Source: Nitrosospira lacus (GTDB lineage Bacteria; Pseudomonadota; Gammaproteobacteria; Burkholderiales; Nitrosomonadaceae). From it: DNA of 64,000 bases. Positions 1 to 64,000 of this stretch are shown here, piece by piece. Location of the stretch: positions 2,451,137 through 2,515,136 of the forward strand of contig NZ_CP021106.3 of the NCBI RefSeq assembly GCF_000355765.4. The letters run 5' to 3'. The translations under genes were made by a program, and so were the position numbers. The first letter of the stretch is position 1. Each line of letters opens with the position of its first letter. The notes below the pieces were generated by a model, which was given only the letters and a program-made list of their open reading frames with translations, had not been told where the DNA came from and did no database searches.

Positions 1-1297
1 CATTTACCCGTTCTGCCGCGCTTGTGGGGTCTTCTCCATCGATATCACAATCCAGACCATAACCATCGATGTTCTTGGCGATGTACTTCGCAATATAACT
101 AGCGCCAGTACCCTTTGACCGATCTATGCGTTCCTCTTTATAACGGTGCTTGGCGGCACCAGGCTCATCCCCATCCTCACGCATGGCATAGTCTCGAATG
201 ACGTTCCCAACCTGTTTAACGTCATTTTGCGGCATGAATAACAATAGATGCCAGTGAGGTGTTCCATCGTGTTGAGGCTCGGCAATCCGGAAGCCATAGA
301 CGTGTATGCCCATGCGGTGCAGCTTGGCCCGCATTCTTGCCCATATCTGAGTGAGATAGGTTTGCGCTTGACGTGGGGTAATGGTCTCTTCATATTTTGG
401 ATTCTTGCGCCCCGTTTCTGAAAACCTTGCATGCATTTTGGAAGGGCAGGTAATGGTATAGAACACGCCAGCGTCTCCCCGAGCCAGCGCAACCTTATCA
501 AACCCTGCAATGCGAGCCATCAATTCATTGCGGCGAATCTTCGGATTCGATACGGAAACATCAGCCAATTGCTGAAGGGTATATTCCTGCCCCCGTTCGT
601 TTGTCGCGATGCACTGTTCAAGAATGGCTCGGTTACGGCGATCCAGTTTCTGGCGTCTTTTTAAAGTCTCGTGACTGACGTACTTGCCTTTACGGCTGTG
701 AACCAGTCCCAAGCGAATAGCGCCATGTTCGAATTTTCTGCAATAGACTTTGCGTAGTGCCCGACGCCACCAGTACTCATCAGCCAGACGTGCCGGAACT
801 CCTGTAACGGTTAGAGGCTCATTGAGGTCGTTTATTCCTGTTACAGGGTTATTTTTTCCTGTTACCGTTACTGTTACAGAGAAGGGTTTCTGTTTCTTTT
901 CCTTTTTATCACTCCACGGCGGAGTAACACCGTATATCTTCTGAACGAGATCGCAGAGGGCTCGCGCCGCGTAAGCGGAGTTTTTGAACTGAAGTTGCAT
1001 GGTGGAAAATCGGCCCGCCAACATACGAGCAAATGCAACGATGTCCTCATCGCTTGCATCAAGGCTTAACGATTTACTGGTAAGCTCATTAGAAAGCTTA
1101 TGAAGAAAAGCTTCGGCTTTTTCTTCCCCATGGGCATCATATAGACGCACATATTCCTCATGCATAGGGAACGCCAAACAATCGGGATGACGGCTGAGCA
1201 GGTCAGAACTGAATTCTTCCTGTTCCGGGAAATAAATAATGCCGTCGATAACATAGGCTCCTTCCGGCACGGTTAACGGCCATGAATGGGCTATCAT
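1..1297 (-). CDS. Phage GPA-family replication endonuclease, partial (runs off left edge)
   Basis: This is a rolling-circle replication initiator of the phage P2 gene A (GPA, HUH endonuclease) type, which nicks one strand at the origin and becomes linked to it through a tyrosine. The frame is open from an ATG at 1297 to the window edge, giving 432 residues without the C terminus. The HUH metal-binding motif is visible as PHWHL (H348 and H350) and the two-tyrosine motif as YIAKYIAKN (Y401 and Y405, the YxxxY pattern of the family). The start overlaps the stop of the upstream AlpA-like gene as ATGA, which suggests coupled translation. A prophage or integrated plasmid is the likely source. The family call is firm; the host element is not identified. 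Confidence 0.88.
   Translation of the reverse strand, partial: MIAHSWPLTVPEGAYVIDGIIYFPEQEEFSSDLLSRHPDCLAFPMHEEYVRLYDAHGEEKAEAFLHKLSNELTSKSLSLDASDEDIVAFARMLAGRFSTMQLQFKNSAYAARALCDLVQKIYGVTPPWSDKKEKKQKPFSVTVTVTGKNNPVTGINDLNEPLTVTGVPARLADEYWWRRALRKVYCRKFEHGAIRLGLVHSRKGKYVSHETLKRRQKLDRRNRAILEQCIATNERGQEYTLQQLADVSVSNPKIRRNELMARIAGFDKVALARGDAGVFYTITCPSKMHARFSETGRKNPKYEETITPRQAQTYLTQIWARMRAKLHRMGIHVYGFRIAEPQHDGTPHWHLLLFMPQNDVKQVGNVIRDYAMREDGDEPGAAKHRYKEERIDRSKGTGASYIAKYIAKNIDGYGLDCDIDGEDPTSAAERVN
801..877. repeat. Iteron-like CCTGTTAC repeats inside the replication gene
   Basis: The octamer CCTGTAAC/CCTGTTAC occurs at 801-808, 837-844 and 858-865, with a partial copy (CTGTTAC) at 871-877. In the encoded protein these give a Val-Thr-Gly-rich linker between the N-terminal region and the HUH domain. 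In phage P2 the origin lies inside gene A, so an origin role is possible, but repeated codons in a low-complexity linker would look the same. Confidence 0.3.
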
Positions 1298-1497
1298 TTC
1301 CGGCCCGTATCGCTGGTGGATTTACGGATACAGGACTCGATGTAGTACTCCAAGTCCTGCAACCGATAGCGAACGGCACGGGAGCCGATCTTGATGAACG
1401 GCACGCGAGCCCCTGCCCACCGGTCCCGTTCAAGAAATGCCTTGCTGAGACCCAGATAATGAGCAGCCTGGGTGGTATTAAGTAATTGCGTTTGCAT
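1294..1497 (-). CDS. AlpA/excisionase-like helix-turn-helix protein
   Basis: This 67-residue protein has the layout of small MerR-like helix-turn-helix proteins of the AlpA/excisionase group: a first helix around TTQAAHYLGLSKAFLER, then a basic wing containing the K-IGSRAVRYR-DLE pattern. Such proteins bind DNA and act in prophage excision or as regulators of the adjoining replication gene. An AGGAGA ribosome site lies about 8 bases before the ATG. It is translationally coupled (ATGA) to the replication endonuclease that follows. Whether it controls excision or only replication cannot be told from the sequence. Confidence 0.8.
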   Translation of the reverse strand: MQTQLLNTTQAAHYLGLSKAFLERDRWAGARVPFIKIGSRAVRYRLQDLEYYIESCIRKSTSDTGRK

Positions 1498-1681
1498 GCC
1501 ATGTCTCCTATTGGTTGAGCATGGAGCAAACCTTATTGATTTAAGTAAATGCTAAGAATGCCGCTACGCGCTGGGATATATTTATGTGCGCAGGAATAAA
1601 CAAGGTGTAGTTTGATTTGACAAACAATGGCAGATTTGAATTGCCGCTAGGTACCAAGAAGAGACGGTCAAGCGCAAATAA

Positions 1682-1723
1682 AACGAAAAAGCCACAAAGG
1701 GACATTTTCCCCTTTGTGGCTTA
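1682..1723 (-). terminator. Rho-independent terminator
   Basis: An 11-bp perfect stem (1691-1701 with 1710-1720, GCCACAAAGGG arm) with an 8-base loop is followed, on the minus strand, by TTTTTCGTTTT. It starts directly at the stop codon of the 192-residue Cys-rich gene, so it very probably ends that transcript. Confidence 0.85.
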
Positions 1724-2299
1724 AACCTTCACCCCATCAGTCACAATGGTCTGGATGATTTGCTGAACCAATGCAAAGACCGATGCCTGAAGGTCTGAAT
1801 AAATGCCCATTAAATGTTTAGGATTACGCTGATCGAATGCCGCGTGATGCAGCATGAATAACTCCGTTTTCTTGACACATGCTGGCTGCGAGCCGCAGAA
1901 AACTCGGTCCACATCACATGTGCTGCAAAACGCATATCCATCTGGCTTGGTTGGGAAGTAAGTGGCTGTCCGCGCTGAAAGGCCGTGCTTCATCGCATTA
2001 AAACGCGTACGCTGCGCCTCTTCCTTGGTGGGATGCCCTTCCAGGTTAGCGGCGGTTGCTGCTCTTCCCTCTTCAGTACGCGGACCCGTGGCATTCGCCC
2101 AGGCCTTCATCAGCCCTTTTTCCCAGCCGACCTGCTCGCATTCCGCATCACACCGAGGGCAGTTACCGTAGTATGTGAATGGGTGATACGTCAGATCTGG
2201 CGCATCTTCAACACGCGTTGGCGCCGCCTTGAACGTGCGATAGCACGGCGAGCAGTAAAAGGTAATTTCGGAAAGGGGTTTGGAACGGTCTATCGCCAT
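1721..2299 (-). CDS. Cys-rich prophage-type hypothetical protein
   Basis: The 192-residue protein has no function I can name. It contains several cysteine pairs: YCSPC near residue 17, CPRCDAEC near residue 49, and a C-terminal FCSTCDVDRVFCGSQPAC cluster, so it probably binds one or more zinc ions. The middle (PRTEEGRAATAANLEGHPTKEEAQRTRFNAMKHGL) resembles the N-terminal segment often found in proteins of integrated elements. It lies two genes from the replication endonuclease on the same strand and ends in a strong terminator. A partial, decayed second copy of its 5' end is found near 3806-3905. Belonging to the mobile element is the best-supported statement. Confidence 0.7.
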   Translation of the reverse strand: MAIDRSKPLSEITFYCSPCYRTFKAAPTRVEDAPDLTYHPFTYYGNCPRCDAECEQVGWEKGLMKAWANATGPRTEEGRAATAANLEGHPTKEEAQRTRFNAMKHGLSARTATYFPTKPDGYAFCSTCDVDRVFCGSQPACVKKTELFMLHHAAFDQRNPKHLMGIYSDLQASVFALVQQIIQTIVTDGVKV

Positions 2300-2360
2300 G
2301 CTTCAGAGTATCGCGTATCATGGCAAGCCAGAAACAGGGAGGATTACGGCGAAGAATGGG
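2266..2360. repeat. Leader of Cys-rich gene, copy 1 of a decayed duplication
   Basis: This stretch holds the first codons and upstream leader of the Cys-rich gene. It aligns over about 95 bases with 3806-3905, sharing the 20-base core TTGGAACGGTCTATCGCCAT and a second block around ATCGCGTATCA. Confidence 0.65.
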
Positions 2361-2433
2361 CGAACATCAAGGCCCTCTTCTCGTGTAATGCACATAGCTT
2401 AGACCCAGTCAGGTCTTAAATGAAAGAGGAGCA

Positions 2434-3231
2434 ATGACTAATAATATTAATCAAAATGAAGAAATAGACGCCGGTCAAAAAATAATTGATCAGGCGATAG
2501 AAGATTGTCGAATGAACATCGTAAGACACAGCAATGCACCCGTCATGGAAGTCATCGTCGGATTGTTATTAGCCGGATTAATAATCGCCGGTTTACTGCA
2601 AGTAAGTAAACTCGAATTAGAAAGTCGGAGTCAAAATTATTTCACAATTCGTTCTGAAGTGGAAGCCGTTCGATATGAACGCAATAAGTTAAGCGAGGAG
2701 ATGGCTCGACTACAAAAAATAGTTGCCGATCACCAAGTAATGAGCTCCTCGCAGAAAAGCGATTTCGCTGACCTAAATAAGCAACTGGCAAAGGTAAATA
2801 ATGAGATTTCCCAAAAACAGAACGCATTGACAGAGGGTATAAAGAGCTACAGCGAAAGACCTCTTTTGTCCGACCACATGCTTTATGGCGGAGGAGCAAT
2901 TGTGGTTCTCATCATTGCTTTGCTTGGAGGTACATATCGTCTTCACTTGCGAGAGATTGCAAAAAACGAACAATATAAGTTGGCATTTCATAGAATCCGG
3001 ATCGCAGCTAATAACGCCCAGTCACCAGGTTTTGATAGTGAAGTGCGTGCTGCACTTACACAGGATGCATTCGATGTTCACATCGAAGAACGGACTATAT
3101 TCCAGCGTAAGAAAATTGAAAGTCCATTACCCGGCCTACCATCGAGCGATCTCGCTACCTCGATAGTTAATCGTCTTCTTGACGAAGTTCATATTGTTTT
3201 TCAACCTAAAGAGAAACCAGCAAGAAAATAA
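2434..3231 (+). CDS. Hypothetical inner-membrane coiled-coil protein
   Basis: This is a 265-residue protein of unknown function. Two hydrophobic segments are seen, roughly residues 37-58 (PVMEVIVGLLLAGLIIAGLL) and 153-172 (GGAIVVLIIALLGGTYRL). Between them is a charged, heptad-rich stretch rich in Glu, Lys, Leu and Gln that should form a coiled coil, probably in the periplasm. The C-terminal part is soluble. A good AGAGGAG ribosome site sits 5 bases before the ATG. Base composition is more AT-rich than in the rest of the window, consistent with membership of the mobile element. It is divergent from the Cys-rich gene and may be cargo of the element. Confidence 0.65.
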   Translation: MTNNINQNEEIDAGQKIIDQAIEDCRMNIVRHSNAPVMEVIVGLLLAGLIIAGLLQVSKLELESRSQNYFTIRSEVEAVRYERNKLSEEMARLQKIVADHQVMSSSQKSDFADLNKQLAKVNNEISQKQNALTEGIKSYSERPLLSDHMLYGGGAIVVLIIALLGGTYRLHLREIAKNEQYKLAFHRIRIAANNAQSPGFDSEVRAALTQDAFDVHIEERTIFQRKKIESPLPGLPSSDLATSIVNRLLDEVHIVFQPKEKPARK

Positions 3232-4421
3232 TAATGGGCCACTTTGAGAAATACTGCTTACTGGCCCATAAAAACTCGGAGATTTAAAGATACACAGGTA
3301 GGAGAGACTTTGTAACCCAGATATCTAGTAAGCAAATTTAGTTACATTATCAAATTAAATCTTACCGCAATTAAGCTGCTTTCTTAACAAAGCGAATAGG
3401 AAATTCAATCTCAAGTTTAGTGGTTCGTAATGAGACCCGATCGGGGAGCCATCATGCCTTACTAATCCAGTCTATTCATCAGTTTTTTGACACAGAACTC
3501 AATCCTGATTCATCCTTCATTGCTACGATCTGATCGATGAAGGAAGAAAGGATGGCCCCCATTTATTCTGGTTGCACGTAATACTCACAATATCCTGCAT
3601 CGAATCCGTTCTCTCCTGTGCGTCAATTTCATCAATTGACATTGGACATTTCCTCTTCCCTGGAGGGACACGAATTGCAAATTCAGTTCATTTTATTGAC
3701 GCTTCAATTCTCGCACGCATTCCCGTGAGGTCAGCCATATTTGGCGCCTTTCTTCCGTGCAGCTCGAGCATATGAAATATTTTTTCAGCTACGGGCAATA
3801 GTATAAAAGTGATCCTAGAAAGGGCTTGGAACGGTCTATCGCCATGCTCCGCCGCATCGCGTATCACAGCAGGCCATAGCCAAGAGAGAGTTCCGGCGAA
3901 GGTAACCGAAAGAGGAAGACAATAAAAACCCGCCGAAGCGGGTTTGAGTGAGAGGAGATGAGCGCGTGATTAGCCGCAAATTTTTATAGAGCCGTTCATT
4001 ATCAAAAATATTGTGGATATGTATGACATGACACTCGATCAACACTCTTTCCGGGTTGTGGTTGTTATTTTAACCACTTATTACAATATTGGTAGATCCA
4101 CGGTGTCTATTTGCGCTCCACATTGTGGTATCATCACTTCGCAAAATTATATACTGTTGATAGAACCACAATGCTTTCATATAACGTTGGCTGTGGTATG
4201 TGTCCTCGATTCGACTAATGCCGATGATCGGTCTTGGATCGGCTGGATCAGCCGGCAGACGTTTCTGGGGATTGTTGGCGTTGGCAAATTTATATAAGAT
4301 CGATATTTCTGAATCTCTTGAAGCGATGAAATCTATTCACCCAAAAGACAGCCCTTAAGGGCTTTTAGTAAGATTTCTCGAATGGGACTCATGATACGTA
4401 TTTACCTCTATTTGAACAAAT
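3232..4421. other. Gene-poor decayed stretch
   Basis: I see no convincing gene in this AT-rich stretch. It contains an inverted repeat ATGGGCCA/TGGCCCAT at 3234-3269, the decayed second copy of the Cys-rich gene leader (3806-3905), a short GC hairpin AAACCCGCCGAAGCGGGTTT near 3930, and a hairpin AGCCCTTAAGGGCT followed by TTTT near 4353. Together these look like debris of an integrated element. Confidence 0.5.
3806..3905. repeat. Decayed copy 2 of the Cys-rich gene leader
   Basis: This segment matches 2266-2360 with scattered changes. On the minus strand it still starts with ATG and the codons for MAIDRSKP before the frame diverges into an unrelated short tail. It is therefore a truncated duplicate of the 5' end of the 192-residue gene rather than a working gene. 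Confidence 0.6.
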
Positions 4422-4682
4422 ATGTCGAATTCCTCGCTTAAGGCTCCTATCGAAAGTCAGAATGAAACGGATATTGCCGAATACTTTAATCATATCCAGC
4501 GAATCTTGGGTGAAATTCCTGAAGCTGAAACGCGAGCGGATTTGGCAACCAAGGTTACTGAGCTTAGCGCAGCCATTACTGCCACCCGATTCTTTGTGGC
4601 AACAAAAATCGAGGATTACATGGAGCTGAACAAGCGTCTGATAAAGCTGGAAAAAAAGATAAAAAGGCAGAGCATCCGTTGA
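4422..4682 (+). CDS. Small hypothetical protein
   Basis: An 86-residue, strongly helical and highly charged protein, rich in Glu, Lys and Leu, with a basic C-terminal tail (KLEKKIKRQSIR). I do not recognise a family. No clear ribosome site precedes the ATG. The even spread of charged and Leu residues is typical of a real small helical protein, but chance cannot be excluded. It stands alone between gene-poor stretches at the edge of the mobile element. Confidence 0.4.
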   Translation: MSNSSLKAPIESQNETDIAEYFNHIQRILGEIPEAETRADLATKVTELSAAITATRFFVATKIEDYMELNKRLIKLEKKIKRQSIR

Positions 4683-5272
4683 TGGCGCGGTTCTGAGAAT
4701 TGTACGAAATAAATGCCGTTTGCGGAAACGATACACCAATGTTGGCCTTAAAGAAAAACGAGTGACACTCAAAAAATCACATGGAGCATGTAAAGATGCT
4801 GTAATAAGGATCAAGTAAATTGCTACACGTGTGATGTGCCCCCTTTCTTCTCCAGTCGTAGGTTTCGTGATGCGATCTCGATCAACCTGATCTGCTTCCG
4901 CAGCACGTTATTCTCGATAATCAACCCGAATTTAAGCTTTGCTGAAATGACCTCAGGGTTGCGACACGGGGCAAGATTTATGACGTGGTGGATGTCGTCG
5001 AAAAGCGGGGGATGGCGGGAACGGCAATAAAGCCGGGATAACACGGCGAATTGATCGAAGCGGGCAAGAAATCATATCTCAACGGTATATTTGGCGGGGA
5101 AGCTTATGATTTGACATCCACGATCATCCCATCTAGAGTATCAAACTGGAATCAAAAAGGTGAATCCTTAAAAAGACATACACGGAATGCTAGTGTAAGA
5201 AATTTTAAGTACCACCAAAAAGGGTAAATGCTATTTCATTAAAACGTCAATTTAAGGAAAGGAAAAGTCATC
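4683..5272. other. No convincing gene
   Basis: About 590 bases without a supported gene. Short open frames on both strands near 4823-5044 resemble neither a known transposase nor each other. The AAGGAAAGGAAAAG ribosome site of the cupredoxin gene lies at the right end. Confidence 0.4.
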
Positions 5273-5683
5273 ATGAAAATAACCAAAACAATGTTTGCGA
5301 GTTTTGCTTTTGGGTTGCTGTTAGTAGGAAGCGCCCAAGCGGCGGAACAAAAATTCAAGGTAATTGTGAATGCTTATGACACCAATATTCCTGAGCTCAA
5401 TGTCGAAGGTGTGACAGTCAAGAACATTCGCGCTTTTAATGTTCTCAACGAACCCGAGACATTGACTGTCAAGAAAGGAACTTCGGTAAAGATTACCATA
5501 GAGAACAAATCTCCCATCAGTGAGGGATTTTCCATTGACGAATATGGAATCAAGGAAGTAATTAAGGCAGGAGAAACCAAGACTGTCGCTTTTGTGGCTA
5601 ACAAGGCCGGTGCCTTCACCATTTGGTGCCAACTCCATCCCAAGAATATCCATCTGCCTGGTTCACTGAATGTCATCGAGTAA
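5273..5683 (+). CDS. Periplasmic cupredoxin-domain protein
   Basis: The 136-residue protein starts with a signal peptide ([23 protein letters not shown], cleavage expected after AQA). The rest is a single cupredoxin fold of the type seen in nitrous-oxide-reductase and oxidase CuA-like domains. The C-terminal metal loop is [13 protein letters not shown], with a Cys and two His. The upstream His that normally begins the HGFSI motif is Glu here ([11 protein letters not shown]), so a standard type-1 or CuA site is incomplete. A role in electron transfer or copper binding in the periplasm is likely, but the metal site may be altered. A GGAAAGG ribosome site precedes the ATG, and a long hairpin follows 38 bases after the stop. 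Confidence 0.82.
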
Positions 5684-5720
5684 GAGAGCCTTACATAGAC
5701 GATGAAGAAAAAGTAGTAGA

Positions 5721-5770
5721 GCGACGGTGGAAACAGACAGGGCTGATGCCCTGATTGATACCACCGTCGC
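5721..5770. other. 50-nt nested perfect hairpin
   Basis: Ten-base arms GCGACGGTGG (5721-5730) and CCACCGTCGC (5761-5770) pair perfectly, and an inner six-base stem CAGGGC-TGAT-GCCCTG pairs at 5738-5753. No T-run follows on either strand, so it is not a classic terminator. It could be a 3'-UTR stabiliser for the cupredoxin mRNA or a binding site. Confidence 0.7.
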
Positions 5771-6201
5771 AATTCCAATCACAAGAACCACGTTGGAAAA
5801 GCAACGAAAACAGCCAAGCTCATACCGGCCACCGGCAGAAGCGGAAAGACACGTGGGACAATCACGTTTTTCTGCTAAAAACAGAGCTTGCTTAAACTCT
5901 GAGACTTTCAATGCGCAAAGGAATCGCTAGAAACACGAATACGTGAAAAACACGGTTCAATCTATTGCCAACCTCATCGGGATCTAACCGCTTCGGCCTG
6001 ATTCAGGTGCCAAGATCCAGTCAGCGAGCTCCATCACCGCAACTCCTTGAGTAGGCACGTGTTGTTGACCCGCAGCTGAAATGCCTCATACGGGGGGTCG
6101 GCTTCCTTCCCAGACAAACACACCCAATAAAAAAAAGATGAGGATTCCAACGTGATAAGCTGTGGCTTCCACATCGCGCCTAATCACACAGGAATCCTCC
6201 A
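5771..6201. other. No convincing gene
   Basis: About 430 bases with only short overlapping frames of unlikely composition. Nothing recognisable was found. Confidence 0.4.
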
Positions 6202-6459
6202 ATGAAAGATTTGCAAGAAGCCACCGTGAAAATATGCGAACTCAAGGGCGAGAATCTCGCATTACTGGCTTTGCTTGCTTGCCTGGTAAAGGCTTCGTCG
6301 CCATATGAACGCAACGCATTTCCAGATGCATTCGAACGAGAATTGGAATCCGCCCGAATCAAATGGCTGAATTCAGATGTTTCAGAACATGTCTCCGTTG
6401 GGCTGGAGAACATGGCAACTGCCATTCATTCCTTGCTGGACAGTCAGAGCCGGATCTAA
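6202..6459 (+). CDS. Small hypothetical protein
   Basis: An 85-residue acidic, helical protein beginning MKDLQEATVKICELKGEN. No family is recognised. An AGGAATCC ribosome site lies upstream of the ATG with good spacing. Its composition is credible for a cytoplasmic protein. The CsbD remnant follows immediately after its stop codon in another frame. Confidence 0.5.
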   Translation: MKDLQEATVKICELKGENLALLALLACLVKASSPYERNAFPDAFERELESARIKWLNSDVSEHVSVGLENMATAIHSLLDSQSRI

Positions 6460-6461
6460 GC

Positions 6462-6565
6462 GCAAGCAGCAAGCCAAGGGCGTCGCCAAACAGGTAGCGA
6501 GGAAAGCACAAAAGGGTGTAGGAGATATGAAGGAAGCTATTAAGGATTCAACCAAAAATCGTTAA
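6462..6565 (+). pseudogene. C-terminal remnant of a CsbD-family stress protein
   Basis: The 34-residue stretch KRKQQAKGVAKQVARKAQKG plus GVGDMKEAIKDSTKNR matches the C-terminal half of CsbD/YjbJ-like proteins, in which an AKG-QK-GKVQ-GVGD-KEA-KD pattern is typical. The N-terminal half of the family is not present upstream in any frame; the upstream part of the same frame overlaps the 85-residue gene. It is best read as a truncated CsbD gene. Confidence 0.5.
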
Positions 6566-6701
6566 CAGCCTTTGTATGGAAGCTCAGACTTAGTCAAAGC
6601 GAGTCGGTTCACGTCAGCCGTTGTAGTCAGTTATGGCCGCTTCTAAGTATGTACGGCTAGCCTACGGTGGATACAGTAGTTTTTCTCTCACCTGAGCCTA
6701 T

Positions 6702-7484
6702 TCAGCCCACTATGGCCACTTTTGCCACTTTTGCCACTTTTGCCACTTTCGGGAAATTGCTGGCTGCAGCCACTACAGATTTTTTCGGCAACAAACGCTT
6801 ACATTCTTCTTTGAGCACCGCATAGCCATTGTCTACGCGATCCTCTATCAGTTCGCGATTCAACATCGTGATATGACCGCGCCTATATTGAATTGCTCCT
6901 ATCGCCTGAAGCACTTGCGCAGCTTGCGTCACACTTTCACGACGCACCCCGAGCATATTACCCACTAACTCATGTGTCATGACGAATGAATCACTGGATA
7001 ACCGGTCTCGGCTCATCAATAAGAAGCGGCATAATTGCTGCTCAATATTTTGACGGCTATCCATTGCACACTGCTCCGTTTGAAGAAGCAAAGCCTGGCT
7101 GAAACACAACAACAGTTGCTGCAGAATCCCGCCCGACTCAAATTCCTTTTTCAGAATAGTTGCCCTGATACGATAACCGTAGCCGGCGTTTTGTACAATA
7201 ACCGCAGCGGATGTGCTGTTACAACCCAACAACATGGACATTCCAGTAATACCTTCATTACCAATCATCGAAACCTGTCTGGAGATGCCGGATTCTAGTT
7301 GGTATACGCGCGCAACGATGCTCGTAGTGGGAAAATAGACGTAGCTTATTCGAGCATTGGGTTCGTAAATCACTTGACCCAATGACATATCCACTAATTC
7401 AAGAAATGGTAGCAACCGGGTATATTCTGCAACGGATAGAGCCGCTATGATCTGATTCTGCCTCGGACTGTGCACTATGGGCAT
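6702..7484 (-). CDS. Crp/Fnr-family transcriptional regulator
   Basis: This 260-residue protein has a cyclic-nucleotide-binding-type N-terminal barrel (about residues 15-140) followed by a winged helix-turn-helix in which MTHELVGNMLGVRRESVTQA is the recognition segment. No Cys cluster for an Fe-S centre is seen, so it is not an Fnr-type oxygen sensor. This subgroup often begins with NQIIAALS...L and controls stress or nitrogen-oxide responses, but the signal here is unknown. The last residues are an unusual KVA repeat encoded by a 9-base tandem repeat. It is monocistronic with no close neighbour on the same strand. Confidence 0.85.
   Translation of the reverse strand: MPIVHSPRQNQIIAALSVAEYTRLLPFLELVDMSLGQVIYEPNARISYVYFPTTSIVARVYQLESGISRQVSMIGNEGITGMSMLLGCNSTSAAVIVQNAGYGYRIRATILKKEFESGGILQQLLLCFSQALLLQTEQCAMDSRQNIEQQLCRFLLMSRDRLSSDSFVMTHELVGNMLGVRRESVTQAAQVLQAIGAIQYRRGHITMLNRELIEDRVDNGYAVLKEECKRLLPKKSVVAAASNFPKVAKVAKVAKVAIVG
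6715..6750. repeat. 9-bp tandem repeat at the 3' end of the Crp/Fnr gene
   Basis: The unit TTTGCCACT is repeated in tandem about four times just before the stop codon, encoding KVAKVAKVAKVA on the minus strand. Being a multiple of three, copy-number changes would lengthen or shorten the tail without a frameshift. Confidence 0.85.
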
Positions 7485-7840
7485 GAAGATCCTTTTTATG
7501 ATGATGGTAAATCATCGTAGTTATGGGGCGGAATCTTATGCTAGATCTTGCGCAGGGATGATGAGTATAGCAATTTCCATGCCAATATTATTTTATTTTT
7601 AACATCAGCTTATTTATGCAGTTTACGAAATGCCCGCCACCAGTTCATATCGCGCTGCAACCTGAGTTAATCGCGAACTACACCATAATAAAAAGCCTGC
7701 AGAGAAACTCAAACCCCGTTCAACAGGTACAATCGCGAAATACCCAAACTGGGCGATCAACGGACAACCCGTGCTTGCGCCACCTTTCGCGTATGGTTAA
7801 CTGCAATTCCTGAACTCTCTCCAATACTGAATTTTAATCA
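7485..7840. other. Divergent intergenic region
   Basis: About 355 bases between the divergent Crp/Fnr and methyltransferase genes. It must contain both promoters; I see no clear box or small gene. Confidence 0.4.
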
Positions 7841-8557
7841 ATGACCTCCCCCGAACCCACCGACATCTTCACCCGCTCCTGGTCGCTCTATGATTTGCTC
7901 ACCGAATACAACTATATGTTTCATAAGGAGATCTATCAGGAGATTGGGGAGCTCCTGAAGCTGCGCGGCGATCAAGGATATTACCGCCTGCTTGATCTCG
8001 GTTGCGGCAATGCGCGTTACTTGGCTCCCTGCCTGAAGCAGGCGGCCCCGGCATTGTACGAAGGCGTGGATCTTTCCGAGGCGGCGTTGACAGAGGCGCG
8101 CGGCTATCTGGCGGATTTGCCCGGTCAGGTCATTCTCACCCATGGAGATCTTCTGGAGGCGATGGAGTCAACTGAAAAAACCTGGAATGTGATCTTCACG
8201 GGTTTTGCGATTCATCACCTGATGCCCGATGAAAAGATACGCTTTTTCCATGCGGCCGGGCGTTGCCTTTCAGAAAACGGCTGGTTGATCCTGGTAGACG
8301 TAGTGCGCGAGGAACATCAGGACCGGGAAAGTTATCTGAACAGGTATCTGAAATTCATGCGTGAAACATGGACGAAGGTGCCACAGGATCAATTGGAAGA
8401 AGCCTGCGCGCATGTCCATGATCATGATTATCCCGAATGCCTTTCCACTTTGCGAGAGATGGCCGCCGGAGCAGGGTTGCGTTCCACCCGGCTGATCAGC
8501 CGCTACGCACAGCACCACACCCTTCTGTTCTCGCGCTCCATTTTAGAAAAAGTCTGA
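7841..8557 (+). CDS. Class I SAM-dependent methyltransferase
   Basis: This 238-residue protein has the Rossmann methyltransferase fold. Motif I is LLDLGCGNARYL (about residues 50-61), the acidic residue of motif II is in GVDLSEAAL, and motif IV/V is FTGFAIHHLMPDEK. These bind S-adenosylmethionine. The substrate cannot be inferred. It is followed after 18 bases by a BASS-family transporter gene on the same strand, so the two probably share a transcript, and the methyltransferase may act on, or protect from, a solute that the transporter moves. No standard start alternative is close by. Confidence 0.85.
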   Translation: MTSPEPTDIFTRSWSLYDLLTEYNYMFHKEIYQEIGELLKLRGDQGYYRLLDLGCGNARYLAPCLKQAAPALYEGVDLSEAALTEARGYLADLPGQVILTHGDLLEAMESTEKTWNVIFTGFAIHHLMPDEKIRFFHAAGRCLSENGWLILVDVVREEHQDRESYLNRYLKFMRETWTKVPQDQLEEACAHVHDHDYPECLSTLREMAAGAGLRSTRLISRYAQHHTLLFSRSILEKV

Positions 8558-8575
8558 GGCCGCGCGCTCAACACC

Positions 8576-9511
8576 ATGCTGCAGCGATTGGCCCTTCTGT
8601 TCCCGCTTTGGATGATTCTCTCCGGAGCAATAGCCTTGTACCGGCCGCACTGGTTGACGGCCATGAATCAGGGGCCGGTGATGGTGCTGCTTCTGGCCTT
8701 CATCATGTTGTGCATGGGGCTGACGCTGACCCTCGATGATTTTCGCAGGATCGCCCGCCTGCCCAAGGCGGTGGCGATCGGTTTTGCGGCACAGTATTCC
8801 ATCATGCCTCTGCTGGCCTGGGGAGTTGCCCAAGCGCTGAGCCTGCCGCCCCACTTCGCCGTGGGCCTGATCCTGGTGGGTTGTTGTCCAGGTGGTACCG
8901 CCTCGAATCTGGTGACCTACATCGCGGGTGCTGACGTGGCACTTTCGGTGGTGATGACAGTGTGCTCCACACTGGCGGCAGTCGTTTTAACGCCCCTGCT
9001 GACTCAGTTCTTCGCGGGTGCGCTGGTGCCGGTGGATGCCTGGCTATTGTTCAAGCAAACCCTGCAAGTTGTGATCATACCGGTCGTTGTGGGTGTCCTG
9101 CTAAACCGATGGGCGCCGCGGCAGGTTATGCGCGTGATGCCGGTGGCGCCGCTATTATCGGTAATGGGTGTGTGTTTCATCTGCGCCGTGGTGTTTGCCG
9201 CCAATGCGGAAGCCATCCTGGAATATGGCTTTCAACTGATTCTAGCGACCATGCTGCTGCATGGAGGTGGCTTCCTGATTGGGTACAACTTCGCACGCAT
9301 CTTTGGCTGCCAGGAACAGAGCGCCCGTACCATTTCCATTGAAGTAGGCATGCAAAATTCCGGTCTCGCCATCGTGCTGGCGAAACAGGCCTTTCCATTG
9401 CTGCCGCTCGCCCCCGTTGTGGGCGCGGTTTCGGCGGTGATGCACTCCCTACTGGGCAGCCTGTTGGCGGTGTCGTGGCGCACGCGATTTCCCCGGCCTC
9501 ATACCGAGTGA
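8576..9511 (+). CDS. BASS-family sodium symporter (bile acid:Na+ symporter family)
   Basis: The 311-residue integral membrane protein has about nine to ten hydrophobic segments. Family signatures are seen: CMGLTLTLDDF near residue 44, VGCCPGGTASNLVTYIAGAD near residue 101 (the Na+-binding crossing region), and EVGMQNSGLAIVLA near residue 258. BASS proteins import organic anions such as pantoate, pyruvate or glucosinolate-type acids with sodium; the solute here is unknown. It lies 18 bases after the methyltransferase and probably forms a two-gene operon with it. Confidence 0.88.
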   Translation: MLQRLALLFPLWMILSGAIALYRPHWLTAMNQGPVMVLLLAFIMLCMGLTLTLDDFRRIARLPKAVAIGFAAQYSIMPLLAWGVAQALSLPPHFAVGLILVGCCPGGTASNLVTYIAGADVALSVVMTVCSTLAAVVLTPLLTQFFAGALVPVDAWLLFKQTLQVVIIPVVVGVLLNRWAPRQVMRVMPVAPLLSVMGVCFICAVVFAANAEAILEYGFQLILATMLLHGGGFLIGYNFARIFGCQEQSARTISIEVGMQNSGLAIVLAKQAFPLLPLAPVVGAVSAVMHSLLGSLLAVSWRTRFPRPHTE

Positions 9512-9923
9512 TCCGAACACTTACCGCTTAGTTATCAAAGCTCCGGAACCACTCAAGCTCCCATAAAACCGGCAGTCCCGGGCAAGCAAAACAGGCTACG
9601 TATCGATTGCGTTCACTTGCGGAATTGCCGGGGTTGAAATAACTATCGCACGCGGATAAACGCTGCCATTGCAAGGTGGATCCACCCGCGCAGGGGTGGC
9701 GCTTCCGCCGTGTTGTCTCGCCTTCTTATCCGACCGTATCTGTGCACCAGGACGCGAAGCGCTATAGCCATCGTTCTGCGCAGGCTTGGGTTTAGCAAAT
9801 ACCCGCCGAGTGTACTTCAGTCCAATGTACCTCAGTCCAATTTCCAACACAGCCAAAACCCGTCATATTGCAATCACTGGTATTTACTTCCGTAGCGCAT
9901 ATCAACCACAATTCTGAGCAATC
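9512..9923. other. Intergenic region with tandem 15-bp repeat
   Basis: No gene is supported here. The region carries a 15-base direct repeat at 9812-9841, described separately, about 80 bases before the zinc-ribbon gene. Confidence 0.5.
9812..9841 (+). repeat. Tandem 15-bp element GTACTTCAGTCCAAT
   Basis: GTACTTCAGTCCAAT (9812-9826) is followed directly by GTACCTCAGTCCAAT (9827-9841). The first copy with its flank, GAGTGTACTTCAGTCCAAT, is repeated exactly at 32200-32218, and a near copy occurs in reverse orientation around 28692-28706. It lies upstream of the 76-residue zinc-ribbon gene. Confidence 0.8.
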
Positions 9924-10154
9924 ATGGCGCACTATCAAAACGCAAGCTTTCTTATTCAATCCCAGCATATCAAGTTTGATAAAAAATATCCTCCCGGCGC
10001 TGTCGTGCCGGACCCGGGAATTTACCGGTGCACAGGCTGTGGCCACGAAATAGTAATCCCGAATGGACAGGCTCTTCCCAGTCCAAACCAGCACCAGCAT
10101 GCCTTCGAATTTGGTACGGTGTGCTGGGAACTTATTGTTTGCCCGGTAGATTGA
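9924..10154 (+). CDS. Small zinc-ribbon protein
   Basis: A 76-residue protein whose centre, YRCTGCGHEIVIPNGQALP, is a half zinc ribbon with a CxxC pair; a second Cys pair (CWELIVC) lies near the end together with a HQH segment. The pattern resembles small proteins sometimes annotated as protein L in betaproteobacteria, of unknown function. No strong ribosome site is seen. A tandem 15-base repeat lies just upstream and may be part of its promoter region. Confidence 0.65.
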   Translation: MAHYQNASFLIQSQHIKFDKKYPPGAVVPDPGIYRCTGCGHEIVIPNGQALPSPNQHQHAFEFGTVCWELIVCPVD

Positions 10155-10552
10155 TTTGTCCACCCATCCTTCGGCAACAACCGGCTGCCTGGTTATTAAT
10201 GGATGATTGCGCTGCTATAAATCCCTTCTGTGTGCACCACACCGGCTCCTGCCACCCCCCCAGTCCCCAACCTGCCTGTCTTCGCTGGCGAAGCAACAGC
10301 CAAAACAGCTAATGGGCACTATCGAATTACTTGATATGCATACTTACGGAACTTTTACTCAATTGTCCTTCTCACACGTACGGTATGTGGGGAATCGCAC
10401 AGAGTTTATCTTGACCGAATGAGAAACTATTCAACGTTTATGATTCCCTCTCCATGCTATCAGGCATGTGCTCCACTTGGTCCTCCATAATCGCCAAGGT
10501 GTGAAGCCGGGACAACTTGCAGTCATTCCGGTTTGTTAAGTGTAAAGGAGCA
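10155..10552. other. No convincing gene
   Basis: About 400 bases with only short, low-quality frames on both strands. Nothing recognisable was found. Confidence 0.4.
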
Positions 10553-10825
10553 ATGATGAGAGAAACCAGACTAATCGATATGTCGGGCCTGAGTGGCGAT
10601 CCGTCAAGTGACGATCTGCTCGACGATTTATTTTTTCGCCTCGAATCGGAAATCCTGAATGCACCCGGCCAAAGTTCGAAACGTAGCGGTTTATCATCCT
10701 GCATGACGATGGTGCATCTTACCGGCACCCCGGTAAAAGGTACTGTCGGCGGAATTAGAATGATAACGCGACGTAGAATGAAAGCTGTAGCCCGGTCTGC
10801 AACATCTAGGCGTATGACACAGTAA
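10553..10825 (+). CDS. Small hypothetical protein
   Basis: A 90-residue protein with an acidic N-terminal half (GLSGDPSSDDLLDDLFF) and a basic C-terminal tail (TRRRMKAVARSATSRRMTQ). The start is set by AAAGGAG located 5 bases before the ATG at 10553; an ATG 36 bases upstream in the same frame lacks a ribosome site. No family is recognised. Confidence 0.5.
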   Translation: MMRETRLIDMSGLSGDPSSDDLLDDLFFRLESEILNAPGQSSKRSGLSSCMTMVHLTGTPVKGTVGGIRMITRRRMKAVARSATSRRMTQ

Positions 10826-11027
10826 ACGCCAGAGTACTCCAACGGCGGCAAACTGCATTTACGGGGGGTTGCCTTGTGGGCACCCGCCGATACGGTCAAT
10901 TATTCGCATCCATGTCGTTCTCGTGTAACAGATATCCCATCCCGCCAGAACCACCCGGTCGTTGCCGGAGCCGGAAAGCAATTCAGAAACTCCTTATACT
11001 TGATCAATTCAGAAAGGAAGCTCTTCC

Positions 11028-11471
11028 ATGAAAACTCAAATCAGAATCAGTCAAATAGCGATAGCCTTCACCTGTATTTTTTCCACCCCGAGTTTCGCTG
11101 AAGAAAATCCATCCCTTCCGCCCGTGCAAACACAAGGTCAAACCCAATATATTTCAGGGGGTATCGGCAAGGATGAGTCGGAAGCGATATTGCAGGCAAA
11201 GGATTCCTGGCCATTGATACTTGAATTGGTTCAAGCGGCTGACTCCAGAGCCCAGTATATCAGCGATGTCCAGATAACCATCAGGGACGAATCGGGCAAC
11301 ACCGTTCTGGATGCGGCCGCTGAAGGTCCTTATCTGCTGATCAAGCTTCCAGCCGGAAAATACTCCCTGGATGCCACCTACAACGCGACCACTCTGCATC
11401 GCAAGTTTAATCTTCAGAAAGGGCTTGGCAGGAAAGTTACTTTAATCTGGCCTGCCGCCAAAAATGATTAA
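11028..11471 (+). CDS. Exported protein with carboxypeptidase-regulatory-like fold
   Basis: A 147-residue protein with a signal peptide (MKTQIRISQIAIAFTCIFST, cleavage likely after FA). The mature part ends in a region with the pattern GPYLLIKLPAGKYSLDATYN, typical of beta-sandwich carboxypeptidase-regulatory-like domains, which give small structural modules in the periplasm or outer membrane. An AGAAAGGAAG ribosome site precedes the ATG. It stands alone, facing the convergent HAD phosphatase gene. The exact role is unknown. Confidence 0.65.
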   Translation: MKTQIRISQIAIAFTCIFSTPSFAEENPSLPPVQTQGQTQYISGGIGKDESEAILQAKDSWPLILELVQAADSRAQYISDVQITIRDESGNTVLDAAAEGPYLLIKLPAGKYSLDATYNATTLHRKFNLQKGLGRKVTLIWPAAKND

Positions 11472-11538
11472 TGCCGGGCCATCCCAATAAAAATGTTTAC
11501 GATGTGATGGAATGCGAATATCACTATGAAAATTCGCT

Positions 11539-12375
11539 CTAACCCGGCACGCCGAAGAAACGTTGCCGGAGCCAATCCTGCTCAAGCGCGAAAGCAACCC
11601 CGTCCTCACCATTGGTCAGCGTAATCCAGTCAGCAACAGCCTTGACCGTGTGCGGTGCATGGCCCATCGCCACACCGAGCCCGGCGTGTCTCAGCATTTC
11701 TATATCGTTTTCAGCATCCCCGATGGCCACCATTTCGCTGAGCGTCATGCCATGGATCTGTCCGATTCTTGTCAGACCCGCTGCCTTGTTTATCCCTTTT
11801 GGCATTATCTCAAGCATATAGTCATGGCTGAAGACCGCGGAACATTCGGATGAAATTGCGTCGCGCATGGCGCGGAGACAAACAATACCCTCTGCATTAT
11901 GACTCATGATTTGCAGCTTATGAGGCGCCACGCTCAGACCCCGCAGACCTGGAACAACCACAGGCTCCTGCCTTAAAATTCTTGCTTCCTGGCGGTACAA
12001 GCCCATGGCATCAGGGGTGTACCAGTGATCCAGGGTGGACCAGGCAACACTCAACCCATTGGATAATGCCTCGTGAGCCATCGCCTCTGCATGGGCCAGT
12101 TCCAGCCGGTGCTGGAGAATAATCTCAACCCGCTTGCTCAAATCGACACGTGCCACGGCGCCGCCGGAAAACGCCACGACATAACCTTCGATTCCCAGCT
12201 CCATGAGAAGTTGGGACAGGGATCCCACATGACGGCCGGAAGCCAATATGACCTGGATCCCTTGCTGCCAGATATCATGAATGGACTTTTTTACCGCGGG
12301 TGAAACATTATGCGAAGAATTCAGCAATGTTCCATCCACATCAAGCGCAACGGCTCGCAACTTCGACATTGTCAA
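11539..12375 (-). CDS. HAD-superfamily Cof-type phosphatase
   Basis: This 278-residue enzyme carries HAD motif I DVDGTLLNS (residues 12-20, nucleophile and acid Asp), motif II Ser/Thr in VILASGRH, and motif III/IV K-AAGL...GDAENDIEML, with the large type-IIB cap between. Cof-type HADs hydrolyse phosphate from sugar phosphates, flavin precursors or other small metabolites. Length fits the family (about 270). An alternate start, MSK, lies two codons in. It is convergent with the upstream exported-protein gene and is not in an operon. Confidence 0.88.
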   Translation of the reverse strand: MTMSKLRAVALDVDGTLLNSSHNVSPAVKKSIHDIWQQGIQVILASGRHVGSLSQLLMELGIEGYVVAFSGGAVARVDLSKRVEIILQHRLELAHAEAMAHEALSNGLSVAWSTLDHWYTPDAMGLYRQEARILRQEPVVVPGLRGLSVAPHKLQIMSHNAEGIVCLRAMRDAISSECSAVFSHDYMLEIMPKGINKAAGLTRIGQIHGMTLSEMVAIGDAENDIEMLRHAGLGVAMGHAPHTVKAVADWITLTNGEDGVAFALEQDWLRQRFFGVPG

Positions 12376-12637
12376 TTTCTTGACGCTCCGGCTCCGCAGT
12401 CGGGAATGCAGATTCGCCCGGAAGCACCAGACGTGTAATAAAGTTTCATTGGAATTCTCCTTGACTATTCATGGTTGCGAGGTGCGTCGGTATCCTTTCT
12501 GATTTCATGTGCCACATCCCCTCTGGCGAACATCAGTATGCCAACGATATATATGCAGCCGCTGATCTGCTGTTCCTTACTTCGATTTTCCAACGATGTA
12601 TCTTTCCAAAAACCTTGCTTTCAATATGGAATAATAT

Positions 12638-12660
12638 ATAATAAGAATAATTCTTATTAT
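12638..12660. promoter_or_regulatory. Fur-box-like palindrome
   Basis: A 23-base near-perfect inverted repeat, ATAATAAGAAT-A-ATTCTTATTAT, fits the NATWAT-hexamer arrangement of Fur sites (about 13 of 19 positions match the classical box). No gene starts within 250 bases: the HAD gene starts 263 bases to the left and the OM protein gene 460 bases to the right. Confidence 0.5.
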
Positions 12661-12780
12661 CATTCACACAAAGTTCACAAATACCATATGAAAGCTTCAC
12701 AAATATTACGCCGCTCTCCAAACCTCATACATGACGATTGCGGTGGGGATCGGACGCGCAGCCAGATGTAAATTTATCTG

Positions 12781-12841
12781 TTGCCGCTGAGTCCTCCTAC
12801 ACCAGCGGCATTTCAGCCAGCCAACCCATCCCGGGCAAGCC
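12781..12841. repeat. Hairpin repeat, copy A
   Basis: Contains CCGCTG (12784-12789) and CAGCGG (12803-12808) as stem arms, followed by a conserved tail ending GGGCAAGCC. It aligns along its length with 15634-15688. Confidence 0.7.
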
Positions 12842-13119
12842 AGCCAATTTTCTATCTGACTTGTCGGGGAGTGTAGTGAAACAACCGAGAAAGCCCGCGC
12901 AGGGGCATCACCACCCTTTTTTATTTCCAGGCACAGCCCGCAGGAATGGGGCATGGTTTGCCTGCCTCCGCGGCGTGGAAGCCCTATCCAGTCACCTTCT
13001 GCACGATCCAATCGGATATGGGTCCGGCACAGTTATTCATCTCCCGTCTGTATTCTGAAACCGTGTGAAAAAAACTACACGCGGATTGTGCCACTCAATG
13101 AAATTATATGGAAAGAAAC

Positions 13120-13932
13120 ATGAGATTCATTAACAAATGCCACATACCGATACTTCTGCTGCTTATTCTACTCATCCCTACCGCGGCAGAAGCTGTCGAT
13201 CCTTTTGAACTCCAGATTTACGGGTACGCCACGCAAGGGCGAGGAAATTTCAGTCCACAGCTTCTCAATAGTTTCGTTCCTTATGGTCGCAAGGAAGGCG
13301 AAGGCGGTACCTCGGGAACCTTCGCCAGTCAAAGCATGATGCGCACCGCAATCGAATTGGAGTACGGTCTCACCAATAAGATAGATGTTGCCTATTATAT
13401 AAATTTTGCACGCCCGGCTGGGGAGGATGTGCAATACGCCGGATCAAAACTCCGATTTCGCGGACGTTTCGCCGAGCAAGGTGTCTTGCCGGTGGATTTG
13501 GGATGGTATTTCGAGGTCGAGCAGTGGACGCCTAAAATCAATGAAGACACTCTTGAGTTGGAGTTCAAGCCGACCCTGCAAAAGGATATTGGCCCCATAA
13601 GTATCATTGCCAACTTTCCATTTGAAAAAGTCATACGAGGTGAAAGTGCGAAAGAGCAATTGTTCGAGGTCGGCTATCTGACCGAGGTAAGCTATCAGAA
13701 AAGCAAGCGATTGCGATTCGGCATCCAATTCATTGGCGGTCCAGGTGGGGTCAAAAACATAGACCCGTTACGCGATCAGCAGCATTACGTTATGCCGGTT
13801 GTCCACTTTATCGCTCCCGGTGAAGTTCGAAGCACTGTCGGTATCGGTTTTGGCCAGACCCATGGCTCAGATCGGATAATTCTCAAGGCAAATTTCTCCT
13901 TTGGGGGAGGAAGAGGATATATATGGGACTAG
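13120..13932 (+). CDS. Outer-membrane beta-barrel-like exported protein
   Basis: A 270-residue protein with a signal peptide (MRFINKCHIPILLLLILLIP, cleaved near AEA). The mature part is rich in alternating hydrophobic/aromatic strands and ends with IILKANFSFGGGRGYIWD, typical of an outer-membrane barrel or a periplasmic beta protein. The chosen ATG at 13120 has GGAAAG before it; an ATG 12 bases upstream is possible. The next gene codes for an exosortase-associated protein and starts 57 bases after the stop, so the two are probably co-transcribed and may act at the cell surface. No specific substrate can be named. Confidence 0.7.
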   Translation: MRFINKCHIPILLLLILLIPTAAEAVDPFELQIYGYATQGRGNFSPQLLNSFVPYGRKEGEGGTSGTFASQSMMRTAIELEYGLTNKIDVAYYINFARPAGEDVQYAGSKLRFRGRFAEQGVLPVDLGWYFEVEQWTPKINEDTLELEFKPTLQKDIGPISIIANFPFEKVIRGESAKEQLFEVGYLTEVSYQKSKRLRFGIQFIGGPGGVKNIDPLRDQQHYVMPVVHFIAPGEVRSTVGIGFGQTHGSDRIILKANFSFGGGRGYIWD

Positions 13933-13988
13933 CAGGCCGTCCTCATGGAAGTTCTGGCTCGGATCGATTTATTTTATGGAGATTGCCA

Positions 13989-14351
13989 ATGAAAAAAATG
14001 TTCAAGTCGCTGTTGGTGTTGTCCGCGCTATTCTTTTCGCCTTATGCAGCAATGGCGGACAGTTACCCTGAAAAAGCGGGTGGAAAACTGGAGAATGGCA
14101 TCGCCAATGCAGTCGGCGGATTTTTGGAAATTCCAAAAACCGTGATGACAACTACTCGTAGTGAAGGCCCTGCTTATGGCATGACGGTAGGGTTGATGGC
14201 CGGTTTTCTGCATACGCTTGGGCGCACAATATATGGAGTCGTGGATATGGCGACGTTTTTGATACCTACCAAGCCATTAGTCGATCCCGATTACATCTGG
14301 AATGATCCAGACAGGATAACCACCTATAAATCAAAAGTGGAAATGCGATAA
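13989..14351 (+). CDS. Exosortase-associated protein, TIGR04073-like
   Basis: A 120-residue exported protein. The signal peptide MKKMFKSLLVLSALFFSPYA is followed by the family pattern: KLENGIANAVGGFLEIPKTV, then GMTVGLMAGFLHTLGRTIYGVVDMATFLIPTKPLVDPDYIW. This arrangement (gly-rich hydrophobic centre, then PLVDPDYIW-D) is that of small proteins co-occurring with exosortase/PEP-CTERM systems. The ATG at 13989 with GGAGATTGCC before it is preferred over an in-frame ATG at 13923, which would overlap the upstream gene and mask the signal peptide. The function of the family is unknown. Confidence 0.78.
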   Translation: MKKMFKSLLVLSALFFSPYAAMADSYPEKAGGKLENGIANAVGGFLEIPKTVMTTTRSEGPAYGMTVGLMAGFLHTLGRTIYGVVDMATFLIPTKPLVDPDYIWNDPDRITTYKSKVEMR

Positions 14352-14692
14352 CATACTTTTTTGAGTATGGCGCTTATCCTGACAGTTAATCTGATCCAAT
14401 CGTAAACTCCCGCCGACCACATCATCCTTTTCCATCTCCGGAAAGATTCTGGCTGGGCATGGGTTGCGGGCGTGCCAAAGACTGGATTTACAGCTGAACT
14501 AAAATATCCTTTATTCACTTCACTCAACATTTGTTTCAGCACCCCGTTTCTCTTTCCGGATATTTCCCGTAATTCTCACAGCATCTTGTAAACCTCAATC
14601 GCTGATATGGATTTGCTTTATGTCTTGCATTTCCCGTAAAAGTGAATATCATTACGAATCATTCTCATTAATTATCGCAAAGAGGCTCAAAA
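14352..14692. other. Intergenic region before the iron operon
   Basis: About 340 bases between the TIGR04073-like gene and hemP. Apart from the Fur-like box at its right end, nothing is recognised. Confidence 0.4.
14644..14669. promoter_or_regulatory. Fur-box-like site upstream of hemP
   Basis: The stretch GAATATCATTACGAATCATT continuing to CTCATT contains overlapping hexamers of the Fur type (ATCATT, ATCATT, CTCATT on this strand). It lies 24-49 bases before the hemP start, the expected place for iron-dependent repression of hemP-bfd. Confidence 0.6.
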
Positions 14693-14905
14693 ATGAGTTC
14701 AATAGCGGATTCGATAATGCACATGTCAAGTATGGTCTCGGAATCCAGCACCGATAAACGTAAATTCGCCATGCTTGAGCGGAGTAGATCCATCCACAGC
14801 GATACCCTGTTTTCCGATGGGGAAGACGAGGTGTTTATCCAGCATCAGGGTGCGCAATATCGTTTGCGCCGCACCCGTAACGGCAAACTGATCTTAACCA
14901 AATAG
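14693..14905 (+). CDS. hemP: Hemin uptake protein HemP
   Basis: A 70-residue protein whose C-terminal half is the HemP/HmuP signature: I-SDTLF-DGEDEVFIQHQGAQYRLRRTRNGKLILTK. Members are small cytoplasmic proteins that promote expression of haem uptake genes in proteobacteria. The N-terminal 30 residues are a variable extension. A Fur-like box lies just upstream and an AAAGAGG ribosome site before the ATG. It is followed after 19 bases by bfd, so an iron-starvation transcript hemP-bfd is likely. Confidence 0.9.
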   Translation: MSSIADSIMHMSSMVSESSTDKRKFAMLERSRSIHSDTLFSDGEDEVFIQHQGAQYRLRRTRNGKLILTK

Positions 14906-14924
14906 TAGACTTGGGGCGCTTATC

Positions 14925-15119
14925 ATGTATATTTGTGTCTGCAAAGGTGTAACCGATAGCGCAATCCGCGAGGCTGTCTATAAAGGCGCTGACCGGATGC
15001 GGGACTTGAAAACCTGCCTGGGCGTGAGCGAGCAATGCGGGATATGCGCCTGCCACGCGAAGGAGGTATTGGAACAAACACTGATGCAGAGAACGCTGGC
15101 GCAATGCCAGCCCACATAA
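14925..15119 (+). CDS. bfd: Bacterioferritin-associated ferredoxin Bfd
   Basis: A 64-residue [2Fe-2S] protein with the Bfd cysteine pattern: MYICVCKGV (C4, C6) and LGVSEQCGICACHAKE (the CxxC pair). Bfd docks on bacterioferritin and passes electrons to release stored iron as Fe(II). It lies between hemP and the bacterioferritin gene, 39 bases before the latter. Bfd genes are normally induced when iron is scarce, consistent with the Fur-like box upstream of hemP. Confidence 0.93.
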   Translation: MYICVCKGVTDSAIREAVYKGADRMRDLKTCLGVSEQCGICACHAKEVLEQTLMQRTLAQCQPT

Positions 15120-15158
15120 CCCACTCGTTAATTCGAGATTCCGCCTGAGGAGGCAAAC

Positions 15159-15623
15159 ATGAAAAGCAGCGCAGATATCATCCAGTGGCTAAACCGCCAA
15201 CTGCAGCACGAGTTGACGGCCATCAATCAGTATTTCCTCCATGCCCGCATGTATAAAAGCTGGGGCTTCAACAGCCTGGGCAAGCACGAATACGACGAAT
15301 CCATCGAGGAAATGAAACATGCCGATGCATTGATCGAACGAATCCTGTTTCTGGAGGGGCTGCCTAATCTGCAGGAACTCGGCAAGCTCATGATCGGGGA
15401 AAAGGCGGAAGAATGTGTCGCTTGTGACCTCAAGCTGGAAGTAATCTCGCGTGAAACACTGGTCGCCGCCATTGCCGCGTGCGAAACCGCCAAGGATTAC
15501 GTATCGCGGGAGATTTTCGAGGATATTCTGGCGGATACCGAAGAGCATATCGACTGGCTGGAGACGCAGCTGGATGTGTTGCAAAAAATTGGGACCCAGA
15601 ACTGGCTGCAGAGCCAGATATAG
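15159..15623 (+). CDS. bfr: Bacterioferritin
   Basis: A 154-residue four-helix-bundle ferritin subunit that forms a 24-mer iron store with haem. The haem ligand M52 and ferroxidase residues E18, E51, H54, E94 and H130 are present. The usual sixth ferroxidase ligand E127 is Thr here (ADTEEH), with Glu at 128 and 129. The Thr form also appears, as I recall it, in other betaproteobacterial sequences, so it need not mean loss of activity. A GAGGAGG ribosome site precedes the ATG. The gene directly follows bfd, and a hairpin repeat follows its stop. Confidence 0.94.
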
Positions 15624-15633
15624 ATTCATTCAT

Positions 15634-15688
15634 TACCGCTGATCTCTCATCAGCGGCATTTAGCCAGCCAGCCCATGCCGGGCAAGCC
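15634..15688. repeat. Hairpin repeat, copy B
   Basis: A perfect 8-bp stem CCGCTGAT-CTCTC-ATCAGCGG (15636-15656) is followed by the same tail as copy A, ending GGGCAAGCC. It begins 11 bases after the bfr stop and may also act as a transcript end. Confidence 0.75.
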
Positions 15689-15755
15689 GCTTTTTGCATG
15701 ACGGTACAGCCGCAGATCGCTTGGGCTGGCAAATTGAAGCTCTAGCCTAGATGAT

Positions 15756-16997
15756 TCAGTCCAGGGGAATGAGACGATAACCTTCCTTTTTGGTGTTCCA
15801 TGATACGAAAACCCTTTGAGCATGGGTTAGCAAAAATGGAGAGGAGGTTTTATTTGTGCTTTCCGCAATTGGTTTAGCGGGCGACCAGGTCTGGCCTCCA
15901 TTGCTGGATTGCATTATCAGAAGCTGTGTTTTGTCGCCGTCAAACTCGGTCCAGGTTAGGATGATATGCTTCCCCCGCGCCATAATATCAGGATGGCTCG
16001 GCAGTTTTGCCGGTTCCCCGAACGACAAGGGTTCTGAGAAATGTTGTCCATGGTCGGACGAATAGGCATAGAACAATCCCTGGCGGACCCTGCCCTGCGT
16101 AAACCAGGCAATATGGTATCGATCATCGGTACTAATGGAGATTGCGGGCCCATGTTCAGGACATCCTTTGATTTCCCATTGGTCGAAGGTGATACGCCAA
16201 GAAAGCGGCATTCCACCGCCAGCTCGCATCCTGAGCAGACCATGATCTCTAATGTCGCCCGGGTAAATGAAGCGCGCGAACAAAACGGGTTGACTTTCAT
16301 TGTCAAAAGTAACGGCAATACGACAGCATTCGCAAAGGGTGTCCGCAAATTTCCGGTTAACGAAATTAGCGTTGCCTTGGCTGTCAATTTTTGTGAAATA
16401 GATTGCGTTGCCTGGTTGTCTCCAATCGGTGCGATCGCGTTCGTCCAGCCAGAAGATATAAGCCTGACCAGATGGACTTAAGATCAATCGGCCCTGAAAC
16501 GAATTTGCTTCGGATGCTTTGTCGCTCAAGGGCACTGGCGTCGAAAAACTGCGCCCAATATCGGTGGATACGCTGAAGTACTGAGCTATTGGCTGATCGC
16601 CTTCCGCCGCATAGGTAACGTAGATCCGGCCGGAGGGGGCCACCACGATACCAGGGCGATTCTCGTCGCTTGCTTTGATGCGCTGTGATTCGTTATTGAT
16701 ACGTACAGGCGTACTGAAAGTTTTGCCCAGATCAGTTGAGTAATCAACATATACATGCCGATTCTCCGGCACAATCCGCCATAACCGGCCATCTGGACCA
16801 AAGGTGGCGGCGACGAACAGGCCGCCGCCATGCGGATAATGCTTGTAATCGGCCGTCCCGGCTGTTGGATGATCATGATCGCTATGGCCGGCAGTGCTAA
16901 ATGCCATTGAGCCGGCCAGCAACAAGCAACTCAACAGTTGACCACTTCTCATCGAGAGACAGCCAAACAATTCCTTTGCAGTTATTTTATTCTTCAT
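15756..16997 (-). CDS. Exported BNR-repeat (sialidase-fold) protein with CECC motif
   Basis: A 413-residue exported protein: an N-terminal signal segment (SGQLLSCLLLAGSMAFSTAG), a short His-rich stretch HSDHDHP, and then a six-bladed propeller marked by BNR/Asp-box repeats such as STDLGKTFSTP, STDIGRSFSTP, SSDHGQHFSEP and SSNGGQTWSPA. A CECC motif in blade three (FADTLCECCRIAV) is unusual for sialidases and suggests a metal or disulfide role; sialidase catalytic residues are not evident. It follows the outer-membrane transporter gene by 86 bases on the same strand. Given the copper genes next door, a periplasmic role linked to metals is plausible but unproven. Confidence 0.75.
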   Translation of the reverse strand: MKNKITAKELFGCLSMRSGQLLSCLLLAGSMAFSTAGHSDHDHPTAGTADYKHYPHGGGLFVAATFGPDGRLWRIVPENRHVYVDYSTDLGKTFSTPVRINNESQRIKASDENRPGIVVAPSGRIYVTYAAEGDQPIAQYFSVSTDIGRSFSTPVPLSDKASEANSFQGRLILSPSGQAYIFWLDERDRTDWRQPGNAIYFTKIDSQGNANFVNRKFADTLCECCRIAVTFDNESQPVLFARFIYPGDIRDHGLLRMRAGGGMPLSWRITFDQWEIKGCPEHGPAISISTDDRYHIAWFTQGRVRQGLFYAYSSDHGQHFSEPLSFGEPAKLPSHPDIMARGKHIILTWTEFDGDKTQLLIMQSSNGGQTWSPAKPIAESTNKTSSPFLLTHAQRVFVSWNTKKEGYRLIPLD

Positions 16998-17083
16998 GCT
17001 GGCACTCTATCTATACTTGCCTAATTCGGGACGCGATAAACCTGAATTTGCGCCACATGCGATTAATGGCTGCTCAACATACG

Positions 17084-18100
17084 CTAAAATGCAAACACCA
17101 AGCGGTAAGTAATTCTGTAATCCGGTGGGGTCTGATACCCGCTGGTGTCTTTGACTATCGGTGTACCTATTGAGAGGGCAGTATTCCAATTCTTGCCACC
17201 CGCGTATCGGATGCCTGGCGAGATATAAACGGTGTTACCACCCGAATTCGGATCAGCCCCTATACCAGCGGTTTTCTGGCGATCCTGCCACATGCCATTG
17301 AGTTCCAGGACGGCTGTCCATGGCGCATTGTTGCTGCCGATGAAAAGGTTGTTTTTAGCCATGCCAATAAAAGCATAGGAAAGCGCAATGTTATACTCGA
17401 AAATGTCGCCGAGGTCGGTTTTCTGCGACCCTCTCGTTGCGACCGTGTAGAGGATGCTGCTATCCAATGAAACGTGACCCATGGCGCGAGTGAAAGAAAA
17501 ACCAACGGCAGGATTCCATGAGCCCCCACTGGGTTGATGGTGTGCCTCAAAACGTTCGCCTTGGTTGGTTTGCACGTGGGTCGCACCTGATGGAGTTTTC
17601 AGGGCTACGACCAGTGATAAGTGATTTAAATTATCAACGGTATGGAAAAAACGATATTGACTAAAGATGGAAACGCCTCCAAAACCACCTGGATTGCCTT
17701 GATTATGGACGGCATCACCATCTTCATTCGGCGAGCGGACACCGAAACGCTGCACGTAGGGAAGTCTGATGCCCAAAGTTAAGTTATCGGTGACTCCGTA
17801 GGCCGCAAATACTGATGGTATCAAAAGAGATTTAACACTATGAACATCGCCATGGGCATCGTCGACAGCATTATTCTTCAAATCCAGCAGCTTGCCATCC
17901 GAAGCACTATTAAAACTGGTAAATTGGGTAATTGTACCCCCCGCCCACATACCGGCAGGAAGCGTTATTCCAGTTTGCGTGATAATCGGCGATGCGGTAC
18001 CAATGCCGAAGCCCAAAGAGCCATGATCAGCAAAAACTGCATCGCAGTGAGCAACCGAGGCTAAAAGCATCACCAGCAGTATTATTTTCGATTGATTCAT
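17084..18100 (-). CDS. Outer-membrane transporter of the phenol-degradation MetA-like family
   Basis: A 338-residue protein with a signal peptide (MNQSKIILLVMLLASVAHCD, cleaved before DHGS) and repeated amphipathic strands ending in Phe (YRLVFAF), as expected of an outer-membrane barrel. The segment GLGIGTASPIITQTGITLPAG and the later FFHTVDNLNHLSLVVALKTPSG fit the MetA-pathway/FadL-like group. The ATG at 18100 with AGGAC upstream is chosen; an ATG 63 bases further up is in frame but gives a poor leader. The BNR-CECC gene follows. A perfect 17-base palindrome lies 138 bases upstream. Confidence 0.75.
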   Translation of the reverse strand: MNQSKIILLVMLLASVAHCDAVFADHGSLGFGIGTASPIITQTGITLPAGMWAGGTITQFTSFNSASDGKLLDLKNNAVDDAHGDVHSVKSLLIPSVFAAYGVTDNLTLGIRLPYVQRFGVRSPNEDGDAVHNQGNPGGFGGVSIFSQYRFFHTVDNLNHLSLVVALKTPSGATHVQTNQGERFEAHHQPSGGSWNPAVGFSFTRAMGHVSLDSSILYTVATRGSQKTDLGDIFEYNIALSYAFIGMAKNNLFIGSNNAPWTAVLELNGMWQDRQKTAGIGADPNSGGNTVYISPGIRYAGGKNWNTALSIGTPIVKDTSGYQTPPDYRITYRLVFAF

Positions 18101-18237
18101 GACTAGTCCTGTAACCGTCTTTAACAAGTGGGTAGGTCTAAATCGAATATCACGCATAGTCATGTAGGACTAATGCACGCATTGCCACATCTTTAATACT
18201 GGAGGGGGAGAATAATCCAGTTCAAGAAGTGTGGAAA

Positions 18238-18254
18238 TGCGGCAAATTGCCGCA
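18238..18254. promoter_or_regulatory. Perfect palindrome TGCGGCAAATTGCCGCA
   Basis: A 17-base palindrome with one central base. Its exact reverse complement occurs at 29137-29153 upstream of the TonB receptor. It lies upstream of the minus-strand transporter gene and is a candidate operator. Confidence 0.65.
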
Positions 18255-18694
18255 CCCCCAAGAGGGGATAAGTTATCAGAAAAATTCGCATTTTTTTAAG
18301 ATAATAAATTGTGTTTTTCTTGCTGGGGCGCGGTGAACACAAGCACTTGCGCTTATTATCTAAATGAAAGGGTGTTATCCATTCGGATATTCCGCTCGAT
18401 AGTAGGACCTTCAGCACTGGGCGCATGTTGGGCCATACTTCGTGTCTTATTCGACGGGACCTGAGGGACTGAATTGTTTCCCCGAGCTAAGAATACACAA
18501 TTCTGATTGGCCTCCCTCATCACCGTTCCTTCCAGCACCACCAAGCCTTTATGCTGATTATCATTGATGCGCATGGTAGCCAGCATGGAGCGTTGGACCA
18601 CCTTGTCGACTCACCCACAGCAACGCACCACGAAGGATTTATTCAGAGATTTACCACCATTTTTATCGGCAGATGCTTTTATCCCAGTAGAGTA
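18255..18694. other. Intergenic region, no convincing gene
   Basis: This stretch between the transporter and the first CsoR-type promoter has short frames on both strands (for example 18356-18601 minus), none with a recognisable family or ribosome site. It may contain further decayed sequence. Confidence 0.4.
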
Positions 18695-18723
18695 TTGACA
18701 TATACCCTATACCGGTATACAGT
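18695..18723 (+). promoter_or_regulatory. CsoR-type promoter A
   Basis: A TTGACA -35 (18695-18700) and TACAGT -10 (18718-18723) are separated by 17 bases. The spacer carries the 17-base inverted repeat ATACCCTATACCGGTAT (18702-18718), matching operators B and C. It now precedes the copA/copZ remnants and the porin gene. Confidence 0.75.
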
Positions 18724-18755
18724 AGGGCCGTCAAAAAATGAGGAACCGCGTCATA

Positions 18756-18988
18756 TCTTGCTTCCAGGCGGATAATGCAGTGGTCAATTTTGCCAAAGAA
18801 AAAGTACATGTGAGATGTGGGCGGCACAATACCCTGCCCGAAGAGTGGGCCGCCTGATCGAGAAAGTCGGGCTTCACGTCACTCTACAGTCGATACAACT
18901 GCGAGTCAGGGAAATAATCCGCATTGCATGCAATGGGCATATCGAAAAAGTGCAAACAAGCTGCCTGGCGTCATGGCACCGTCAAGTC
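18756..18988 (+). pseudogene. Decayed fragment of a copA N-terminal metal-binding region
   Basis: This stretch aligns with codons of the intact copA at about 22190-22425. In one frame it reads AVVNFAKEKVHV, against [12 protein letters not shown] in CopA, then shifts: LPEEWAA against PPEEL, and SRKSGFTS against SIEKAGFHV. Later bases parallel the [14 protein letters not shown] segment but have lost the frame. Several frameshifts and stops rule out function. Confidence 0.75.
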
Positions 18989-19002
18989 TATCCATTATTT
19001 TA

Positions 19003-19097
19003 CTTAACTTAATCAAAAAGGGGTCGCGATGCAAACAGAAGCTGTAAAAATCAGGGGCATGAACCGGATGGGTTGCGCAAACGGTGTAGAGACCACC
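19003..19097 (+). pseudogene. copZ remnant (5' end only)
   Basis: The sequence from CTTAACTTAATC through a GGGG ribosome site, ATG and first 20-odd codons aligns with the start of the intact copZ at 24522-24612. It encodes MQTEAVKIRGMNRMGC against [16 protein letters not shown], so the first metal-binding Cys is lost. It runs in frame into the porin gene. Confidence 0.75.
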
Positions 19098-20786
19098 ATG
19101 AATGTCCCTTACCCGATTTCTCAAGTGATAAGCGCCACACCCGCGGCATTTCCGGCCCGCATACGCGGACCCCTGTTGAAATTATGCCTGGGCGCGGGGA
19201 CGCTGGGACTGGCATTGCATGTTTTCGCGGCAGACCCTGCTCCCGTCCCCCCTGCAACCACAACCCCGGCGGCCACGGCAACCGCAGGGGCGGTGGCGAC
19301 ACCCGCGGCTCCCAAGGCGAGCGCCCGATTCGATTGGTCGAAGGTTCCCCCCGTCACCGCGCCATCGCGTCCCGGCATGTTCGTCATCGCGCCCTCCGGG
19401 CCGGGGTACTACTCGCTCTGGGATGTAGTCACCGGCAATGAGCGTAAGGCCCCGCCGGTTTCTCCCAATGCGCCCTATGCCCTCATGACCAACCCCGCTT
19501 TCGAGATCGATTACCGTTACATGGAGAAACCGGGCTATGAGCCGGATCTTTTCGATCCCATCAAGCGCATCCACATGGGCGAGGACTTCCTGCTGTCTTT
19601 CGGCGGCAGCTTCTGGTACCGGTACATGCGCGAATCCGATGCCCGTTTGACCAACACCAGCGATAATTACCATCTGATACGCAGCCGCTTCCACGCCGAC
19701 TTCTGGTATCAGGACAAGGTCCGCATATTCGCCGAGTTTCTGGACGCCCGCAGTTTCGGTCAGGCCCTGGCGCCGGCCGCCACCGATGTCAATCGCACCG
19801 ACATGCTGAACCTCTTCGCCGATATCAAGCTGGCGAACATCAAGGATGGCCCCGCTTATCTGCGCGTCGGCCGCCAGGAATTACTCTATGGCTCGCAGCG
19901 GCTGATTTCCACCCTCGACTGGGTGAACACGCGGCGCACCTTCCAGGGCGTCAAGGCATTCTGGCGCACGCCGACATTTGACCTGGACGCATTCTGGGTG
20001 CGTCCCATGATCACGGAAAGAAACCAGTTCGACAACTGGGATACCAAACAGGAATTCTTCGGTCTGTGGGGAACCTACAAGCCCATGAAGGGCCACCTGG
20101 TCGACATGTACTTCCTGAGCTTGGACGACAATCGCCACCGCGCACTCGGCAGGAACGGCATCTTGGGCGATTCGATCACGCATACCCTCGGCGGGCGCCT
20201 GGCCGGGGACTACAACCAGTTCCTCTACGAACTGGAAGGCATGTACCAGTTCGGCCAGTATTCCAATCAGGATATCTCCGCCTTTGCGGTCGCCTCCGGC
20301 GCCGGCTACCACTTCAAGGGGGCACCCATGAATCCCCAGGCCTGGCTGCGCTATGACTTCGCCTCCGGCGACAATAATGCCAATGACGGCCGGCGCAACA
20401 CCTTCAACCAGCTCTTCCCCTTCGGGAACTATTACCTGGGCTGGATCGACCGGGTGGGCCGCCAGAACATCCACGACTTCAATGCCCAGATCAACCTGCA
20501 TCCCCAGCCCTGGGCCACGTTTACCGCCCAGTACCACCGCTTCTACCTGGCCAACAGGCAGGACTTCCTGTACAACGCCGCCGGTGCCGCCACCTTGCGG
20601 GATGCCACCGGGCAAGCCGGCAGTTACGTCGGCGATGAAATCGACTTCCGCTTCAACATCCACGTCGACCGTCACCAGGATATCCTGGTCGGCTACTCGA
20701 AGCTCTTTGCCGGCAATTTCCTCAAGGCCACCGCCCCGGGCGTCTCGCCAGATCTCTTCTATGTCCAATACAATATGCGATTTTGA
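19098..20786 (+). CDS. Alginate-export-family outer-membrane porin
   Basis: A 562-residue protein with a long signal region (MNVPYPISQVISATPAAFPA to HVFA), a Pro/Ala/Thr-rich linker (PAPVPPATTTPAATATAG), then a beta-barrel of the alginate_exp/AlgE type with features such as RVGRQELLYGSQRLIST and a terminal aromatic strand FYVQYNMRF. Members export or import anionic polysaccharides or small solutes across the outer membrane. The frame is open to a copZ-derived ATG at 19029, which would add 23 residues; the internal ATG at 19098 gives a normal leader. The DNA is clearly more GC-rich than the upstream region. A CsoR-type promoter lies 375 bases upstream, after copper-gene debris. Confidence 0.82.
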   Translation: MNVPYPISQVISATPAAFPARIRGPLLKLCLGAGTLGLALHVFAADPAPVPPATTTPAATATAGAVATPAAPKASARFDWSKVPPVTAPSRPGMFVIAPSGPGYYSLWDVVTGNERKAPPVSPNAPYALMTNPAFEIDYRYMEKPGYEPDLFDPIKRIHMGEDFLLSFGGSFWYRYMRESDARLTNTSDNYHLIRSRFHADFWYQDKVRIFAEFLDARSFGQALAPAATDVNRTDMLNLFADIKLANIKDGPAYLRVGRQELLYGSQRLISTLDWVNTRRTFQGVKAFWRTPTFDLDAFWVRPMITERNQFDNWDTKQEFFGLWGTYKPMKGHLVDMYFLSLDDNRHRALGRNGILGDSITHTLGGRLAGDYNQFLYELEGMYQFGQYSNQDISAFAVASGAGYHFKGAPMNPQAWLRYDFASGDNNANDGRRNTFNQLFPFGNYYLGWIDRVGRQNIHDFNAQINLHPQPWATFTAQYHRFYLANRQDFLYNAAGAATLRDATGQAGSYVGDEIDFRFNIHVDRHQDILVGYSKLFAGNFLKATAPGVSPDLFYVQYNMRF

Positions 20787-20809
20787 CAGGTGTCCGGAAC
20801 TGATCCTAT

Positions 20810-20852
20810 ATACCCTGACAGGGTATTGACATATACCCTACCATGGTACAGA
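20810..20852 (+). promoter_or_regulatory. CsoR-type promoter B with tandem operators
   Basis: The perfect inverted repeat ATACCCTGACAGGGTAT (20810-20826) is followed 23 bases later by ATACCCTACCATGGTAC (20833-20849). A TTGACA -35 (20826-20831) overlaps the first operator and a TACAGA -10 (20847-20852) the second. It drives the copper operon starting at 20967. Confidence 0.8.
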
Positions 20853-20966
20853 ATAAGCTATCTGCACCGCTTCAAGGTGCGCACTTTCACCTAGCGCGGA
20901 ATTGGTGGATTTTTCGGAAACGAACCAGGTTAATGATACTGTTAACGAAAACGTCAGGGTATACAA

Positions 20967-22052
20967 ATGGCTGCCAAATCGGCTCATCTGAAAGTCAAAG
21001 GTATGCACTGCACCGGCTGCGAGGAAACCATCGAGAACGTGGTGAGTCATTTGCCGGGCATACGGAAAGTCAATGCAGACTATGTCAAGCAAACTGTCGA
21101 TATTGAATTCGACAGCAAATCCATCGGGGAAAGCGGCATTCGTCATGCGATCGAAGAAAAAGGCTATGAATTCGAAAGCGCATCCACAGATTCTTCCGGC
21201 CATGCGGTACGAAATGCGCTGATTTTTCTCACCTTGCTGCTAGTGGTGGGTGGCGTGACGTTCTGGGGTAAGAGCATGATCCCGGGCTTGGTGGGAGAGA
21301 TGAATCCTCAACTCGGCTATGCCATGCTGTTTTCCATCGGATTCTTTACCGGCTTTCACTGTATCGGCATGTGCGGCGGTTTCGTGGTGGATTATGCGAC
21401 GGCTATCGAGCCGCGCACCGCAGGTACCACAGCGATGGCTCATGTGATGTACGCCACCGGCAAAACAGCGTCTTATACAATCATTGGCGGCGGTATGGGG
21501 CTACTGGGTTCCCTCATGGCCTTCACCCCCGCCATGCGGGGTGCCGTCACGCTCGCGGCCAGTCTTTTCGTAATCATCTATGGCCTCAAGATGCTGGATG
21601 TGTTTCCCCTATTGCGCAACTTCACCCTGCGTTTGCCCCGGTTTGTCGTGCGAGGCGTATCGAATGAGCTGCGTCAGCGGCGCAGCCCCTTATCCATCGG
21701 GCTTTTAAATGGTTTGATGCTGGGTTGCGGTCCGTTGCAAGCGATGTACATCATGGCCGCCGGTACCGGCAGCGCCCAGGAAGGCGCCACGATGCTATTC
21801 TTCTTTGGTCTGGGCACCCTGGTGCCGCTCCTGAGTTTCGGGCTGATCGCCAGTTCCGTATCGCGGGATATCATCAACCTGCTGGTACGTGCATCGGCCA
21901 TCATGGTTATCGCCATGGGCTTGATGATGGCGGATCGGGGACTCAAGCTGACCGGGTCCGGCTATGACTTCAACTCGCTGTCGTCCCGCTGGCAGCAGGC
22001 AGCACCAGCGGATAATCATTTTGAATCAAGTGGAACTACCCGGCAGCGTTAA
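20967..22052 (+). CDS. HMA domain fused to DsbD_2/SafE-type membrane protein
   Basis: A 361-residue protein. Residues 5-70 form a heavy-metal-associated domain with the metal motif GMHCTGCEETI. The rest is a six-helix membrane domain of the DsbD_2/CcdA (annotated sulfite exporter TauE/SafE) type, with the paired motif GFHCIGMCGGFV and the later GLMLGCGPLQAMYIMAAG. Such fusions accompany CopA-type ATPases and cytochrome oxidase biogenesis and probably handle Cu(I) in the inner membrane. It is the first gene behind the tandem-operator promoter and is followed 49 bases later by copA. No strong ribosome site is seen. Confidence 0.85.
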   Translation: MAAKSAHLKVKGMHCTGCEETIENVVSHLPGIRKVNADYVKQTVDIEFDSKSIGESGIRHAIEEKGYEFESASTDSSGHAVRNALIFLTLLLVVGGVTFWGKSMIPGLVGEMNPQLGYAMLFSIGFFTGFHCIGMCGGFVVDYATAIEPRTAGTTAMAHVMYATGKTASYTIIGGGMGLLGSLMAFTPAMRGAVTLAASLFVIIYGLKMLDVFPLLRNFTLRLPRFVVRGVSNELRQRRSPLSIGLLNGLMLGCGPLQAMYIMAAGTGSAQEGATMLFFFGLGTLVPLLSFGLIASSVSRDIINLLVRASAIMVIAMGLMMADRGLKLTGSGYDFNSLSSRWQQAAPADNHFESSGTTRQR

Positions 22053-22101
22053 GTAGTACGAGTACGGCTGCTATGAATTACCGGCTGGATAGCAAATATT
22101 T

Positions 22102-24510
22102 ATGAACACACTCGCACTTAAACAACTTGAACTGCCGATCGAAGGCATGACCTGCACTGCCTGCGCGGCGCGCATCGAAAAGAATCTGAACAAGCTGCCC
22201 GGCGTGCGTGCGGTGGTCAACTTCGCCAACGAAAAAGCGCGCGTGGAGTTCGATGACACGGCCACCCCGCCTGAAGAGCTGATCCGCTCGATCGAGAAAG
22301 CTGGGTTTCATGTCGCGCCCCAATCGGTACAACTGCAAATCAGCGGGATGACATGTGCCGCATGCAGCGGACGTATCGAAAAGGCGCTGAACAAACTTCC
22401 CGGCGTCGCTGCCACCGTCAATCTGGCCACGGAAATAGCGCACGTCCGCCTGAACCCCGGTGCCGGTGCGACGATGGTGGATAACCTGATCGCCGCCGTT
22501 GCCAAGGCAGGCTATGGTGCCAGAGAAATCAGTGAAGCCAGCCGCGCCGAGGAGAAAGCGCGAAAACTTGCCGCGTACCATGCGGAACTTCGCATGTTCT
22601 GGATTTCGGCGGCGCTTACCTTGCCGCTGATCCTGCAGATGGGTCCCATGCTCTGGGGTGATCATGCGGAATTCCTGCCGCGCTGGCTGCAGCTTCTGCT
22701 GGCAACACCGGTGCAGTTCTGGGTTGGAAAGCGCTTCTATATCGCCGCATGGCATGCATTGCGCGGGGGTGGCGCCAACATGGATGTGCTGGTCGCGCTG
22801 GGCACCAGCATGGCGTACTTTTTCAGTGCGGTGGTCACGTTGCTGTCACTGAACCAGCACGTTTATTTCGAGGCAAGCGCGGCCATCATCACCTTGGTAT
22901 TGTTGGGCAAACTGATGGAAGCCCGCGCCAAGGGCAAAACTTCAGCCGCCATTGAAGCCCTCATCAAGTTGCAGCCGAAAACCGCCCGGGTGGAGCGCGG
23001 CGGCGCAATCGTCGAAGTCGACGCAAGCTCGCTCAAGGTTGGCGATATTTTTATCGTGCGCCCCGGCGAGAATCTGCCGGTGGATGGCATTGTCATCGAA
23101 GGCGCTTCCAGCGTGAATGAGGCGATGCTGACCGGCGAAAGCCTGCCCGTTGCAAAACAGACGGGGGAAAGGGTTTATGCGGCCACCCTGAACCAGCAGG
23201 GGCTGCTCAAATGCCGCGCCACCAGTGTCGGCGCCCATACCCAGCTTGCGGCCATCATTCGGCTGGTGGAAGAAGCGCAGGGCTCCAAGGCGCCGATCCA
23301 GCGATTGGCCGACGTCATTTCAGGCATATTCGTGCCGGTGGTAGTGATCATCAGTACCCTGACGCTGATCTTTACATGGTGGCTGGCGGGCGAATTTGTT
23401 CCGGCACTCGTCAACGCCGTGGCGGTACTCGTCATTGCCTGTCCCTGTGCATTGGGACTAGCTACGCCCACCGCAATCATGGTCGGCGCGGGACGCGGCG
23501 CGCAAGCCGGCGTACTGGTGAAAAATGCCGCTGCGCTGGAGCAGGCGGAGAAGATTCAGGTATTGATCGTGGACAAAACCGGCACGCTCACGGAAGGCAA
23601 ACCGGCAGTCACGGATATTGTTCCCGCACAATCGATCTCAGAGCACGCGCTGATGCAAATAGCCGCGACGTTGGAGCAAGGTTCGGAACATCCCCTGGCA
23701 AAAGCGGTGATGGAACGTGCGGTCAGTATGGATATCCGGCCCCAGATGGTAAGCGATTTTACCGCTATCACCGGCAGCGGAGTCACTGCCCGCATCGATG
23801 ACATTGACTATATCCTCGGTTCCCCCAGATTTCTGCGGGAACATGACGCGCTGACAAATGACGATTCGATAGCCGTTCTCCAGGCCGAGGGTAAAACAGT
23901 CGTCGGCGTGGCCGCCTCCCCTCAAGGCACTTTTGATACTTTTGAAGTTCTCGGTTATTTCGCCATTGCCGACCGGTTGCGCAATACTTCCGTACCAGCG
24001 GTACGGCGACTGCAATCAATGGGCATCGAAGTCATCATGCTGACCGGCGATAATCCTGCCACTGCTGCCGCCATTGCGAAGCAGGCGGGCATCAGCACTT
24101 ATCGCGCCGAGGTGCTGCCACGAGACAAAGCCGCCGAAGTGAAAAAGATGAAGATGGGCGGCAAATTCATAGGCATGGTAGGCGACGGCATCAATGATGC
24201 TCCAGCACTGGCTGCGGCTGACGTAAGCTTCGCCATCGGCGCAGGCTCCGATGTGGCGATTGAAGCCGCCGACATCACCCTTATGCGTGATGATTTGATG
24301 AGCGTGGCCGATGCCATTTCGCTCTCGCGCGCAACGCTGGGAAAAATCCGCCAGAATCTCTTCTTTGCCTTCATCTACAACGTACTGGGCATCCCCCTGG
24401 CGGCGATAGGATTGCTTAACCCCGTAATCGCGGGTGCGGCAATGGCAATGAGTTCGGTATCGGTAGTCAGCAATTCATTGTTGCTGAACCGATGGCGGGC
24501 GGGTACGTGA
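22102..24510 (+). CDS. copA: Cu(I)-exporting P1B-type ATPase CopA
   Basis: An 802-residue P-type ATPase. Two N-terminal HMA domains carry GMTCTAC (C18, C21) and GMTCAAC (C85, C88). Eight membrane helices follow, with the Cu(I)-specific CPC motif at residues 447-449 ([14 protein letters not shown]). The actuator TGES loop (MLTGESLPV), the phosphorylated Asp of [10 protein letters not shown] (D491), the SEHPLAKA nucleotide motif and the hinge [11 protein letters not shown] are all present, so the enzyme looks intact. It exports Cu(I) from the cytoplasm using ATP. It lies second in the operon, 39 bases before copZ. Confidence 0.96.
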
Positions 24511-24549
24511 GCGGAACATTCATTCAACTTAACTGAAAGGAGTCATGAA

Positions 24550-24759
24550 ATGCAAACAGAAATCATAAAAATCAAGGGAATGACCTGCATGGGTTGTGTC
24601 AACAGCGTGAAGAACGTGTTGGAGAAGATACCTGGCGTGAATGGTGCGGATGTTTCTCTTGAACAGAAACAGGCCGTGATCCAGTACGACGCAGCCACAA
24701 CCAACCCTAACCAGTTCCAGGATGCTATCAAGGAGGCCGGTTTTGAAGTCATCAACTAA
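24550..24759 (+). CDS. copZ: Copper chaperone CopZ (HMA domain)
   Basis: A 69-residue protein that is a single heavy-metal-associated domain with the Cu(I) motif [11 protein letters not shown] and the usual beta-alpha-beta-beta-alpha-beta length. It shuttles Cu(I) to CopA and to the CsoR sensor. A GAAAGGAG ribosome site lies upstream. Its last 17 bases overlap the start of csoR, and the ribosome site for csoR is inside copZ. A decayed copy of its 5' end is found at 19003-19097. Confidence 0.94.
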
Positions 24760-25069
24760 GAAACCGTCTCCTGGAAAGGAACCGTGCCACGCGCCGCAGA
24801 TGGTGGTGCAACCTGACAAGGAAGCCCTGATAAAGCGGCTCAACCGCATCGAGGGTCAGGTACGCGGCGTCAACAAAATGGTAGCGGAAGATCGTTATTG
24901 CGTTGACATCCTGAATCAGGTCTCCGCGCTGCAGTCGGCGCTTGACGCCGTTGCCATGCTGTTATTGGAGAATCATACCCACGGCTGCATGCAGGGTGCC
25001 ATCAAGTCGGGTAAAGGCGATGAGGCAATTGATGAACTGATGGCGGTGGTACGGAAATTCGCTCGGTAG
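24743..25069 (+). CDS. csoR: Copper-sensing repressor CsoR
   Basis: A 108-residue all-helical repressor of the CsoR/RcnR (DUF156) family. The Cu(I) ligand triad is C53, H78 and C82; the spacings of 25 and 4 equal those of the founding CsoR (C36, H61, C65), so copper rather than nickel, formaldehyde or persulfide sensing is indicated. The start is most likely the TTG at 24743, because AAGGAGG sits 6 bases upstream of it; an ATG at 24722 lacks a ribosome site. The Lys/Pro-rich first 20 residues are an extension, and the ATG at 24800 is another option. Operators that fit this family occur at three promoters in the window. Confidence 0.93.
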
Positions 25070-25153
25070 CGTTGGCGGCAAAACATGGTTATTTCAGGCT
25101 TGCTGCTCAGCGGCTATGGTGCACCTGATAAAGACGAATCGGTAGAGGATGTA

Positions 25154-25885
25154 ATGACACGACTTGTCCTGATTGCATTTTTGTTTTTCGCCGGACCCGC
25201 TATCACCGCCGATATTCCCCCGGTTGACGTGCCCGACACGATGGGGGAACGGGTAAAAGCCTGTATTGCCTGTCACGGTCCGGAGGACAAAGAGGGCCGG
25301 GATGCGTATTATCCCCGTATCGCGGGCAAGCCTGAGGGCTATCTGTTCAATCAGTTGCGCAATTTCCGGGACGGCCGGCGTCATTACCGGCCCATGGGGT
25401 TGCTGCTGGAAAATTTGCCCGATCAATACTTGCGGGAGATGGCTGCCTATTTCGCTTCGCTGAAGCAGGCTTTTCCCCCACCCGAGCCGCTGACCTCCTC
25501 GCCCGCCGAAATAAAGCTGGCTCGAAGCCTTGTGACCCTGGGAGATCCCGCACGAAAAATACCCGCCTGCGTTGAATGTCATGGCAAGGATCTAATGGGA
25601 ACCGCGCCTTTCATCCCTGGCCTGCTGGGTCTGCCACGCGTCTACATTATCGCCCAGTTCGGCAACTGGCAGAATGGCGGCCTGATGCGAGGGCAGACAC
25701 CCGACTGCATGTCGGAGATTGCAAAACAGCTTACTACCGATGAGGCAAGCGCCATCGCAGCGTGGCTGGCCGCGCAACCGGTCTCCGAAACCGTTTTGAA
25801 GCACGAAGGCCCGGTGGCAGCCCTTCCCGGCAAACTCGCCAAGCGCTGCGGCAGCATCGTCCTGCACTCCGGGGGACCGCGATGA
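25154..25885 (+). CDS. Diheme cytochrome c (c4-like)
   Basis: A 243-residue exported cytochrome with signal peptide MTRLVLIAFLFFAGPAITAD and two haem-binding sites, CIACH and CVECH, one per c4-like half. Axial methionines are likely in YRPMGLL and DLMGTAP. The ATG at 25154 with AGAGGAT upstream gives a normal leader; an earlier ATG at 25085 does not. The stop overlaps the start of the next triheme cytochrome as ATGA. It closely resembles the N-terminal part of the pentaheme protein at 60913-62814. It probably passes electrons in the periplasm together with the next gene product. Confidence 0.88.
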   Translation: MTRLVLIAFLFFAGPAITADIPPVDVPDTMGERVKACIACHGPEDKEGRDAYYPRIAGKPEGYLFNQLRNFRDGRRHYRPMGLLLENLPDQYLREMAAYFASLKQAFPPPEPLTSSPAEIKLARSLVTLGDPARKIPACVECHGKDLMGTAPFIPGLLGLPRVYIIAQFGNWQNGGLMRGQTPDCMSEIAKQLTTDEASAIAAWLAAQPVSETVLKHEGPVAALPGKLAKRCGSIVLHSGGPR

Positions 25886-27156
25886 AACCTGTTGTCATCG
25901 CTGCCGCGCTTGCCGGACTCATAGGTCTTGGCCTGTTCCTGGCGCCGATGAATCGGCCACCAGTGAACGAATCATCGGCGTCAAGGACTGAGGACCCCGC
26001 CAAACGACAGGCAAAAGGTGCTTACCTCGCGCAAGCCGGTAATTGCATGGGGTGCCATACCGCCCAGGATGGCAGGCCTTACGCAGGAGGGCATATCCTT
26101 GCCACGTCAATCGGAACATTCATCACACCTAACATCACGCCCGATCCGGAAACCGGTATCGGACAATGGACCGAACAGGATTTCTGGCGCGCACTGCATG
26201 ACGGCAAGGCACGCGACGGCAGCCCCTTATACCCGGCTTTTCCCTACACGGATTACACAAAGGTGACACGCGAGGATGCCGATGCGATCTTCGCCTATCT
26301 TCAATCACTTCCCCCCGTCTCTCAACGCAATCCACCGAGCCGGATCAATTTCCCCTTCAACCTGCGTCCCCTCCTGTACGTCTGGCGCGCCCTTTACTTC
26401 GAGCAAGGCGTTTATCGGCCCGAGGCCGCAAAGAACGATGAATGGAACCGTGGCGCCTATCTCGTGCAAGGGCTCGGACATTGCAATGCTTGCCACACGG
26501 CGCGGAATCCGCTGGGTGCAAGCCAGGGCAATGTACTGGGAGGAGGGCAACTCATGGGTTCGAACTGGTATGCACCCTCCCTGACGTCCCTCCAGGAGGG
26601 CAGCGCCTCGGACTGGCCGATGGATGATATCGTTCAACTACTCACGACAGGCTTGTCATCCCGGGCAGCCGCAACAGGGCCGATGGCCGACGTCGTCAGC
26701 CAAAGCCTCCAATATCTGACGCCGGATGATGCGCGCGCCATGGCTACCTATCTCAAATCATTACCTGGAAGCGCTCCACATTCCAGGGGAACAGCCCCCG
26801 AGCTTACCGATGAGGTGGATAGGCAGTTTCGGCGGGGCGGCGAGATTTACGAGAAATATTGTCAGGATTGCCATGGCAGCTTCGGGCAAGGCGCGCCCGG
26901 CGTTTATCCTGCGCTGGCAGGCAACCGTGGCGTCACCCTCGCCTCCCCGATTAACGCGATTCGCAGCATACTCAACGGCGGCTATGCGCCCGTCACGGAA
27001 AGCAGCCCACGCCCCTACGGCATGCCGCCGTTTGCGCAAATCCTGCCCGATGAAGATATCGCGCTGGTCTTATCGTATATCCGTAATGCATGGGGCAATC
27101 GTGGCAGCCTGGTAACGGCGGTTCAGGTCGACCGGAGCAGGAAAGGTGCGCAGTAA
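25882..27156 (+). CDS. Triheme cytochrome c (dehydrogenase-subunit type)
   Basis: A 424-residue protein with an N-terminal hydrophobic leader (MKPVVIAAALAGLIGLGLFL) and three CxxCH sites: CMGCH, CNACH and CQDCH. The layout (about 130 residues per haem, with PYAGG, PNITPD and PLYPAFPY patterns) is that of the membrane-bound cytochrome subunit of alcohol or gluconate dehydrogenases, but no dehydrogenase gene is next to it. It overlaps the preceding diheme gene by 4 bases and so is probably translated with it. The pair is the last part of the copper operon reading frame series. A fused version of both proteins exists at 60913-62814. Confidence 0.88.
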   Translation: MKPVVIAAALAGLIGLGLFLAPMNRPPVNESSASRTEDPAKRQAKGAYLAQAGNCMGCHTAQDGRPYAGGHILATSIGTFITPNITPDPETGIGQWTEQDFWRALHDGKARDGSPLYPAFPYTDYTKVTREDADAIFAYLQSLPPVSQRNPPSRINFPFNLRPLLYVWRALYFEQGVYRPEAAKNDEWNRGAYLVQGLGHCNACHTARNPLGASQGNVLGGGQLMGSNWYAPSLTSLQEGSASDWPMDDIVQLLTTGLSSRAAATGPMADVVSQSLQYLTPDDARAMATYLKSLPGSAPHSRGTAPELTDEVDRQFRRGGEIYEKYCQDCHGSFGQGAPGVYPALAGNRGVTLASPINAIRSILNGGYAPVTESSPRPYGMPPFAQILPDEDIALVLSYIRNAWGNRGSLVTAVQVDRSRKGAQ

Positions 27157-27305
27157 ACCGGGGACCGATGATGACCGGGCACAGATGCCGCGCTGACAGC
27201 ATTTGGACTTATGCTGGATACACCATTGCCCGAGCCTCCGACAAACGCGCCCTCAGAACTAGTATCTCCCATTAACAACACAACCCCGCTTAATCAGCAA
27301 GCCAG

Positions 27306-27339
27306 TGCGGCAAAATGACGCATGTGGCATATTGCCGCA
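27306..27339. promoter_or_regulatory. Inverted repeat TGCGGCAA-N18-TTGCCGCA
   Basis: The arms at 27306-27313 and 27332-27339 are the same half-sites as in the palindromes at 18238 and 29137, but 18 bases apart. It may be a relaxed or looped version of the same operator. Confidence 0.45.
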
Positions 27340-27505
27340 CCATGGAATTGACAGACATCAGCCCTGTCTAATTCTCGTCCTGACTCATTCAGCGGACAAT
27401 GGAAGCCTGTTTTCTGCATCGATCCGCAAAAACCCGCAGGGCTATTCATATGACGATTCATTACCTGCTGCCTTTAGCCGGAATTCTTTTCTCCGTATGC
27501 AATTT

Positions 27506-27552
27506 ATACCCCATACAGGTATTGACATATATACCCCCATAAGGTATACAGT
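27506..27552 (+). promoter_or_regulatory. CsoR-type promoter C with tandem operators
   Basis: ATACCCCATACAGGTAT (27506-27522) and ATACCCCCATAAGGTAT (27531-27547) start 25 bases apart. A TTGACA -35 at 27522-27527 overlaps the first and a TACAGT -10 at 27547-27552 follows the second. It drives the His-tailed protein gene at 27623. Confidence 0.8.
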
Positions 27553-27622
27553 AAAACTACTGGGAAATCAGGGAGCGCCCAAAAAACTTAATCAACTTTC
27601 GTATAACCCAAGGAGAGCATAA

Positions 27623-28114
27623 ATGAACACATTACAAGTTTCCACGCTTTTAATAGGTGCCGCACTGACGGGGGCATCCTTGTTTGCCGTAGCACATACC
27701 GAAGAATATTTCGATTCCGTCGAATCGCCCCACGGCGGGCAAATGCGCATGTCCGGGCCTTATCATCTGGAGCTTGTCGCCAGGGATAAGGAAATCGTGC
27801 TTTACGTGATGGATCATGCCAACAGCAAGCTTAATACCAAGGGCGGCTCGGGTAAAGCGTCTATTCAAACCGGCAAGGATAAGGCCAGAATCCCGGTCAA
27901 ACTGGACCAAGCGGGTGATAATATTCTCAAAGGGACTGGCGATTTTTCTATCAAGCCTGAGACAGTAATCACCGTATTCATTGAGCTTCCGGGGCGGGAA
28001 GCGTACTCAGCCAGTTTTACCCCGCTTAAACCCAAGACCAAGCTTGCCATGAAAACCAAAGCTACCAAGCCACAAGCGGATAGCGGCAATGCACATCATC
28101 ATACGCACCATTGA
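27623..28114 (+). CDS. Periplasmic His-tailed metal-associated protein
   Basis: A 163-residue exported protein with signal peptide MNTLQVSTLLIGAALTGASL (cleaved after VA). The mature start ESPHGGQMRMSGPYHLELVA has His and two Met in a pattern typical of periplasmic copper-associated proteins, and the chain ends in the His-rich tail NAHHHTHH. The middle is a small beta-sandwich (ALT-GI/ TVFIELPG). It lies alone behind CsoR-type promoter C with an AAGGAGAG ribosome site and its own terminator. A Cu(I)/Cu(II) buffering role in the periplasm is inferred. Confidence 0.72.
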   Translation: MNTLQVSTLLIGAALTGASLFAVAHTEEYFDSVESPHGGQMRMSGPYHLELVARDKEIVLYVMDHANSKLNTKGGSGKASIQTGKDKARIPVKLDQAGDNILKGTGDFSIKPETVITVFIELPGREAYSASFTPLKPKTKLAMKTKATKPQADSGNAHHHTHH

Positions 28115-28145
28115 CCAGACCCTGATTGAATTGATAATCCCGCAT

Positions 28146-28174
28146 AAAACCCGTCATCATTCCTGACGGGTTTT
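28146..28174 (+). terminator. Rho-independent terminator
   Basis: An 11-bp stem, AAAACCCGTCA with TGACGGGTTTT, and a 7-base loop lies 31 bases after the stop of the His-tailed protein gene. The A/T ends make it usable from both strands, so it may also stop the opposing small gene at 28183. Confidence 0.85.
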
Positions 28175-28182
28175 ATGTTTAG

Positions 28183-28569
28183 CTATACCGCCTCTCCTTT
28201 CACCAGGGAAAGCTGGGTATCAGCCAGCAGATTGCAAAGCAAGCGCTGGTAGGAGGTATCTCCCCTCAGTACAGCGCGGGCATCAATGACGAGACGCAAA
28301 CGACCGCTTTGCAATCTCAATAGTTTCAGATAATTTGGGAAAGAATGATGTGCGGGTACAGCGATGCCGGCACCCGGGCATTCCGGGGGATAACCGACCC
28401 ACTCCGGCACCAGTCCGGACTGGCGCAGAGTGGTCTCCGATTCCTCGAACACATATGCGGTAATGCCGATAGCGTCACTCTTCCAGCGATTGATCGGCAT
28501 TAGAAGCGGTGCCTTCTGAGAAATCGACTTCACGGCTTTCGCGTAAACACGTCTGGGTTCGGGTTCCAT
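28183..28569 (-). CDS. Hypothetical protein
   Basis: A 128-residue protein beginning MEPEPRRVYAKAVKSISQKA. The start is set by AGAGGAG placed 7 bases before the ATG at 28569. The chain has a Pro/Gly-rich middle (EWVGYPPECPGAGIAVPAHH) and a basic, leucine-rich end (RLVIDARAVLRGD). I do not recognise a family. A short frame upstream (to 28708) overlaps it and might be a coupled partner, but this is uncertain. Confidence 0.5.
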   Translation of the reverse strand: MEPEPRRVYAKAVKSISQKAPLLMPINRWKSDAIGITAYVFEESETTLRQSGLVPEWVGYPPECPGAGIAVPAHHSFPNYLKLLRLQSGRLRLVIDARAVLRGDTSYQRLLCNLLADTQLSLVKGEAV

Positions 28570-28863
28570 CACAAAACTCCTCTGTAAGCAATTCAAGACT
28601 CGCCACCCACTCCGGCACTATTCCCGCCACCGGAAACACATCGCCGGCAAGTACCGTATCATTCATCTTACAGATTTTAGTCATATTGAAAATTGTACTG
28701 AAGTACATCTATGGAGCCCCTGAATCCGGGCTGTTTCGCAAGTGGAATAATGGGCCAAAAAAATCCGGGAGGAGTTTTAAATGTAACGATATTTGCTATT
28801 GCGCAACCGTTGCTTATTGAAGCAAATATATTTGTCATAACGACTCATCGACCTGGAGCCATC

Positions 28864-29140
28864 ATGCAGGACCACACCCTCCCCCCGAAAAAATTTTGCA
28901 GACCGGCATGGCTTTCTGGGCATCGAAAATGTTGCTCAGCGCTGTGGAGATGGCGAGCTGTCGCAGGGTCCCGCCAGCCTGGATTCACTCAGCTAGCGGC
29001 TCCGTTGGCATCTCCGCGGCGCATGATTTCCTTGATGCGCTGGTGGCGCGCGGCTTCCTCAAACGTGAGAGCGGAAGCTACCGCAACATGCCTGAGACCA
29101 GTCTTTTCTTGATCGGAATAAGCCATCCTATTTGAGTGCG
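28864..29140 (+). pseudogene. Broken N-terminal part of an O-methyltransferase
   Basis: Read across frames, this encodes the dimerisation domain of an acetylserotonin-type O-methyltransferase: ILQTGMAFWASKMLLSAVE, then (other frame) GELSQGPASLDSLS, a TAG stop, RLGISAAHDFLDALVARGFL, KRESGSYRNMPETSLFL, and (third frame) FLDRNKPSYL. At least two frameshifts and one stop break it, and the catalytic domain is missing. A GGAG site and ATG at 28864 remain. Confidence 0.7.
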
Positions 29141-29153
29141 GCAATTTGCCGCA
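29137..29153. promoter_or_regulatory. Perfect palindrome TGCGGCAATTTGCCGCA
   Basis: This is the exact reverse complement of 18238-18254. It lies 58-75 bases before the likely TonB receptor start and directly at the right end of the O-methyltransferase remnant. Confidence 0.7.
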
Positions 29154-29211
29154 TTCCTGCGCCGGCCGAAATGAATTATTCTCGCGCTCCAGATTATTGC
29201 GAGAGAATATT

Positions 29212-31773
29212 GTGCGCTGGATTCGACATATTGCGGTTATAAAGCAAAAACCCGGCTTTCTTGTACTGGTAAGTCTGCTTTGCGCATCTTCTGTCTGGGC
29301 AACCAGTGAATTTGAGCCGCCGGTTAAAGATACAACCAGATCTGCACCCCCAGCGAAAAAAAAACCGGCTGCCACCGCTCCCTCACCCGGAATCCTCAAG
29401 AATACGGAAGTAACGCCTGCTACCGCCGGGAAAGCACCTACTGATGAGTCTGCGATTAAATTGCCGGAAATGACGATAGGAGGGAAAGTCAAACCCATCT
29501 CCAAGCAAACCGAAGGGGAAAGATACAGACTGCCCCAGACTACGGAGACCATTACCCGGGAAAAAATGGACGCCACCATCAATATGATGCAGGCGGAGGA
29601 TGCCATCAAATACATGCCATCCGTACAGGTACGGAATCGCTATATCGGGGATACCAACGCACCGGTAGGAACGCGCACCTCAGGCACATCCGCCAGCGCG
29701 CGCAACCTGATTTATGCCGACGGTATCCTGCTGTCTTCCTTGCTCGGCAATAACAATACAAACACGGGTTCGCCTCGCTGGAATACCGTGTCGCCTGGAG
29801 AAATCGAACGCATCGATATCATGTACGGCCCATTTTCAGCCGCTTATCCCGGCAATTCCATGGGTGGCGTGATCAACATCACCACGCGTATGCCGGAAAA
29901 ATTCGAAGCGGGCGTGGATGTGCAACAATCATTCCAGACTTTTAATCTCTATGGCACCAAAGATACCTTTCATAACCAGCGGTACTCCGGATACTTTGGC
30001 CACCGCTACAAGGACTTATCGTTTCGCTTCGACTATAGCCATCTCGATGCCCATAGTCAGCCCATAATTTTTACGACTCCCCTCCAGTCCGCCGGCACCA
30101 CATCACCTGCCGGGACAGAAGTGACCGGCGCTATCCCGGGCCAAAACCCTACACTTGCCCCTAACTACGTGCTGGGTGCCGGAAACTTAAATCATACCGT
30201 GCAAGACAACTTCAAGTGGAAACTGGCCTACGATTTCACGCCGACCATAAGATTCGCTTACACCTTCGGGATGTGGCAAAACAACGCAAGCGCCAGCGCT
30301 CAAAGTTATCTGAGAGATGCATCAGGCAATATCGTGAACAGCGGCGCGGTCAATATCGATGGTAGACGATTCAATCTCGATACTATCAGCTCCGGCCTGC
30401 CCGCCTTTGCCGCGAATCGGACCGATCAAACAACTTGGTCGCACGGTCTGAATCTCCGATCCAACACCGGCGGGAAATTTGACTGGGAACTGGTGGGCAG
30501 CGTGATCGATTTGAGCACGGACACCGTTCGACAGCCAACGGTTAACCCCATCCTTGCAGCCGCCAATGGTCCGGGCAGGACCGCCAGCCTGACCGGTTCC
30601 GGTTGGCATACGTTCGATGCCAAAGGCATTTGGCGGCCCCGTATTGACTTTCTGGGACTAGGTTATCATGAGATCAGCTTTGGTTTTCACCATGACCTGT
30701 ATACACTGAAAAACCCGGTATACAACACGAATAATTGGCAGACGGGTGGCGCCACAGGCATCTTTTCAAACTCGATTGGAAAAACCCGGACCGAAGGTTA
30801 TTGGGTGCAAGACGCTTGGGATTTCCTTCCAAACTGGAACTTCACGGTCGGTGGCCGTCTTGAAAATTGGCACGCTTATGATGGCGTGAACACGACCACT
30901 GTAAATACCTCCACGGGTCCTCCTGTACTCAGGACGATCAATCAGGCTGACAAAAGCGCAGTCAATTTTTCACCCAAGGCAAAATTGACCTGGGCTCCCA
31001 TGGAGCAGGTGAGGATCGGTGCAGCCATCGGTCAAGCTTACCGCTACCCCACGGCGTCGGAATTGTTTCAAACAACGACCGCGGCCGGTATAACATCTAA
31101 CGCGAATCCCAATCTCAAGCCTGAAGACGCCCTCTCTTCCGAACTCTCCGCCGAATATTTTCCAGAAAAAGGAAGACTGCGTCTCAGCCTGTTCCAGGAA
31201 CGAGTAAAGAATGCCATTTTTACTCAGGTCGGAACCGTTAATGGAACTCAGACAAGCTTTATTTCCAATGTGGGCGAAGTCGATACTTATGGTGTGGAGT
31301 TTTCCGGGGAAAAAACGGATGCCTTGATCAGGGGTTTGGACATCCTGGGGAATTTCACCTGGGCGGACTCAAGAATCCACGAAAACCGCGCTGCGGATGA
31401 AGCAGCGGCGCTGCTGGGTCCGACCCCAGCCAATCCAAATGCCGCCGTTCCCTCGACCGGAAAACGTCAACCCCGGGTTCCCGTATGGCGATCCAACGTC
31501 GTAGTTTCCTATCGCGCAACCGACAAGTTCAGCGCCTCGGTGATGCTCCGATACAGCAGCCGCCAGTTCGGTCAATTGAATAATACCGACACCAATGGTT
31601 TTTCATATACAGGACTTACCAGCTACACTGTCGTTGATTTACGCGCAAATTACAGGCTCAGCAAGCAAGTGATGATCAGCGCTGGTATCGACAACGTTAA
31701 CAACGAAAAATACTGGGTCTTTCACCCCATGCCGCAACGGACTTACTTCACCCAGATAAGATTTAATTATTAG
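29212..31773 (+). CDS. TonB-dependent outer-membrane receptor
   Basis: An 853-residue receptor. The leader KPGFLVLVSLLCASSVWA is followed by a Lys/Pro/Ala linker, a plug domain (from about residue 115, with NLIYADGILL and RIDIMYGPFSAAYPGNSMGGVINIT), and a 22-strand barrel ending with YFTQIRFNY. The GTG at 29212 gives a normal signal peptide; a TTG at 29146 is in frame but lies inside the palindrome. The ligand is unknown; siderophores, vitamin-like chelates and metals are possible. Its position in a copper-rich area with a shared palindrome hints at a metal ligand. Confidence 0.9.
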   Translation: MRWIRHIAVIKQKPGFLVLVSLLCASSVWATSEFEPPVKDTTRSAPPAKKKPAATAPSPGILKNTEVTPATAGKAPTDESAIKLPEMTIGGKVKPISKQTEGERYRLPQTTETITREKMDATINMMQAEDAIKYMPSVQVRNRYIGDTNAPVGTRTSGTSASARNLIYADGILLSSLLGNNNTNTGSPRWNTVSPGEIERIDIMYGPFSAAYPGNSMGGVINITTRMPEKFEAGVDVQQSFQTFNLYGTKDTFHNQRYSGYFGHRYKDLSFRFDYSHLDAHSQPIIFTTPLQSAGTTSPAGTEVTGAIPGQNPTLAPNYVLGAGNLNHTVQDNFKWKLAYDFTPTIRFAYTFGMWQNNASASAQSYLRDASGNIVNSGAVNIDGRRFNLDTISSGLPAFAANRTDQTTWSHGLNLRSNTGGKFDWELVGSVIDLSTDTVRQPTVNPILAAANGPGRTASLTGSGWHTFDAKGIWRPRIDFLGLGYHEISFGFHHDLYTLKNPVYNTNNWQTGGATGIFSNSIGKTRTEGYWVQDAWDFLPNWNFTVGGRLENWHAYDGVNTTTVNTSTGPPVLRTINQADKSAVNFSPKAKLTWAPMEQVRIGAAIGQAYRYPTASELFQTTTAAGITSNANPNLKPEDALSSELSAEYFPEKGRLRLSLFQERVKNAIFTQVGTVNGTQTSFISNVGEVDTYGVEFSGEKTDALIRGLDILGNFTWADSRIHENRAADEAAALLGPTPANPNAAVPSTGKRQPRVPVWRSNVVVSYRATDKFSASVMLRYSSRQFGQLNNTDTNGFSYTGLTSYTVVDLRANYRLSKQVMISAGIDNVNNEKYWVFHPMPQRTYFTQIRFNY

Positions 31774-31847
31774 AAGTAACGGTATTGTCAAATTGACGGG
31801 TTTGCCGCCTGCCAGAAAACCGTGCCTATTGATCCGGCTCTAAGTAC

Positions 31848-31863
31848 TGGCACATCAGGTGCG
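31848..31863 (+). promoter_or_regulatory. Sigma-54-like promoter box
   Basis: TGGCACATCAGGTGCG has the GG and GC pairs at the spacing required for RpoN (-24/-12). It is 425 bases from the PEP-CTERM gene, so the link to that gene is weak. Confidence 0.35.
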
Positions 31864-32199
31864 CAGCGTAACCCGATAATTCAAGAATCCAGACGTTGTG
31901 CTAATGGGATATATCCTGCATGACGGAGATCAATCCACGAAAAAAGCTCATTTGGAAAGTATGTGAGTTACTCCCACAGGCGGCACACGTATCGTCTACG
32001 AGACGATAATTGCTCACAAGATGCCTTCAGGCTAATGACCCGCTGCTGATCGAAACGCCGGGAGGCTTTTACCACCCGAGCGCTGGAGTCTGGTATAGCC
32101 GAACGCGGTTATACGGGAACCATATTTCAACGATCTCCATCACTTTTGTCGTTATCCCTAGGAGGACGGGGCTCTACGGATGACTTTTTTTGAGTCCAG

Positions 32200-32218
32200 A
32201 GTGTACTTCAGTCCAATA
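32200..32218 (+). repeat. Copy of the GTACTTCAGTCCAAT element
   Basis: GAGTGTACTTCAGTCCAAT is identical to 9808-9826, and similarity continues for some 30 bases downstream in both places. It lies 72 bases before the PEP-CTERM gene. Confidence 0.75.
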
Positions 32219-32289
32219 GGAAATACGCCCGAAATCCGTAAGATGCGGGATAAGTAACTTTTATCCACGTCGACCCCACAGGGAAAAAA

Positions 32290-32979
32290 ATGAGCAAACT
32301 ATCCGGACCGACCAGCATCTTGGCACTTGTCCTCGCCACCGCATCATCTGCGCAGGCATTACCCATATATTCCACGGCGAATTTCTCGGGCGAGGTCACC
32401 AATGTGACCAAGTTTGGCAGTGACTTGGGACTGCAAAAAACAAATACATGCAGCGGTTGTCCTGAAGGCTTTGTTGGCGGCCATTTACTGTTCGACGCGA
32501 ATCTCACGCCTGGAGCGGGCAGCGGAATCATAAGCGTACCGCTGGCGTCGGTCGCCGGAGCCTCGAACGATCTGATCTTCGATATCATCCTCGGTGGTAA
32601 TCCACTGGAATTCTATTTCGGTGATGCGAATACCCAGGATGGACCCGCTATCCAGTTTAAAAACGGCGTGTTCAACGGCTTGGATTTTGTGCGAGACTTT
32701 TCGCTCAACGGGCATTCCTTTGAGCTCAGCATGCAGGGAAAGAACTGGGACATAAAAACATTGAATAGTAATGGCGTTTATTCGCAGCTCGCCGCCTCTG
32801 GCCATTTAAATATCGGCAACGCCGGTCTGACCCATCAGCAAGTGTTCATGCCAACACCCGAGCCATCCGCGGCGTTACCCGCAAGTGTTCCCGAGCCCGC
32901 CACGCTGGCGCTTCTCGGTCTCGGATTCCTGGGTCTCGCCGCCGTACATCGGCGTCGGCGGGAGCTTGTCCGATATTGA
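32290..32979 (+). CDS. PEP-CTERM surface protein
   Basis: A 229-residue exported protein. The signal peptide (MSKLSGPTSILALVLATASS, cleaved after AQA) and the C-terminal sorting signal VPEPATLALLGLGFLGLAAV followed by HRRRR are those of PEP-CTERM proteins, which exosortase cleaves and releases to the surface or exopolysaccharide. A CSGC pair near residue 55 may form a disulfide. The gene stands alone with a terminator after it. A TIGR04073-type companion is encoded at 13989, but no exosortase gene is in the window. Confidence 0.92.
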   Translation: MSKLSGPTSILALVLATASSAQALPIYSTANFSGEVTNVTKFGSDLGLQKTNTCSGCPEGFVGGHLLFDANLTPGAGSGIISVPLASVAGASNDLIFDIILGGNPLEFYFGDANTQDGPAIQFKNGVFNGLDFVRDFSLNGHSFELSMQGKNWDIKTLNSNGVYSQLAASGHLNIGNAGLTHQQVFMPTPEPSAALPASVPEPATLALLGLGFLGLAAVHRRRRELVRY

Positions 32980-33025
32980 GACAGCCCGGCCCATAGCGCG
33001 GGATATTGTCATTTCCAGAATGCTA

Positions 33026-33047
33026 AACCCGCTGCGGCGGGTTTTTT
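33026..33047 (+). terminator. Rho-independent terminator
   Basis: AACCCGC pairs with GCGGGTT around a 4-base loop and is followed by TTTT. It lies 47 bases after the PEP-CTERM stop codon. Confidence 0.85.
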
Positions 33048-33301
33048 CTTGAGGCCCGGCATCGCGAGCTTTCGAAATTCCAACATACTCATAGCGGCAC
33101 TCTTCCTCAGATGCGTGAGTACCGTAGTGGGTTATCACAAGCTGCAGCACTACCAACGCAGATGACTTGAATTGAAAGCGCTGTTTGGGTTACCCTCCAA
33201 AAGGGTAAAAGAAGGTGGAGGGTATCGGATTTAAAGCAAAGATGTCTGGGTTCGACCCCATCCACACCGTTTCGAGCCATAGCTTTTGCGCTTATGACCC
33301 C

Positions 33302-35896
33302 ATGAAAAAAATTTCGCGGAACGATCCATGCCCCTGCAACAGTGGCAGGAAATACAAGCACTGCTGCCAGCAATTCGAGGAAACCTCAACCACTCTGACG
33401 GTAGCGACGCGCTTGGTCAATAGGCGCGCCAAGGGGTTGCCTGATCCATCTATTCCTGAATATTTCCAGACCGCGATTGGATATCACCAGGCGGGAAATT
33501 TGCCCTGGGCGGAGGCTATCTATCGACAGATACTTCAGGCAGCGCCGGACCATCCTGGCGCGCTGCACTTCCTGGGACTTATTGCAAGGCAAATGGGCAA
33601 GAATGAGATCGCCATCGAACTTATCGGCAAGGCGCTTGCGTTCAAACCGGACTATGCGGAGGCACATAGCAACCTGGGAAACGCACTCAAGGATCAGGGC
33701 AGGCTGGAGGAAGCGGTTGCCAGTTACCGCAAAGCGCTCTCGCTTGCGCCGGGTTTCGCAGAAGTGTACGCCAATTTGGGGAATGCGCTCAAGGGACAGG
33801 GCAAGCTGGATGAGGCCATTGCCAGCTATCGCAAAGCGCTTACGCTCAAACCGGATTTTGCCGAAATACATTGCCTCCTGGGGAATGCGCTGAACGAACA
33901 GGGCACGCCGGATGAGGCCATTGCCAGCTATCGCAGCGCACTCACGCACAAGACTGATTTTGCCGAGGCATACTGCAACCTGGGGAATGTGTTGAACACA
34001 CAAGGCAGGCTGAACGAAGCAATCATCAGTTTTAGCAAGGCGCTCCAGCTAAAACCGCATTTTGCCGAGGCGCACAGCAACTTGGGAAATGCGCTCAGGG
34101 AGCAAGGCAAGCTGGATGAATCAATCGCCAGTTATCGCAACGCGCTTTCCCACAGGCCGGATTATGCGGAGGCATGCAGCAATTTGGGCAATGCGCTCAG
34201 GGAGCAAGGCAAGCTGGACGAAGCGATCACGAGTTACCAGCGCGCGTTACAAATCAGGGAAAGCCCGGAAATCAAGAGCGGATTCGCGCAATGCATAAAA
34301 AACATCTACTTTACGCATGAAATTCCCGATATCCGCTTCCTTGTTGCCAGAGCCATATCCGAACCGTGGGAGCGGCCAGCCGACCTTGCGAACCCGGCCA
34401 TATCGCTGGTCAAGCTGCATCCGGGCATCAAGGAATGCATAACCCGGGCCACTAGCGCATGGCCAGCCGAATTATCGCAGCATGAGCTGCTGGGCCCGCC
34501 TGGTGCATTCGCCTTCGCTTCGATTTGCGATGACGTGCTGCTTCATCGTTTGCTGGAAAATACGACGGTCTGCGATATGGAACTGGAACGTTTTCTCACC
34601 ATGGCAAGAAATGCCCTGCTTGACGAAGCGATCAGCGAAAAAAAATGCCCTGTAGCGGAAGAAAGAATTCTGGCTTTTTATTGCGCATTGGCGCGGCAGT
34701 GCTTCATCAATGAATACATATTTGACTGTTCCGGCAAAGAATCCACCTGCGCTCAACTTCTACGGGAACGCGTTGCCGCGGCGCTGGCGGCCGGGTCACG
34801 TGTCCCCGTATTATGGCTGGTGGCGGTAGCCGCCTACTTTCCGCTGATTGCCTTGCCATTCATTGAAAGCCTGTTGGATCAATCCTGGCCTGATGCCGTC
34901 GCCGGATTGTTGGTCCAACAAGCGCGCGAACCCCTGGAAGAGCGGCAATATCGCGACCTCATCCCGCGCTTGACCCCCATCACGGACGAGACATCCCGTC
35001 TGGTGCAGAAGCAATACGAAGAAAATCCTTATCCGAGATGGGTCAAATCGGCACCGGGCGACAGAGCCATCTCGATCGATGCCTATCTGCGCGAACGGCT
35101 TCCTTTTTCGCAGTTCAAGCCAATGAACCCGGTTGACAAAATCGGGAACAAGAAGAATGAAACACTCGACATTCTAATAGCTGGATGTGGGACCGGTCAG
35201 CATTCGATTGCAACAGCTCAGCGATATCAGAACGCCAAAGTTCTTGCTGTCGACCTGAGCTTGACGAGCCTCTGCTATGCCAAAAGAAAAACCCGGGAAG
35301 CCGGCCTGGGAAACATCGAGTATGCACAGGCCGACATCATGGCTCTCGGCTCGACTGAAAGAAGGTTTGACATCATAGAATCGGTGGGTGTACTGCACCA
35401 TCTTGCAGACCCGATAGCAGGATGGCGTCAATTACTTTCGTTATTACGGCCCGGTGGATTCATGCGTTTGGGCTTCTACAGCGAGTATGCGCGTCAGAAT
35501 GAAACTGCTGCACAAAATTTCGTTATCGGCCACGGGTATCGGCCGGTCCCGGAAGACATTCGCCGATGCCGTCAGGACTTGATGTCGATGGAGAATGCCG
35601 CTCGATTCAAGCAAATTTTGTCGGCCAGAGATTTTTATGGAATGAGCGAATGTCGCGATCTGCTGTTTCATGTTCAGGAGCATCGCTACACGCTACCCCA
35701 GCTCAAAAAAAGTCTCAAAGAACTGAATCTGGTCTTCGTCGGATTTTCCCTCGATCCCGGCGTCATCAACCAATATGCGGTACGCTTTCCCGCCGATCAA
35801 TCGCATACTGATCTCGATAGCTGGCACCTGTTCGAGACTGCGAACCCGGATACCTTTACTGGCATGTACCAGTTCTGGGTACAAAGGCACGGTTAA
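33302..35896 (+). CDS. SEC-C / TPR / methyltransferase fusion protein
   Basis: An 864-residue protein with three parts. Residues 6-22 (RNDPCPCNSGRKYKHCC) are a SEC-C zinc motif. About seven to eight consecutive 34-residue TPR units follow (SNLGNALKDQGRLEEAVASY-type), running to about residue 320. After a linker, a class I SAM methyltransferase domain (LIAGCGTGQHS, VLAVDLSLTSLCYAK, ESVGVLHHLADP) fills the C-terminal third. It probably methylates a protein or glycan partner bound by the TPRs. The ATG at 33302 is chosen because it directly precedes the SEC-C motif; an ATG 87 bases upstream is in frame. An inverted repeat TTACCCT/AGGGTAA lies near 33190. Confidence 0.85.
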   Translation: MKKISRNDPCPCNSGRKYKHCCQQFEETSTTLTVATRLVNRRAKGLPDPSIPEYFQTAIGYHQAGNLPWAEAIYRQILQAAPDHPGALHFLGLIARQMGKNEIAIELIGKALAFKPDYAEAHSNLGNALKDQGRLEEAVASYRKALSLAPGFAEVYANLGNALKGQGKLDEAIASYRKALTLKPDFAEIHCLLGNALNEQGTPDEAIASYRSALTHKTDFAEAYCNLGNVLNTQGRLNEAIISFSKALQLKPHFAEAHSNLGNALREQGKLDESIASYRNALSHRPDYAEACSNLGNALREQGKLDEAITSYQRALQIRESPEIKSGFAQCIKNIYFTHEIPDIRFLVARAISEPWERPADLANPAISLVKLHPGIKECITRATSAWPAELSQHELLGPPGAFAFASICDDVLLHRLLENTTVCDMELERFLTMARNALLDEAISEKKCPVAEERILAFYCALARQCFINEYIFDCSGKESTCAQLLRERVAAALAAGSRVPVLWLVAVAAYFPLIALPFIESLLDQSWPDAVAGLLVQQAREPLEERQYRDLIPRLTPITDETSRLVQKQYEENPYPRWVKSAPGDRAISIDAYLRERLPFSQFKPMNPVDKIGNKKNETLDILIAGCGTGQHSIATAQRYQNAKVLAVDLSLTSLCYAKRKTREAGLGNIEYAQADIMALGSTERRFDIIESVGVLHHLADPIAGWRQLLSLLRPGGFMRLGFYSEYARQNETAAQNFVIGHGYRPVPEDIRRCRQDLMSMENAARFKQILSARDFYGMSECRDLLFHVQEHRYTLPQLKKSLKELNLVFVGFSLDPGVINQYAVRFPADQSHTDLDSWHLFETANPDTFTGMYQFWVQRHG

Positions 35897-36022
35897 CAAA
35901 ACCTGACCCGGATACCGCGCCAGGCCGGCGAATATTATCGTGAACAGCGTGGATAACGACATTTAGTCAATAAAGGTTAAATCCAGCGGGTACCGCCAGT
36001 CCTCGGGGACGAAATATCCAAG

Positions 36023-36964
36023 CTAAGGAATCTCTGAATGAGCCTCCGATTTTGTCATCGGATTTTTGGCCGTCACAACCTGACGCAACCGCGCGGCGGC
36101 GATACCCGCCATCGCAATCAAACCCATGCCCAGCAGCGCCAACCCGGTGATCGGGTCGTCAAACAGCAGAATGCCATACAACAAGGACCAGCCGATGCCT
36201 AGGTATTGCAGGCTGGCATTGACAAGCGTGCCGCCGATCCTATAGGCACGCGTCATCATCAACTGCGCCAGCGTCGCCAATACGCCCACCGCGAACAGTA
36301 CTCCAAGGCCGTGCAAGGTATGGGCATGCCATCCACTAATAAATGACGTCTCCAGGGCGCCTGCGCAAATGCTGCCCACCGAGAAATAAAATACGATGCG
36401 CACCTCCGGCTCACCCGCCCTGCCAAGCGCGGTCACCTGCAAATAGGCCATGGCAGCAAGCAAACCCGATAGCAACCCCATCAGCCCGCCCCATAATTGA
36501 TGACGCTCCATGGTAGGTTGAAGGATGCAGATCACACCCACAAATCCCACAAGCACGGTGCATACCAGGCGTGTGTCGACGCGGCTGGCGCCGATGAGAA
36601 CCGAACCGCCAACGAGCAACAGCGCCATCCAAATCGGGGACATGTAATTTAGTGTCACCGCGGTGGCAAGGGGCAGTTCGCCTATCGCGTAAAACCAGAG
36701 GCCAAGCGCACTGACGCCGGTCAGGCTCCTCCAGGCATGCATCGCCGGCAGGCGAGTGCGAAGCGTTTCGCCTGACGCACGCGTGATCAGCGCAATCATC
36801 GCAGCGCCAACGATACCCCGATAGAACACGATCTCACCCGTACCGTAGTTGGCCGACGCAAACTTGACACACATGCCCATGGTCGCGAAAAACAAGGTTG
36901 CGCCGATCATCAGGGCTGGCGCCGATAATTTTTCTTTTGTGTTTGAAATGGCGTTAATCGGCAA
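36023..36964 (-). CDS. DMT-family (EamA) permease
   Basis: A 313-residue membrane protein with ten predicted helices in two EamA repeats. Typical DMT features are GATLFFATMGMCVKFAS in helix 1, EIVFYRGIVGAAMIAL in helix 2, and the second-repeat start LWGGLMGLLSGLLAAMAYL. EamA proteins export or import amino acids, nucleotides or other small metabolites; the substrate cannot be assigned. It is a single gene, divergent from the TPR gene that begins at 37133. Confidence 0.87.
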   Translation of the reverse strand: MPINAISNTKEKLSAPALMIGATLFFATMGMCVKFASANYGTGEIVFYRGIVGAAMIALITRASGETLRTRLPAMHAWRSLTGVSALGLWFYAIGELPLATAVTLNYMSPIWMALLLVGGSVLIGASRVDTRLVCTVLVGFVGVICILQPTMERHQLWGGLMGLLSGLLAAMAYLQVTALGRAGEPEVRIVFYFSVGSICAGALETSFISGWHAHTLHGLGVLFAVGVLATLAQLMMTRAYRIGGTLVNASLQYLGIGWSLLYGILLFDDPITGLALLGMGLIAMAGIAAARLRQVVTAKNPMTKSEAHSEIP

Positions 36965-37132
36965 TCAGGAAACCCTCAAGATAAAAGTACGTATCCCCGC
37001 TTTTCACGAAACTCTTGCCCACGCTGCCCAAATCCCCAGGGTCCCGCATACCTGTAAGATATTACAGCTATCCATGCTTCCTAATCCCTAGTTAAATAGC
37101 CTTCCAAGTAAAATGATCTGCGTGGAGGTAGA

Positions 37133-38098
37133 GTGAAGCCTGATAAGGGGGAGGACCATGCGCGCTTTATTGTCGCGGCGAGGAGTGCGCTGCGAGCGGC
37201 TGAAGAAGCATTTGGGCCAGACCATCCCAAGGTAGCCACTGGACAAAATAATCTGGCCGTGCGATGTTACGCCGAGGGAAAATATGCCGAAGCCGAAACA
37301 CTTCTTCAGGAAGCCCTGCGGTTTTGGGAACGGACACATGGCGCACATGATCTCGATTTAGCCGCATGCCTGAACAATCTGGCGGAGGTTCGCCATGCTC
37401 AGGGGCACCTGAGGGTGGCAGCCGCCCTTCTGGAACGCGCATTGGCAATTTGCGAAAAAGCGCTGGGGCCGGCTCACCCCGATGTTGCCACGAGCCTCCA
37501 CAATCTGGCATCGCTTTACTCTGATCAGGCGCGGTATATGCGAGCCGAGCAACTTCTCCAGCGCGCGCTGGAGATTTCTGAGAAGATATCCGGTCCGAAT
37601 CATCCCGATGTGGCAACCTGTCTGAACAATTTGGCGGAAGTATACCGCGCGCAGGGACAGCATGAGACGGCAGCGGCACTTCTCGCACGTGCATTGGCGA
37701 TTGACGAGCAGATCCTGGGCCCGGATCATCCCGATGTAGCAACGAATCTGAATAACCTGGCATTGCTGCACCTCGCCCAGAGGCAGTATGCCGAGGCCGA
37801 GCCCCTCCTCCAGCGTGCCTTGGCCATTTCAAAAAAGACGCTGGGTCCAAATCATCCCGATATGGCCACCAGCCTGCACAACCTCGCGGCGCTCTATCGC
37901 GGTCAAGAGCAGTATGCTCAGGCCGAGCGGCTCTATAAGCGCGCGCTGAAAATAAATGAAAACAATTTTGGTCCGAATCACCCCGCTGTAGCCATAAGCC
38001 TGAAAAGCCTGGCGGCTCTATACCGTGATACCCACCAGCCAAGCCAGGCAAAACCGCTGGAAAAACGTGCATCAAGAATATGGGCAATGCGCCGATAA
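37133..38098 (+). CDS. Kinesin-light-chain-type TPR protein
   Basis: A 321-residue protein composed almost wholly of 42-residue TPR units of the TPR_12/kinesin-light-chain type, each with a GPNHPDVATSLNNLA-like turn. Six full units are visible. These form a superhelix that binds peptides or other proteins; no catalytic domain is present. The start is a GTG with GGAGG four bases upstream. No signal peptide is seen, so it is cytoplasmic. It is followed by the DNA glycosylase gene on the same strand. Confidence 0.85.
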   Translation: MKPDKGEDHARFIVAARSALRAAEEAFGPDHPKVATGQNNLAVRCYAEGKYAEAETLLQEALRFWERTHGAHDLDLAACLNNLAEVRHAQGHLRVAAALLERALAICEKALGPAHPDVATSLHNLASLYSDQARYMRAEQLLQRALEISEKISGPNHPDVATCLNNLAEVYRAQGQHETAAALLARALAIDEQILGPDHPDVATNLNNLALLHLAQRQYAEAEPLLQRALAISKKTLGPNHPDMATSLHNLAALYRGQEQYAQAERLYKRALKINENNFGPNHPAVAISLKSLAALYRDTHQPSQAKPLEKRASRIWAMRR

Positions 38099-38227
38099 AT
38101 TCTTAGGTTCGGACCAGTGCAGCGCAACCAGGTAACTCAATCCGGTGATCCTATCTCACTCACTCCCATCCGTAAGACGGACAACACAAATTTGGATTCC
38201 AGAAGCGCTCCATATAAAATTGCGCTC

Positions 38228-38794
38228 ATGATCACAATCCCCCAATTTATTGATTTCTCCGCCCCATCCGTTGATGTAGCGCGATCCCTGATAGGCACGA
38301 TCTTGCTTGTCGATGGAGTCGGAGGCCGGATTGTCGAGACAGAAGCCTATGATCACGAAGATCCCGCCTCGCACAGCTTTGGCGGCCCGACTAAACGCAA
38401 CAGGGTAATGTTCGGTCCGCCCTGTCGAGCCTATATATATCGCTCATACGGCATCCACTGGTGTCTCAATTTCGTTTGCCGCGCGGATGGACATGGTGCC
38501 GGCGTATTAATCCGCGCGATCGAACCGCTTGCAGGGCTGGAGGTCATGCGCGCAAGACGTGGGCTTGACCATCCACGCCTGCTTTGTTCCGGACCGGGGC
38601 GCGTCTGCCAGGCACTCGGCATCACCGATGCGCATAGTGGCATGCAGATAGATACGCCACCATTCCAGCTCCTGCCTTTAGCGGAAGAGATTTCCATCAT
38701 CACAGGTCCGCGCATTGGTATTTCAAAAGCGAAAGATATACCTTGGCGATTCGGACTTTCCGGATCTCGCTTCCTGAGCCGTCCATTTCGTTGA
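38228..38794 (+). CDS. mpg: 3-methyladenine DNA glycosylase (AAG/Mpg family)
   Basis: A 188-residue enzyme of the alkyladenine glycosylase fold. The catalytic segment [23 protein letters not shown], the base-binding [16 protein letters not shown] and [10 protein letters not shown] are all present. It removes alkylated purines such as 3-methyladenine and hypoxanthine, leaving abasic sites for repair. The ATG at 38228 fits the usual length; an in-frame GTG at 38117 would add 37 residues of no known function. It follows the TPR gene by 130 bases. Confidence 0.9.
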
Positions 38795-38913
38795 GTGGGA
38801 TCAAGAAAAAGAATTCCAAGCCGGTTATATCAAAAGCTTCTGATCCCTACCCTCGTTCCATGTCCGGACAGCGCCATAAATCCGCAAAACCTGCATAAGC
38901 GGTATCGCCAGCG

Positions 38914-39555
38914 CTAGCCCGTTCCACGATCATCCGGATTGCCATAACGCCGTATGGCCTCTCTCTCCAGCTCATTGAGGCCACTGAGATAAAGTTTCGC
39001 CATGATATTTTGCTTATGAGATTTTACTGTGGCGTCAGCGAGCTTAAGCTCATAGGCAATCTGCTTTGTCGTCTTCCACTTCGCCACAAGCCGCAGGATC
39101 TCTTCCTCGCGCGCGGTCAAAGGATCAACCTCGGGATCCGGCCTTACAGGCAGCCCTCCGTCCAGATATATACTGCCATCCATGACTGTATCGATCGCCG
39201 ATTTGATTTTTTCTATGCCTGAACCCTTCAGCAGATAACCACGAGCACCGGCCCGTAATGCCCGCCGCACGAACTCCACATACTTTTCATCGCTATATAT
39301 CAGAACGATCAGGTTTTCAAATTGAGTTCTGAACTCGGCGGTCAAATCGATGCCATCGATGTCGGACTGTAGACGAATATCCATTATCACCAAATCAATT
39401 CCCAGATTTTGTATATGACGGCGCGCTTCATCTGTGTTTCTGGCCGTGGCAACCACCTTGAACGCGGGCACGATGTCAAGAAACTGACATAACCCGTGAA
39501 TGACAATGGGTTGATCCTCCACAATCATTATCTTGACAATTGATTCAGTGGACAT
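38914..39555 (-). CDS. NarL/FixJ-family response regulator
   Basis: A 213-residue response regulator. The receiver domain has the acidic pair E13-D14 (IVEDQP), the phosphoacceptor Asp in VIMDIRL, a conserved Thr/Ser position in LIYSDEKY, and Lys in YLLKGSG. A LuxR-type HTH follows (LTAREEEILRLVAKWKTTKQ, then IAYELKLADATVKSHKQNIM). It is encoded 12 bases after the sensor kinase gene on the same strand, so the two form a two-component system. Confidence 0.92.
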   Translation of the reverse strand: MSTESIVKIMIVEDQPIVIHGLCQFLDIVPAFKVVATARNTDEARRHIQNLGIDLVIMDIRLQSDIDGIDLTAEFRTQFENLIVLIYSDEKYVEFVRRALRAGARGYLLKGSGIEKIKSAIDTVMDGSIYLDGGLPVRPDPEVDPLTAREEEILRLVAKWKTTKQIAYELKLADATVKSHKQNIMAKLYLSGLNELEREAIRRYGNPDDRGTG

Positions 39556-39567
39556 GGGAGCGGATAT

Positions 39568-40944
39568 CTAACCGAGAGGAATGGTGGCGAGCACCGTTGT
39601 GCCGCCGGAAGACGACATGATGCTAAATCTCCCACCAACCGCTTCCAGCCTTAGTTCCATGTTGCGCAGGCCAAAACCGCGATTTGAATCATCATGAATA
39701 CGATTCACATCAAATCCCCTGCCATCATCGCGGATAGTTAGCCTGACACAGTGCGTGTCGCGCTCCAGACACATCGTCACATTGCGGGCGGAAGCGTGTC
39801 GCACGACATTGTGCAAGGCCGTTTGCGCAACCCGGAACAAGACTGTTCTGGCGGCAATGGCCAATTCCCCGGCTTCTTCCGCAGCGGAAAGCTTGATCCG
39901 GGTCGAATCGCATCTCATGTTGAGCACAAGCCGGGCTAGCGCCTCCACCAATCCAAGGCGCTCGAGATCGATAGGAATAATATCGTGTATGATCCGGTCA
40001 AGCTCTTCCAAGGTATCTTTCGCCAATTCCGTCGCTTCCTTGAAGATGATTTGCGATGCTACCAATTGCCGGGTCATTCCTTGCAGCTTGGCGAGGCCAA
40101 TTTCAATCTTCATCTTGATGACCACAAGCATGGGTTTAACGCCATCATGCAGCTCCCTGGCTATTCTGGAGCGTTCTTCTTCCTGTGCATTGATGATACC
40201 CTGCGCCAACCCGCGAAGCTTCATTTCCGCCACACCAAGCTTGGTATCCGCTTCATCGCGCCGTCTGATATTCAGCATCAAACCCCAGACTATCGCCGTT
40301 AAGCTAAGGGTTGCAATAGCGCCGATCCAGAGCATTGTGTTGAAGATGTTGAGAGAAACCTGCGCATCGATTTTGGCCAATACATCATCGACATCATCCA
40401 GATATACCCCTGTGCCCAATACCCAGTCCCAGTTTTTCAGCACTACGACATATGCGCGCTTGCGTTCAGAAACGTTGTTGTGACTTGACGGTTTTTTCCA
40501 CATATAGTCTTCAAAACCGCCACCTTGGCGTGCACGTGTAACCAGCTTCTGGATTGCCGGATTACCGTTGGCATCTTTTAAATCCCACAGATTCCGGCCA
40601 ATCAGTTCGGGCTGGCGCGGATGCATTAGTACTTCCCCCTGGAGATTGAACAGAAAGAAATAACCATCAGGCCCGTAATTCAGGTTTGCCAGGATACGCT
40701 TGGCTTCGTTTATCGTGTCAGCATCGCTCCGGCCTGAATCATAAAGGTGAGCTATGGATTGTTCAGCCAAGGCAATGTAATTCCTTAGTTCGGCGTCTTT
40801 ACTGTCCTTGTAGGAGCGCTCGATCGATGCGCGCTGCAACTGCCCCAATAGCGTTGCCCGACAATACACGGTGACGGCAATTGCAAAAAGCGCCAGCATG
40901 AGCGGCACAATCGCATACAAGATGATTTTATTTCGTAGTCTCAT
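39568..40944 (-). CDS. Cache-domain sensor histidine kinase (HisKA_3)
   Basis: A 458-residue membrane kinase. Helix 1 (IILYAIVPLMLALFAIAVTV) and helix 2 (TMLWIGAIATLSLTAIVWGL) bracket a periplasmic single Cache domain with GYFFLFNLQGEVLMHP, GRNLWDLKDANGNP and a WDWVLGTGVYLDD motif. The cytoplasmic part has HisKA_3 (RIARELHDGVKPMLVV, with the phospho-His) and an ATPase domain (RDDGRGFDVN, NRGFGLRNMELR). Cache domains of this type sense small carboxylates or other ligands. It is the first gene of the operon with the NarL-type regulator. Confidence 0.93.
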   Translation of the reverse strand: MRLRNKIILYAIVPLMLALFAIAVTVYCRATLLGQLQRASIERSYKDSKDAELRNYIALAEQSIAHLYDSGRSDADTINEAKRILANLNYGPDGYFFLFNLQGEVLMHPRQPELIGRNLWDLKDANGNPAIQKLVTRARQGGGFEDYMWKKPSSHNNVSERKRAYVVVLKNWDWVLGTGVYLDDVDDVLAKIDAQVSLNIFNTMLWIGAIATLSLTAIVWGLMLNIRRRDEADTKLGVAEMKLRGLAQGIINAQEEERSRIARELHDGVKPMLVVIKMKIEIGLAKLQGMTRQLVASQIIFKEATELAKDTLEELDRIIHDIIPIDLERLGLVEALARLVLNMRCDSTRIKLSAAEEAGELAIAARTVLFRVAQTALHNVVRHASARNVTMCLERDTHCVRLTIRDDGRGFDVNRIHDDSNRGFGLRNMELRLEAVGGRFSIMSSSGGTTVLATIPLG

Positions 40945-41098
40945 GGTATATCAGTATACGACGCCATTCATTGCGCACCTCATCCAAAGGATTAGTTCGG
41001 TTCATCCTTAATGGGATGCATCGCACCCTGAATTGCTCAATACTTTCTCCCAACAGATATTGGAATGCGGCGAGGATATTCTTTAACCGGAATAGAAA

Positions 41099-41121
41099 TG
41101 CGGCAAAAGTTTAACGCCGCA
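41099..41121. promoter_or_regulatory. Inverted repeat TGCGGC-N11-GCCGCA
   Basis: The arms TGCGGC (41099-41104) and GCCGCA (41116-41121) resemble those of the 17-base palindromes at 18238 and 29137. A further AATGCGGC half-site lies near 41062. It sits between the divergent sensor kinase and the Gly/Cys-tailed protein gene. Confidence 0.4.
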
Positions 41122-41195
41122 TACCGATCCGTGGAACATAGGATTGCACAGGATTACCGGTAAATTTTTACTGACATAACCTTGGGAGAAACGGT

Positions 41196-41954
41196 ATGGA
41201 TGATATTCACGAGGATACAACGATAAAAGCGGCAATTCTCTTGGACCCGCTGGGAGTCAAACCAAAAACAAACTCATTCAGCGAGACGGTCATAAGCTGG
41301 TTGATTATTGGCTGTATTACAGGCGTTCCGGTATTTTATGCGATTCAATCCTTAACACGAAGCCCGAACGCCTGGTTTTTTATCAGTATCATGCCTGCCG
41401 CTTATCTATTTTGGAGCAATTGGATAGGGATGAGGCGGCAAGAACGGCGCGCCGCCTTCATTGATGTCTATCAGTTTCCTGCTTCAGTCAAAGAACAAGT
41501 CGGGAAATGTTATCCGCACCTATCGGATGATCAATTGCTGTTAATCATGCAGGGACTCCGGCAATACTTCCAGTTATGCAATAAGGCCGCTCGTGAAACT
41601 GTTTCGATGCCGTCGCGGGTTGTGGATGTCGCGTGGCATGAATTCATATTATTCACGCGAGACTACGAGGAATTTTGCCAACATGGAATAGGCCGCTTCC
41701 TGCACCACACGCCGGCTGCTGGAATGACCTCCACGATCGGAATTGGGAATGGCATGAAAAAAGCATGGCTTCTGGCTTGTGAGTGGGAGGGAATAGATCA
41801 GAAGGCACCCTCCCGGCTACCATTTCTGTTTGCAATCGACGCTGCACTGAATATTCCGGATGGCTTTATGCACTCGCTGGATAATGACTATGCCGCCAAT
41901 GGAAACGCCGGTTGCGGCGGAGGAGGCTGCGGCGGGTGCGGGGGCGGTTGCTAA
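41196..41954 (+). CDS. Membrane protein with WH-FCxxG-HH motif and Gly/Cys tail
   Basis: A 252-residue protein with two hydrophobic segments (WLIIGCITGVPVFYAI and AWFFISIMPAAYLFW). The cytoplasmic part has a segment VVDVAWHEFILFTRDYEEFC followed by GIGRFLHHTP, vaguely like the WH-L-Y-DC pattern of glycine-rich-domain (GRDP/DUF1399) proteins. The C terminus is a striking Gly/Cys run (AGCGGGGCGGCGGGC) that could bind metal or be modified. A GGGAGAAA ribosome site precedes the ATG. Function is unknown. It precedes cstA by 232 bases. Confidence 0.6.
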   Translation: MDDIHEDTTIKAAILLDPLGVKPKTNSFSETVISWLIIGCITGVPVFYAIQSLTRSPNAWFFISIMPAAYLFWSNWIGMRRQERRAAFIDVYQFPASVKEQVGKCYPHLSDDQLLLIMQGLRQYFQLCNKAARETVSMPSRVVDVAWHEFILFTRDYEEFCQHGIGRFLHHTPAAGMTSTIGIGNGMKKAWLLACEWEGIDQKAPSRLPFLFAIDAALNIPDGFMHSLDNDYAANGNAGCGGGGCGGCGGGC

Positions 41955-42186
41955 AGCGTTCAGTTCAAGACCGGCGAAGTCAGCATGCCGAAGCGCGGCT
42001 GGCAGGCGTATTGAAGGGCGATCAAAAGGTATTCGTGGATGAAAGTTGGAATTCGCCAGTAAAATACTTATTAACGGGATTACCATCGCAATTGCAGCGA
42101 TAACTCATCAGTCCGCTCGGTCAGCTCGCTATCCGAATCACGAAATAATTCTTGCACAGAAAAAATTTTAAATCCTGGGAGAAGGA

Positions 42187-44259
42187 ATGAGTCATTTAAC
42201 CACTAAACTTGGCTGGCTCGCATTCGCCGTCCTTGGCGCCTTCGCATTCGCATATATCGCATTGCATCACGGCGAATCCATCGGCGCAATATGGATCGTG
42301 ATCGCCACGGTCTGCGTTTATACGATTGCTTATCGTTTTTACAGCCAGTTCATTGCCAGGCGAGTGCTGAGGCTGGATGTCACCCGCATGACCCCCGCTT
42401 ACAAATTCAATGACGGTCTGGATTATGTACCGACCAACAGATATGTATTGTTCGGGCATCATTTTGCCGCCATTGCGGGCGCCGGACCGCTCGTCGGACC
42501 GATACTGGCCGCGCAGATGGGCTACATGCCTGGCATGCTTTGGCTGTTGGCCGGCGTCGTGTTCGCCGGCGCGGTACAGGATTTCATTGTGCTGTTTGTT
42601 TCCACCCGGCGCGATGGCCGTTCGCTGGGCGATCTGATCAAGTCGGAACTGGGGCAGATACCCGGCATGATCGCCCTGTTCGGCACATTCTTCATCATGC
42701 TGATCCTGCTGGCAGTACTGGCGCTGATCGTGGTCAAGGCGCTGGCGGAATCACCCTGGGGCACCTTCACCGTAGCTGCAACCATTCCGATTGCCTTGTT
42801 CATGGGGGTTTACGCGCGCTTTATCCGGCCTGGCGCGATTGGTGAGGTTTCGCTGATTGGCTTTGTTTTACTGATGCTGTCGATCGTCGCGGGGCAGTAT
42901 GTACAGGAGATACCCTCAATGGCCGCCATATTCACCCTGACCGGAGAGCAGCTCACCTGGATGCTGATTGCCTATGGCTTCATTGCGTCCGTGCTGCCGG
43001 TCTGGCTGTTGCTGGCGCCACGCGACTACCTGTCCACGTTCCTGAAGATCGGCACTATCGTCGGCTTGGCAATCGGTGTCATCTTCATTTCGCCGGAACT
43101 CAAGATGCCGGCATTTACACAGTTTGTGGATGGCTCCGGCCCAGTCTGGTCGGGCAGCCTGTTTCCCTTCCTGTTCATTACCATCGCCTGCGGCGCGGTA
43201 TCCGGTTTTCACTCGCTCATTTCCTCCGGCACCACGCCCAAGATGATCCGGAACGAAAGCGATGCCCGCTTCATCGGCTACGGGGCCATGCTGATGGAAT
43301 CATTTGTCGCCATCATGGCCCTGGTTGCCGCCTCCACCATCGAACCCGGGGTGTACTTTGCCATGAACAGCCCGGCCGCGATCATCGGCACCACGGCGGA
43401 ATCGGCCACACAAGCCATCTCGCAATGGGGTTTTTATGTCACCCCCGAGATGATTACCCAGACCGCGCGGGATGTGGGGGAGCACACCATCATTTCCCGT
43501 ACCGGCGGTGCGCCGACGCTGGCGGTGGGCATGGCGCAAATCCTGTCGGATGTGATGGGCGGCCGGACAATGATGGCGTTCTGGTATCACTTCGCCATCC
43601 TGTTCGAGGCGCTTTTCATCCTGACGGCGGTCGACGCAGGCACACGTGCCGGGCGCTTCATGCTGCAAGACTTGCTGGGTACATTCATTCCATCGATGAA
43701 ACGTACCGATTCGGTGATTGCCAGCCTGATCGCCACTGCGATTTGTGTCGCGGGCTGGGGCTATTTTCTGTATCAGGGTGTGGTCGATCCGCTGGGGGGA
43801 ATCAATACCTTGTGGCCGTTGTTTGGCATCTCCAACCAGATGCTGGCCGGTATTGCGCTGATTCTCTGCACATGTGTGCTGTTCAAGATGAAGCATGACC
43901 GTTTCGCCTGGGTCACGATCATACCCGCCGCCTGGGTGCTGGTCTGCACCTTGACCGCCGCCTGGCAGAAGATCTTCGATGCCAATCCGCGTATCGGTTT
44001 TCTGGCGCATGCGAGAAAATACAAGGAGGCGCTCGCGGATGGCACACTTTTGGCGCCAGCCAAATCCGTGGAACAGATGCAACAGGTGATTGTTAACGAT
44101 TACGTCAATGCATCACTGGCGGGGCTGTTCATGCTGGTGTTGATCAGCATGCTGGGATTCGGTATCCGCACGGTGGTGCGCGCACGCAGTACCGCCCGGC
44201 CCACAGCCAAGGAGGCACCGTTCGAGCTATTGCCGATCGAAGCGGCACCCGGAACTTGA
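42187..44259 (+). CDS. cstA: Carbon starvation protein CstA
   Basis: A 690-residue membrane protein with about sixteen to eighteen helices and the CstA core: [20 protein letters not shown] near residue 90 and [16 protein letters not shown] near residue 338. CstA proteins take up peptides or pyruvate during carbon limitation. The start has GAGAAGGA directly upstream. A small YbdD/DUF466 gene follows immediately, the usual partner in proteobacteria. Confidence 0.95.
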
Positions 44260-44270
44260 GGTGCCCATCC

Positions 44271-44477
44271 ATGCTAACTAGAAGAATTACCGGCATTACC
44301 AGGGCGGCGCGCTATCTCGGGCAGAGCATGCGACTGATGGTGGGCGTGCCCGAATACAGTACTTATGTCAATCACATGAAAACCGCGCATCCGGATCAGC
44401 CGGTCATGTCTTATCAGGAGTTCTTCCGGGAGCGTCAGGAAGCGCGGTATGGCGGCAAGGTCAGTAGATGTTGCTAA
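44271..44477 (+). CDS. ybdD: YbdD/YjiX-family (DUF466) protein
   Basis: A 68-residue basic protein with the DUF466 pattern: [23 protein letters not shown] and a [21 protein letters not shown] end. YbdD is almost always encoded next to cstA and is thought to support its activity. The ATG at 44271 is chosen; a TTG at 44256 overlaps the cstA stop and is possible. The gene ends the operon. Confidence 0.9.
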
Positions 44478-44814
44478 GAACTCTTAAATAGTCATCCCTA
44501 AAAACCCTGTCTTTAGCAAAACAGCCATCATTAATCGAGGACTATTTGCGTCGCGCTTCTGCATAAGAGGTTGCAAACCTCTGCCGTGACCCCATTGGGT
44601 GTGAATGCGCGGGCCAGATTCAAACAGCCGCTTGCCTGGCGGAGTCCTGTGCACGTTGCATTGACGCAACCGTCAACTTGTGCTTGGACTCGACGTCACG
44701 TATCACTCTGCCAGGATAAGTCTTGAGCCGCTTCGTTCCGTCTCATGAATTCCCCGATCAGGGGAAAATATCCCGATTCTAGTGAATTTCGTCAAACCGT
44801 GCATACCCTATGTC
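44478..44814. other. No gene seen
   Basis: About 335 bases between convergent transcription units. I found no RNA gene or clear terminator here. Confidence 0.4.
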
Positions 44815-45939
44815 TTAATATTTATGCGGGTTAAATAGGGGTATTTCAGGGGCGACGGGGGTAAGGCTCCCATAATGGCGAGCTGCCACTTTATCGTGTT
44901 GATTGGCGCACTCGCGTATTGCGTCTTCATACTCCACAAATACATCCCGCTTCCCTGTCTCCTTTCCGGTCTCCCGCATTGCCCCCAGCAATGCATGCGC
45001 ACCCAGTCGCGCGGATTCTATCGCCAGTTCGATTCCCATGCCGCTGAGGGGATCAGGCGCATAAGCCGCGTCGCCGACGGCAATCCAGCCGCTCCCAGCC
45101 GCCTTGCCGAATCCACGTACACCAGCCACGCGCCCGGTTATATGCGGGTTAAGTTCGGCTCCCGGACCACCGAGTAGAGGAGCAAGCAGCCGCGTACCCC
45201 GAAGCTCTCCAAAAAAAAATTCCCGCAGGGATGCGCGCCGCCGCTTGATCTCATCCCGGCTGGTGCAAAAGCCGGCAAAATGACCGCCATCCCCGCTGGG
45301 TAACGCATACCACCAGCCGTTATCCCTGGCCTCGATGTAGAGCGCATGATCCGGTACATCGCAGAGCGGACTTAATGGCGCCATCAGCGCAATCCGGGAT
45401 GATTCGCCCCGCGGTGACGTATCGAAAAAGCGTGCCGCCGCACGGCCGGTCGCAAGAACCAGAAAACGGGCACATACCGGAATGCATTCGGCTTCCCCCG
45501 AGCGCAGGAAAAGCTGCCATTGGTCGTTGCGGCGTTCGATATTCGTAACTTTGGTGTCCGCAATGACCGACACACCCGCAGCAGCAGCCAGATCGCGCAA
45601 CGCTTGATCAAAAAGTATGCGCTCCACCGCGACACCGGGACCCCATGGATTAAACATCGCGCTTAATGCAACCGGTTCGGAAGTACCCCACAGCGAGATT
45701 GTTTCATGGACTTCCACGCCTCCTGTTCCGGCATTATCCTGCCGGAAAAAGCCGGGGCAATATTGTTCAATCATGCGCCGCGCGCGGCCGGACACGAGCT
45801 CGATACCGCCTGTGCTGTAGCCGTCCCAATGCACCAGGCATACGCGCGCGCCTCCATGCGCGAGCGCAAGCGCACATATTCCACCAGCCGGCCCGCCTCC
45901 GGCGACAATGGCCTCAATGTTCTGGCTACCTCCGGACAT
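44815..45939 (-). CDS. FAD-dependent oxidoreductase (halogenase/LodB-like)
   Basis: A 374-residue flavoprotein. The N-terminal FAD-binding motif is VAGGGPAGGICALALAHGG, and a second flavin motif is GWIAVGDAAYAPDPLSGMGI near residue 290, as in group A flavin monooxygenases and tryptophan halogenases. The halogenase WxWxIP motif is not seen. Similar proteins of the LodB type modify a partner polypeptide. It is divergent from a double SagB-type dehydrogenase, 189 bases apart, and the two are likely to work together. The substrate is unknown. Confidence 0.75.
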   Translation of the reverse strand: MSGGSQNIEAIVAGGGPAGGICALALAHGGARVCLVHWDGYSTGGIELVSGRARRMIEQYCPGFFRQDNAGTGGVEVHETISLWGTSEPVALSAMFNPWGPGVAVERILFDQALRDLAAAAGVSVIADTKVTNIERRNDQWQLFLRSGEAECIPVCARFLVLATGRAAARFFDTSPRGESSRIALMAPLSPLCDVPDHALYIEARDNGWWYALPSGDGGHFAGFCTSRDEIKRRRASLREFFFGELRGTRLLAPLLGGPGAELNPHITGRVAGVRGFGKAAGSGWIAVGDAAYAPDPLSGMGIELAIESARLGAHALLGAMRETGKETGKRDVFVEYEDAIRECANQHDKVAARHYGSLTPVAPEIPLFNPHKY

Positions 45940-46128
45940 GGATCGGAATAATAAATGAATTATTAAGCAAACAGTAAGCTACCATAATCATAGCCATCAT
46001 ATCTTGGGATAGGGATTGGCACGCTGGCTGAGGCCTATTCTCCCCTAATATGATTTCATACGAAAGAAACCTGATACGGCCGCTTATAGTTTGGTAAATT
46101 ATCCTGAATTTAAGATAATCAGGCATCC

Positions 46129-47796
46129 ATGACCCAATCAGAGACCGACCCGGATACCGAGCGATGGCAAGCATTGCTTGAATATCATGAACGCAGCAAG
46201 CACCGCATCAATCGATATGCACCCGGTCCTGGTACACTCGATTGGGCAAGCCAACCAAATCCATTCCGGGAATTTCGCGATGCGCCGCGGGTCAAGCTTC
46301 CTTTGGCGGTGGATACCCTTGGCACCCGATACAACGACATACGCCGCGGTCAATTGCCAGCTCCAGGCAATTTCAATGTCAACAACCTTGCAATTCTCTT
46401 CGAACTCTCGCTCGGTCTCTCGGCATGGAAGTCATATGCCGGCAGCAGATGGGCGCTGCGTTGCAATCCTTCGAGCGGAAACCTGCATCCTACGGAGGGC
46501 TATATGCTATGCCCGCCCCTGGAAGGCTTACCGGCAGGTGTCTATCACTACTTGAGCCGCGATCATGTGCTTGAACAACGTACCGTAGTCGATAGTCCAG
46601 GATGGGCAGAGGCCTTTGCGGGTGGTGGCATCCTGATTGGCCTGACTTCGATCTGCTGGCGGGAAGCATGGAAGTATGGCATGCGTGCCTGGCGGTATTG
46701 CCAGCACGACTGCGGTCATGCCATCGCCGCAGTGAGCTACGCGGCGGCGGCCCTTGGATGGCAGACCCGGCTGGTTTTTTCAGCGGGGGACAATGAGATA
46801 GCTGCTTTGCTGGGACTGCACCATCCTATGGATACCGGGTCTGCCACCGCATCCGCCGAACCGGAAGCAGCCGATGCCCTGCTCTGGATCGGTGATCCTG
46901 ATATGCAGCCTGATCTGGGACATCTGCTGCAAGCCTTGCCGAAAAATGGGAATCATGCCGAATGGTATGGATATGCCAATCTATTGAGCAGAGTCCATGT
47001 GCCATGGCCGGAAATCGATTCGATTCATCGTGCAACACACAAGGCTCATACTCCACCTGTACATGAATCGCGTTACTCTGCGCAGCCCTGCCCTGCCCAT
47101 ATCCCGCCAAAAGGCGAGCCTGCCGCCGACCTGGGTTTCTCCCGGATTGCGCGGCAACGCCGTAGCGCGACATCCTTCGACGGCACCACGCATATTGCCG
47201 CTTCAGCTTTTTTCAACATGCTGGAGTGCCTGGGGCCAAGCTGTTCGGGGCCGCCATGGAATTCGCTGGCGTCATCCCAGGGCATGGTGCACCCAGTCTT
47301 TTTGGTACACCGGGTGATTGACCTCAAACCGGGACTTTATATATTCCTGAGAGATCCGGCGATCCAGCAGGACATGAAGCGAGCCATGCGCGCCGACTGG
47401 CTGTGGCAGAAAACCGGCCCGGACCATCTGCCCCTCTATAGGCTGCTCGTTCACGATCTGCGCGATGTCGCAAAGTCGATCTGCTGTCACCAGAGCATCG
47501 CGGCCGACTCATGTTTTGCACTAGGAATGCTGACACGGTTCTCAATCGCGGCGAATGAACCCTGGCGTTACCGTCACCTTTTCTGGGAGTGCGGCATGCT
47601 CGGTCAGGTGCTTTATCTCGAAGCCGAAGCAGCCGGCATACGCGCCACTGGCATCGGCTGTTTTTTCGATGATGAAATGCACGCGCTGCTTGGAATCGAA
47701 AACCACTGCTGGCAGAGCCTGTATCACTTCACGGTGGGCGGGCCAATTGAAGACCCCCGCCTGATGACCCTGCCTCCATACGATACCCGAAACTGA
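46129..47796 (+). CDS. Double SagB/ThcOx-type nitroreductase-fold dehydrogenase
   Basis: A 555-residue protein with two nitroreductase domains in tandem. The first half has GSRWALRCNPSSGNLHPTEG and the second RQRRSATSFDGTTHI with SSQGMVHPVFLVHRV and RATGIGCFFDDEMHALLG. The SagB/ThcOx group oxidises azolines in peptide natural products or modifies small substrates, using FMN. Tandem-domain members also exist as stand-alone oxidoreductases. It is divergent from the FAD-dependent protein. No leader peptide or cyclodehydratase gene is nearby, so a RiPP role is not supported. Confidence 0.8.
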   Translation: MTQSETDPDTERWQALLEYHERSKHRINRYAPGPGTLDWASQPNPFREFRDAPRVKLPLAVDTLGTRYNDIRRGQLPAPGNFNVNNLAILFELSLGLSAWKSYAGSRWALRCNPSSGNLHPTEGYMLCPPLEGLPAGVYHYLSRDHVLEQRTVVDSPGWAEAFAGGGILIGLTSICWREAWKYGMRAWRYCQHDCGHAIAAVSYAAAALGWQTRLVFSAGDNEIAALLGLHHPMDTGSATASAEPEAADALLWIGDPDMQPDLGHLLQALPKNGNHAEWYGYANLLSRVHVPWPEIDSIHRATHKAHTPPVHESRYSAQPCPAHIPPKGEPAADLGFSRIARQRRSATSFDGTTHIAASAFFNMLECLGPSCSGPPWNSLASSQGMVHPVFLVHRVIDLKPGLYIFLRDPAIQQDMKRAMRADWLWQKTGPDHLPLYRLLVHDLRDVAKSICCHQSIAADSCFALGMLTRFSIAANEPWRYRHLFWECGMLGQVLYLEAEAAGIRATGIGCFFDDEMHALLGIENHCWQSLYHFTVGGPIEDPRLMTLPPYDTRN

Positions 47797-47891
47797 CTCC
47801 CGTCCCGGCCTCGTGTACCGTGCGGAAAAGCAAACCGTGACGCTCCCCCTGACCCAGGCTCATCTCGATGAGACCTGGGATGGCAGTCAAT

Positions 47892-48728
47892 TTATCTTGC
47901 CACGAAAGGCGTTGTCAGCGCAAAATCGCGCTCACCCGGGATAAAGACGTTACAACTATGTTCCACCCCCTCATGGTTCACCTGGATGGAGGCGACAACT
48001 GCCCTATCCGTCTCCCTCGCGATAGGAATTTGCAATGTCTCCGGATTCAACTTGTAGCCCACCGGCAAAATCCTGCGAATATCGGCACCCTCGAACTTGG
48101 AAACGGCACCTCTTGTCAGATAGGAATGCGACACCTGAGGTTGTAAAGAACCGGTCTTTGTCCAATTGACATTCAGCATGATCTCTTTATTCTGTGGCGT
48201 GGCCCAGCATGTAAGGCCTTCGCGCTTTTGCATGCATGCGGACCACGCGTTTGCCACAGACCGGGGAACGACTTTCTGCATCAGAAACTCGGCCGCCCTG
48301 GATGAGTCTGCCAGCGAATTCTTCGAACAATACGCACTCTTCCACTGATTGAATCGATCTTCACTCAATGAACCATCGGGGGAATGCCTGCCTGGGCTTG
48401 GGCCGCTTTCGCTTTGACTAAAAAGTCCATAAGAAAAACCAAATGAGTTATCGGGACCGGATTGCTGTGCGCGATTTATTGCTTGCCGGGCATGTTGAAA
48501 CTTTGATGAACAAAGTTGCGCATACATCGCCTGATCTCTAAATCGGGCATTACTCCTGGCATAGTCATTGTAAAATCCCTCCGCAAGAATCCTTCGGCAG
48601 GAATCCACAACAAATGCGCCGGCAGGTGGAATGTGCAGAAGAGGCAGAGCACATACAACGGCGATAATCGGGCTGATTATATGCCTTGCCCTGTATCCAG
48701 GAACCGCATCCTTTCTGTTCTTCATCAT
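47892..48728 (-). CDS. Exported hypothetical protein
   Basis: A 278-residue exported protein. The signal region is IISPIIAVVCALPLLHIPPA, with cleavage likely after AFA/GA. The mature part has several Cys (SCRRIL, LCSSKF, YCSKN, SACM, TCWAT) that may form disulfides, and a C-terminal beta-rich domain. A GGAGGAGG ribosome site abuts the ATG pair at 48728/48725. I do not recognise a family. The gene is convergent with the SagB-type gene. Confidence 0.6.
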   Translation of the reverse strand: MMKNRKDAVPGYRARHIISPIIAVVCALPLLHIPPAGAFVVDSCRRILAEGFYNDYARSNARFRDQAMYAQLCSSKFQHARQAINRAQQSGPDNSFGFSYGLFSQSESGPSPGRHSPDGSLSEDRFNQWKSAYCSKNSLADSSRAAEFLMQKVVPRSVANAWSACMQKREGLTCWATPQNKEIMLNVNWTKTGSLQPQVSHSYLTRGAVSKFEGADIRRILPVGYKLNPETLQIPIARETDRAVVASIQVNHEGVEHSCNVFIPGERDFALTTPFVAR

Positions 48729-48926
48729 CCTCCTCCGCAATAGGCTATAAAGTATAAGATGCGGCCGCATAATAATTCAAACATTTTGCTCGCCCCGTCT
48801 TGTGCGGACGTTTTGCGGGCTTAAGGGGGATAATTATCAACTGGACCATAAATCGATCAACACCCTGAAAATACCGGGCTTATCGTGAAACCCGATGCTA
48901 AAGTTTTCTCATTCCGCAGCCGTTAA

Positions 48927-51900
48927 ATGAGGAATCGTCCCTCGTGGCTGATCGTTTTGCTCTATACCGCCTTTTCCTTACTTTGGCTGGTAGTCGCCGG
49001 CTATCTGATTTCTCTCACCGTTGACGATCCAATCCTGCGGAGTCGTGCCTACATAGCGAAAGAACTGGCTCTTGTTGTAATGAGCAGCGGTCTGTTTTAT
49101 CTCCTGCTCAAGCGGGAGCGGGTGCGGGTGCGGGCAAACCCCGCCGGCCTGATGGATGCAAACCTGGATTCAGGTCATTTCTGGTCGAATCGATTACTGC
49201 TCATGTTTGCCGCTCTGGCGATGGTGGCCCCCTTGATAAGTATCGGCATCATCAAGGTATATGGTCCGGAAATAGAACGCAAAGCCTACGCTGATCTACA
49301 AACGATCGTTGACCTCAAGGCGGAACAGGTCGAGCTTTGGTTGACGGAGCGGCACAGTGATGCGGAAGCCATAGCGGTGAGCCAGGCGCTTATTGAGCGG
49401 GTCGCGAATATGCGCCACAAAATGGATCCGCACCTGCACCAGCTCATCCGCAACCGGCTGGAGGCTGTTCAGAAAGCCTATAGCTACGAGTCTGTGCTGC
49501 TGATGAACACGGAAGGCCGCCCTCTACTGACGCTAGGCGAACAATATGAACTCCCGGCCGTTACCCAGGCGTTGCTGCCCGCCGCGTTGCGGACAAAACA
49601 GATACAGAGCAGCGATCTGTTCCTGGACGAAAACGGAATAGCCCGGCTGGATATTGTAGTGCCGCTGGTTCCCGAGGCAATCAGCCAGCAAGCTGTAGCC
49701 GTTGTGGTTTTGCGCGCGAATCTCGAGCGATTCCTGCTCCCTCTTGTCGGAAAATGGCCGGTTAACAGCCTCAGCGCGGAAACCCTGCTGGTACGCCGGC
49801 AAGGGAAAACCATTACTTATCTTAATAGCAGGCGCCACCAGGAAGGCCTTGGCCAGCGGGCCACCGCTTCCAGCCACTCGGTGATCGCCAGCAAAGACCT
49901 GCCGGCGGCCGCTGCCGCGCGCGAGCAGCACGGTGGCACGGCTTATGGAATCGACTACCGCGGGGAAGCGGTCCTGGCCGCGTACCGGCCTATGACAGGC
50001 ACCGGCTGGCACCTGATATCCAAGATCGACCGCAGCGAAGTGCTGACATATCTCTGGACCCTGGTTTACTGGGTCGGCATAATCATTTTACTGGCCATTG
50101 CCGCGGTAAGTGGAGCGGTATGGCTGTTATGGCGCCAGCAGCGGCGCGCTCACCAGCTGGCGTTGCTCGTCCATACCGCGGAGCAGGACAAGCTTCTCAA
50201 GTATTTTTATGAGTTGCCATTCATCGGCATGGCAATTATCTCCCCCGATAGCAAGCGCTGGCTGCGGTTCAACGACCGGTTATGCGAGATTCTCGGTTAT
50301 TCGCGCGAAGAACTTGCCGTCAAGAACTGGGTAGAGATGACGCACCCCGAGGATATCGAAAAAGATCTCATTGAATTCGAGAAAGTCAAACGCGGGGAAT
50401 CGGAAGGTTACACGAGGAACAAGCGCTACATCCGCGAGGATGGCTCGATTGTCCTTGCGAACATAAATGTCAAATGCGTGCGCAGGAACGATGGCAAGGT
50501 GGATTACTTCGTCGCCATGTTCCGCGACATCACCGAGCAAGAGCGCCGGAAATCTGAAGCCCTGGCGGTACAGAACCAGCTGCAAGCCACACTGGACGCC
50601 ATACCCGACCTGCTGTTCGAGCTCGATCTGAATGGACGCTGTCACGACTATCATTCCGCACGCACCGATTTGCCGGCCGCGCCTGTTGAAGATCTGCTCG
50701 GGAAAAAAATTTCTGACATCCTTCCCTCCAGCGCAGTGGATATTATTGTATCGGCATTGCTGGAAGCCCGGGAAAAGGGCCTGTCGTCCGGCAAACAACT
50801 GGAACTGGAATTTGCCCAAGGCAAGCTGTGGTTTGAGCTTTCGGTTTCCCGCAAGCATGTTGATCCCGGTCACGACCCGCGTTTCATTGTCCTGGCGCGC
50901 GATATCACCGAACGCAAGGCGTCGGAACGGCGTATCCTGAATCTCGCACACTACGACTCGCTCACCGGGCTTCCCAACCGCGCACTACTCGCAGACCGCA
51001 TGCGGGTTGCGATAAAGCACGCCGAACGGCAATCCACCCGTCTCGCTGTATTGTTCGTCGACCTTGATCGATTCAAGCCGATCAATGATTCGCTGGGACA
51101 TGATATTGGTGATCAATTGTTGAAGGCGGCTGCGCAACGCATGCAAACGTCAGTGCGCAGCGTTGACACTGTAAGCCGAGTGGGTGGCGACGAGTTTGTT
51201 GTTCTCTTGAGCCAAATCGGGGCGACGGAGGATGCCGCGCGTGTGGCCGATAAGCTTATCACAGGTCTATCGCAGCCGTATGGAGTCGAGGGACATGAAC
51301 TGCAGGTGACTGCGAGTGTCGGGATCTGCATCTATCCGGATAACGGGACGCAGCCGAATGTCCTGCTCCGCAACGCGGACGCCTCGATGTACAGCGCCAA
51401 GGAAGCGGGTCGGAACCGGTATCAGTTCTATTCCGACGACATGACAGCGCGGGCAATAGAACGTCTCAGTCTTGAACACGATCTGCGCGGAGCCGCCCAG
51501 CGCGGAGAAATTTTTATGGTGTATCAGCCCCAGATCGAACTTGCAACCAACCGCATCATCGGTGCGGAGGTACTGATGCGCTGGCGGCACCCGACGCAGG
51601 GATTGATCGCACCGGCGCGCTTTATCCCTATCGCGGAAGACAGCGGACTGATTCTCGTGATCGGGGAATGGATACTGGTTGATGCTTGCCGGCAAGCGCA
51701 ACAGTGGCGCGACCGTGGCCTCCTTGATGCAAGCATCTCAGTGAATGTTTCGGCGATCCAGTTTCGCCAAAACGACTTCGTGAGAGTCGTGCAGCGCGCA
51801 ATTAATGTATCTGGCATATCCCCAGACCACTTGGAACTCGAACTCACCGAAAGCGTGGTAATGCAGGGTATCCACTCAACGGAGCAGAAGTTGCAGGAAT

Positions 51901-52250
51901 TGGAGGCCTTGGGGGTAAAGGTGGCAATCGACGATTTTGGTACCGGCTACTCAAGTCTCTCATATTTGCGGCAGTTCACAGTGGACCGTCTCAAGATCGA
52001 TCAGTCCTTTGTGCGTGACCTGCCGGGAAATATCGATGCTGAAGCCATCGCAGCCGCCATTGTGGCGATGGGACTCAGCCTCGGCTTGCGTATCATCGCC
52101 GAAGGTGTGGAGACTGAAGCGCAGGCGGAATTTCTACAGAGGATTCTATGCAAGGAAGGTCAGGGCTATCTGTATGCCCGCCCCATGGAAGCGAAGGAGT
52201 TTGAAGCATGGGTTGCGGCATGGAAACAACGCATACAAAACAAATCCTGA
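48927..52250 (+). CDS. PAS-GGDEF-EAL sensor protein (cyclic di-GMP metabolism)
   Basis: An 1107-residue protein. After two N-terminal helices there is a periplasmic Cache-like sensor (about residues 110-360), another helix, two PAS domains (FYELPFIGMAII and LQATLDAIPDLLFELDLNGR), then a GGDEF domain with the intact motif RVGGDEFVVLL and an EAL domain with EVLMRWRHP in place of EALLRW. Both enzymatic parts have the key catalytic patterns (DDFGTGYSSLSYLR for EAL). It could make and/or degrade cyclic di-GMP and links an external signal to surface or biofilm behaviour. Confidence 0.95.
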   Translation: MRNRPSWLIVLLYTAFSLLWLVVAGYLISLTVDDPILRSRAYIAKELALVVMSSGLFYLLLKRERVRVRANPAGLMDANLDSGHFWSNRLLLMFAALAMVAPLISIGIIKVYGPEIERKAYADLQTIVDLKAEQVELWLTERHSDAEAIAVSQALIERVANMRHKMDPHLHQLIRNRLEAVQKAYSYESVLLMNTEGRPLLTLGEQYELPAVTQALLPAALRTKQIQSSDLFLDENGIARLDIVVPLVPEAISQQAVAVVVLRANLERFLLPLVGKWPVNSLSAETLLVRRQGKTITYLNSRRHQEGLGQRATASSHSVIASKDLPAAAAAREQHGGTAYGIDYRGEAVLAAYRPMTGTGWHLISKIDRSEVLTYLWTLVYWVGIIILLAIAAVSGAVWLLWRQQRRAHQLALLVHTAEQDKLLKYFYELPFIGMAIISPDSKRWLRFNDRLCEILGYSREELAVKNWVEMTHPEDIEKDLIEFEKVKRGESEGYTRNKRYIREDGSIVLANINVKCVRRNDGKVDYFVAMFRDITEQERRKSEALAVQNQLQATLDAIPDLLFELDLNGRCHDYHSARTDLPAAPVEDLLGKKISDILPSSAVDIIVSALLEAREKGLSSGKQLELEFAQGKLWFELSVSRKHVDPGHDPRFIVLARDITERKASERRILNLAHYDSLTGLPNRALLADRMRVAIKHAERQSTRLAVLFVDLDRFKPINDSLGHDIGDQLLKAAAQRMQTSVRSVDTVSRVGGDEFVVLLSQIGATEDAARVADKLITGLSQPYGVEGHELQVTASVGICIYPDNGTQPNVLLRNADASMYSAKEAGRNRYQFYSDDMTARAIERLSLEHDLRGAAQRGEIFMVYQPQIELATNRIIGAEVLMRWRHPTQGLIAPARFIPIAEDSGLILVIGEWILVDACRQAQQWRDRGLLDASISVNVSAIQFRQNDFVRVVQRAINVSGISPDHLELELTESVVMQGIHSTEQKLQELEALGVKVAIDDFGTGYSSLSYLRQFTVDRLKIDQSFVRDLPGNIDAEAIAAAIVAMGLSLGLRIIAEGVETEAQAEFLQRILCKEGQGYLYARPMEAKEFEAWVAAWKQRIQNKS

Positions 52251-52332
52251 TCGCCTTGGCCCGGAACATGCCAATCACCGCAAACCACCATCCCATCATG
52301 CGGGGGAACTGGTGAAATATTCGGGGCTATTC

Positions 52333-52515
52333 CTACTTTTCCGTACTACTATTAGTGCCCTCTTTTTTGATGGGACTCTGCACCTTATAGCCCTCCTCCT
52401 TCATTTTGTATCCGCCATATGCACCCGCCCCGCCCACAGCGAGCAACCAGCAGCCCGATAGCGCTGGCACCACGAGTAACAATATTCCTATACGAAGCAG
52501 TTTCATTATTTTCAT
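52333..52515 (-). CDS. Small lipoprotein
   Basis: A 60-residue lipoprotein. The signal sequence MKIMKLLRIGILLLVVPALS runs into the lipobox LSGC, so Cys is the lipidated residue. The short mature part is WLLAVGGAGAYGGYKMKEEG plus a charged tail. An AGGAGG ribosome site lies 7 bases before the ATG at 52515. It is convergent with the GGDEF-EAL gene. Small lipoproteins of this size often occur in stress responses; the role here is unknown. Confidence 0.7.
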   Translation of the reverse strand: MKIMKLLRIGILLLVVPALSGCWLLAVGGAGAYGGYKMKEEGYKVQSPIKKEGTNSSTEK

Positions 52516-52810
52516 TTGTACCTCCTGAACAATTTGGCAAAAAAATGGCACCGGTGACCCTTATATCGAGGCGCGGGTATCACGCCCAGGACAAGCAAGA
52601 ACATATTCATATCATAGCCCAGCGTAAATTAAAAGTGGATGTGCATTCCAATAGAGGAACCGGAACAGCACGCGTAAGAACCGCCAACTAATATTCTCCA
52701 TGCATATTGCCATCCCGCTCCCGCTGGCAAATCCAAGAATTTACCCAGTATCCTGACCGGATATCGCCATCATCGTCAATTTATTACAACTTCGGAAACG
52801 CGGTATTTGA

Positions 52811-53050
52811 ATGAACCCCGCAATACAAAGCGGCACCGCCCGCTTCGAAGCCACGCTGATCAACGCAAAATTGCTCAAGAGCACGCGTCTGACGGGAGTG
52901 GCGGTAATCGAGGGATTCTGCATAGTGGTTTATCTTGCCGCTGATTTTAATTTCGAGCAACTCACCGCAGTCAGAAAAATCATTCTGTGCGGGCTGACCG
53001 CTGCTGTCTTATTTCTAATATGGCGGGTGGCAGGCGGAATTCCATTATAA
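52811..53050 (+). CDS. Small membrane protein, hypothetical
   Basis: A 79-residue protein with two hydrophobic segments (GVAVIEGFCIVVYLAADF and IILCGLTAAVLFLIWRVAGG). No family is recognised and no clear ribosome site is present. It lies 77 bases before the yceI-like gene and could share its transcript. Confidence 0.4.
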   Translation: MNPAIQSGTARFEATLINAKLLKSTRLTGVAVIEGFCIVVYLAADFNFEQLTAVRKIILCGLTAAVLFLIWRVAGGIPL

Positions 53051-53127
53051 TCGGCATCACCACAACGGCGGAGAACTCTGGTTTGTTTACATTACCTGAT
53101 TTTTTTAACCACCGAAAAAGGAATACC

Positions 53128-53694
53128 ATGTCCCGTATCATATTGGTTTCATCCTTCCTCCTTTTTAGCACTGCCGCATCCGCCGCACCTGAAAGCTATA
53201 CCCTTAATCCGGAGCACACCTATCCCCACTTCGCTGTCAGCCACATGGGGTTTTCCACCACTCATGGACGTTTCAACAAAACCAGCGGCAAATTCATGCT
53301 CGATCAAGCCGCCAAAACCGGGACGCTCGAGCTGACTATCGAGACCGCTTCAATTGACACCGGTTTACCCAAACGGGACGATCATCTACGCTCCGCGGAT
53401 TTTTTCAACACTGCGGAATTTCCCAAAGCAATCTACAAATCCACCGCCGTGAGATTCAAGGACGACAAACCCGCGTCGGTTGAAGGAAATCTCACGTTAC
53501 TGGGTGTCACCAAACCCGTGACGCTCACCATCACCGCGTTTAGATGCGGCATAAATCCCATAGACAAAAGGACAATGTGCGGCGCGGATGCCACGGCGAA
53601 TTTGAAACGATCGGATTTCGGCATGATCTATTCCCTCCCGGGCGTCGGTGACGACATCAAACTTACGATCGAAGCGGAAGCGTACAAAGATTGA
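53128..53694 (+). CDS. YceI-family periplasmic lipid-binding protein
   Basis: A 188-residue exported protein. The signal peptide (MSRIILVSSFLLFSTAASA) is followed by the YceI lipocalin-like barrel: YTLNPEHTYPHFAVSHMGFS, then DDHLRSADFFNTAEFPKAIY and GNLTLLGVTKPVTLTITAF. YceI proteins bind isoprenoid or quinone-like lipids in the periplasm. An AAAAAGGA ribosome site sets the ATG at 53128. Confidence 0.93.
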   Translation: MSRIILVSSFLLFSTAASAAPESYTLNPEHTYPHFAVSHMGFSTTHGRFNKTSGKFMLDQAAKTGTLELTIETASIDTGLPKRDDHLRSADFFNTAEFPKAIYKSTAVRFKDDKPASVEGNLTLLGVTKPVTLTITAFRCGINPIDKRTMCGADATANLKRSDFGMIYSLPGVGDDIKLTIEAEAYKD

Positions 53695-54107
53695 GCCTAT
53701 AAGCGAGCTCTCCGTATCACTCCGTAATGACTTACTCGGAGGTTCGTTGCAGGTTTTTCGGGTTCCTTCAGCGCGGGCTGATCAAAAACTCCAGCTGCTC
53801 CGTTCAGTCTGCTTGGTTTAACTGAACCTTTCCAGGGGATTTCAAATTTGCGAACATTCGCTTCGCAGAATTGCTTCCCGTCCTGTTTCACTGCGATAAT
53901 TCGCCGTGCTCCAAAATATTGCTTTACATACCGGCGCATGTTGCGTCAATATTTTTATTCGGACTCATTGGATACATGAATGGATAAATGTGTGAGCGGA
54001 TAAGGGGTATATAAGCTTGCGCATCATGCTGAAATAGCTTCTTATCTGTATTCTGTCCATGCCGGTACGCCAATCTTCGTACCTTCGCACCAGCCAGGGA
54101 GCGGAAT
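53695..54107. other. Intergenic region with uncertain minus-strand frame
   Basis: About 410 bases. An 80-residue minus-strand frame at 53697-53939 (MRRYVKQYFGARRIIAVKQD) has plausible basic composition but no ribosome site or family, so I do not list it as a gene. Confidence 0.35.
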
Positions 54108-54974
54108 ATGAAATGGGAAGACCACCGTCAAAGTGACAACGTCGAGGATCGCCGAGGCTCCGGTATGGGAGGTTTTGGCATGGGTGGGCGTCGCATCGGA
54201 ATCGGCACCATTGTTGTGGCACTATTGGGCGGTTGGATATTTGGCATTGATCCGCTCACCATGCTTAGCGTCATGTCCGGTGGAGGCGGCATGATTCAGG
54301 AACAGGGCCCCGCGCCCGCGCCACCGCCCGGTGATACGCCCGCAGCCTTTGTTTCCACGGTACTGGCCGACACCGAGGACGTCTGGACAAGCGTGATGCA
54401 ACAGGGTGGCGGCGCCTATCGCGCGCCCAGGCTTGTGCTGTTTCGTGGAGCCGTCATGACTTCCTGCGGGCAGGGGAGCGCAGCGATGGGGCCATTCTAT
54501 TGTCCGGAGGATCAGAGAATCTATATCGACCTTGATTTCTTTGACATGCTGGCGAACCGGCTGGGAGCGGGCGGCGACTTCGCACAGGCTTATGTAATCG
54601 CGCACGAGGTCGGGCACCACGTTCAGAATCTTCTTGGCATTTCGGGGAGAGTGAACTCAATGCGCGGGCGCCTGCCTGGAAAACAGGCCAATGCATTGTC
54701 GGTTCGCGTCGAACTGCAAGCCGACTGTTATGCGGGAGTATGGACACATCATTCCCAGAGATCAAAGGGATGGCTGGAACAAGGCGATATCGAGGAGGCC
54801 CTGAATGCCGCTGCCCAGATTGGTGACGACACATTGCAGCGGAGGGCACAGGGCACCACAGTGCCCGAAAGTTTTACCCATGGCACAGGTAGCCAGCGTG
54901 TCGACTGGTTCAAGCGCGGTCTTCAAAGCGGAGATATCGCGCAATGCAATACGCTGGAAGCGAGTCGGTTGTAG
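54108..54974 (+). CDS. YpfJ-family neutral zinc metallopeptidase
   Basis: A 288-residue protein with an N-terminal Gly-rich cytoplasmic segment, one hydrophobic helix (GIGTIVVALLGGWIFGIDPL) and a C-terminal metallopeptidase domain with the zinc motif YVIAHEVGHHVQNLLGI, where HEVGH is the HEXXH site and a downstream acidic helix (ELQADCYAGVW) gives the third ligand. YpfJ-like proteins are membrane-anchored metalloproteases of unknown substrate. It stands alone. Confidence 0.92.
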   Translation: MKWEDHRQSDNVEDRRGSGMGGFGMGGRRIGIGTIVVALLGGWIFGIDPLTMLSVMSGGGGMIQEQGPAPAPPPGDTPAAFVSTVLADTEDVWTSVMQQGGGAYRAPRLVLFRGAVMTSCGQGSAAMGPFYCPEDQRIYIDLDFFDMLANRLGAGGDFAQAYVIAHEVGHHVQNLLGISGRVNSMRGRLPGKQANALSVRVELQADCYAGVWTHHSQRSKGWLEQGDIEEALNAAAQIGDDTLQRRAQGTTVPESFTHGTGSQRVDWFKRGLQSGDIAQCNTLEASRL

Positions 54975-55049
54975 TTCTGTTGGAAAGCACCGCCGTCTGA
55001 AAAAGCCGATTCCGCTTCATAATTTCAAGATTTCCATACGGAGCGCAAT

Positions 55050-55364
55050 ATGAAGGTATCCGAGCTGAAAGATGAATTGCTCGACTATTGGGTAGCAAAG
55101 GCAAACGACCTGGCAGATGTGCACGTGATCGATTCGCATTGCCTCATTCATCACGTCCGCTGGGAACCATCGGTTGACTGGTCTCAAGGCGGGCCGATTA
55201 TAGAAAGGGAAGGAATAAACCTCAGTCATAGCCTGGAACCGGACTCAGAGCACTGCACCGCTTATATGAGATCGGGCAGACACCGGCAAAAAGGATTAAC
55301 CCCCCTGATTGCCGCCATGCGCTGCTACGTCGACTCGAAATTTGGTGAGGAAGTCACCGATTAA
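55050..55364 (+). CDS. Phage NinX-like (DUF2591) protein
   Basis: A 104-residue protein with the DUF2591 pattern: ELLDYWVAKA near the start, SVDWSQGGPIIEREGI in the middle, and LTPLIAAMRCYVDSKFGEEV at the end. NinX proteins occur in lambdoid phages near recombination genes with unknown function. Here it stands between the metallopeptidase and the phospholipase D genes with no other phage gene beside it. A GAGCGCAAT start context gives no strong ribosome site. Confidence 0.85.
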   Translation: MKVSELKDELLDYWVAKANDLADVHVIDSHCLIHHVRWEPSVDWSQGGPIIEREGINLSHSLEPDSEHCTAYMRSGRHRQKGLTPLIAAMRCYVDSKFGEEVTD

Positions 55365-55431
55365 ATCCCTGTGATATTTGGGGAGCGGGAATTCGTGCGT
55401 TATGGACCACACGCGCCAGGAGCGATAGGAG

Positions 55432-57060
55432 ATGGTCAAGGCAAAGCTTAAGGAACATCCTCGCGAAGCAATGTCGGCAACGCGAGTTCTGGCCGCGCAA
55501 GCCTTCTCGCGCGCGGCCGGAGCCCCGCTCGTTCATGGAAACAGCATCCGCCTTCTGAAGGATGGAGGCGAAAACTATTCCGCATGGCTTGATGCGATTG
55601 ACTCAGCCGAAGAAGCCGTCTATTTCGAGAACTATATTATCTACGACGATAAAATCGGCCAGCGGTTTGCCGACGCATTTATTGCCAAGGCGAAAGAAGG
55701 GGTCAGGGTAAGAGTGCTTTACGACTGGATGGGATCGTTCCCGCAAGCATCCGGCGGCTTCTGGCGGCGCTTGAGCGAGGGAGGAGTGGAGATCCGATGT
55801 TTCAATCCACCGCGCCTGGATAGTCCGCTGGGCTGGGTGAGCCGGCTCCACCGGAAATCCCTTTGTGTGGATAATCGTGTCGCATTTATCAGCGGGTTAT
55901 GCGTGGGCCAAATGTGGGCGGGTTATCCGGAACGCAAGATACCGCCCTGGCGAGACACGGGCGTCGAGGTATGCGGCCCGGTGGTGGCCGACGTGGTACA
56001 GGCATTTTTTCGTGCCTGGGCCGAAACCGGACCGGAATTACCAGCGGACGAACTGCCGGACCGGGACTCGATCCCCGCAGCTGGTTTAGTTGATTTAAGG
56101 GTGCTGGCCAGCATCACGGCAACAGCGGGACTGTACCGCCTCGAACAATTGATCACGGTTCTGGCACAAAAAACACTCTGGCTTACCGATGCCTATTTCG
56201 TCGGCACCACAAGCTACGTGCAAGCGCTGAGAGGCGCGGCAATGGATGACGTGGATGTCCGGCTACTGGTTCCGGGATCGAACGGCGACCTGAGATTCCT
56301 GCGGCCGGTCTCGCGTGCCGGTTACCGTCCACTGCTGGAAGCCGGAGTACGCGTATTCGAATGGAATGGATCGATGCTGCATGCCAAAACAGCCGTGGCC
56401 GATGGCCGCTGGTCGCGCGTGGGATCAAGCAATCTCAATATCGCCAGTTGGCTCGGCAATTGGGAATTGGATGTGGCGGTGGAAAACCCTGGGTTCGCGC
56501 ACGAGATGGAGCAAATGTATTTAAGAGATCTGGACAATGCGACAGAGATCGTGCTCGGTAAAAAGAACCGTGTCCGGCCGGTAGCGATACCTCAATCACC
56601 TGCGCTTCCTCCTGTCTTGAGCGGTGGCCTGGGTAGACGCAGGAGCGGCAGCGCGAGTCAATTGACAGCAGGCGCCATCCGCGTCAGCAACACTGTCGGG
56701 GCCGCCCTCACCAACCGGCTCGTCCTCGGCGCGGCCGAGGCGAAAATCATGATGTCCGGCGGCGTTATACTGTTAGGCATGGCTGCGCTCGCATCGGTGG
56801 AGCCGTTGCTGGTGACAGTCCCTTTTGTGCTGTTCGCCAGCTGGATTGGTATTGCGCTGCTGATCCAGGCCTACCATTTGCATAAAAGTACGGACAATGG
56901 CACGGCATCCGATAGCGTCGATGACAGAATCGAGCCATTCATATCGCACGACGAACCCTCTGATGAATCGCTACTTGAGCCACCCGGCGGGCAAGCCAGG
57001 AACCGGCACTCCCCCAAGGCATTCTTCGGCAAATCCCGCAACTACAAATCGGTTGACTAG
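55432..57060 (+). CDS. Phospholipase D-type (cardiolipin synthase-like) protein
   Basis: A 542-residue protein with two PLD active sites: HRKSLCVDNRVAFISG and HAKTAVADGRWSRVGSSN (HxKxxxxD motifs). The two halves share the cardiolipin synthase B-like layout. After residue 420 there is a basic linker and two hydrophobic segments (MMSGGVILLGMAALASVEPL and VPFVLFASWIGIALLIQAYH), then an acidic tail. It probably transfers phosphatidyl groups at the inner membrane, as in cardiolipin synthesis, but head-group specificity is not known. Confidence 0.88.
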   Translation: MVKAKLKEHPREAMSATRVLAAQAFSRAAGAPLVHGNSIRLLKDGGENYSAWLDAIDSAEEAVYFENYIIYDDKIGQRFADAFIAKAKEGVRVRVLYDWMGSFPQASGGFWRRLSEGGVEIRCFNPPRLDSPLGWVSRLHRKSLCVDNRVAFISGLCVGQMWAGYPERKIPPWRDTGVEVCGPVVADVVQAFFRAWAETGPELPADELPDRDSIPAAGLVDLRVLASITATAGLYRLEQLITVLAQKTLWLTDAYFVGTTSYVQALRGAAMDDVDVRLLVPGSNGDLRFLRPVSRAGYRPLLEAGVRVFEWNGSMLHAKTAVADGRWSRVGSSNLNIASWLGNWELDVAVENPGFAHEMEQMYLRDLDNATEIVLGKKNRVRPVAIPQSPALPPVLSGGLGRRRSGSASQLTAGAIRVSNTVGAALTNRLVLGAAEAKIMMSGGVILLGMAALASVEPLLVTVPFVLFASWIGIALLIQAYHLHKSTDNGTASDSVDDRIEPFISHDEPSDESLLEPPGGQARNRHSPKAFFGKSRNYKSVD

Positions 57061-57149
57061 CGCAGCATAACCCGGCAATTTGATCGATAATCGACTCAAA
57101 CGAAATTAATCAATCAGTAAGCACGCCGCTATCTTTAGGAGAAAATCCG

Positions 57150-57647
57150 ATGGGAATATTTCACCGGGACACTGACTCTGCCCGTCAAGCCGCTGCCACC
57201 TCTTCCGTCCGGAAAACGGTTCAGAGGCCGCTTACCCTGATCATGACCATCCGCTCACCCGAGGATTTCCAGGCGCTCAATGCGCGTATCCTCGAAATCC
57301 AGGCCGCTCCACCGGAAAATAACCCCATCTGGATTGCTCTCGATAAACTCAGGATCGTGCATTTCGCACGTTTTGTATTTCTCGAAAATAACACCAAACT
57401 CGCCATCATCACGACGTACGATGGGTCATTCGAAGACTACCTCAATGAATTCATCGACGAGATCGGCGATGTTTTCAATGCACTTCTCCAACACATGGAG
57501 GGCGCGCCTCCATTGCCTGTTCAACAGAATCGCGCTGCCTTCGGGAACTACGTCAAGGCCAATGACCTGGGGAGCATTGAACCCTTCTACAGCGCCTATC
57601 CCCAGGCAACGGTACTGGACATCCAGGCGGCACTTGACGAGGTGTAA
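57150..57647 (+). CDS. Hypothetical protein next to Dyp peroxidase
   Basis: A 165-residue soluble protein with an alternating pattern suggesting a ferredoxin-like alpha/beta fold (KLRIVHFARFVFLENNTKLA, then ITTYDGSFEDYLNEFIDEIG). The sequence resembles the segments that precede or resemble Dyp-type peroxidase domains, and the next gene is a Dyp peroxidase, 42 bases downstream. It may be a partner of it. A TTAGGAGAAA ribosome site precedes the ATG. No catalytic motif is seen. Confidence 0.65.
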   Translation: MGIFHRDTDSARQAAATSSVRKTVQRPLTLIMTIRSPEDFQALNARILEIQAAPPENNPIWIALDKLRIVHFARFVFLENNTKLAIITTYDGSFEDYLNEFIDEIGDVFNALLQHMEGAPPLPVQQNRAAFGNYVKANDLGSIEPFYSAYPQATVLDIQAALDEV

Positions 57648-57689
57648 CCATTCCCCGCAATAGAATCGTCAGAAATTTGAATTCATCCC

Positions 57690-59114
57690 ATGACTGACTT
57701 GCCGCATGCAGACATCCAGGGTTTTATCCTTCGCACGTACGCGATGCCGGTACTGCGCGTATTTGCCTTGAAGGTTGCGCAAGCGGAAGCCGCAAGACAG
57801 TTTCTTGGCAAACTGGTGAATGGCGAGAGTGAGCCCCAGCTCGCCACCGCCACCGACTGGACGGTCAAGCCATCATACTGCCTGAATGTCGGGCTCACCT
57901 ATAACGGCCTGGTTGCGCTTGAGCTTCCAGCTTCGTCACTTGCCTCATTCCCGGATGAATTCGCGGCCGGGGCGGCCGCCCGTGCCGAGCGGGTGGGTGA
58001 TACCGGAGACAGCAGCCCTGTGCACTGGAAAAGCCAGCTCGCCAGCGCTGACCTCCATATCCTCCTATTCCTCTTCGCCGAAACGGAAGGCGTTCTGGAA
58101 CGAATTACCGGCCAGCTTCGCACGGGTTATTCCAGCCGCGGGGCAGTGGCCGAACTCTCGGTGCACGAAGGCCGGAGCCTGCCGGGCAACGCGGCACACT
58201 TCGGCTACCGGGATGGCTTCGCCCAGCCCACCATAGACGGCGGCCTTCCACCGCTCATGCCGGATGTGCTGCCGAAAGCGCCGGCCGGAGAATTCCTGCT
58301 TGGATATCCCAGCCAGTACTCGGACTTCACCTATCCGGTGCCGACGCCCGCGGCATTGGGCCGGAATGGCAGCTTCATGGCATTTCGCATTCTGGCGCAG
58401 GACTGTCATGGCTTCGAGCAGTTTCTGACGGAAGCCGCCCATCAAACCGGATTTGACCGGGAATTGATAGCTGCCAAACTCTGCGGCCGCTGGCGTAATG
58501 GCGTTCCGCTTTCTCTTTCGCCTGATTCAGCGGACGAACGCATTCTTCTGGAGCAACGCAACAGCTTCGACTATGTGCCCAGCGATAGTATGCCCGATGC
58601 CTATGATGATCGCCGCGGCTATCGCTGTCCGCTGGGCTCGCATATCCGCCGCATGAATCCACGCAGCTCGATGGTGGCGGGAAACAGCGGTCTCAAGCAC
58701 CGAATTATCCGCCGCGGCCTGCCATACGGCCCTCCCTACGACCCCGCCAATCCTGGCGATGGCATCGAACGTGGGCTGCTTGGCCTGTTCATCGGCGTAA
58801 GCCTTAAGGATCAGTTCGAGTTTCTGATGTCCGACTGGGGCAACAAGGGAAGCTTCGCACCCGGCCTGCGCGATACCCGGGACCCGCTCATTGGGGATAA
58901 TTCAATGCCGGACGCAACTTTCCTGATCCCTGTCAAAGGCCGGAAGCGCCCCATCCAGCTTACCGGTCTTTCGAGTTTCGTTACCTGCCATGGCGCGGCC
59001 TATTGCTTTCTCCCCAGCGCTACCGCAATTCGCCATATTTCCAACTCATCCGCCACGTCCGCCACATCAGGCGTCACCACCCCTCATATCACAGATCACC
59101 GCTCAGGGAATTGA
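57690..59114 (+). CDS. Dyp-type haem peroxidase
   Basis: A 474-residue peroxidase. The family motif GYRDGFAQPTIDG (the GXXDG pattern) provides the distal Asp; a distal Arg is likely in the LGSHIRRMNP segment, and LLGLFIGVSLKDQFEFLMSD fits the C-terminal domain. Dyp enzymes oxidise dyes, phenols or lignin-like substrates with peroxide, and some are packaged in encapsulin nanocompartments. No encapsulin gene is adjacent. No export signal is seen, so it is cytoplasmic. Confidence 0.9.
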   Translation: MTDLPHADIQGFILRTYAMPVLRVFALKVAQAEAARQFLGKLVNGESEPQLATATDWTVKPSYCLNVGLTYNGLVALELPASSLASFPDEFAAGAAARAERVGDTGDSSPVHWKSQLASADLHILLFLFAETEGVLERITGQLRTGYSSRGAVAELSVHEGRSLPGNAAHFGYRDGFAQPTIDGGLPPLMPDVLPKAPAGEFLLGYPSQYSDFTYPVPTPAALGRNGSFMAFRILAQDCHGFEQFLTEAAHQTGFDRELIAAKLCGRWRNGVPLSLSPDSADERILLEQRNSFDYVPSDSMPDAYDDRRGYRCPLGSHIRRMNPRSSMVAGNSGLKHRIIRRGLPYGPPYDPANPGDGIERGLLGLFIGVSLKDQFEFLMSDWGNKGSFAPGLRDTRDPLIGDNSMPDATFLIPVKGRKRPIQLTGLSSFVTCHGAAYCFLPSATAIRHISNSSATSATSGVTTPHITDHRSGN

Positions 59115-59348
59115 TATGGCGCCAAAAATGGATCCGATTCCGTCGCTCCGTCCAACCCAGCCTGCCGCGGGAGGGGGCTCGCAAAGAAATGAAACCAGGC
59201 GAGCAAATTCGCGGCAAGGTGTGCCATTTTCCATTTTGTATATTCGGGACGCTGTCTGCCCTTATATTCCATTACGAACCACCCGGTACCCGTATCTTTA
59301 GCCGCTCATCCGTTCATCATGGAAAAATAACCGAAAAAGGAGCATCAA

Positions 59349-59840
59349 ATGACGCGAATCCAATCCACGCTCAAGGCAATGGTCACGATATTGTTCTGCG
59401 CGCCGCTTTGCACACCGGTGCAAGCGGAACTTGTCGGCGAAGTGGATACCGCCTTCCGGTGGCTGGGCAGGGATGACCGGGTAGTCATCGAGGCATACGA
59501 CGATCCCAAGGTACGTGGAATAACATGCTATGTGTCCCGCGCAAGGACAGGCGGAGTAAAAGGTACCGTAGGCCTGGCAGAAGACAGGGCGGAAGCTTCC
59601 ATCGCCTGCCGCCAGGTGACTGAAATGCTCCATTTTACCGAAAAACTCCCCCGGCAGGAGGACGTGTTCACTGAACGCATGTCCATTTTGTTCAAACGCC
59701 TGCATATCGTCCGCGTGGTCGACTCCAAGCGCAATACCCTCATCTATCTGACCTATTCCGACAAACTGATAGATGGAAATCCGCAAAACAGCGTTACCGC
59801 TGTTCCCGTGGCGCATGCGACACCCATCCCGATTAAATAA
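59349..59840 (+). CDS. creA: CreA-family periplasmic protein
   Basis: A 163-residue exported protein. The signal peptide (MTRIQSTLKAMVTILFCAPL, cleaved after QA) is followed by the CreA signature: VGEVDTAFRWLGRDDRVVIE, DDPKVRGITCYVSRARTGG, and the later TLIYLTYSDKLIDGNPQNSV. CreA is widespread in proteobacteria and of unknown function. An AAAAAGGAG ribosome site precedes the ATG. Confidence 0.93.
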   Translation: MTRIQSTLKAMVTILFCAPLCTPVQAELVGEVDTAFRWLGRDDRVVIEAYDDPKVRGITCYVSRARTGGVKGTVGLAEDRAEASIACRQVTEMLHFTEKLPRQEDVFTERMSILFKRLHIVRVVDSKRNTLIYLTYSDKLIDGNPQNSVTAVPVAHATPIPIK

Positions 59841-60158
59841 ATCCGGAAAACAAGCTGCCCAACCTGTCACATAGCAGGTGGCGATATCGCTGCGCTTGCG
59901 TCGCACGATCACTCCTTTTTGCCTTTTTTTGCCCTCTTTTCAGGAATAAACCGCAAACAGCTAGGTCCATGGCATTTGAATTTCGAGTAAATACTTTAAG
60001 AAATGAGAATCGTTAACTTACGTACGCTACCGTACGGACTCATCCTTAAGAAGGAAATAAAATTGTTTGTCAATGCGAACAAGCACGGAAGCAGGAATGA
60101 GCACACCCGTTGACAGCTCATTGTCATTTACAATTTATCAACCCGAGGAGGTACACAA
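59841..60158. other. Intergenic region before the CHRD gene
   Basis: About 320 bases. An AAATGAGAATCGTTAACTTA stretch near 60000 has partial likeness to a Fur site, and CGTACG repeats follow at 60020-60036. No gene is supported. Confidence 0.4.
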
Positions 60159-60596
60159 ATGCACAAAATTCTTCGCAAATCGCGATTCGCTCTGGCTGCT
60201 GTCGCGTTAATCGCCGGCATCTTCGCAGGAAGTGCGGGAATAGCGACAGCGGGTGAAATCAAGGTCAATCTGAGCGGTGACCAGGAAGTACCCCCAGTAA
60301 AAACTGGTGCAAGCGGCAGCGGCACGATAACGGTTGACGATGACAAGTCTGTCAAGGGCAAGATCACCACTTCCGATATCAAGGCTACCGGCGTGCATAT
60401 TCATGAAGGTGCATCCGGCAAGACCGGTTCGGATATCATTACGCTCAAGAAGACTGGCGACAATGAGTGGTCCGTCCCGCCCGGTGCAAAATTGACGGAT
60501 GCACAATACGACGCCTTCAAGGCTGGGGGTCTTTACATTAACGTTCACAGCGACATCAATAAAGCCGGCGAAATACGCGGTCAATTGAAACGCTAA
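60159..60596 (+). CDS. CHRD-domain exported protein
   Basis: A 145-residue exported protein. The signal peptide (SRFALAAVALIAGIFAGSAG, cleaved after TAGE) is followed by a CHRD domain marked by LSGDQEVPPVKTGASGSGTI, a central VHIHEGASG and the terminal GLYINVHSDINKAGEIRGQL. The role of CHRD domains is unknown; the conserved His residues may bind metal. A GAGGAGG ribosome site precedes the ATG and a strong terminator follows. Confidence 0.9.
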   Translation: MHKILRKSRFALAAVALIAGIFAGSAGIATAGEIKVNLSGDQEVPPVKTGASGSGTITVDDDKSVKGKITTSDIKATGVHIHEGASGKTGSDIITLKKTGDNEWSVPPGAKLTDAQYDAFKAGGLYINVHSDINKAGEIRGQLKR

Positions 60597-60612
60597 CCGG
60601 ACCTTGTCAATG

Positions 60613-60645
60613 CGGTACCCCGTCAAGCGACGGGGTACCGGTTTT
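60613..60645 (+). terminator. Rho-independent terminator
   Basis: A perfect 12-bp stem CGGTACCCCGTC/GACGGGGTACCG with an AAGC loop, followed by GTTTTG, lies 17 bases after the CHRD stop. Confidence 0.85.
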
Positions 60646-60677
60646 GGCTCCAATTGCTCCCCCAACAGCGCCCGCCC

Positions 60678-60860
60678 ATGAGGAAATATTTTCGAACTTG
60701 GCCAGACCTTCTGGCCCAGCATCCACCTGAAAAACCTGCGGAAGATCCCCCTCGCCCGGTTGATCCGGATAAACCTGTTGATCCACGACCTTTCGATCCG
60801 GATCCGTCTCCCGGTGCTCCGATCGTTGACCCTGCGGACGAACCCCTGCTCCAATATTAA
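60678..60860 (+). CDS. Possible small Pro/Asp-rich protein
   Basis: A 60-residue frame, MRKYFRTWPDLLAQHPPEKP followed by a Pro-Asp-rich tail (PRPVDPDKPVDPRPFDPDPS). The tail repeats P-D and looks like a low-complexity linker. No ribosome site is clear and it lies after a terminator, so it may not be expressed. Confidence 0.3.
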   Translation: MRKYFRTWPDLLAQHPPEKPAEDPPRPVDPDKPVDPRPFDPDPSPGAPIVDPADEPLLQY

Positions 60861-60870
60861 TACTACCTGC

Positions 60871-60893
60871 GGCATCCGCTTCAAGCGGATGCC
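60871..60893. other. Hairpin between convergent genes
   Basis: GGCATCCGC pairs with GCGGATGCC around a 5-base loop, 20 bases after the stop of the minus-strand cytochrome gene. No T-run follows, so its use as a terminator is uncertain. Confidence 0.45.
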
Positions 60894-60912
60894 TCGTGCT
60901 GGTGACGCCCTA

Positions 60913-62814
60913 TCAGTGCATTCCCTCCCGGCTCCTGTCGACCTGAGCCTTTGTTACCAGACTCGCGCCGTTACCCCATGCGTTCCGTATATACGACAAG
61001 ACCAGCGCGACCTCATCGTCGCGCAACACCTGTGCAAACGGCGGCATGCCATAGGGGCGCGGATTACCCGTGGTGGATGGCGGATAACCTCCGTTGAGGA
61101 CGCTGCGAATCGCATTAATGGGAGGTGTCATGGTAACGCCCCGATTGCCGGCCAGGGGCGGATAAATGCCCGGAGCACCCTGGCCGGAAGTTCCGTGGCA
61201 ATCCTGGCAATGCTTTTCGTAGATTTTGGCGCCCTGCCGAAACCATTGCCGCACCTGCTCGGTTAGCGGGGGAGAACCAGCTTGGGCACGCGGAGCGCTC
61301 TCGGGCAATGATTTCAGATAGACGGCCATCGCACGCGCATCCTCCCTGGTCAGGTACTGAAGGCCATGCCTGACGACATCGGCCATGGGGCCGGACGTAG
61401 TCGCCCGCAGGGAAGTACCCGTCGTAAGCAACTGCGCAATCTCCTCGATCGGCCAGTCAGCGGAGCCCGCTTCCATGCGCGCGGTTAAGGATGGCGCATA
61501 CCAGTTCGAACCCATGATCTGCCCGCCTCCCAAAGCATCCTCTCCAGTCGTGGCCCCCAGCGGATTACGTTCCGCGTGGCAAGCGTTGCAATGGCCGAGT
61601 CCCTGTACCAGGTAAGCGCCACGGTTCCACTCCCTGCTTTTTGAGGATTCCGGCTGATAAACCCCCGGCTTGAAGTAGACGGCACGCCATAGGCTCAACA
61701 GCGGCTGGAAGTTGTAGGGGAAATCGATCTTGCCCGGCGGGTTATTTTGCGCAACAGGTACGAGCGCTTTAAGATGGGCGAAAATGGCATCCGAGTCCTC
61801 GCGCGTGATTTTCGTATACTCGGTATAGGGGAAGGCGGGATATAAAGGCCGGCCATCGCGCGATTTGCCGGCATGCAACGCTTTCCAGAAATCCTCTTCA
61901 TTCCAGTGTCCGATTCCTGTTGCCTTGTCCGGCGTAATATTAGGCGAGACAAAGGTGCCAAAGGGTGTAGACAGCCGGCGCCCCCCCGCATAAGGGCGGC
62001 CGCCCCGGTCCGTGTGGCAGCCCATGCAATTGGCCGCCTGTGCGAGGTAAGCTCCTCGCGCCTGGCGCTGTCCGGAAGGTGCTGCCGCTGTGTTCGGGAT
62101 CAACGTTTCCACTTCTCCTTGTTGCATGGTGCTGCCGCAGCGCCGGAACATCTCAGCGGAAAGGGCGGCAGCAGGGCCCGTATTCTCGGGAACAGGCCGG
62201 GCAGCCAGCCATGCTGCCAAGGCGTTGGTTTCATGGGTGGTAAGTTGCTTTGCGATGTCGGACATACAGTCCGCCGCCTGTCCACGCAACATGCCGCCGC
62301 TTTGCCAGGCACCGAACTGGGCAATCATGTAGACACGCGGCAAACCCAGTAAACCGGGAATAAATGGCGCCGTACCCATCAGTTCCTTCCCATGGCATTC
62401 GACGCACGCGGGGATTTTCCGCGCAGGGTCTCCCTGGTTGACAAGTCTCAGGGCCAGCTTGACTTCATCAGCTGAGGAGACCGTGCGCTCCGGCGGCGGG
62501 AAAGGTTGTTTGAGCGCTGAAAAATAGGCTGCCATATCCAGCAAATACTGATCCGAAACATTGGCAAGCAGCAAGGCCATGGGCCGGTAATAACGCTTGC
62601 CATCCCTGAAATTGCGCAGCTGATTGAAGAGATAGCCCTTGGGCTTGCCTGCGATACGAGGGTAATACCCATCCCTTCCCGCCTTGTTTTCCGCACCGTG
62701 GCAGGCGACACACGCCTTTACCCGTTCCTCCATTGTATCGGGCACGTCCAGCGGAGCAGCAGCGATGGAAAATCCGGTAGCGCATATCAGTATTACCAAA
62801 ACGAGTGATCTCAT
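60913..62814 (-). CDS. Pentaheme cytochrome c (fused diheme-triheme)
   Basis: A 633-residue exported protein with signal peptide MRSLVLVILICATGFSIAAA. It carries five CxxCH sites: CVACH, CVECH, then CMGCH, CNACH and CQDCH. Residues 1-220 match the diheme cytochrome at 25154, and the rest matches the triheme cytochrome at 25882 closely; the two are here joined into one chain by a linker (TLIPNTAAAPSGQRQARG). It should carry electrons in the periplasm. The ATG at 62814 is preferred; the frame extends 75 codons further up without a leader. No neighbour on the same strand is close. Confidence 0.9.
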   Translation of the reverse strand: MRSLVLVILICATGFSIAAAPLDVPDTMEERVKACVACHGAENKAGRDGYYPRIAGKPKGYLFNQLRNFRDGKRYYRPMALLLANVSDQYLLDMAAYFSALKQPFPPPERTVSSADEVKLALRLVNQGDPARKIPACVECHGKELMGTAPFIPGLLGLPRVYMIAQFGAWQSGGMLRGQAADCMSDIAKQLTTHETNALAAWLAARPVPENTGPAAALSAEMFRRCGSTMQQGEVETLIPNTAAAPSGQRQARGAYLAQAANCMGCHTDRGGRPYAGGRRLSTPFGTFVSPNITPDKATGIGHWNEEDFWKALHAGKSRDGRPLYPAFPYTEYTKITREDSDAIFAHLKALVPVAQNNPPGKIDFPYNFQPLLSLWRAVYFKPGVYQPESSKSREWNRGAYLVQGLGHCNACHAERNPLGATTGEDALGGGQIMGSNWYAPSLTARMEAGSADWPIEEIAQLLTTGTSLRATTSGPMADVVRHGLQYLTREDARAMAVYLKSLPESAPRAQAGSPPLTEQVRQWFRQGAKIYEKHCQDCHGTSGQGAPGIYPPLAGNRGVTMTPPINAIRSVLNGGYPPSTTGNPRPYGMPPFAQVLRDDEVALVLSYIRNAWGNGASLVTKAQVDRSREGMH

Positions 62815-63159
62815 CAGTTCGCCATTTATTCTTGTACGGAGTGATTTGATGAGACTATGCAAGCCCCCTGAAGTTGCAGCAAAGACCCGTGATAGCATGC
62901 GCCTCGACAGAACTCCTGACGGTGCGTGCAATCGAATGGCCGCGCCGCGTAACACCTTCCATATTATCCTGAATCCCGCAATTAGCCGGGGCGGGGTATG
63001 CGGTTTTCGATGATGGACGTAGCGGGCACGGCAAATCATTTTAAAAAGATGTTAATGACGGGAATTTTTACAGTTGTCTCATGAAGAGTAACCAAGGATC
63101 AAGAAAGAGTTCGTGTAAATGACTGTTATCCAATAATGTTTAATTTAACAACAATTTTC

Positions 63160-63175
63160 TGGCACGAGTTATGCA
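63160..63175 (+). promoter_or_regulatory. Sigma-54 (RpoN) promoter
   Basis: TGGCACGAGTTATGCA matches the RpoN consensus TGGCACGNNNNTTGCA at every fixed position but one (A for T at position 12), with GG and GC at the correct -24/-12 spacing. Transcription would start near 63186. Confidence 0.75.
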
Positions 63176-63185
63176 TGCAACCAAA

Positions 63186-63250
63186 ACAGGGGACAGTACT
63201 CCCCTGCAAGAGGGTCAACCCGGGGCGGTGATCCCGCACCGGGTTTTTTC
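63186..63250 (+). ncRNA. Candidate sigma-54-driven small RNA
   Basis: From the expected start near 63186 the RNA would fold as a 7-bp hairpin CAGGGGA-CAGTAC-TCCCCTG (63187-63206), a short single-stranded CAAGAGGGTC linker, and a terminator hairpin (AACCCGG with CCGGGTT, inner GCGG with CCGC, 63217-63245) ending in a T-run. No ribosome site or reading frame is inside. Length, promoter and terminator are those of a small RNA of about 65 nucleotides. No known sRNA family was recognised. Confidence 0.55.
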
Positions 63251-63540
63251 GTGACTTGTAAAGATAAAACCATAACCCAACCGAAATTTTGAAATGCGTA
63301 AAATTATTGGTTTTACCGGATCGCATGTGCTCTACTTTCTGGCTGACTGTCTGGACCTTGTAATGGATAAAACGTGTTCCCGGCGGTTTTTTCCTCTCTA
63401 CAGGAAATTGCTGGTACGCTCGGCGGATGTGGAAAATTGGGGAGGTGGCGGCGGCGCCTGGGGCATGCTTTGGGCAAAACTGAGATAACCAATACCGTTT
63501 TGCAGATCGACGAGAAAGCGTGCAGCATACCTTTGTCTTC

Positions 63541-63999
63541 TCATGAGATCGGATTGGAACCCTGCAATCCATCGCGTCCGTGAGGCTGGCTGAAATCGAG
63601 AATTGGGCCCACGGGCACAATGCCATTAGGATTTATAGTGGGGTGGCTGCGGTAGTAGTGCTCCTTGATGTGCCGCATATTCACCGTCGCGGCGATGCCA
63701 GGCCATTGATACAGCTCACGGGTCAAACCCCAGAGGTTCGGGTAGTCCACCAGCCGCCGGAGATTGCACTTGAAGTGACCATGGTAAACCGCGTCAAAAC
63801 GAAGCAAGGTTGTGAATAACCGCCAGTCGGCTTCGGTAATACGGTCACCCAGCAGATAGCGCTGCCGTGAAAGACGCTGCTCAAGCTCATCCAGGAACTC
63901 GAACAACGCCGCCGCAGCATTCTCATAGACTTGCTGCTGGGTGGCAAAGCCCGCCCTGTACACCCCATTGTTGATGGTGTCATAGATACGCGCGTTGAT
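63541..63999 (-). CDS. yqjG: Glutathionyl-hydroquinone reductase (YqjG family), partial (runs off right edge)
   Basis: The C-terminal 152 residues of a glutathione transferase-like enzyme. The frame reads INARIYDTINNGVYRAGFAT at the edge, which is the xi-class GST/YqjG hallmark, followed by a GST C-terminal helical domain (LEQRLSRQRYLLGDRITEAD, FTTLLRFDAVYHGHFKCNLR, NMRHIKEHYYRSHPTINPNG). YqjG enzymes reduce glutathionyl-hydroquinones. The N-terminal thioredoxin-like domain with the catalytic Cys lies beyond the window. Confidence 0.9.
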   Translation of the reverse strand: MNARIYDTINNGVYRAGFATQQQVYENAAAALFEFLDELEQRLSRQRYLLGDRITEADWRLFTTLLRFDAVYHGHFKCNLRRLVDYPNLWGLTRELYQWPGIAATVNMRHIKEHYYRSHPTINPNGIVPVGPILDFSQPHGRDGLQGSNPIS

Positions 64000-64000
64000 T

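Follow-up and report, generated by a model that had tools for sequence, protein, structure and literature searches.

Sequence features of a predicted PrsR/sigma-54 unit that may yield a short structured RNA and a conserved 64-aa protein in Nitrosospira lacus

The short RNAs Qrr, CrcZ and NrsZ are transcribed from sigma-54 promoters equipped with upstream activating sites. Together with GlmY they belong to the RNAs activated by response regulators, the known pairs being LuxO-Qrr, CbrB-CrcZ, NtrC-NrsZ and GlrR/QseF-GlmY (PMC7602753, PMC6075780), and the portion of the second source used here also assigns to GlmY a sigma-54 promoter with upstream activating sites (PMC6075780). The other related systems are the PEP-CTERM promoters: in the part of the work of Haft et al. 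(2006) drawn upon here, they combine a motif 1 with a sigma-54 motif 2, the spacer has a mean of 62.8 nt (range 32-92), PrsR is the predicted activator, and a few such box sites also precede other genes (PMC1569441). In the case of Aquincola tertiaricarbonis, according to the excerpted text, the TGGCAC -24 element of the pepA promoter was placed by primer extension, its dependence on rpoN1 was shown and an enhancer was predicted upstream (PMC9850573); in Desulfovibrio vulgaris, the PEP-CTERM response regulator DVUA0057 is reported, in the excerpt at hand, to bind its predicted targets (PMC3333781). The PEP-CTERM/exosortase regulon is so far known mainly for surface proteins, and titles and abstract openings of the open-licence literature gave no RNA in a PEP-CTERM/exosortase/PrsR regulon among the matches listed.

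The locus described here lies in a window of 64,000 nucleotides, which is the whole stretch of Nitrosospira lacus DNA that was analysed. An enhancer, a -24/-12 promoter and an intrinsic terminator together frame a predicted short RNA in this window (Table 1), and the finding points to an RNA layer in the regulon. A preliminary description had presented the element as an independently transcribed small RNA; the conserved structured RNA has stood up to analysis, the picture of an RNA gene standing alone in a region devoid of genes has not. Since the next feature on this strand is a conserved gene for a small protein, the RNA may be its 5' leader. The comparison set consists of 23 Nitrosospira-group genomes, the own genome (G000) included. 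The window also holds two similar multi-haem cytochrome c genes, at 25085-27156 (+) and 60913-63039 (-), the first of which extends over two overlapping frames, perhaps owing to a frameshift.

Table 1. Features of the locus, in window coordinates
Feature	Sequence	Position	Strand	Remark
PrsR-type enhancer box	TGACGGGAATTTTTACA	63056-63072	+	Lies 104 bp ahead of the sigma-54 promoter
Sigma-54 (-24/-12) promoter	TGGCACGAGTTATGCA	63160-63175	+	One departure from consensus
Predicted RNA of about 64 nt, terminated		63186-63249	+	Start deduced from the -12 element
5' hairpin, 7 bp	CAGGGGA-CAGTAC-TCCCCTG	63187-63206	+	
Purine-rich 10-nt linker	CAAGAGGGTC	63207-63216	+	Weak pairing with the U-tail possible
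Intrinsic terminator	AACCCGG.GCGG-TGATC-CCGC.CCGGGTT	63217-63249	+	Interrupted hairpin (7+4 bp) followed by six T
Conserved 64-aa ORF		63294-63488	+	ATG 44 nt past the terminator

The promoter, its enhancer box and the predicted activator

The sigma-54 consensus is TGGCACG-N4-TTGC, and the promoter of Table 1 matches it at all but one fixed position, as had been claimed. The exact form TGGCACGNNNNNTGCW occurs in the window at this site only; when one mismatch is allowed, five matches are found against 3.1 expected, so that the sigma-54 box alone is weak evidence. In block comparisons with the window copy, the seven relatives that possess the full element show an identity of 89-100% for the sigma-54 site and of 76-88% for the enhancer box. 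Upstream of the -24 element, a 17-bp box similar to TGACGARAATNTTTACA is found in the 12 ORF-bearing genomes and in one further genome, G022, at a distance from the promoter of 102-104 or 112-115 bp (102 in G022), two spacings that differ by about one helical turn. That all 13 genomes possessing the locus combine an enhancer box with a -24/-12 site, at one of two fixed spacings, supports the RpoN control proposed earlier. The pattern of box plus promoter, which was designed on the locus itself, occurs at 17 places in the 23 genomes, against three for the reversed control pattern: the 12 ORF loci, G022, a degenerate second copy in G014, one place in G013, and one place each in G006 and G021 preceding genes whose products carry a PEP-CTERM-like C-terminal tail.

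The window box has the form of the 17-nt motif 1 ending in TTTACA, and its resemblance to PEP-CTERM boxes was scored with a matrix. A scan of 30 PEP-CTERM loci of the own genome gave five gene-strand pairs of box and sigma-54 site, 77-111 bp apart, two weak pairs on the other strand, which were dropped, and 23 loci without a pair. The matrix comprises seven PEP-CTERM promoter boxes, these five and those of G006 and G021; five of the seven were found by means of a consensus seeded from the locus, which makes the comparison partly circular, and the boxes of G006 and G021 were found by TTTACA and a sigma-54 site only, so that their first eleven bases match independently. Against a background made of the same 30 loci, the five training sites included, the window box scores 19.8 (training sites 17.8-23.9). 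The 13 locus boxes score 13.1-21.8, nine of them inside the training range and those of G013, G016, G014 and G022 below it, and all 13 belong to the best-scoring 1e-5 to 5e-5 of 184,316 17-mers. The spacer between box and sigma-54 site is about 87 nt in the window and 84-97 nt over the locus, the 94-97 nt of seven of the 12 orthologues being just beyond the published 32-92 nt.

The genome encodes PrsR (TIGR02915, 758.7 bits for a cut-off of 502.6), and the same protein stays below the cut-off of the NtrC model (361.3 versus 558.6); the PrsR cut-off is passed in 22 of the 23 genomes. Because the box resembles the PEP-CTERM box and the genome encodes PrsR, this PEP-CTERM/exosortase response regulator is preferred over NtrC and is the likely activator, its binding being predicted from motif similarity. 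Elsewhere in the genus, a TGGCACGAGATATGC site, which is a candidate promoter but has no PrsR box that could be recognised, precedes by about 400 bp the amoC gene of G003 (L009, G003:C1:2646086, minus strand), whose product is subunit C of ammonia monooxygenase (NF041641, 399.4 bits, cut-off 319).

The predicted RNA and its relatives

The RNA would start ten bases after the sigma-54 site. As stated beforehand, it combines a hairpin with a strong terminator in about 65 nt: a 7-bp 5' hairpin and an interrupted 7+4-bp terminator with six T, the 3' end being flagged by a simple terminator scan. The 65-nt stretch folds with -34.5 kcal/mol (z -4.6), better than 200 of 200 shuffles. The linker described as unpaired is present, yet it is not entirely free, since it may pair weakly with the U-tail; this leaves little free seed and counts against a trans-acting RNA. 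The absence of a known family is confirmed, Rfam giving no match to the window RNA at E<=1. The element was found once by blastn in the 3.26-Mb single-contig genome, where the core of the terminator hairpin occurs at two places (up to three mismatches). A translated leader peptide was discarded, since the 31-aa frame that spans the RNA begins at 63136, upstream of the predicted transcript start. Kissing dimers were considered for the self-complementary AGUACU loop, which is absent from G010, G015 and G016.

A blastn match at E<=1 is obtained in 16 of the 23 genomes, seven of the matches covering most of the element and nine being short pieces, and an eighth full element was found by inspection upstream of the ORF of G015. 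Promoter and RNA are thus kept in eight genomes (G000, G006, G009, G010, G013, G015, G016 and G019). The covariance model matches 63186-63253 with 86 bits, the window sequence itself being in the training set; it matches at E<=1 in 28 of 125 genomes of the family, and matches of at least 50 bits are confined to the eight genomes with the full element. A model built from six sequences recovers the two full elements kept out of its training, G016 with 70 bits and G010 with 50 bits; it finds G014 weakly (14.8 bits) and gives no match in G011, G012 and G018.

In an alignment of nine sequences, 90.7% of the pair cells are paired and both partners have changed in six of the 18 pairs, values attained by 0-3 of 500 shuffles in an alignment whose fitting to the model structure favours the covariation result; with the six training sequences alone, 29-78 of 500 shuffles reach the values and the covariation is not decisive. 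Compensatory changes are present in both hairpins. The conservation of promoter and hairpins in relatives, proposed at the outset as a check, is borne out in eight of the 23 genomes, the own genome included. Folded singly, the eight elements and G014 give z values of -4.6 to -1.3, the last being that of G010, for which 21 of 200 shuffles are equally good. Relative to the window, the RNA block is 49-87% identical in the seven relatives, the spacer 36-79%, the stretch from RNA to ATG 10-74% and the coding sequence 70-84%; the lowest RNA value, that of G010 (49%), lies inside the spacer range. The structure is better conserved than its surroundings in most relatives, which is among the strongest points in favour of a trans-acting RNA.

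The simple scan flags an RNA-strand terminator in four of the eight full elements (G000, G006, G013 and G016); those of G009, G019, G010 and G015, which are interrupted or have shorter tails, escape it. By eye, those of G019 (five T) and G009 (four T) end in a T-run, and those of G010 and G015 are weak. In the minimum-energy nascent folds, no antiterminator is common to the eight sequences, so that a classical conditional attenuator is unsupported and an unconditional leaky terminator fits all observations. Switching of the 5' hairpin to alternative pairings was also discarded as a conserved feature, the eight nascent folds having no form of it in common.

Elsewhere in the genus, the covariance model gives further matches of 16-38 bits. 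Of 48 such loci, 24 carry a second motif, GTACTTYAGTCCAATWGG...GTAAGAT, upstream of the match, and none of the 48 carries it in either of two control stretches. All 24 loci with the motif, and one of the 24 others, contain the hairpin core GCCCGG..GCAG.GATCCTGC.CCGGGC. This count is partly circular, since both patterns, that of the second promoter and that of the hairpin core, were drawn up from the first loci; 12 of the 24 positives were added afterwards (in one set of 40 stretches, 36 were examined; L178, L203, L204 and L205 were left out). Predicted RNAs with the motif and the 3' hairpin are L124-L133, L144, L145, L167, L171, L173, L174, L176, L177, L181-L183, L188, L191 and L196, together with L147 of the own genome. 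The terminator-ended RNAs of this second class possess a near-constant 3' hairpin and occur more than once in some genomes; some of their loci are without an evident same-strand gene downstream, others have one, and for seven of them Rfam contains no match at E<=1.

In the own genome, the match at 2048519 (L147, G000:C1:2048519; 16.3 bits) has the second motif and lies upstream of a PEP-CTERM gene, and the match at 1711514 (24.0 bits) is without it. In the window, positions 32203-32220 hold an exact GTACTTCAGTCCAATAGG followed by GTAAGATG, upstream of the gene of a PEP-CTERM protein (32290-32979, +), and for this reason the second motif is maybe another type of PEP-CTERM promoter. The two RNA classes may descend from one common ancestor RNA or may merely share a type of terminator. 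It is conceivable, if rather doubtful, that they constitute an undescribed family of Nitrosospira short RNAs, with the shared 3' hairpin GCCCGG..GCRG.GATCCYGC.CCGGGC and two surface-related promoters (PrsR/sigma-54 and GTACTTYAGTCCAATWGG...GTAAGAT), which would form a layer over the exosortase/PEP-CTERM programme with the 64-aa protein as partner. Among the literature matches listed, those for the promoter sequence AGTCCAATT look unrelated, and nothing relevant appears for small RNAs of Nitrosospira.

The 64-aa ORF and its association with the RNA

The surrounding 725 bases had been described as containing no protein gene, a statement contradicted by the 64-aa ORF, orthologues of which occur in 12 of the 23 genomes (own included), each behind the sigma-54/box promoter. 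The 11 other orthologues are 71-86% identical to the window ORF, and the dN/dS values against the window copy are 0.065-0.165 in ten comparisons, G010 giving no value; as these ratios indicate, the ORF is under purifying selection. The alignment (A3) includes 11 of the 12 orthologues, that of G011 being left out as nearly the same as that of G012. The ORF has no relative in Pfam, NCBIfam or PDB, including a PDB search with the ORF profile, and is without the PEP-CTERM motif that is usual, but not required, behind PEP-CTERM-box promoters. Its named relatives all belong to Nitrosospira or Nitrosovibrio (nine of nine loci). Longer paralogues with 39-45% identity and a WGGG-GTW motif are found at L045, L048, L049, L051, L052 and L053 (G000:C1:1970949) and are preceded by the second promoter motif. 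The degenerate second copy in G014 (L222, G014:C57:11769) comprises box, sigma-54 site, leader and 64-aa ORF.

The full element is followed by the ORF in eight of eight cases, but RNA and ORF are in part separable: promoter and ORF occur without the terminator in G011, G012, G018 and G014, where the simple scan flags none on the gene strand. G022 is the only genome with box and promoter and without the 64-aa ORF. Its leader is diverged (18.9 bits, different 5' fold) and its 3' hairpin is bulged, with five T, unflagged and no better than shuffles (z -1.1); because of this divergence and of the unflagged hairpin, G022 is only mild evidence for an ORF-independent RNA. In G022 (L247, C12, 1580-2065), the gene of an exosortase-associated TIGR04073 protein lies about 300 bp after the sigma-54 site. 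In a PrsR tree of 22 of the 23 genomes (G015, whose PrsR is present only as fragments, was left out), seven genomes with ORF and RNA group together with a support of 89/97; on the other side of the split stand G014, G018, G011 and G012, with promoter and ORF, and G022. Neither the promoter locus nor the ORF was found in the remaining ten genomes of the tree.

Proposed model, alternatives and known systems

In the model that we favour, and that we hold to be slightly less likely than not, the locus would be a transcription unit of the PEP-CTERM regulon, controlled by PrsR and sigma-54, that yields mainly a discrete short RNA and, by read-through, a small protein. PrsR would bind the enhancer box and activate the sigma-54 polymerase at the promoter; transcription would start near 63186 and mostly stop at 63249, yielding a two-hairpin RNA of about 64 nt, whose status of main product and whose efficiency of termination are suggested by sequence and conservation. 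A minority of polymerases would read through into the 64-aa gene, as we infer from the window, where no sigma-70-like site separates the terminator from the ATG. The RNA itself would be functional and would most probably serve the exosortase/PEP-CTERM surface programme as a small regulator, possibly acting in trans. The strongest points for such a trans-acting RNA are the conserved structure, the strong terminator of the window, the fact that no antiterminator was found and the occurrence of related hairpins in other RNAs of the genus; the strongest point against it is the steady company of the ORF, which may be the main selected product because 12 of 12 orthologues keep the promoter.

This company is also what speaks for the main rival, a cis leader whose hairpins would attenuate the 64-aa gene, in a regulated or a leaky manner, with no function in trans. 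The joint occurrence of promoter and ORF in all 12 orthologues, the purifying selection on the ORF, the short distance from terminator to ATG in the window and the fact that 11 of the 12 orthologues, window included, have no sigma-70-like site anywhere from the promoter to the ATG are all in its favour. We nevertheless consider it less likely than the favoured model: the eight sequences share no antiterminator, and the interval separating the RNA from the ATG ranges between about 40 and 200 nt among relatives, the RNA of G016 lying about 200 nt before the ATG with a sigma-70-like site (9/12 bases) in between, the only one among the 12 orthologues. Still less probable is a plain promoter of the 64-aa gene, in which the hairpins would either stabilise the transcript as a 5' UTR or act as a leaky terminator, in both cases with no regulatory role; the unflagged terminators in four ORF-bearing relatives and in four of the eight full elements would suit it, but the compensatory changes in both hairpins and the strong hairpin with six T in the window argue against it. 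Finally, a small RNA under NtrC/nitrogen control, counted here because the -24/-12 site alone presumably does not discriminate between activators, is highly improbable, since the upstream box resembles PEP-CTERM enhancers and is, we assume, unlike an NtrC site; of the nitrogen or surface regulation first suggested, only the surface part is retained, the box being PEP-CTERM-like and the regulator passing the PrsR cut-off and failing that of NtrC.

If the PrsR/sigma-54 model with a discrete short RNA is true, this RNA and the 64-aa protein would be specific new members of the PrsR regulon, in ammonia oxidisers relevant to soil nitrogen. The host of DVUA0057 is only distantly related, and the excerpted text mentions no RNA target of this regulator (PMC3333781). 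The A. tertiaricarbonis pepA promoter resembles the locus by its TGGCAC -24 element and its predicted upstream enhancer, and differs from it in driving a PEP-CTERM protein gene, with no terminator-ended leader mentioned in the excerpt (PMC9850573). With Qrr, CrcZ, NrsZ and GlmY, as the source portions present them, the locus has in common a response regulator, here the predicted PrsR, and a short RNA; it departs from them by an RNA of only about 64 nt, by the small-protein gene 44 nt downstream and by the lack of an Rfam match. In comparison with the PEP-CTERM-box promoters (PrsK/PrsR/PrsT), as far as the source portions describe them, the locus has a structured terminator-ended RNA, a 64-aa ORF without the PEP-CTERM motif and a spacer of 84-97 nt, and it shares with them the 17-nt box ending in TTTACA, the downstream sigma-54 motif, a PrsR encoded in the genome and a long non-coding upstream region.
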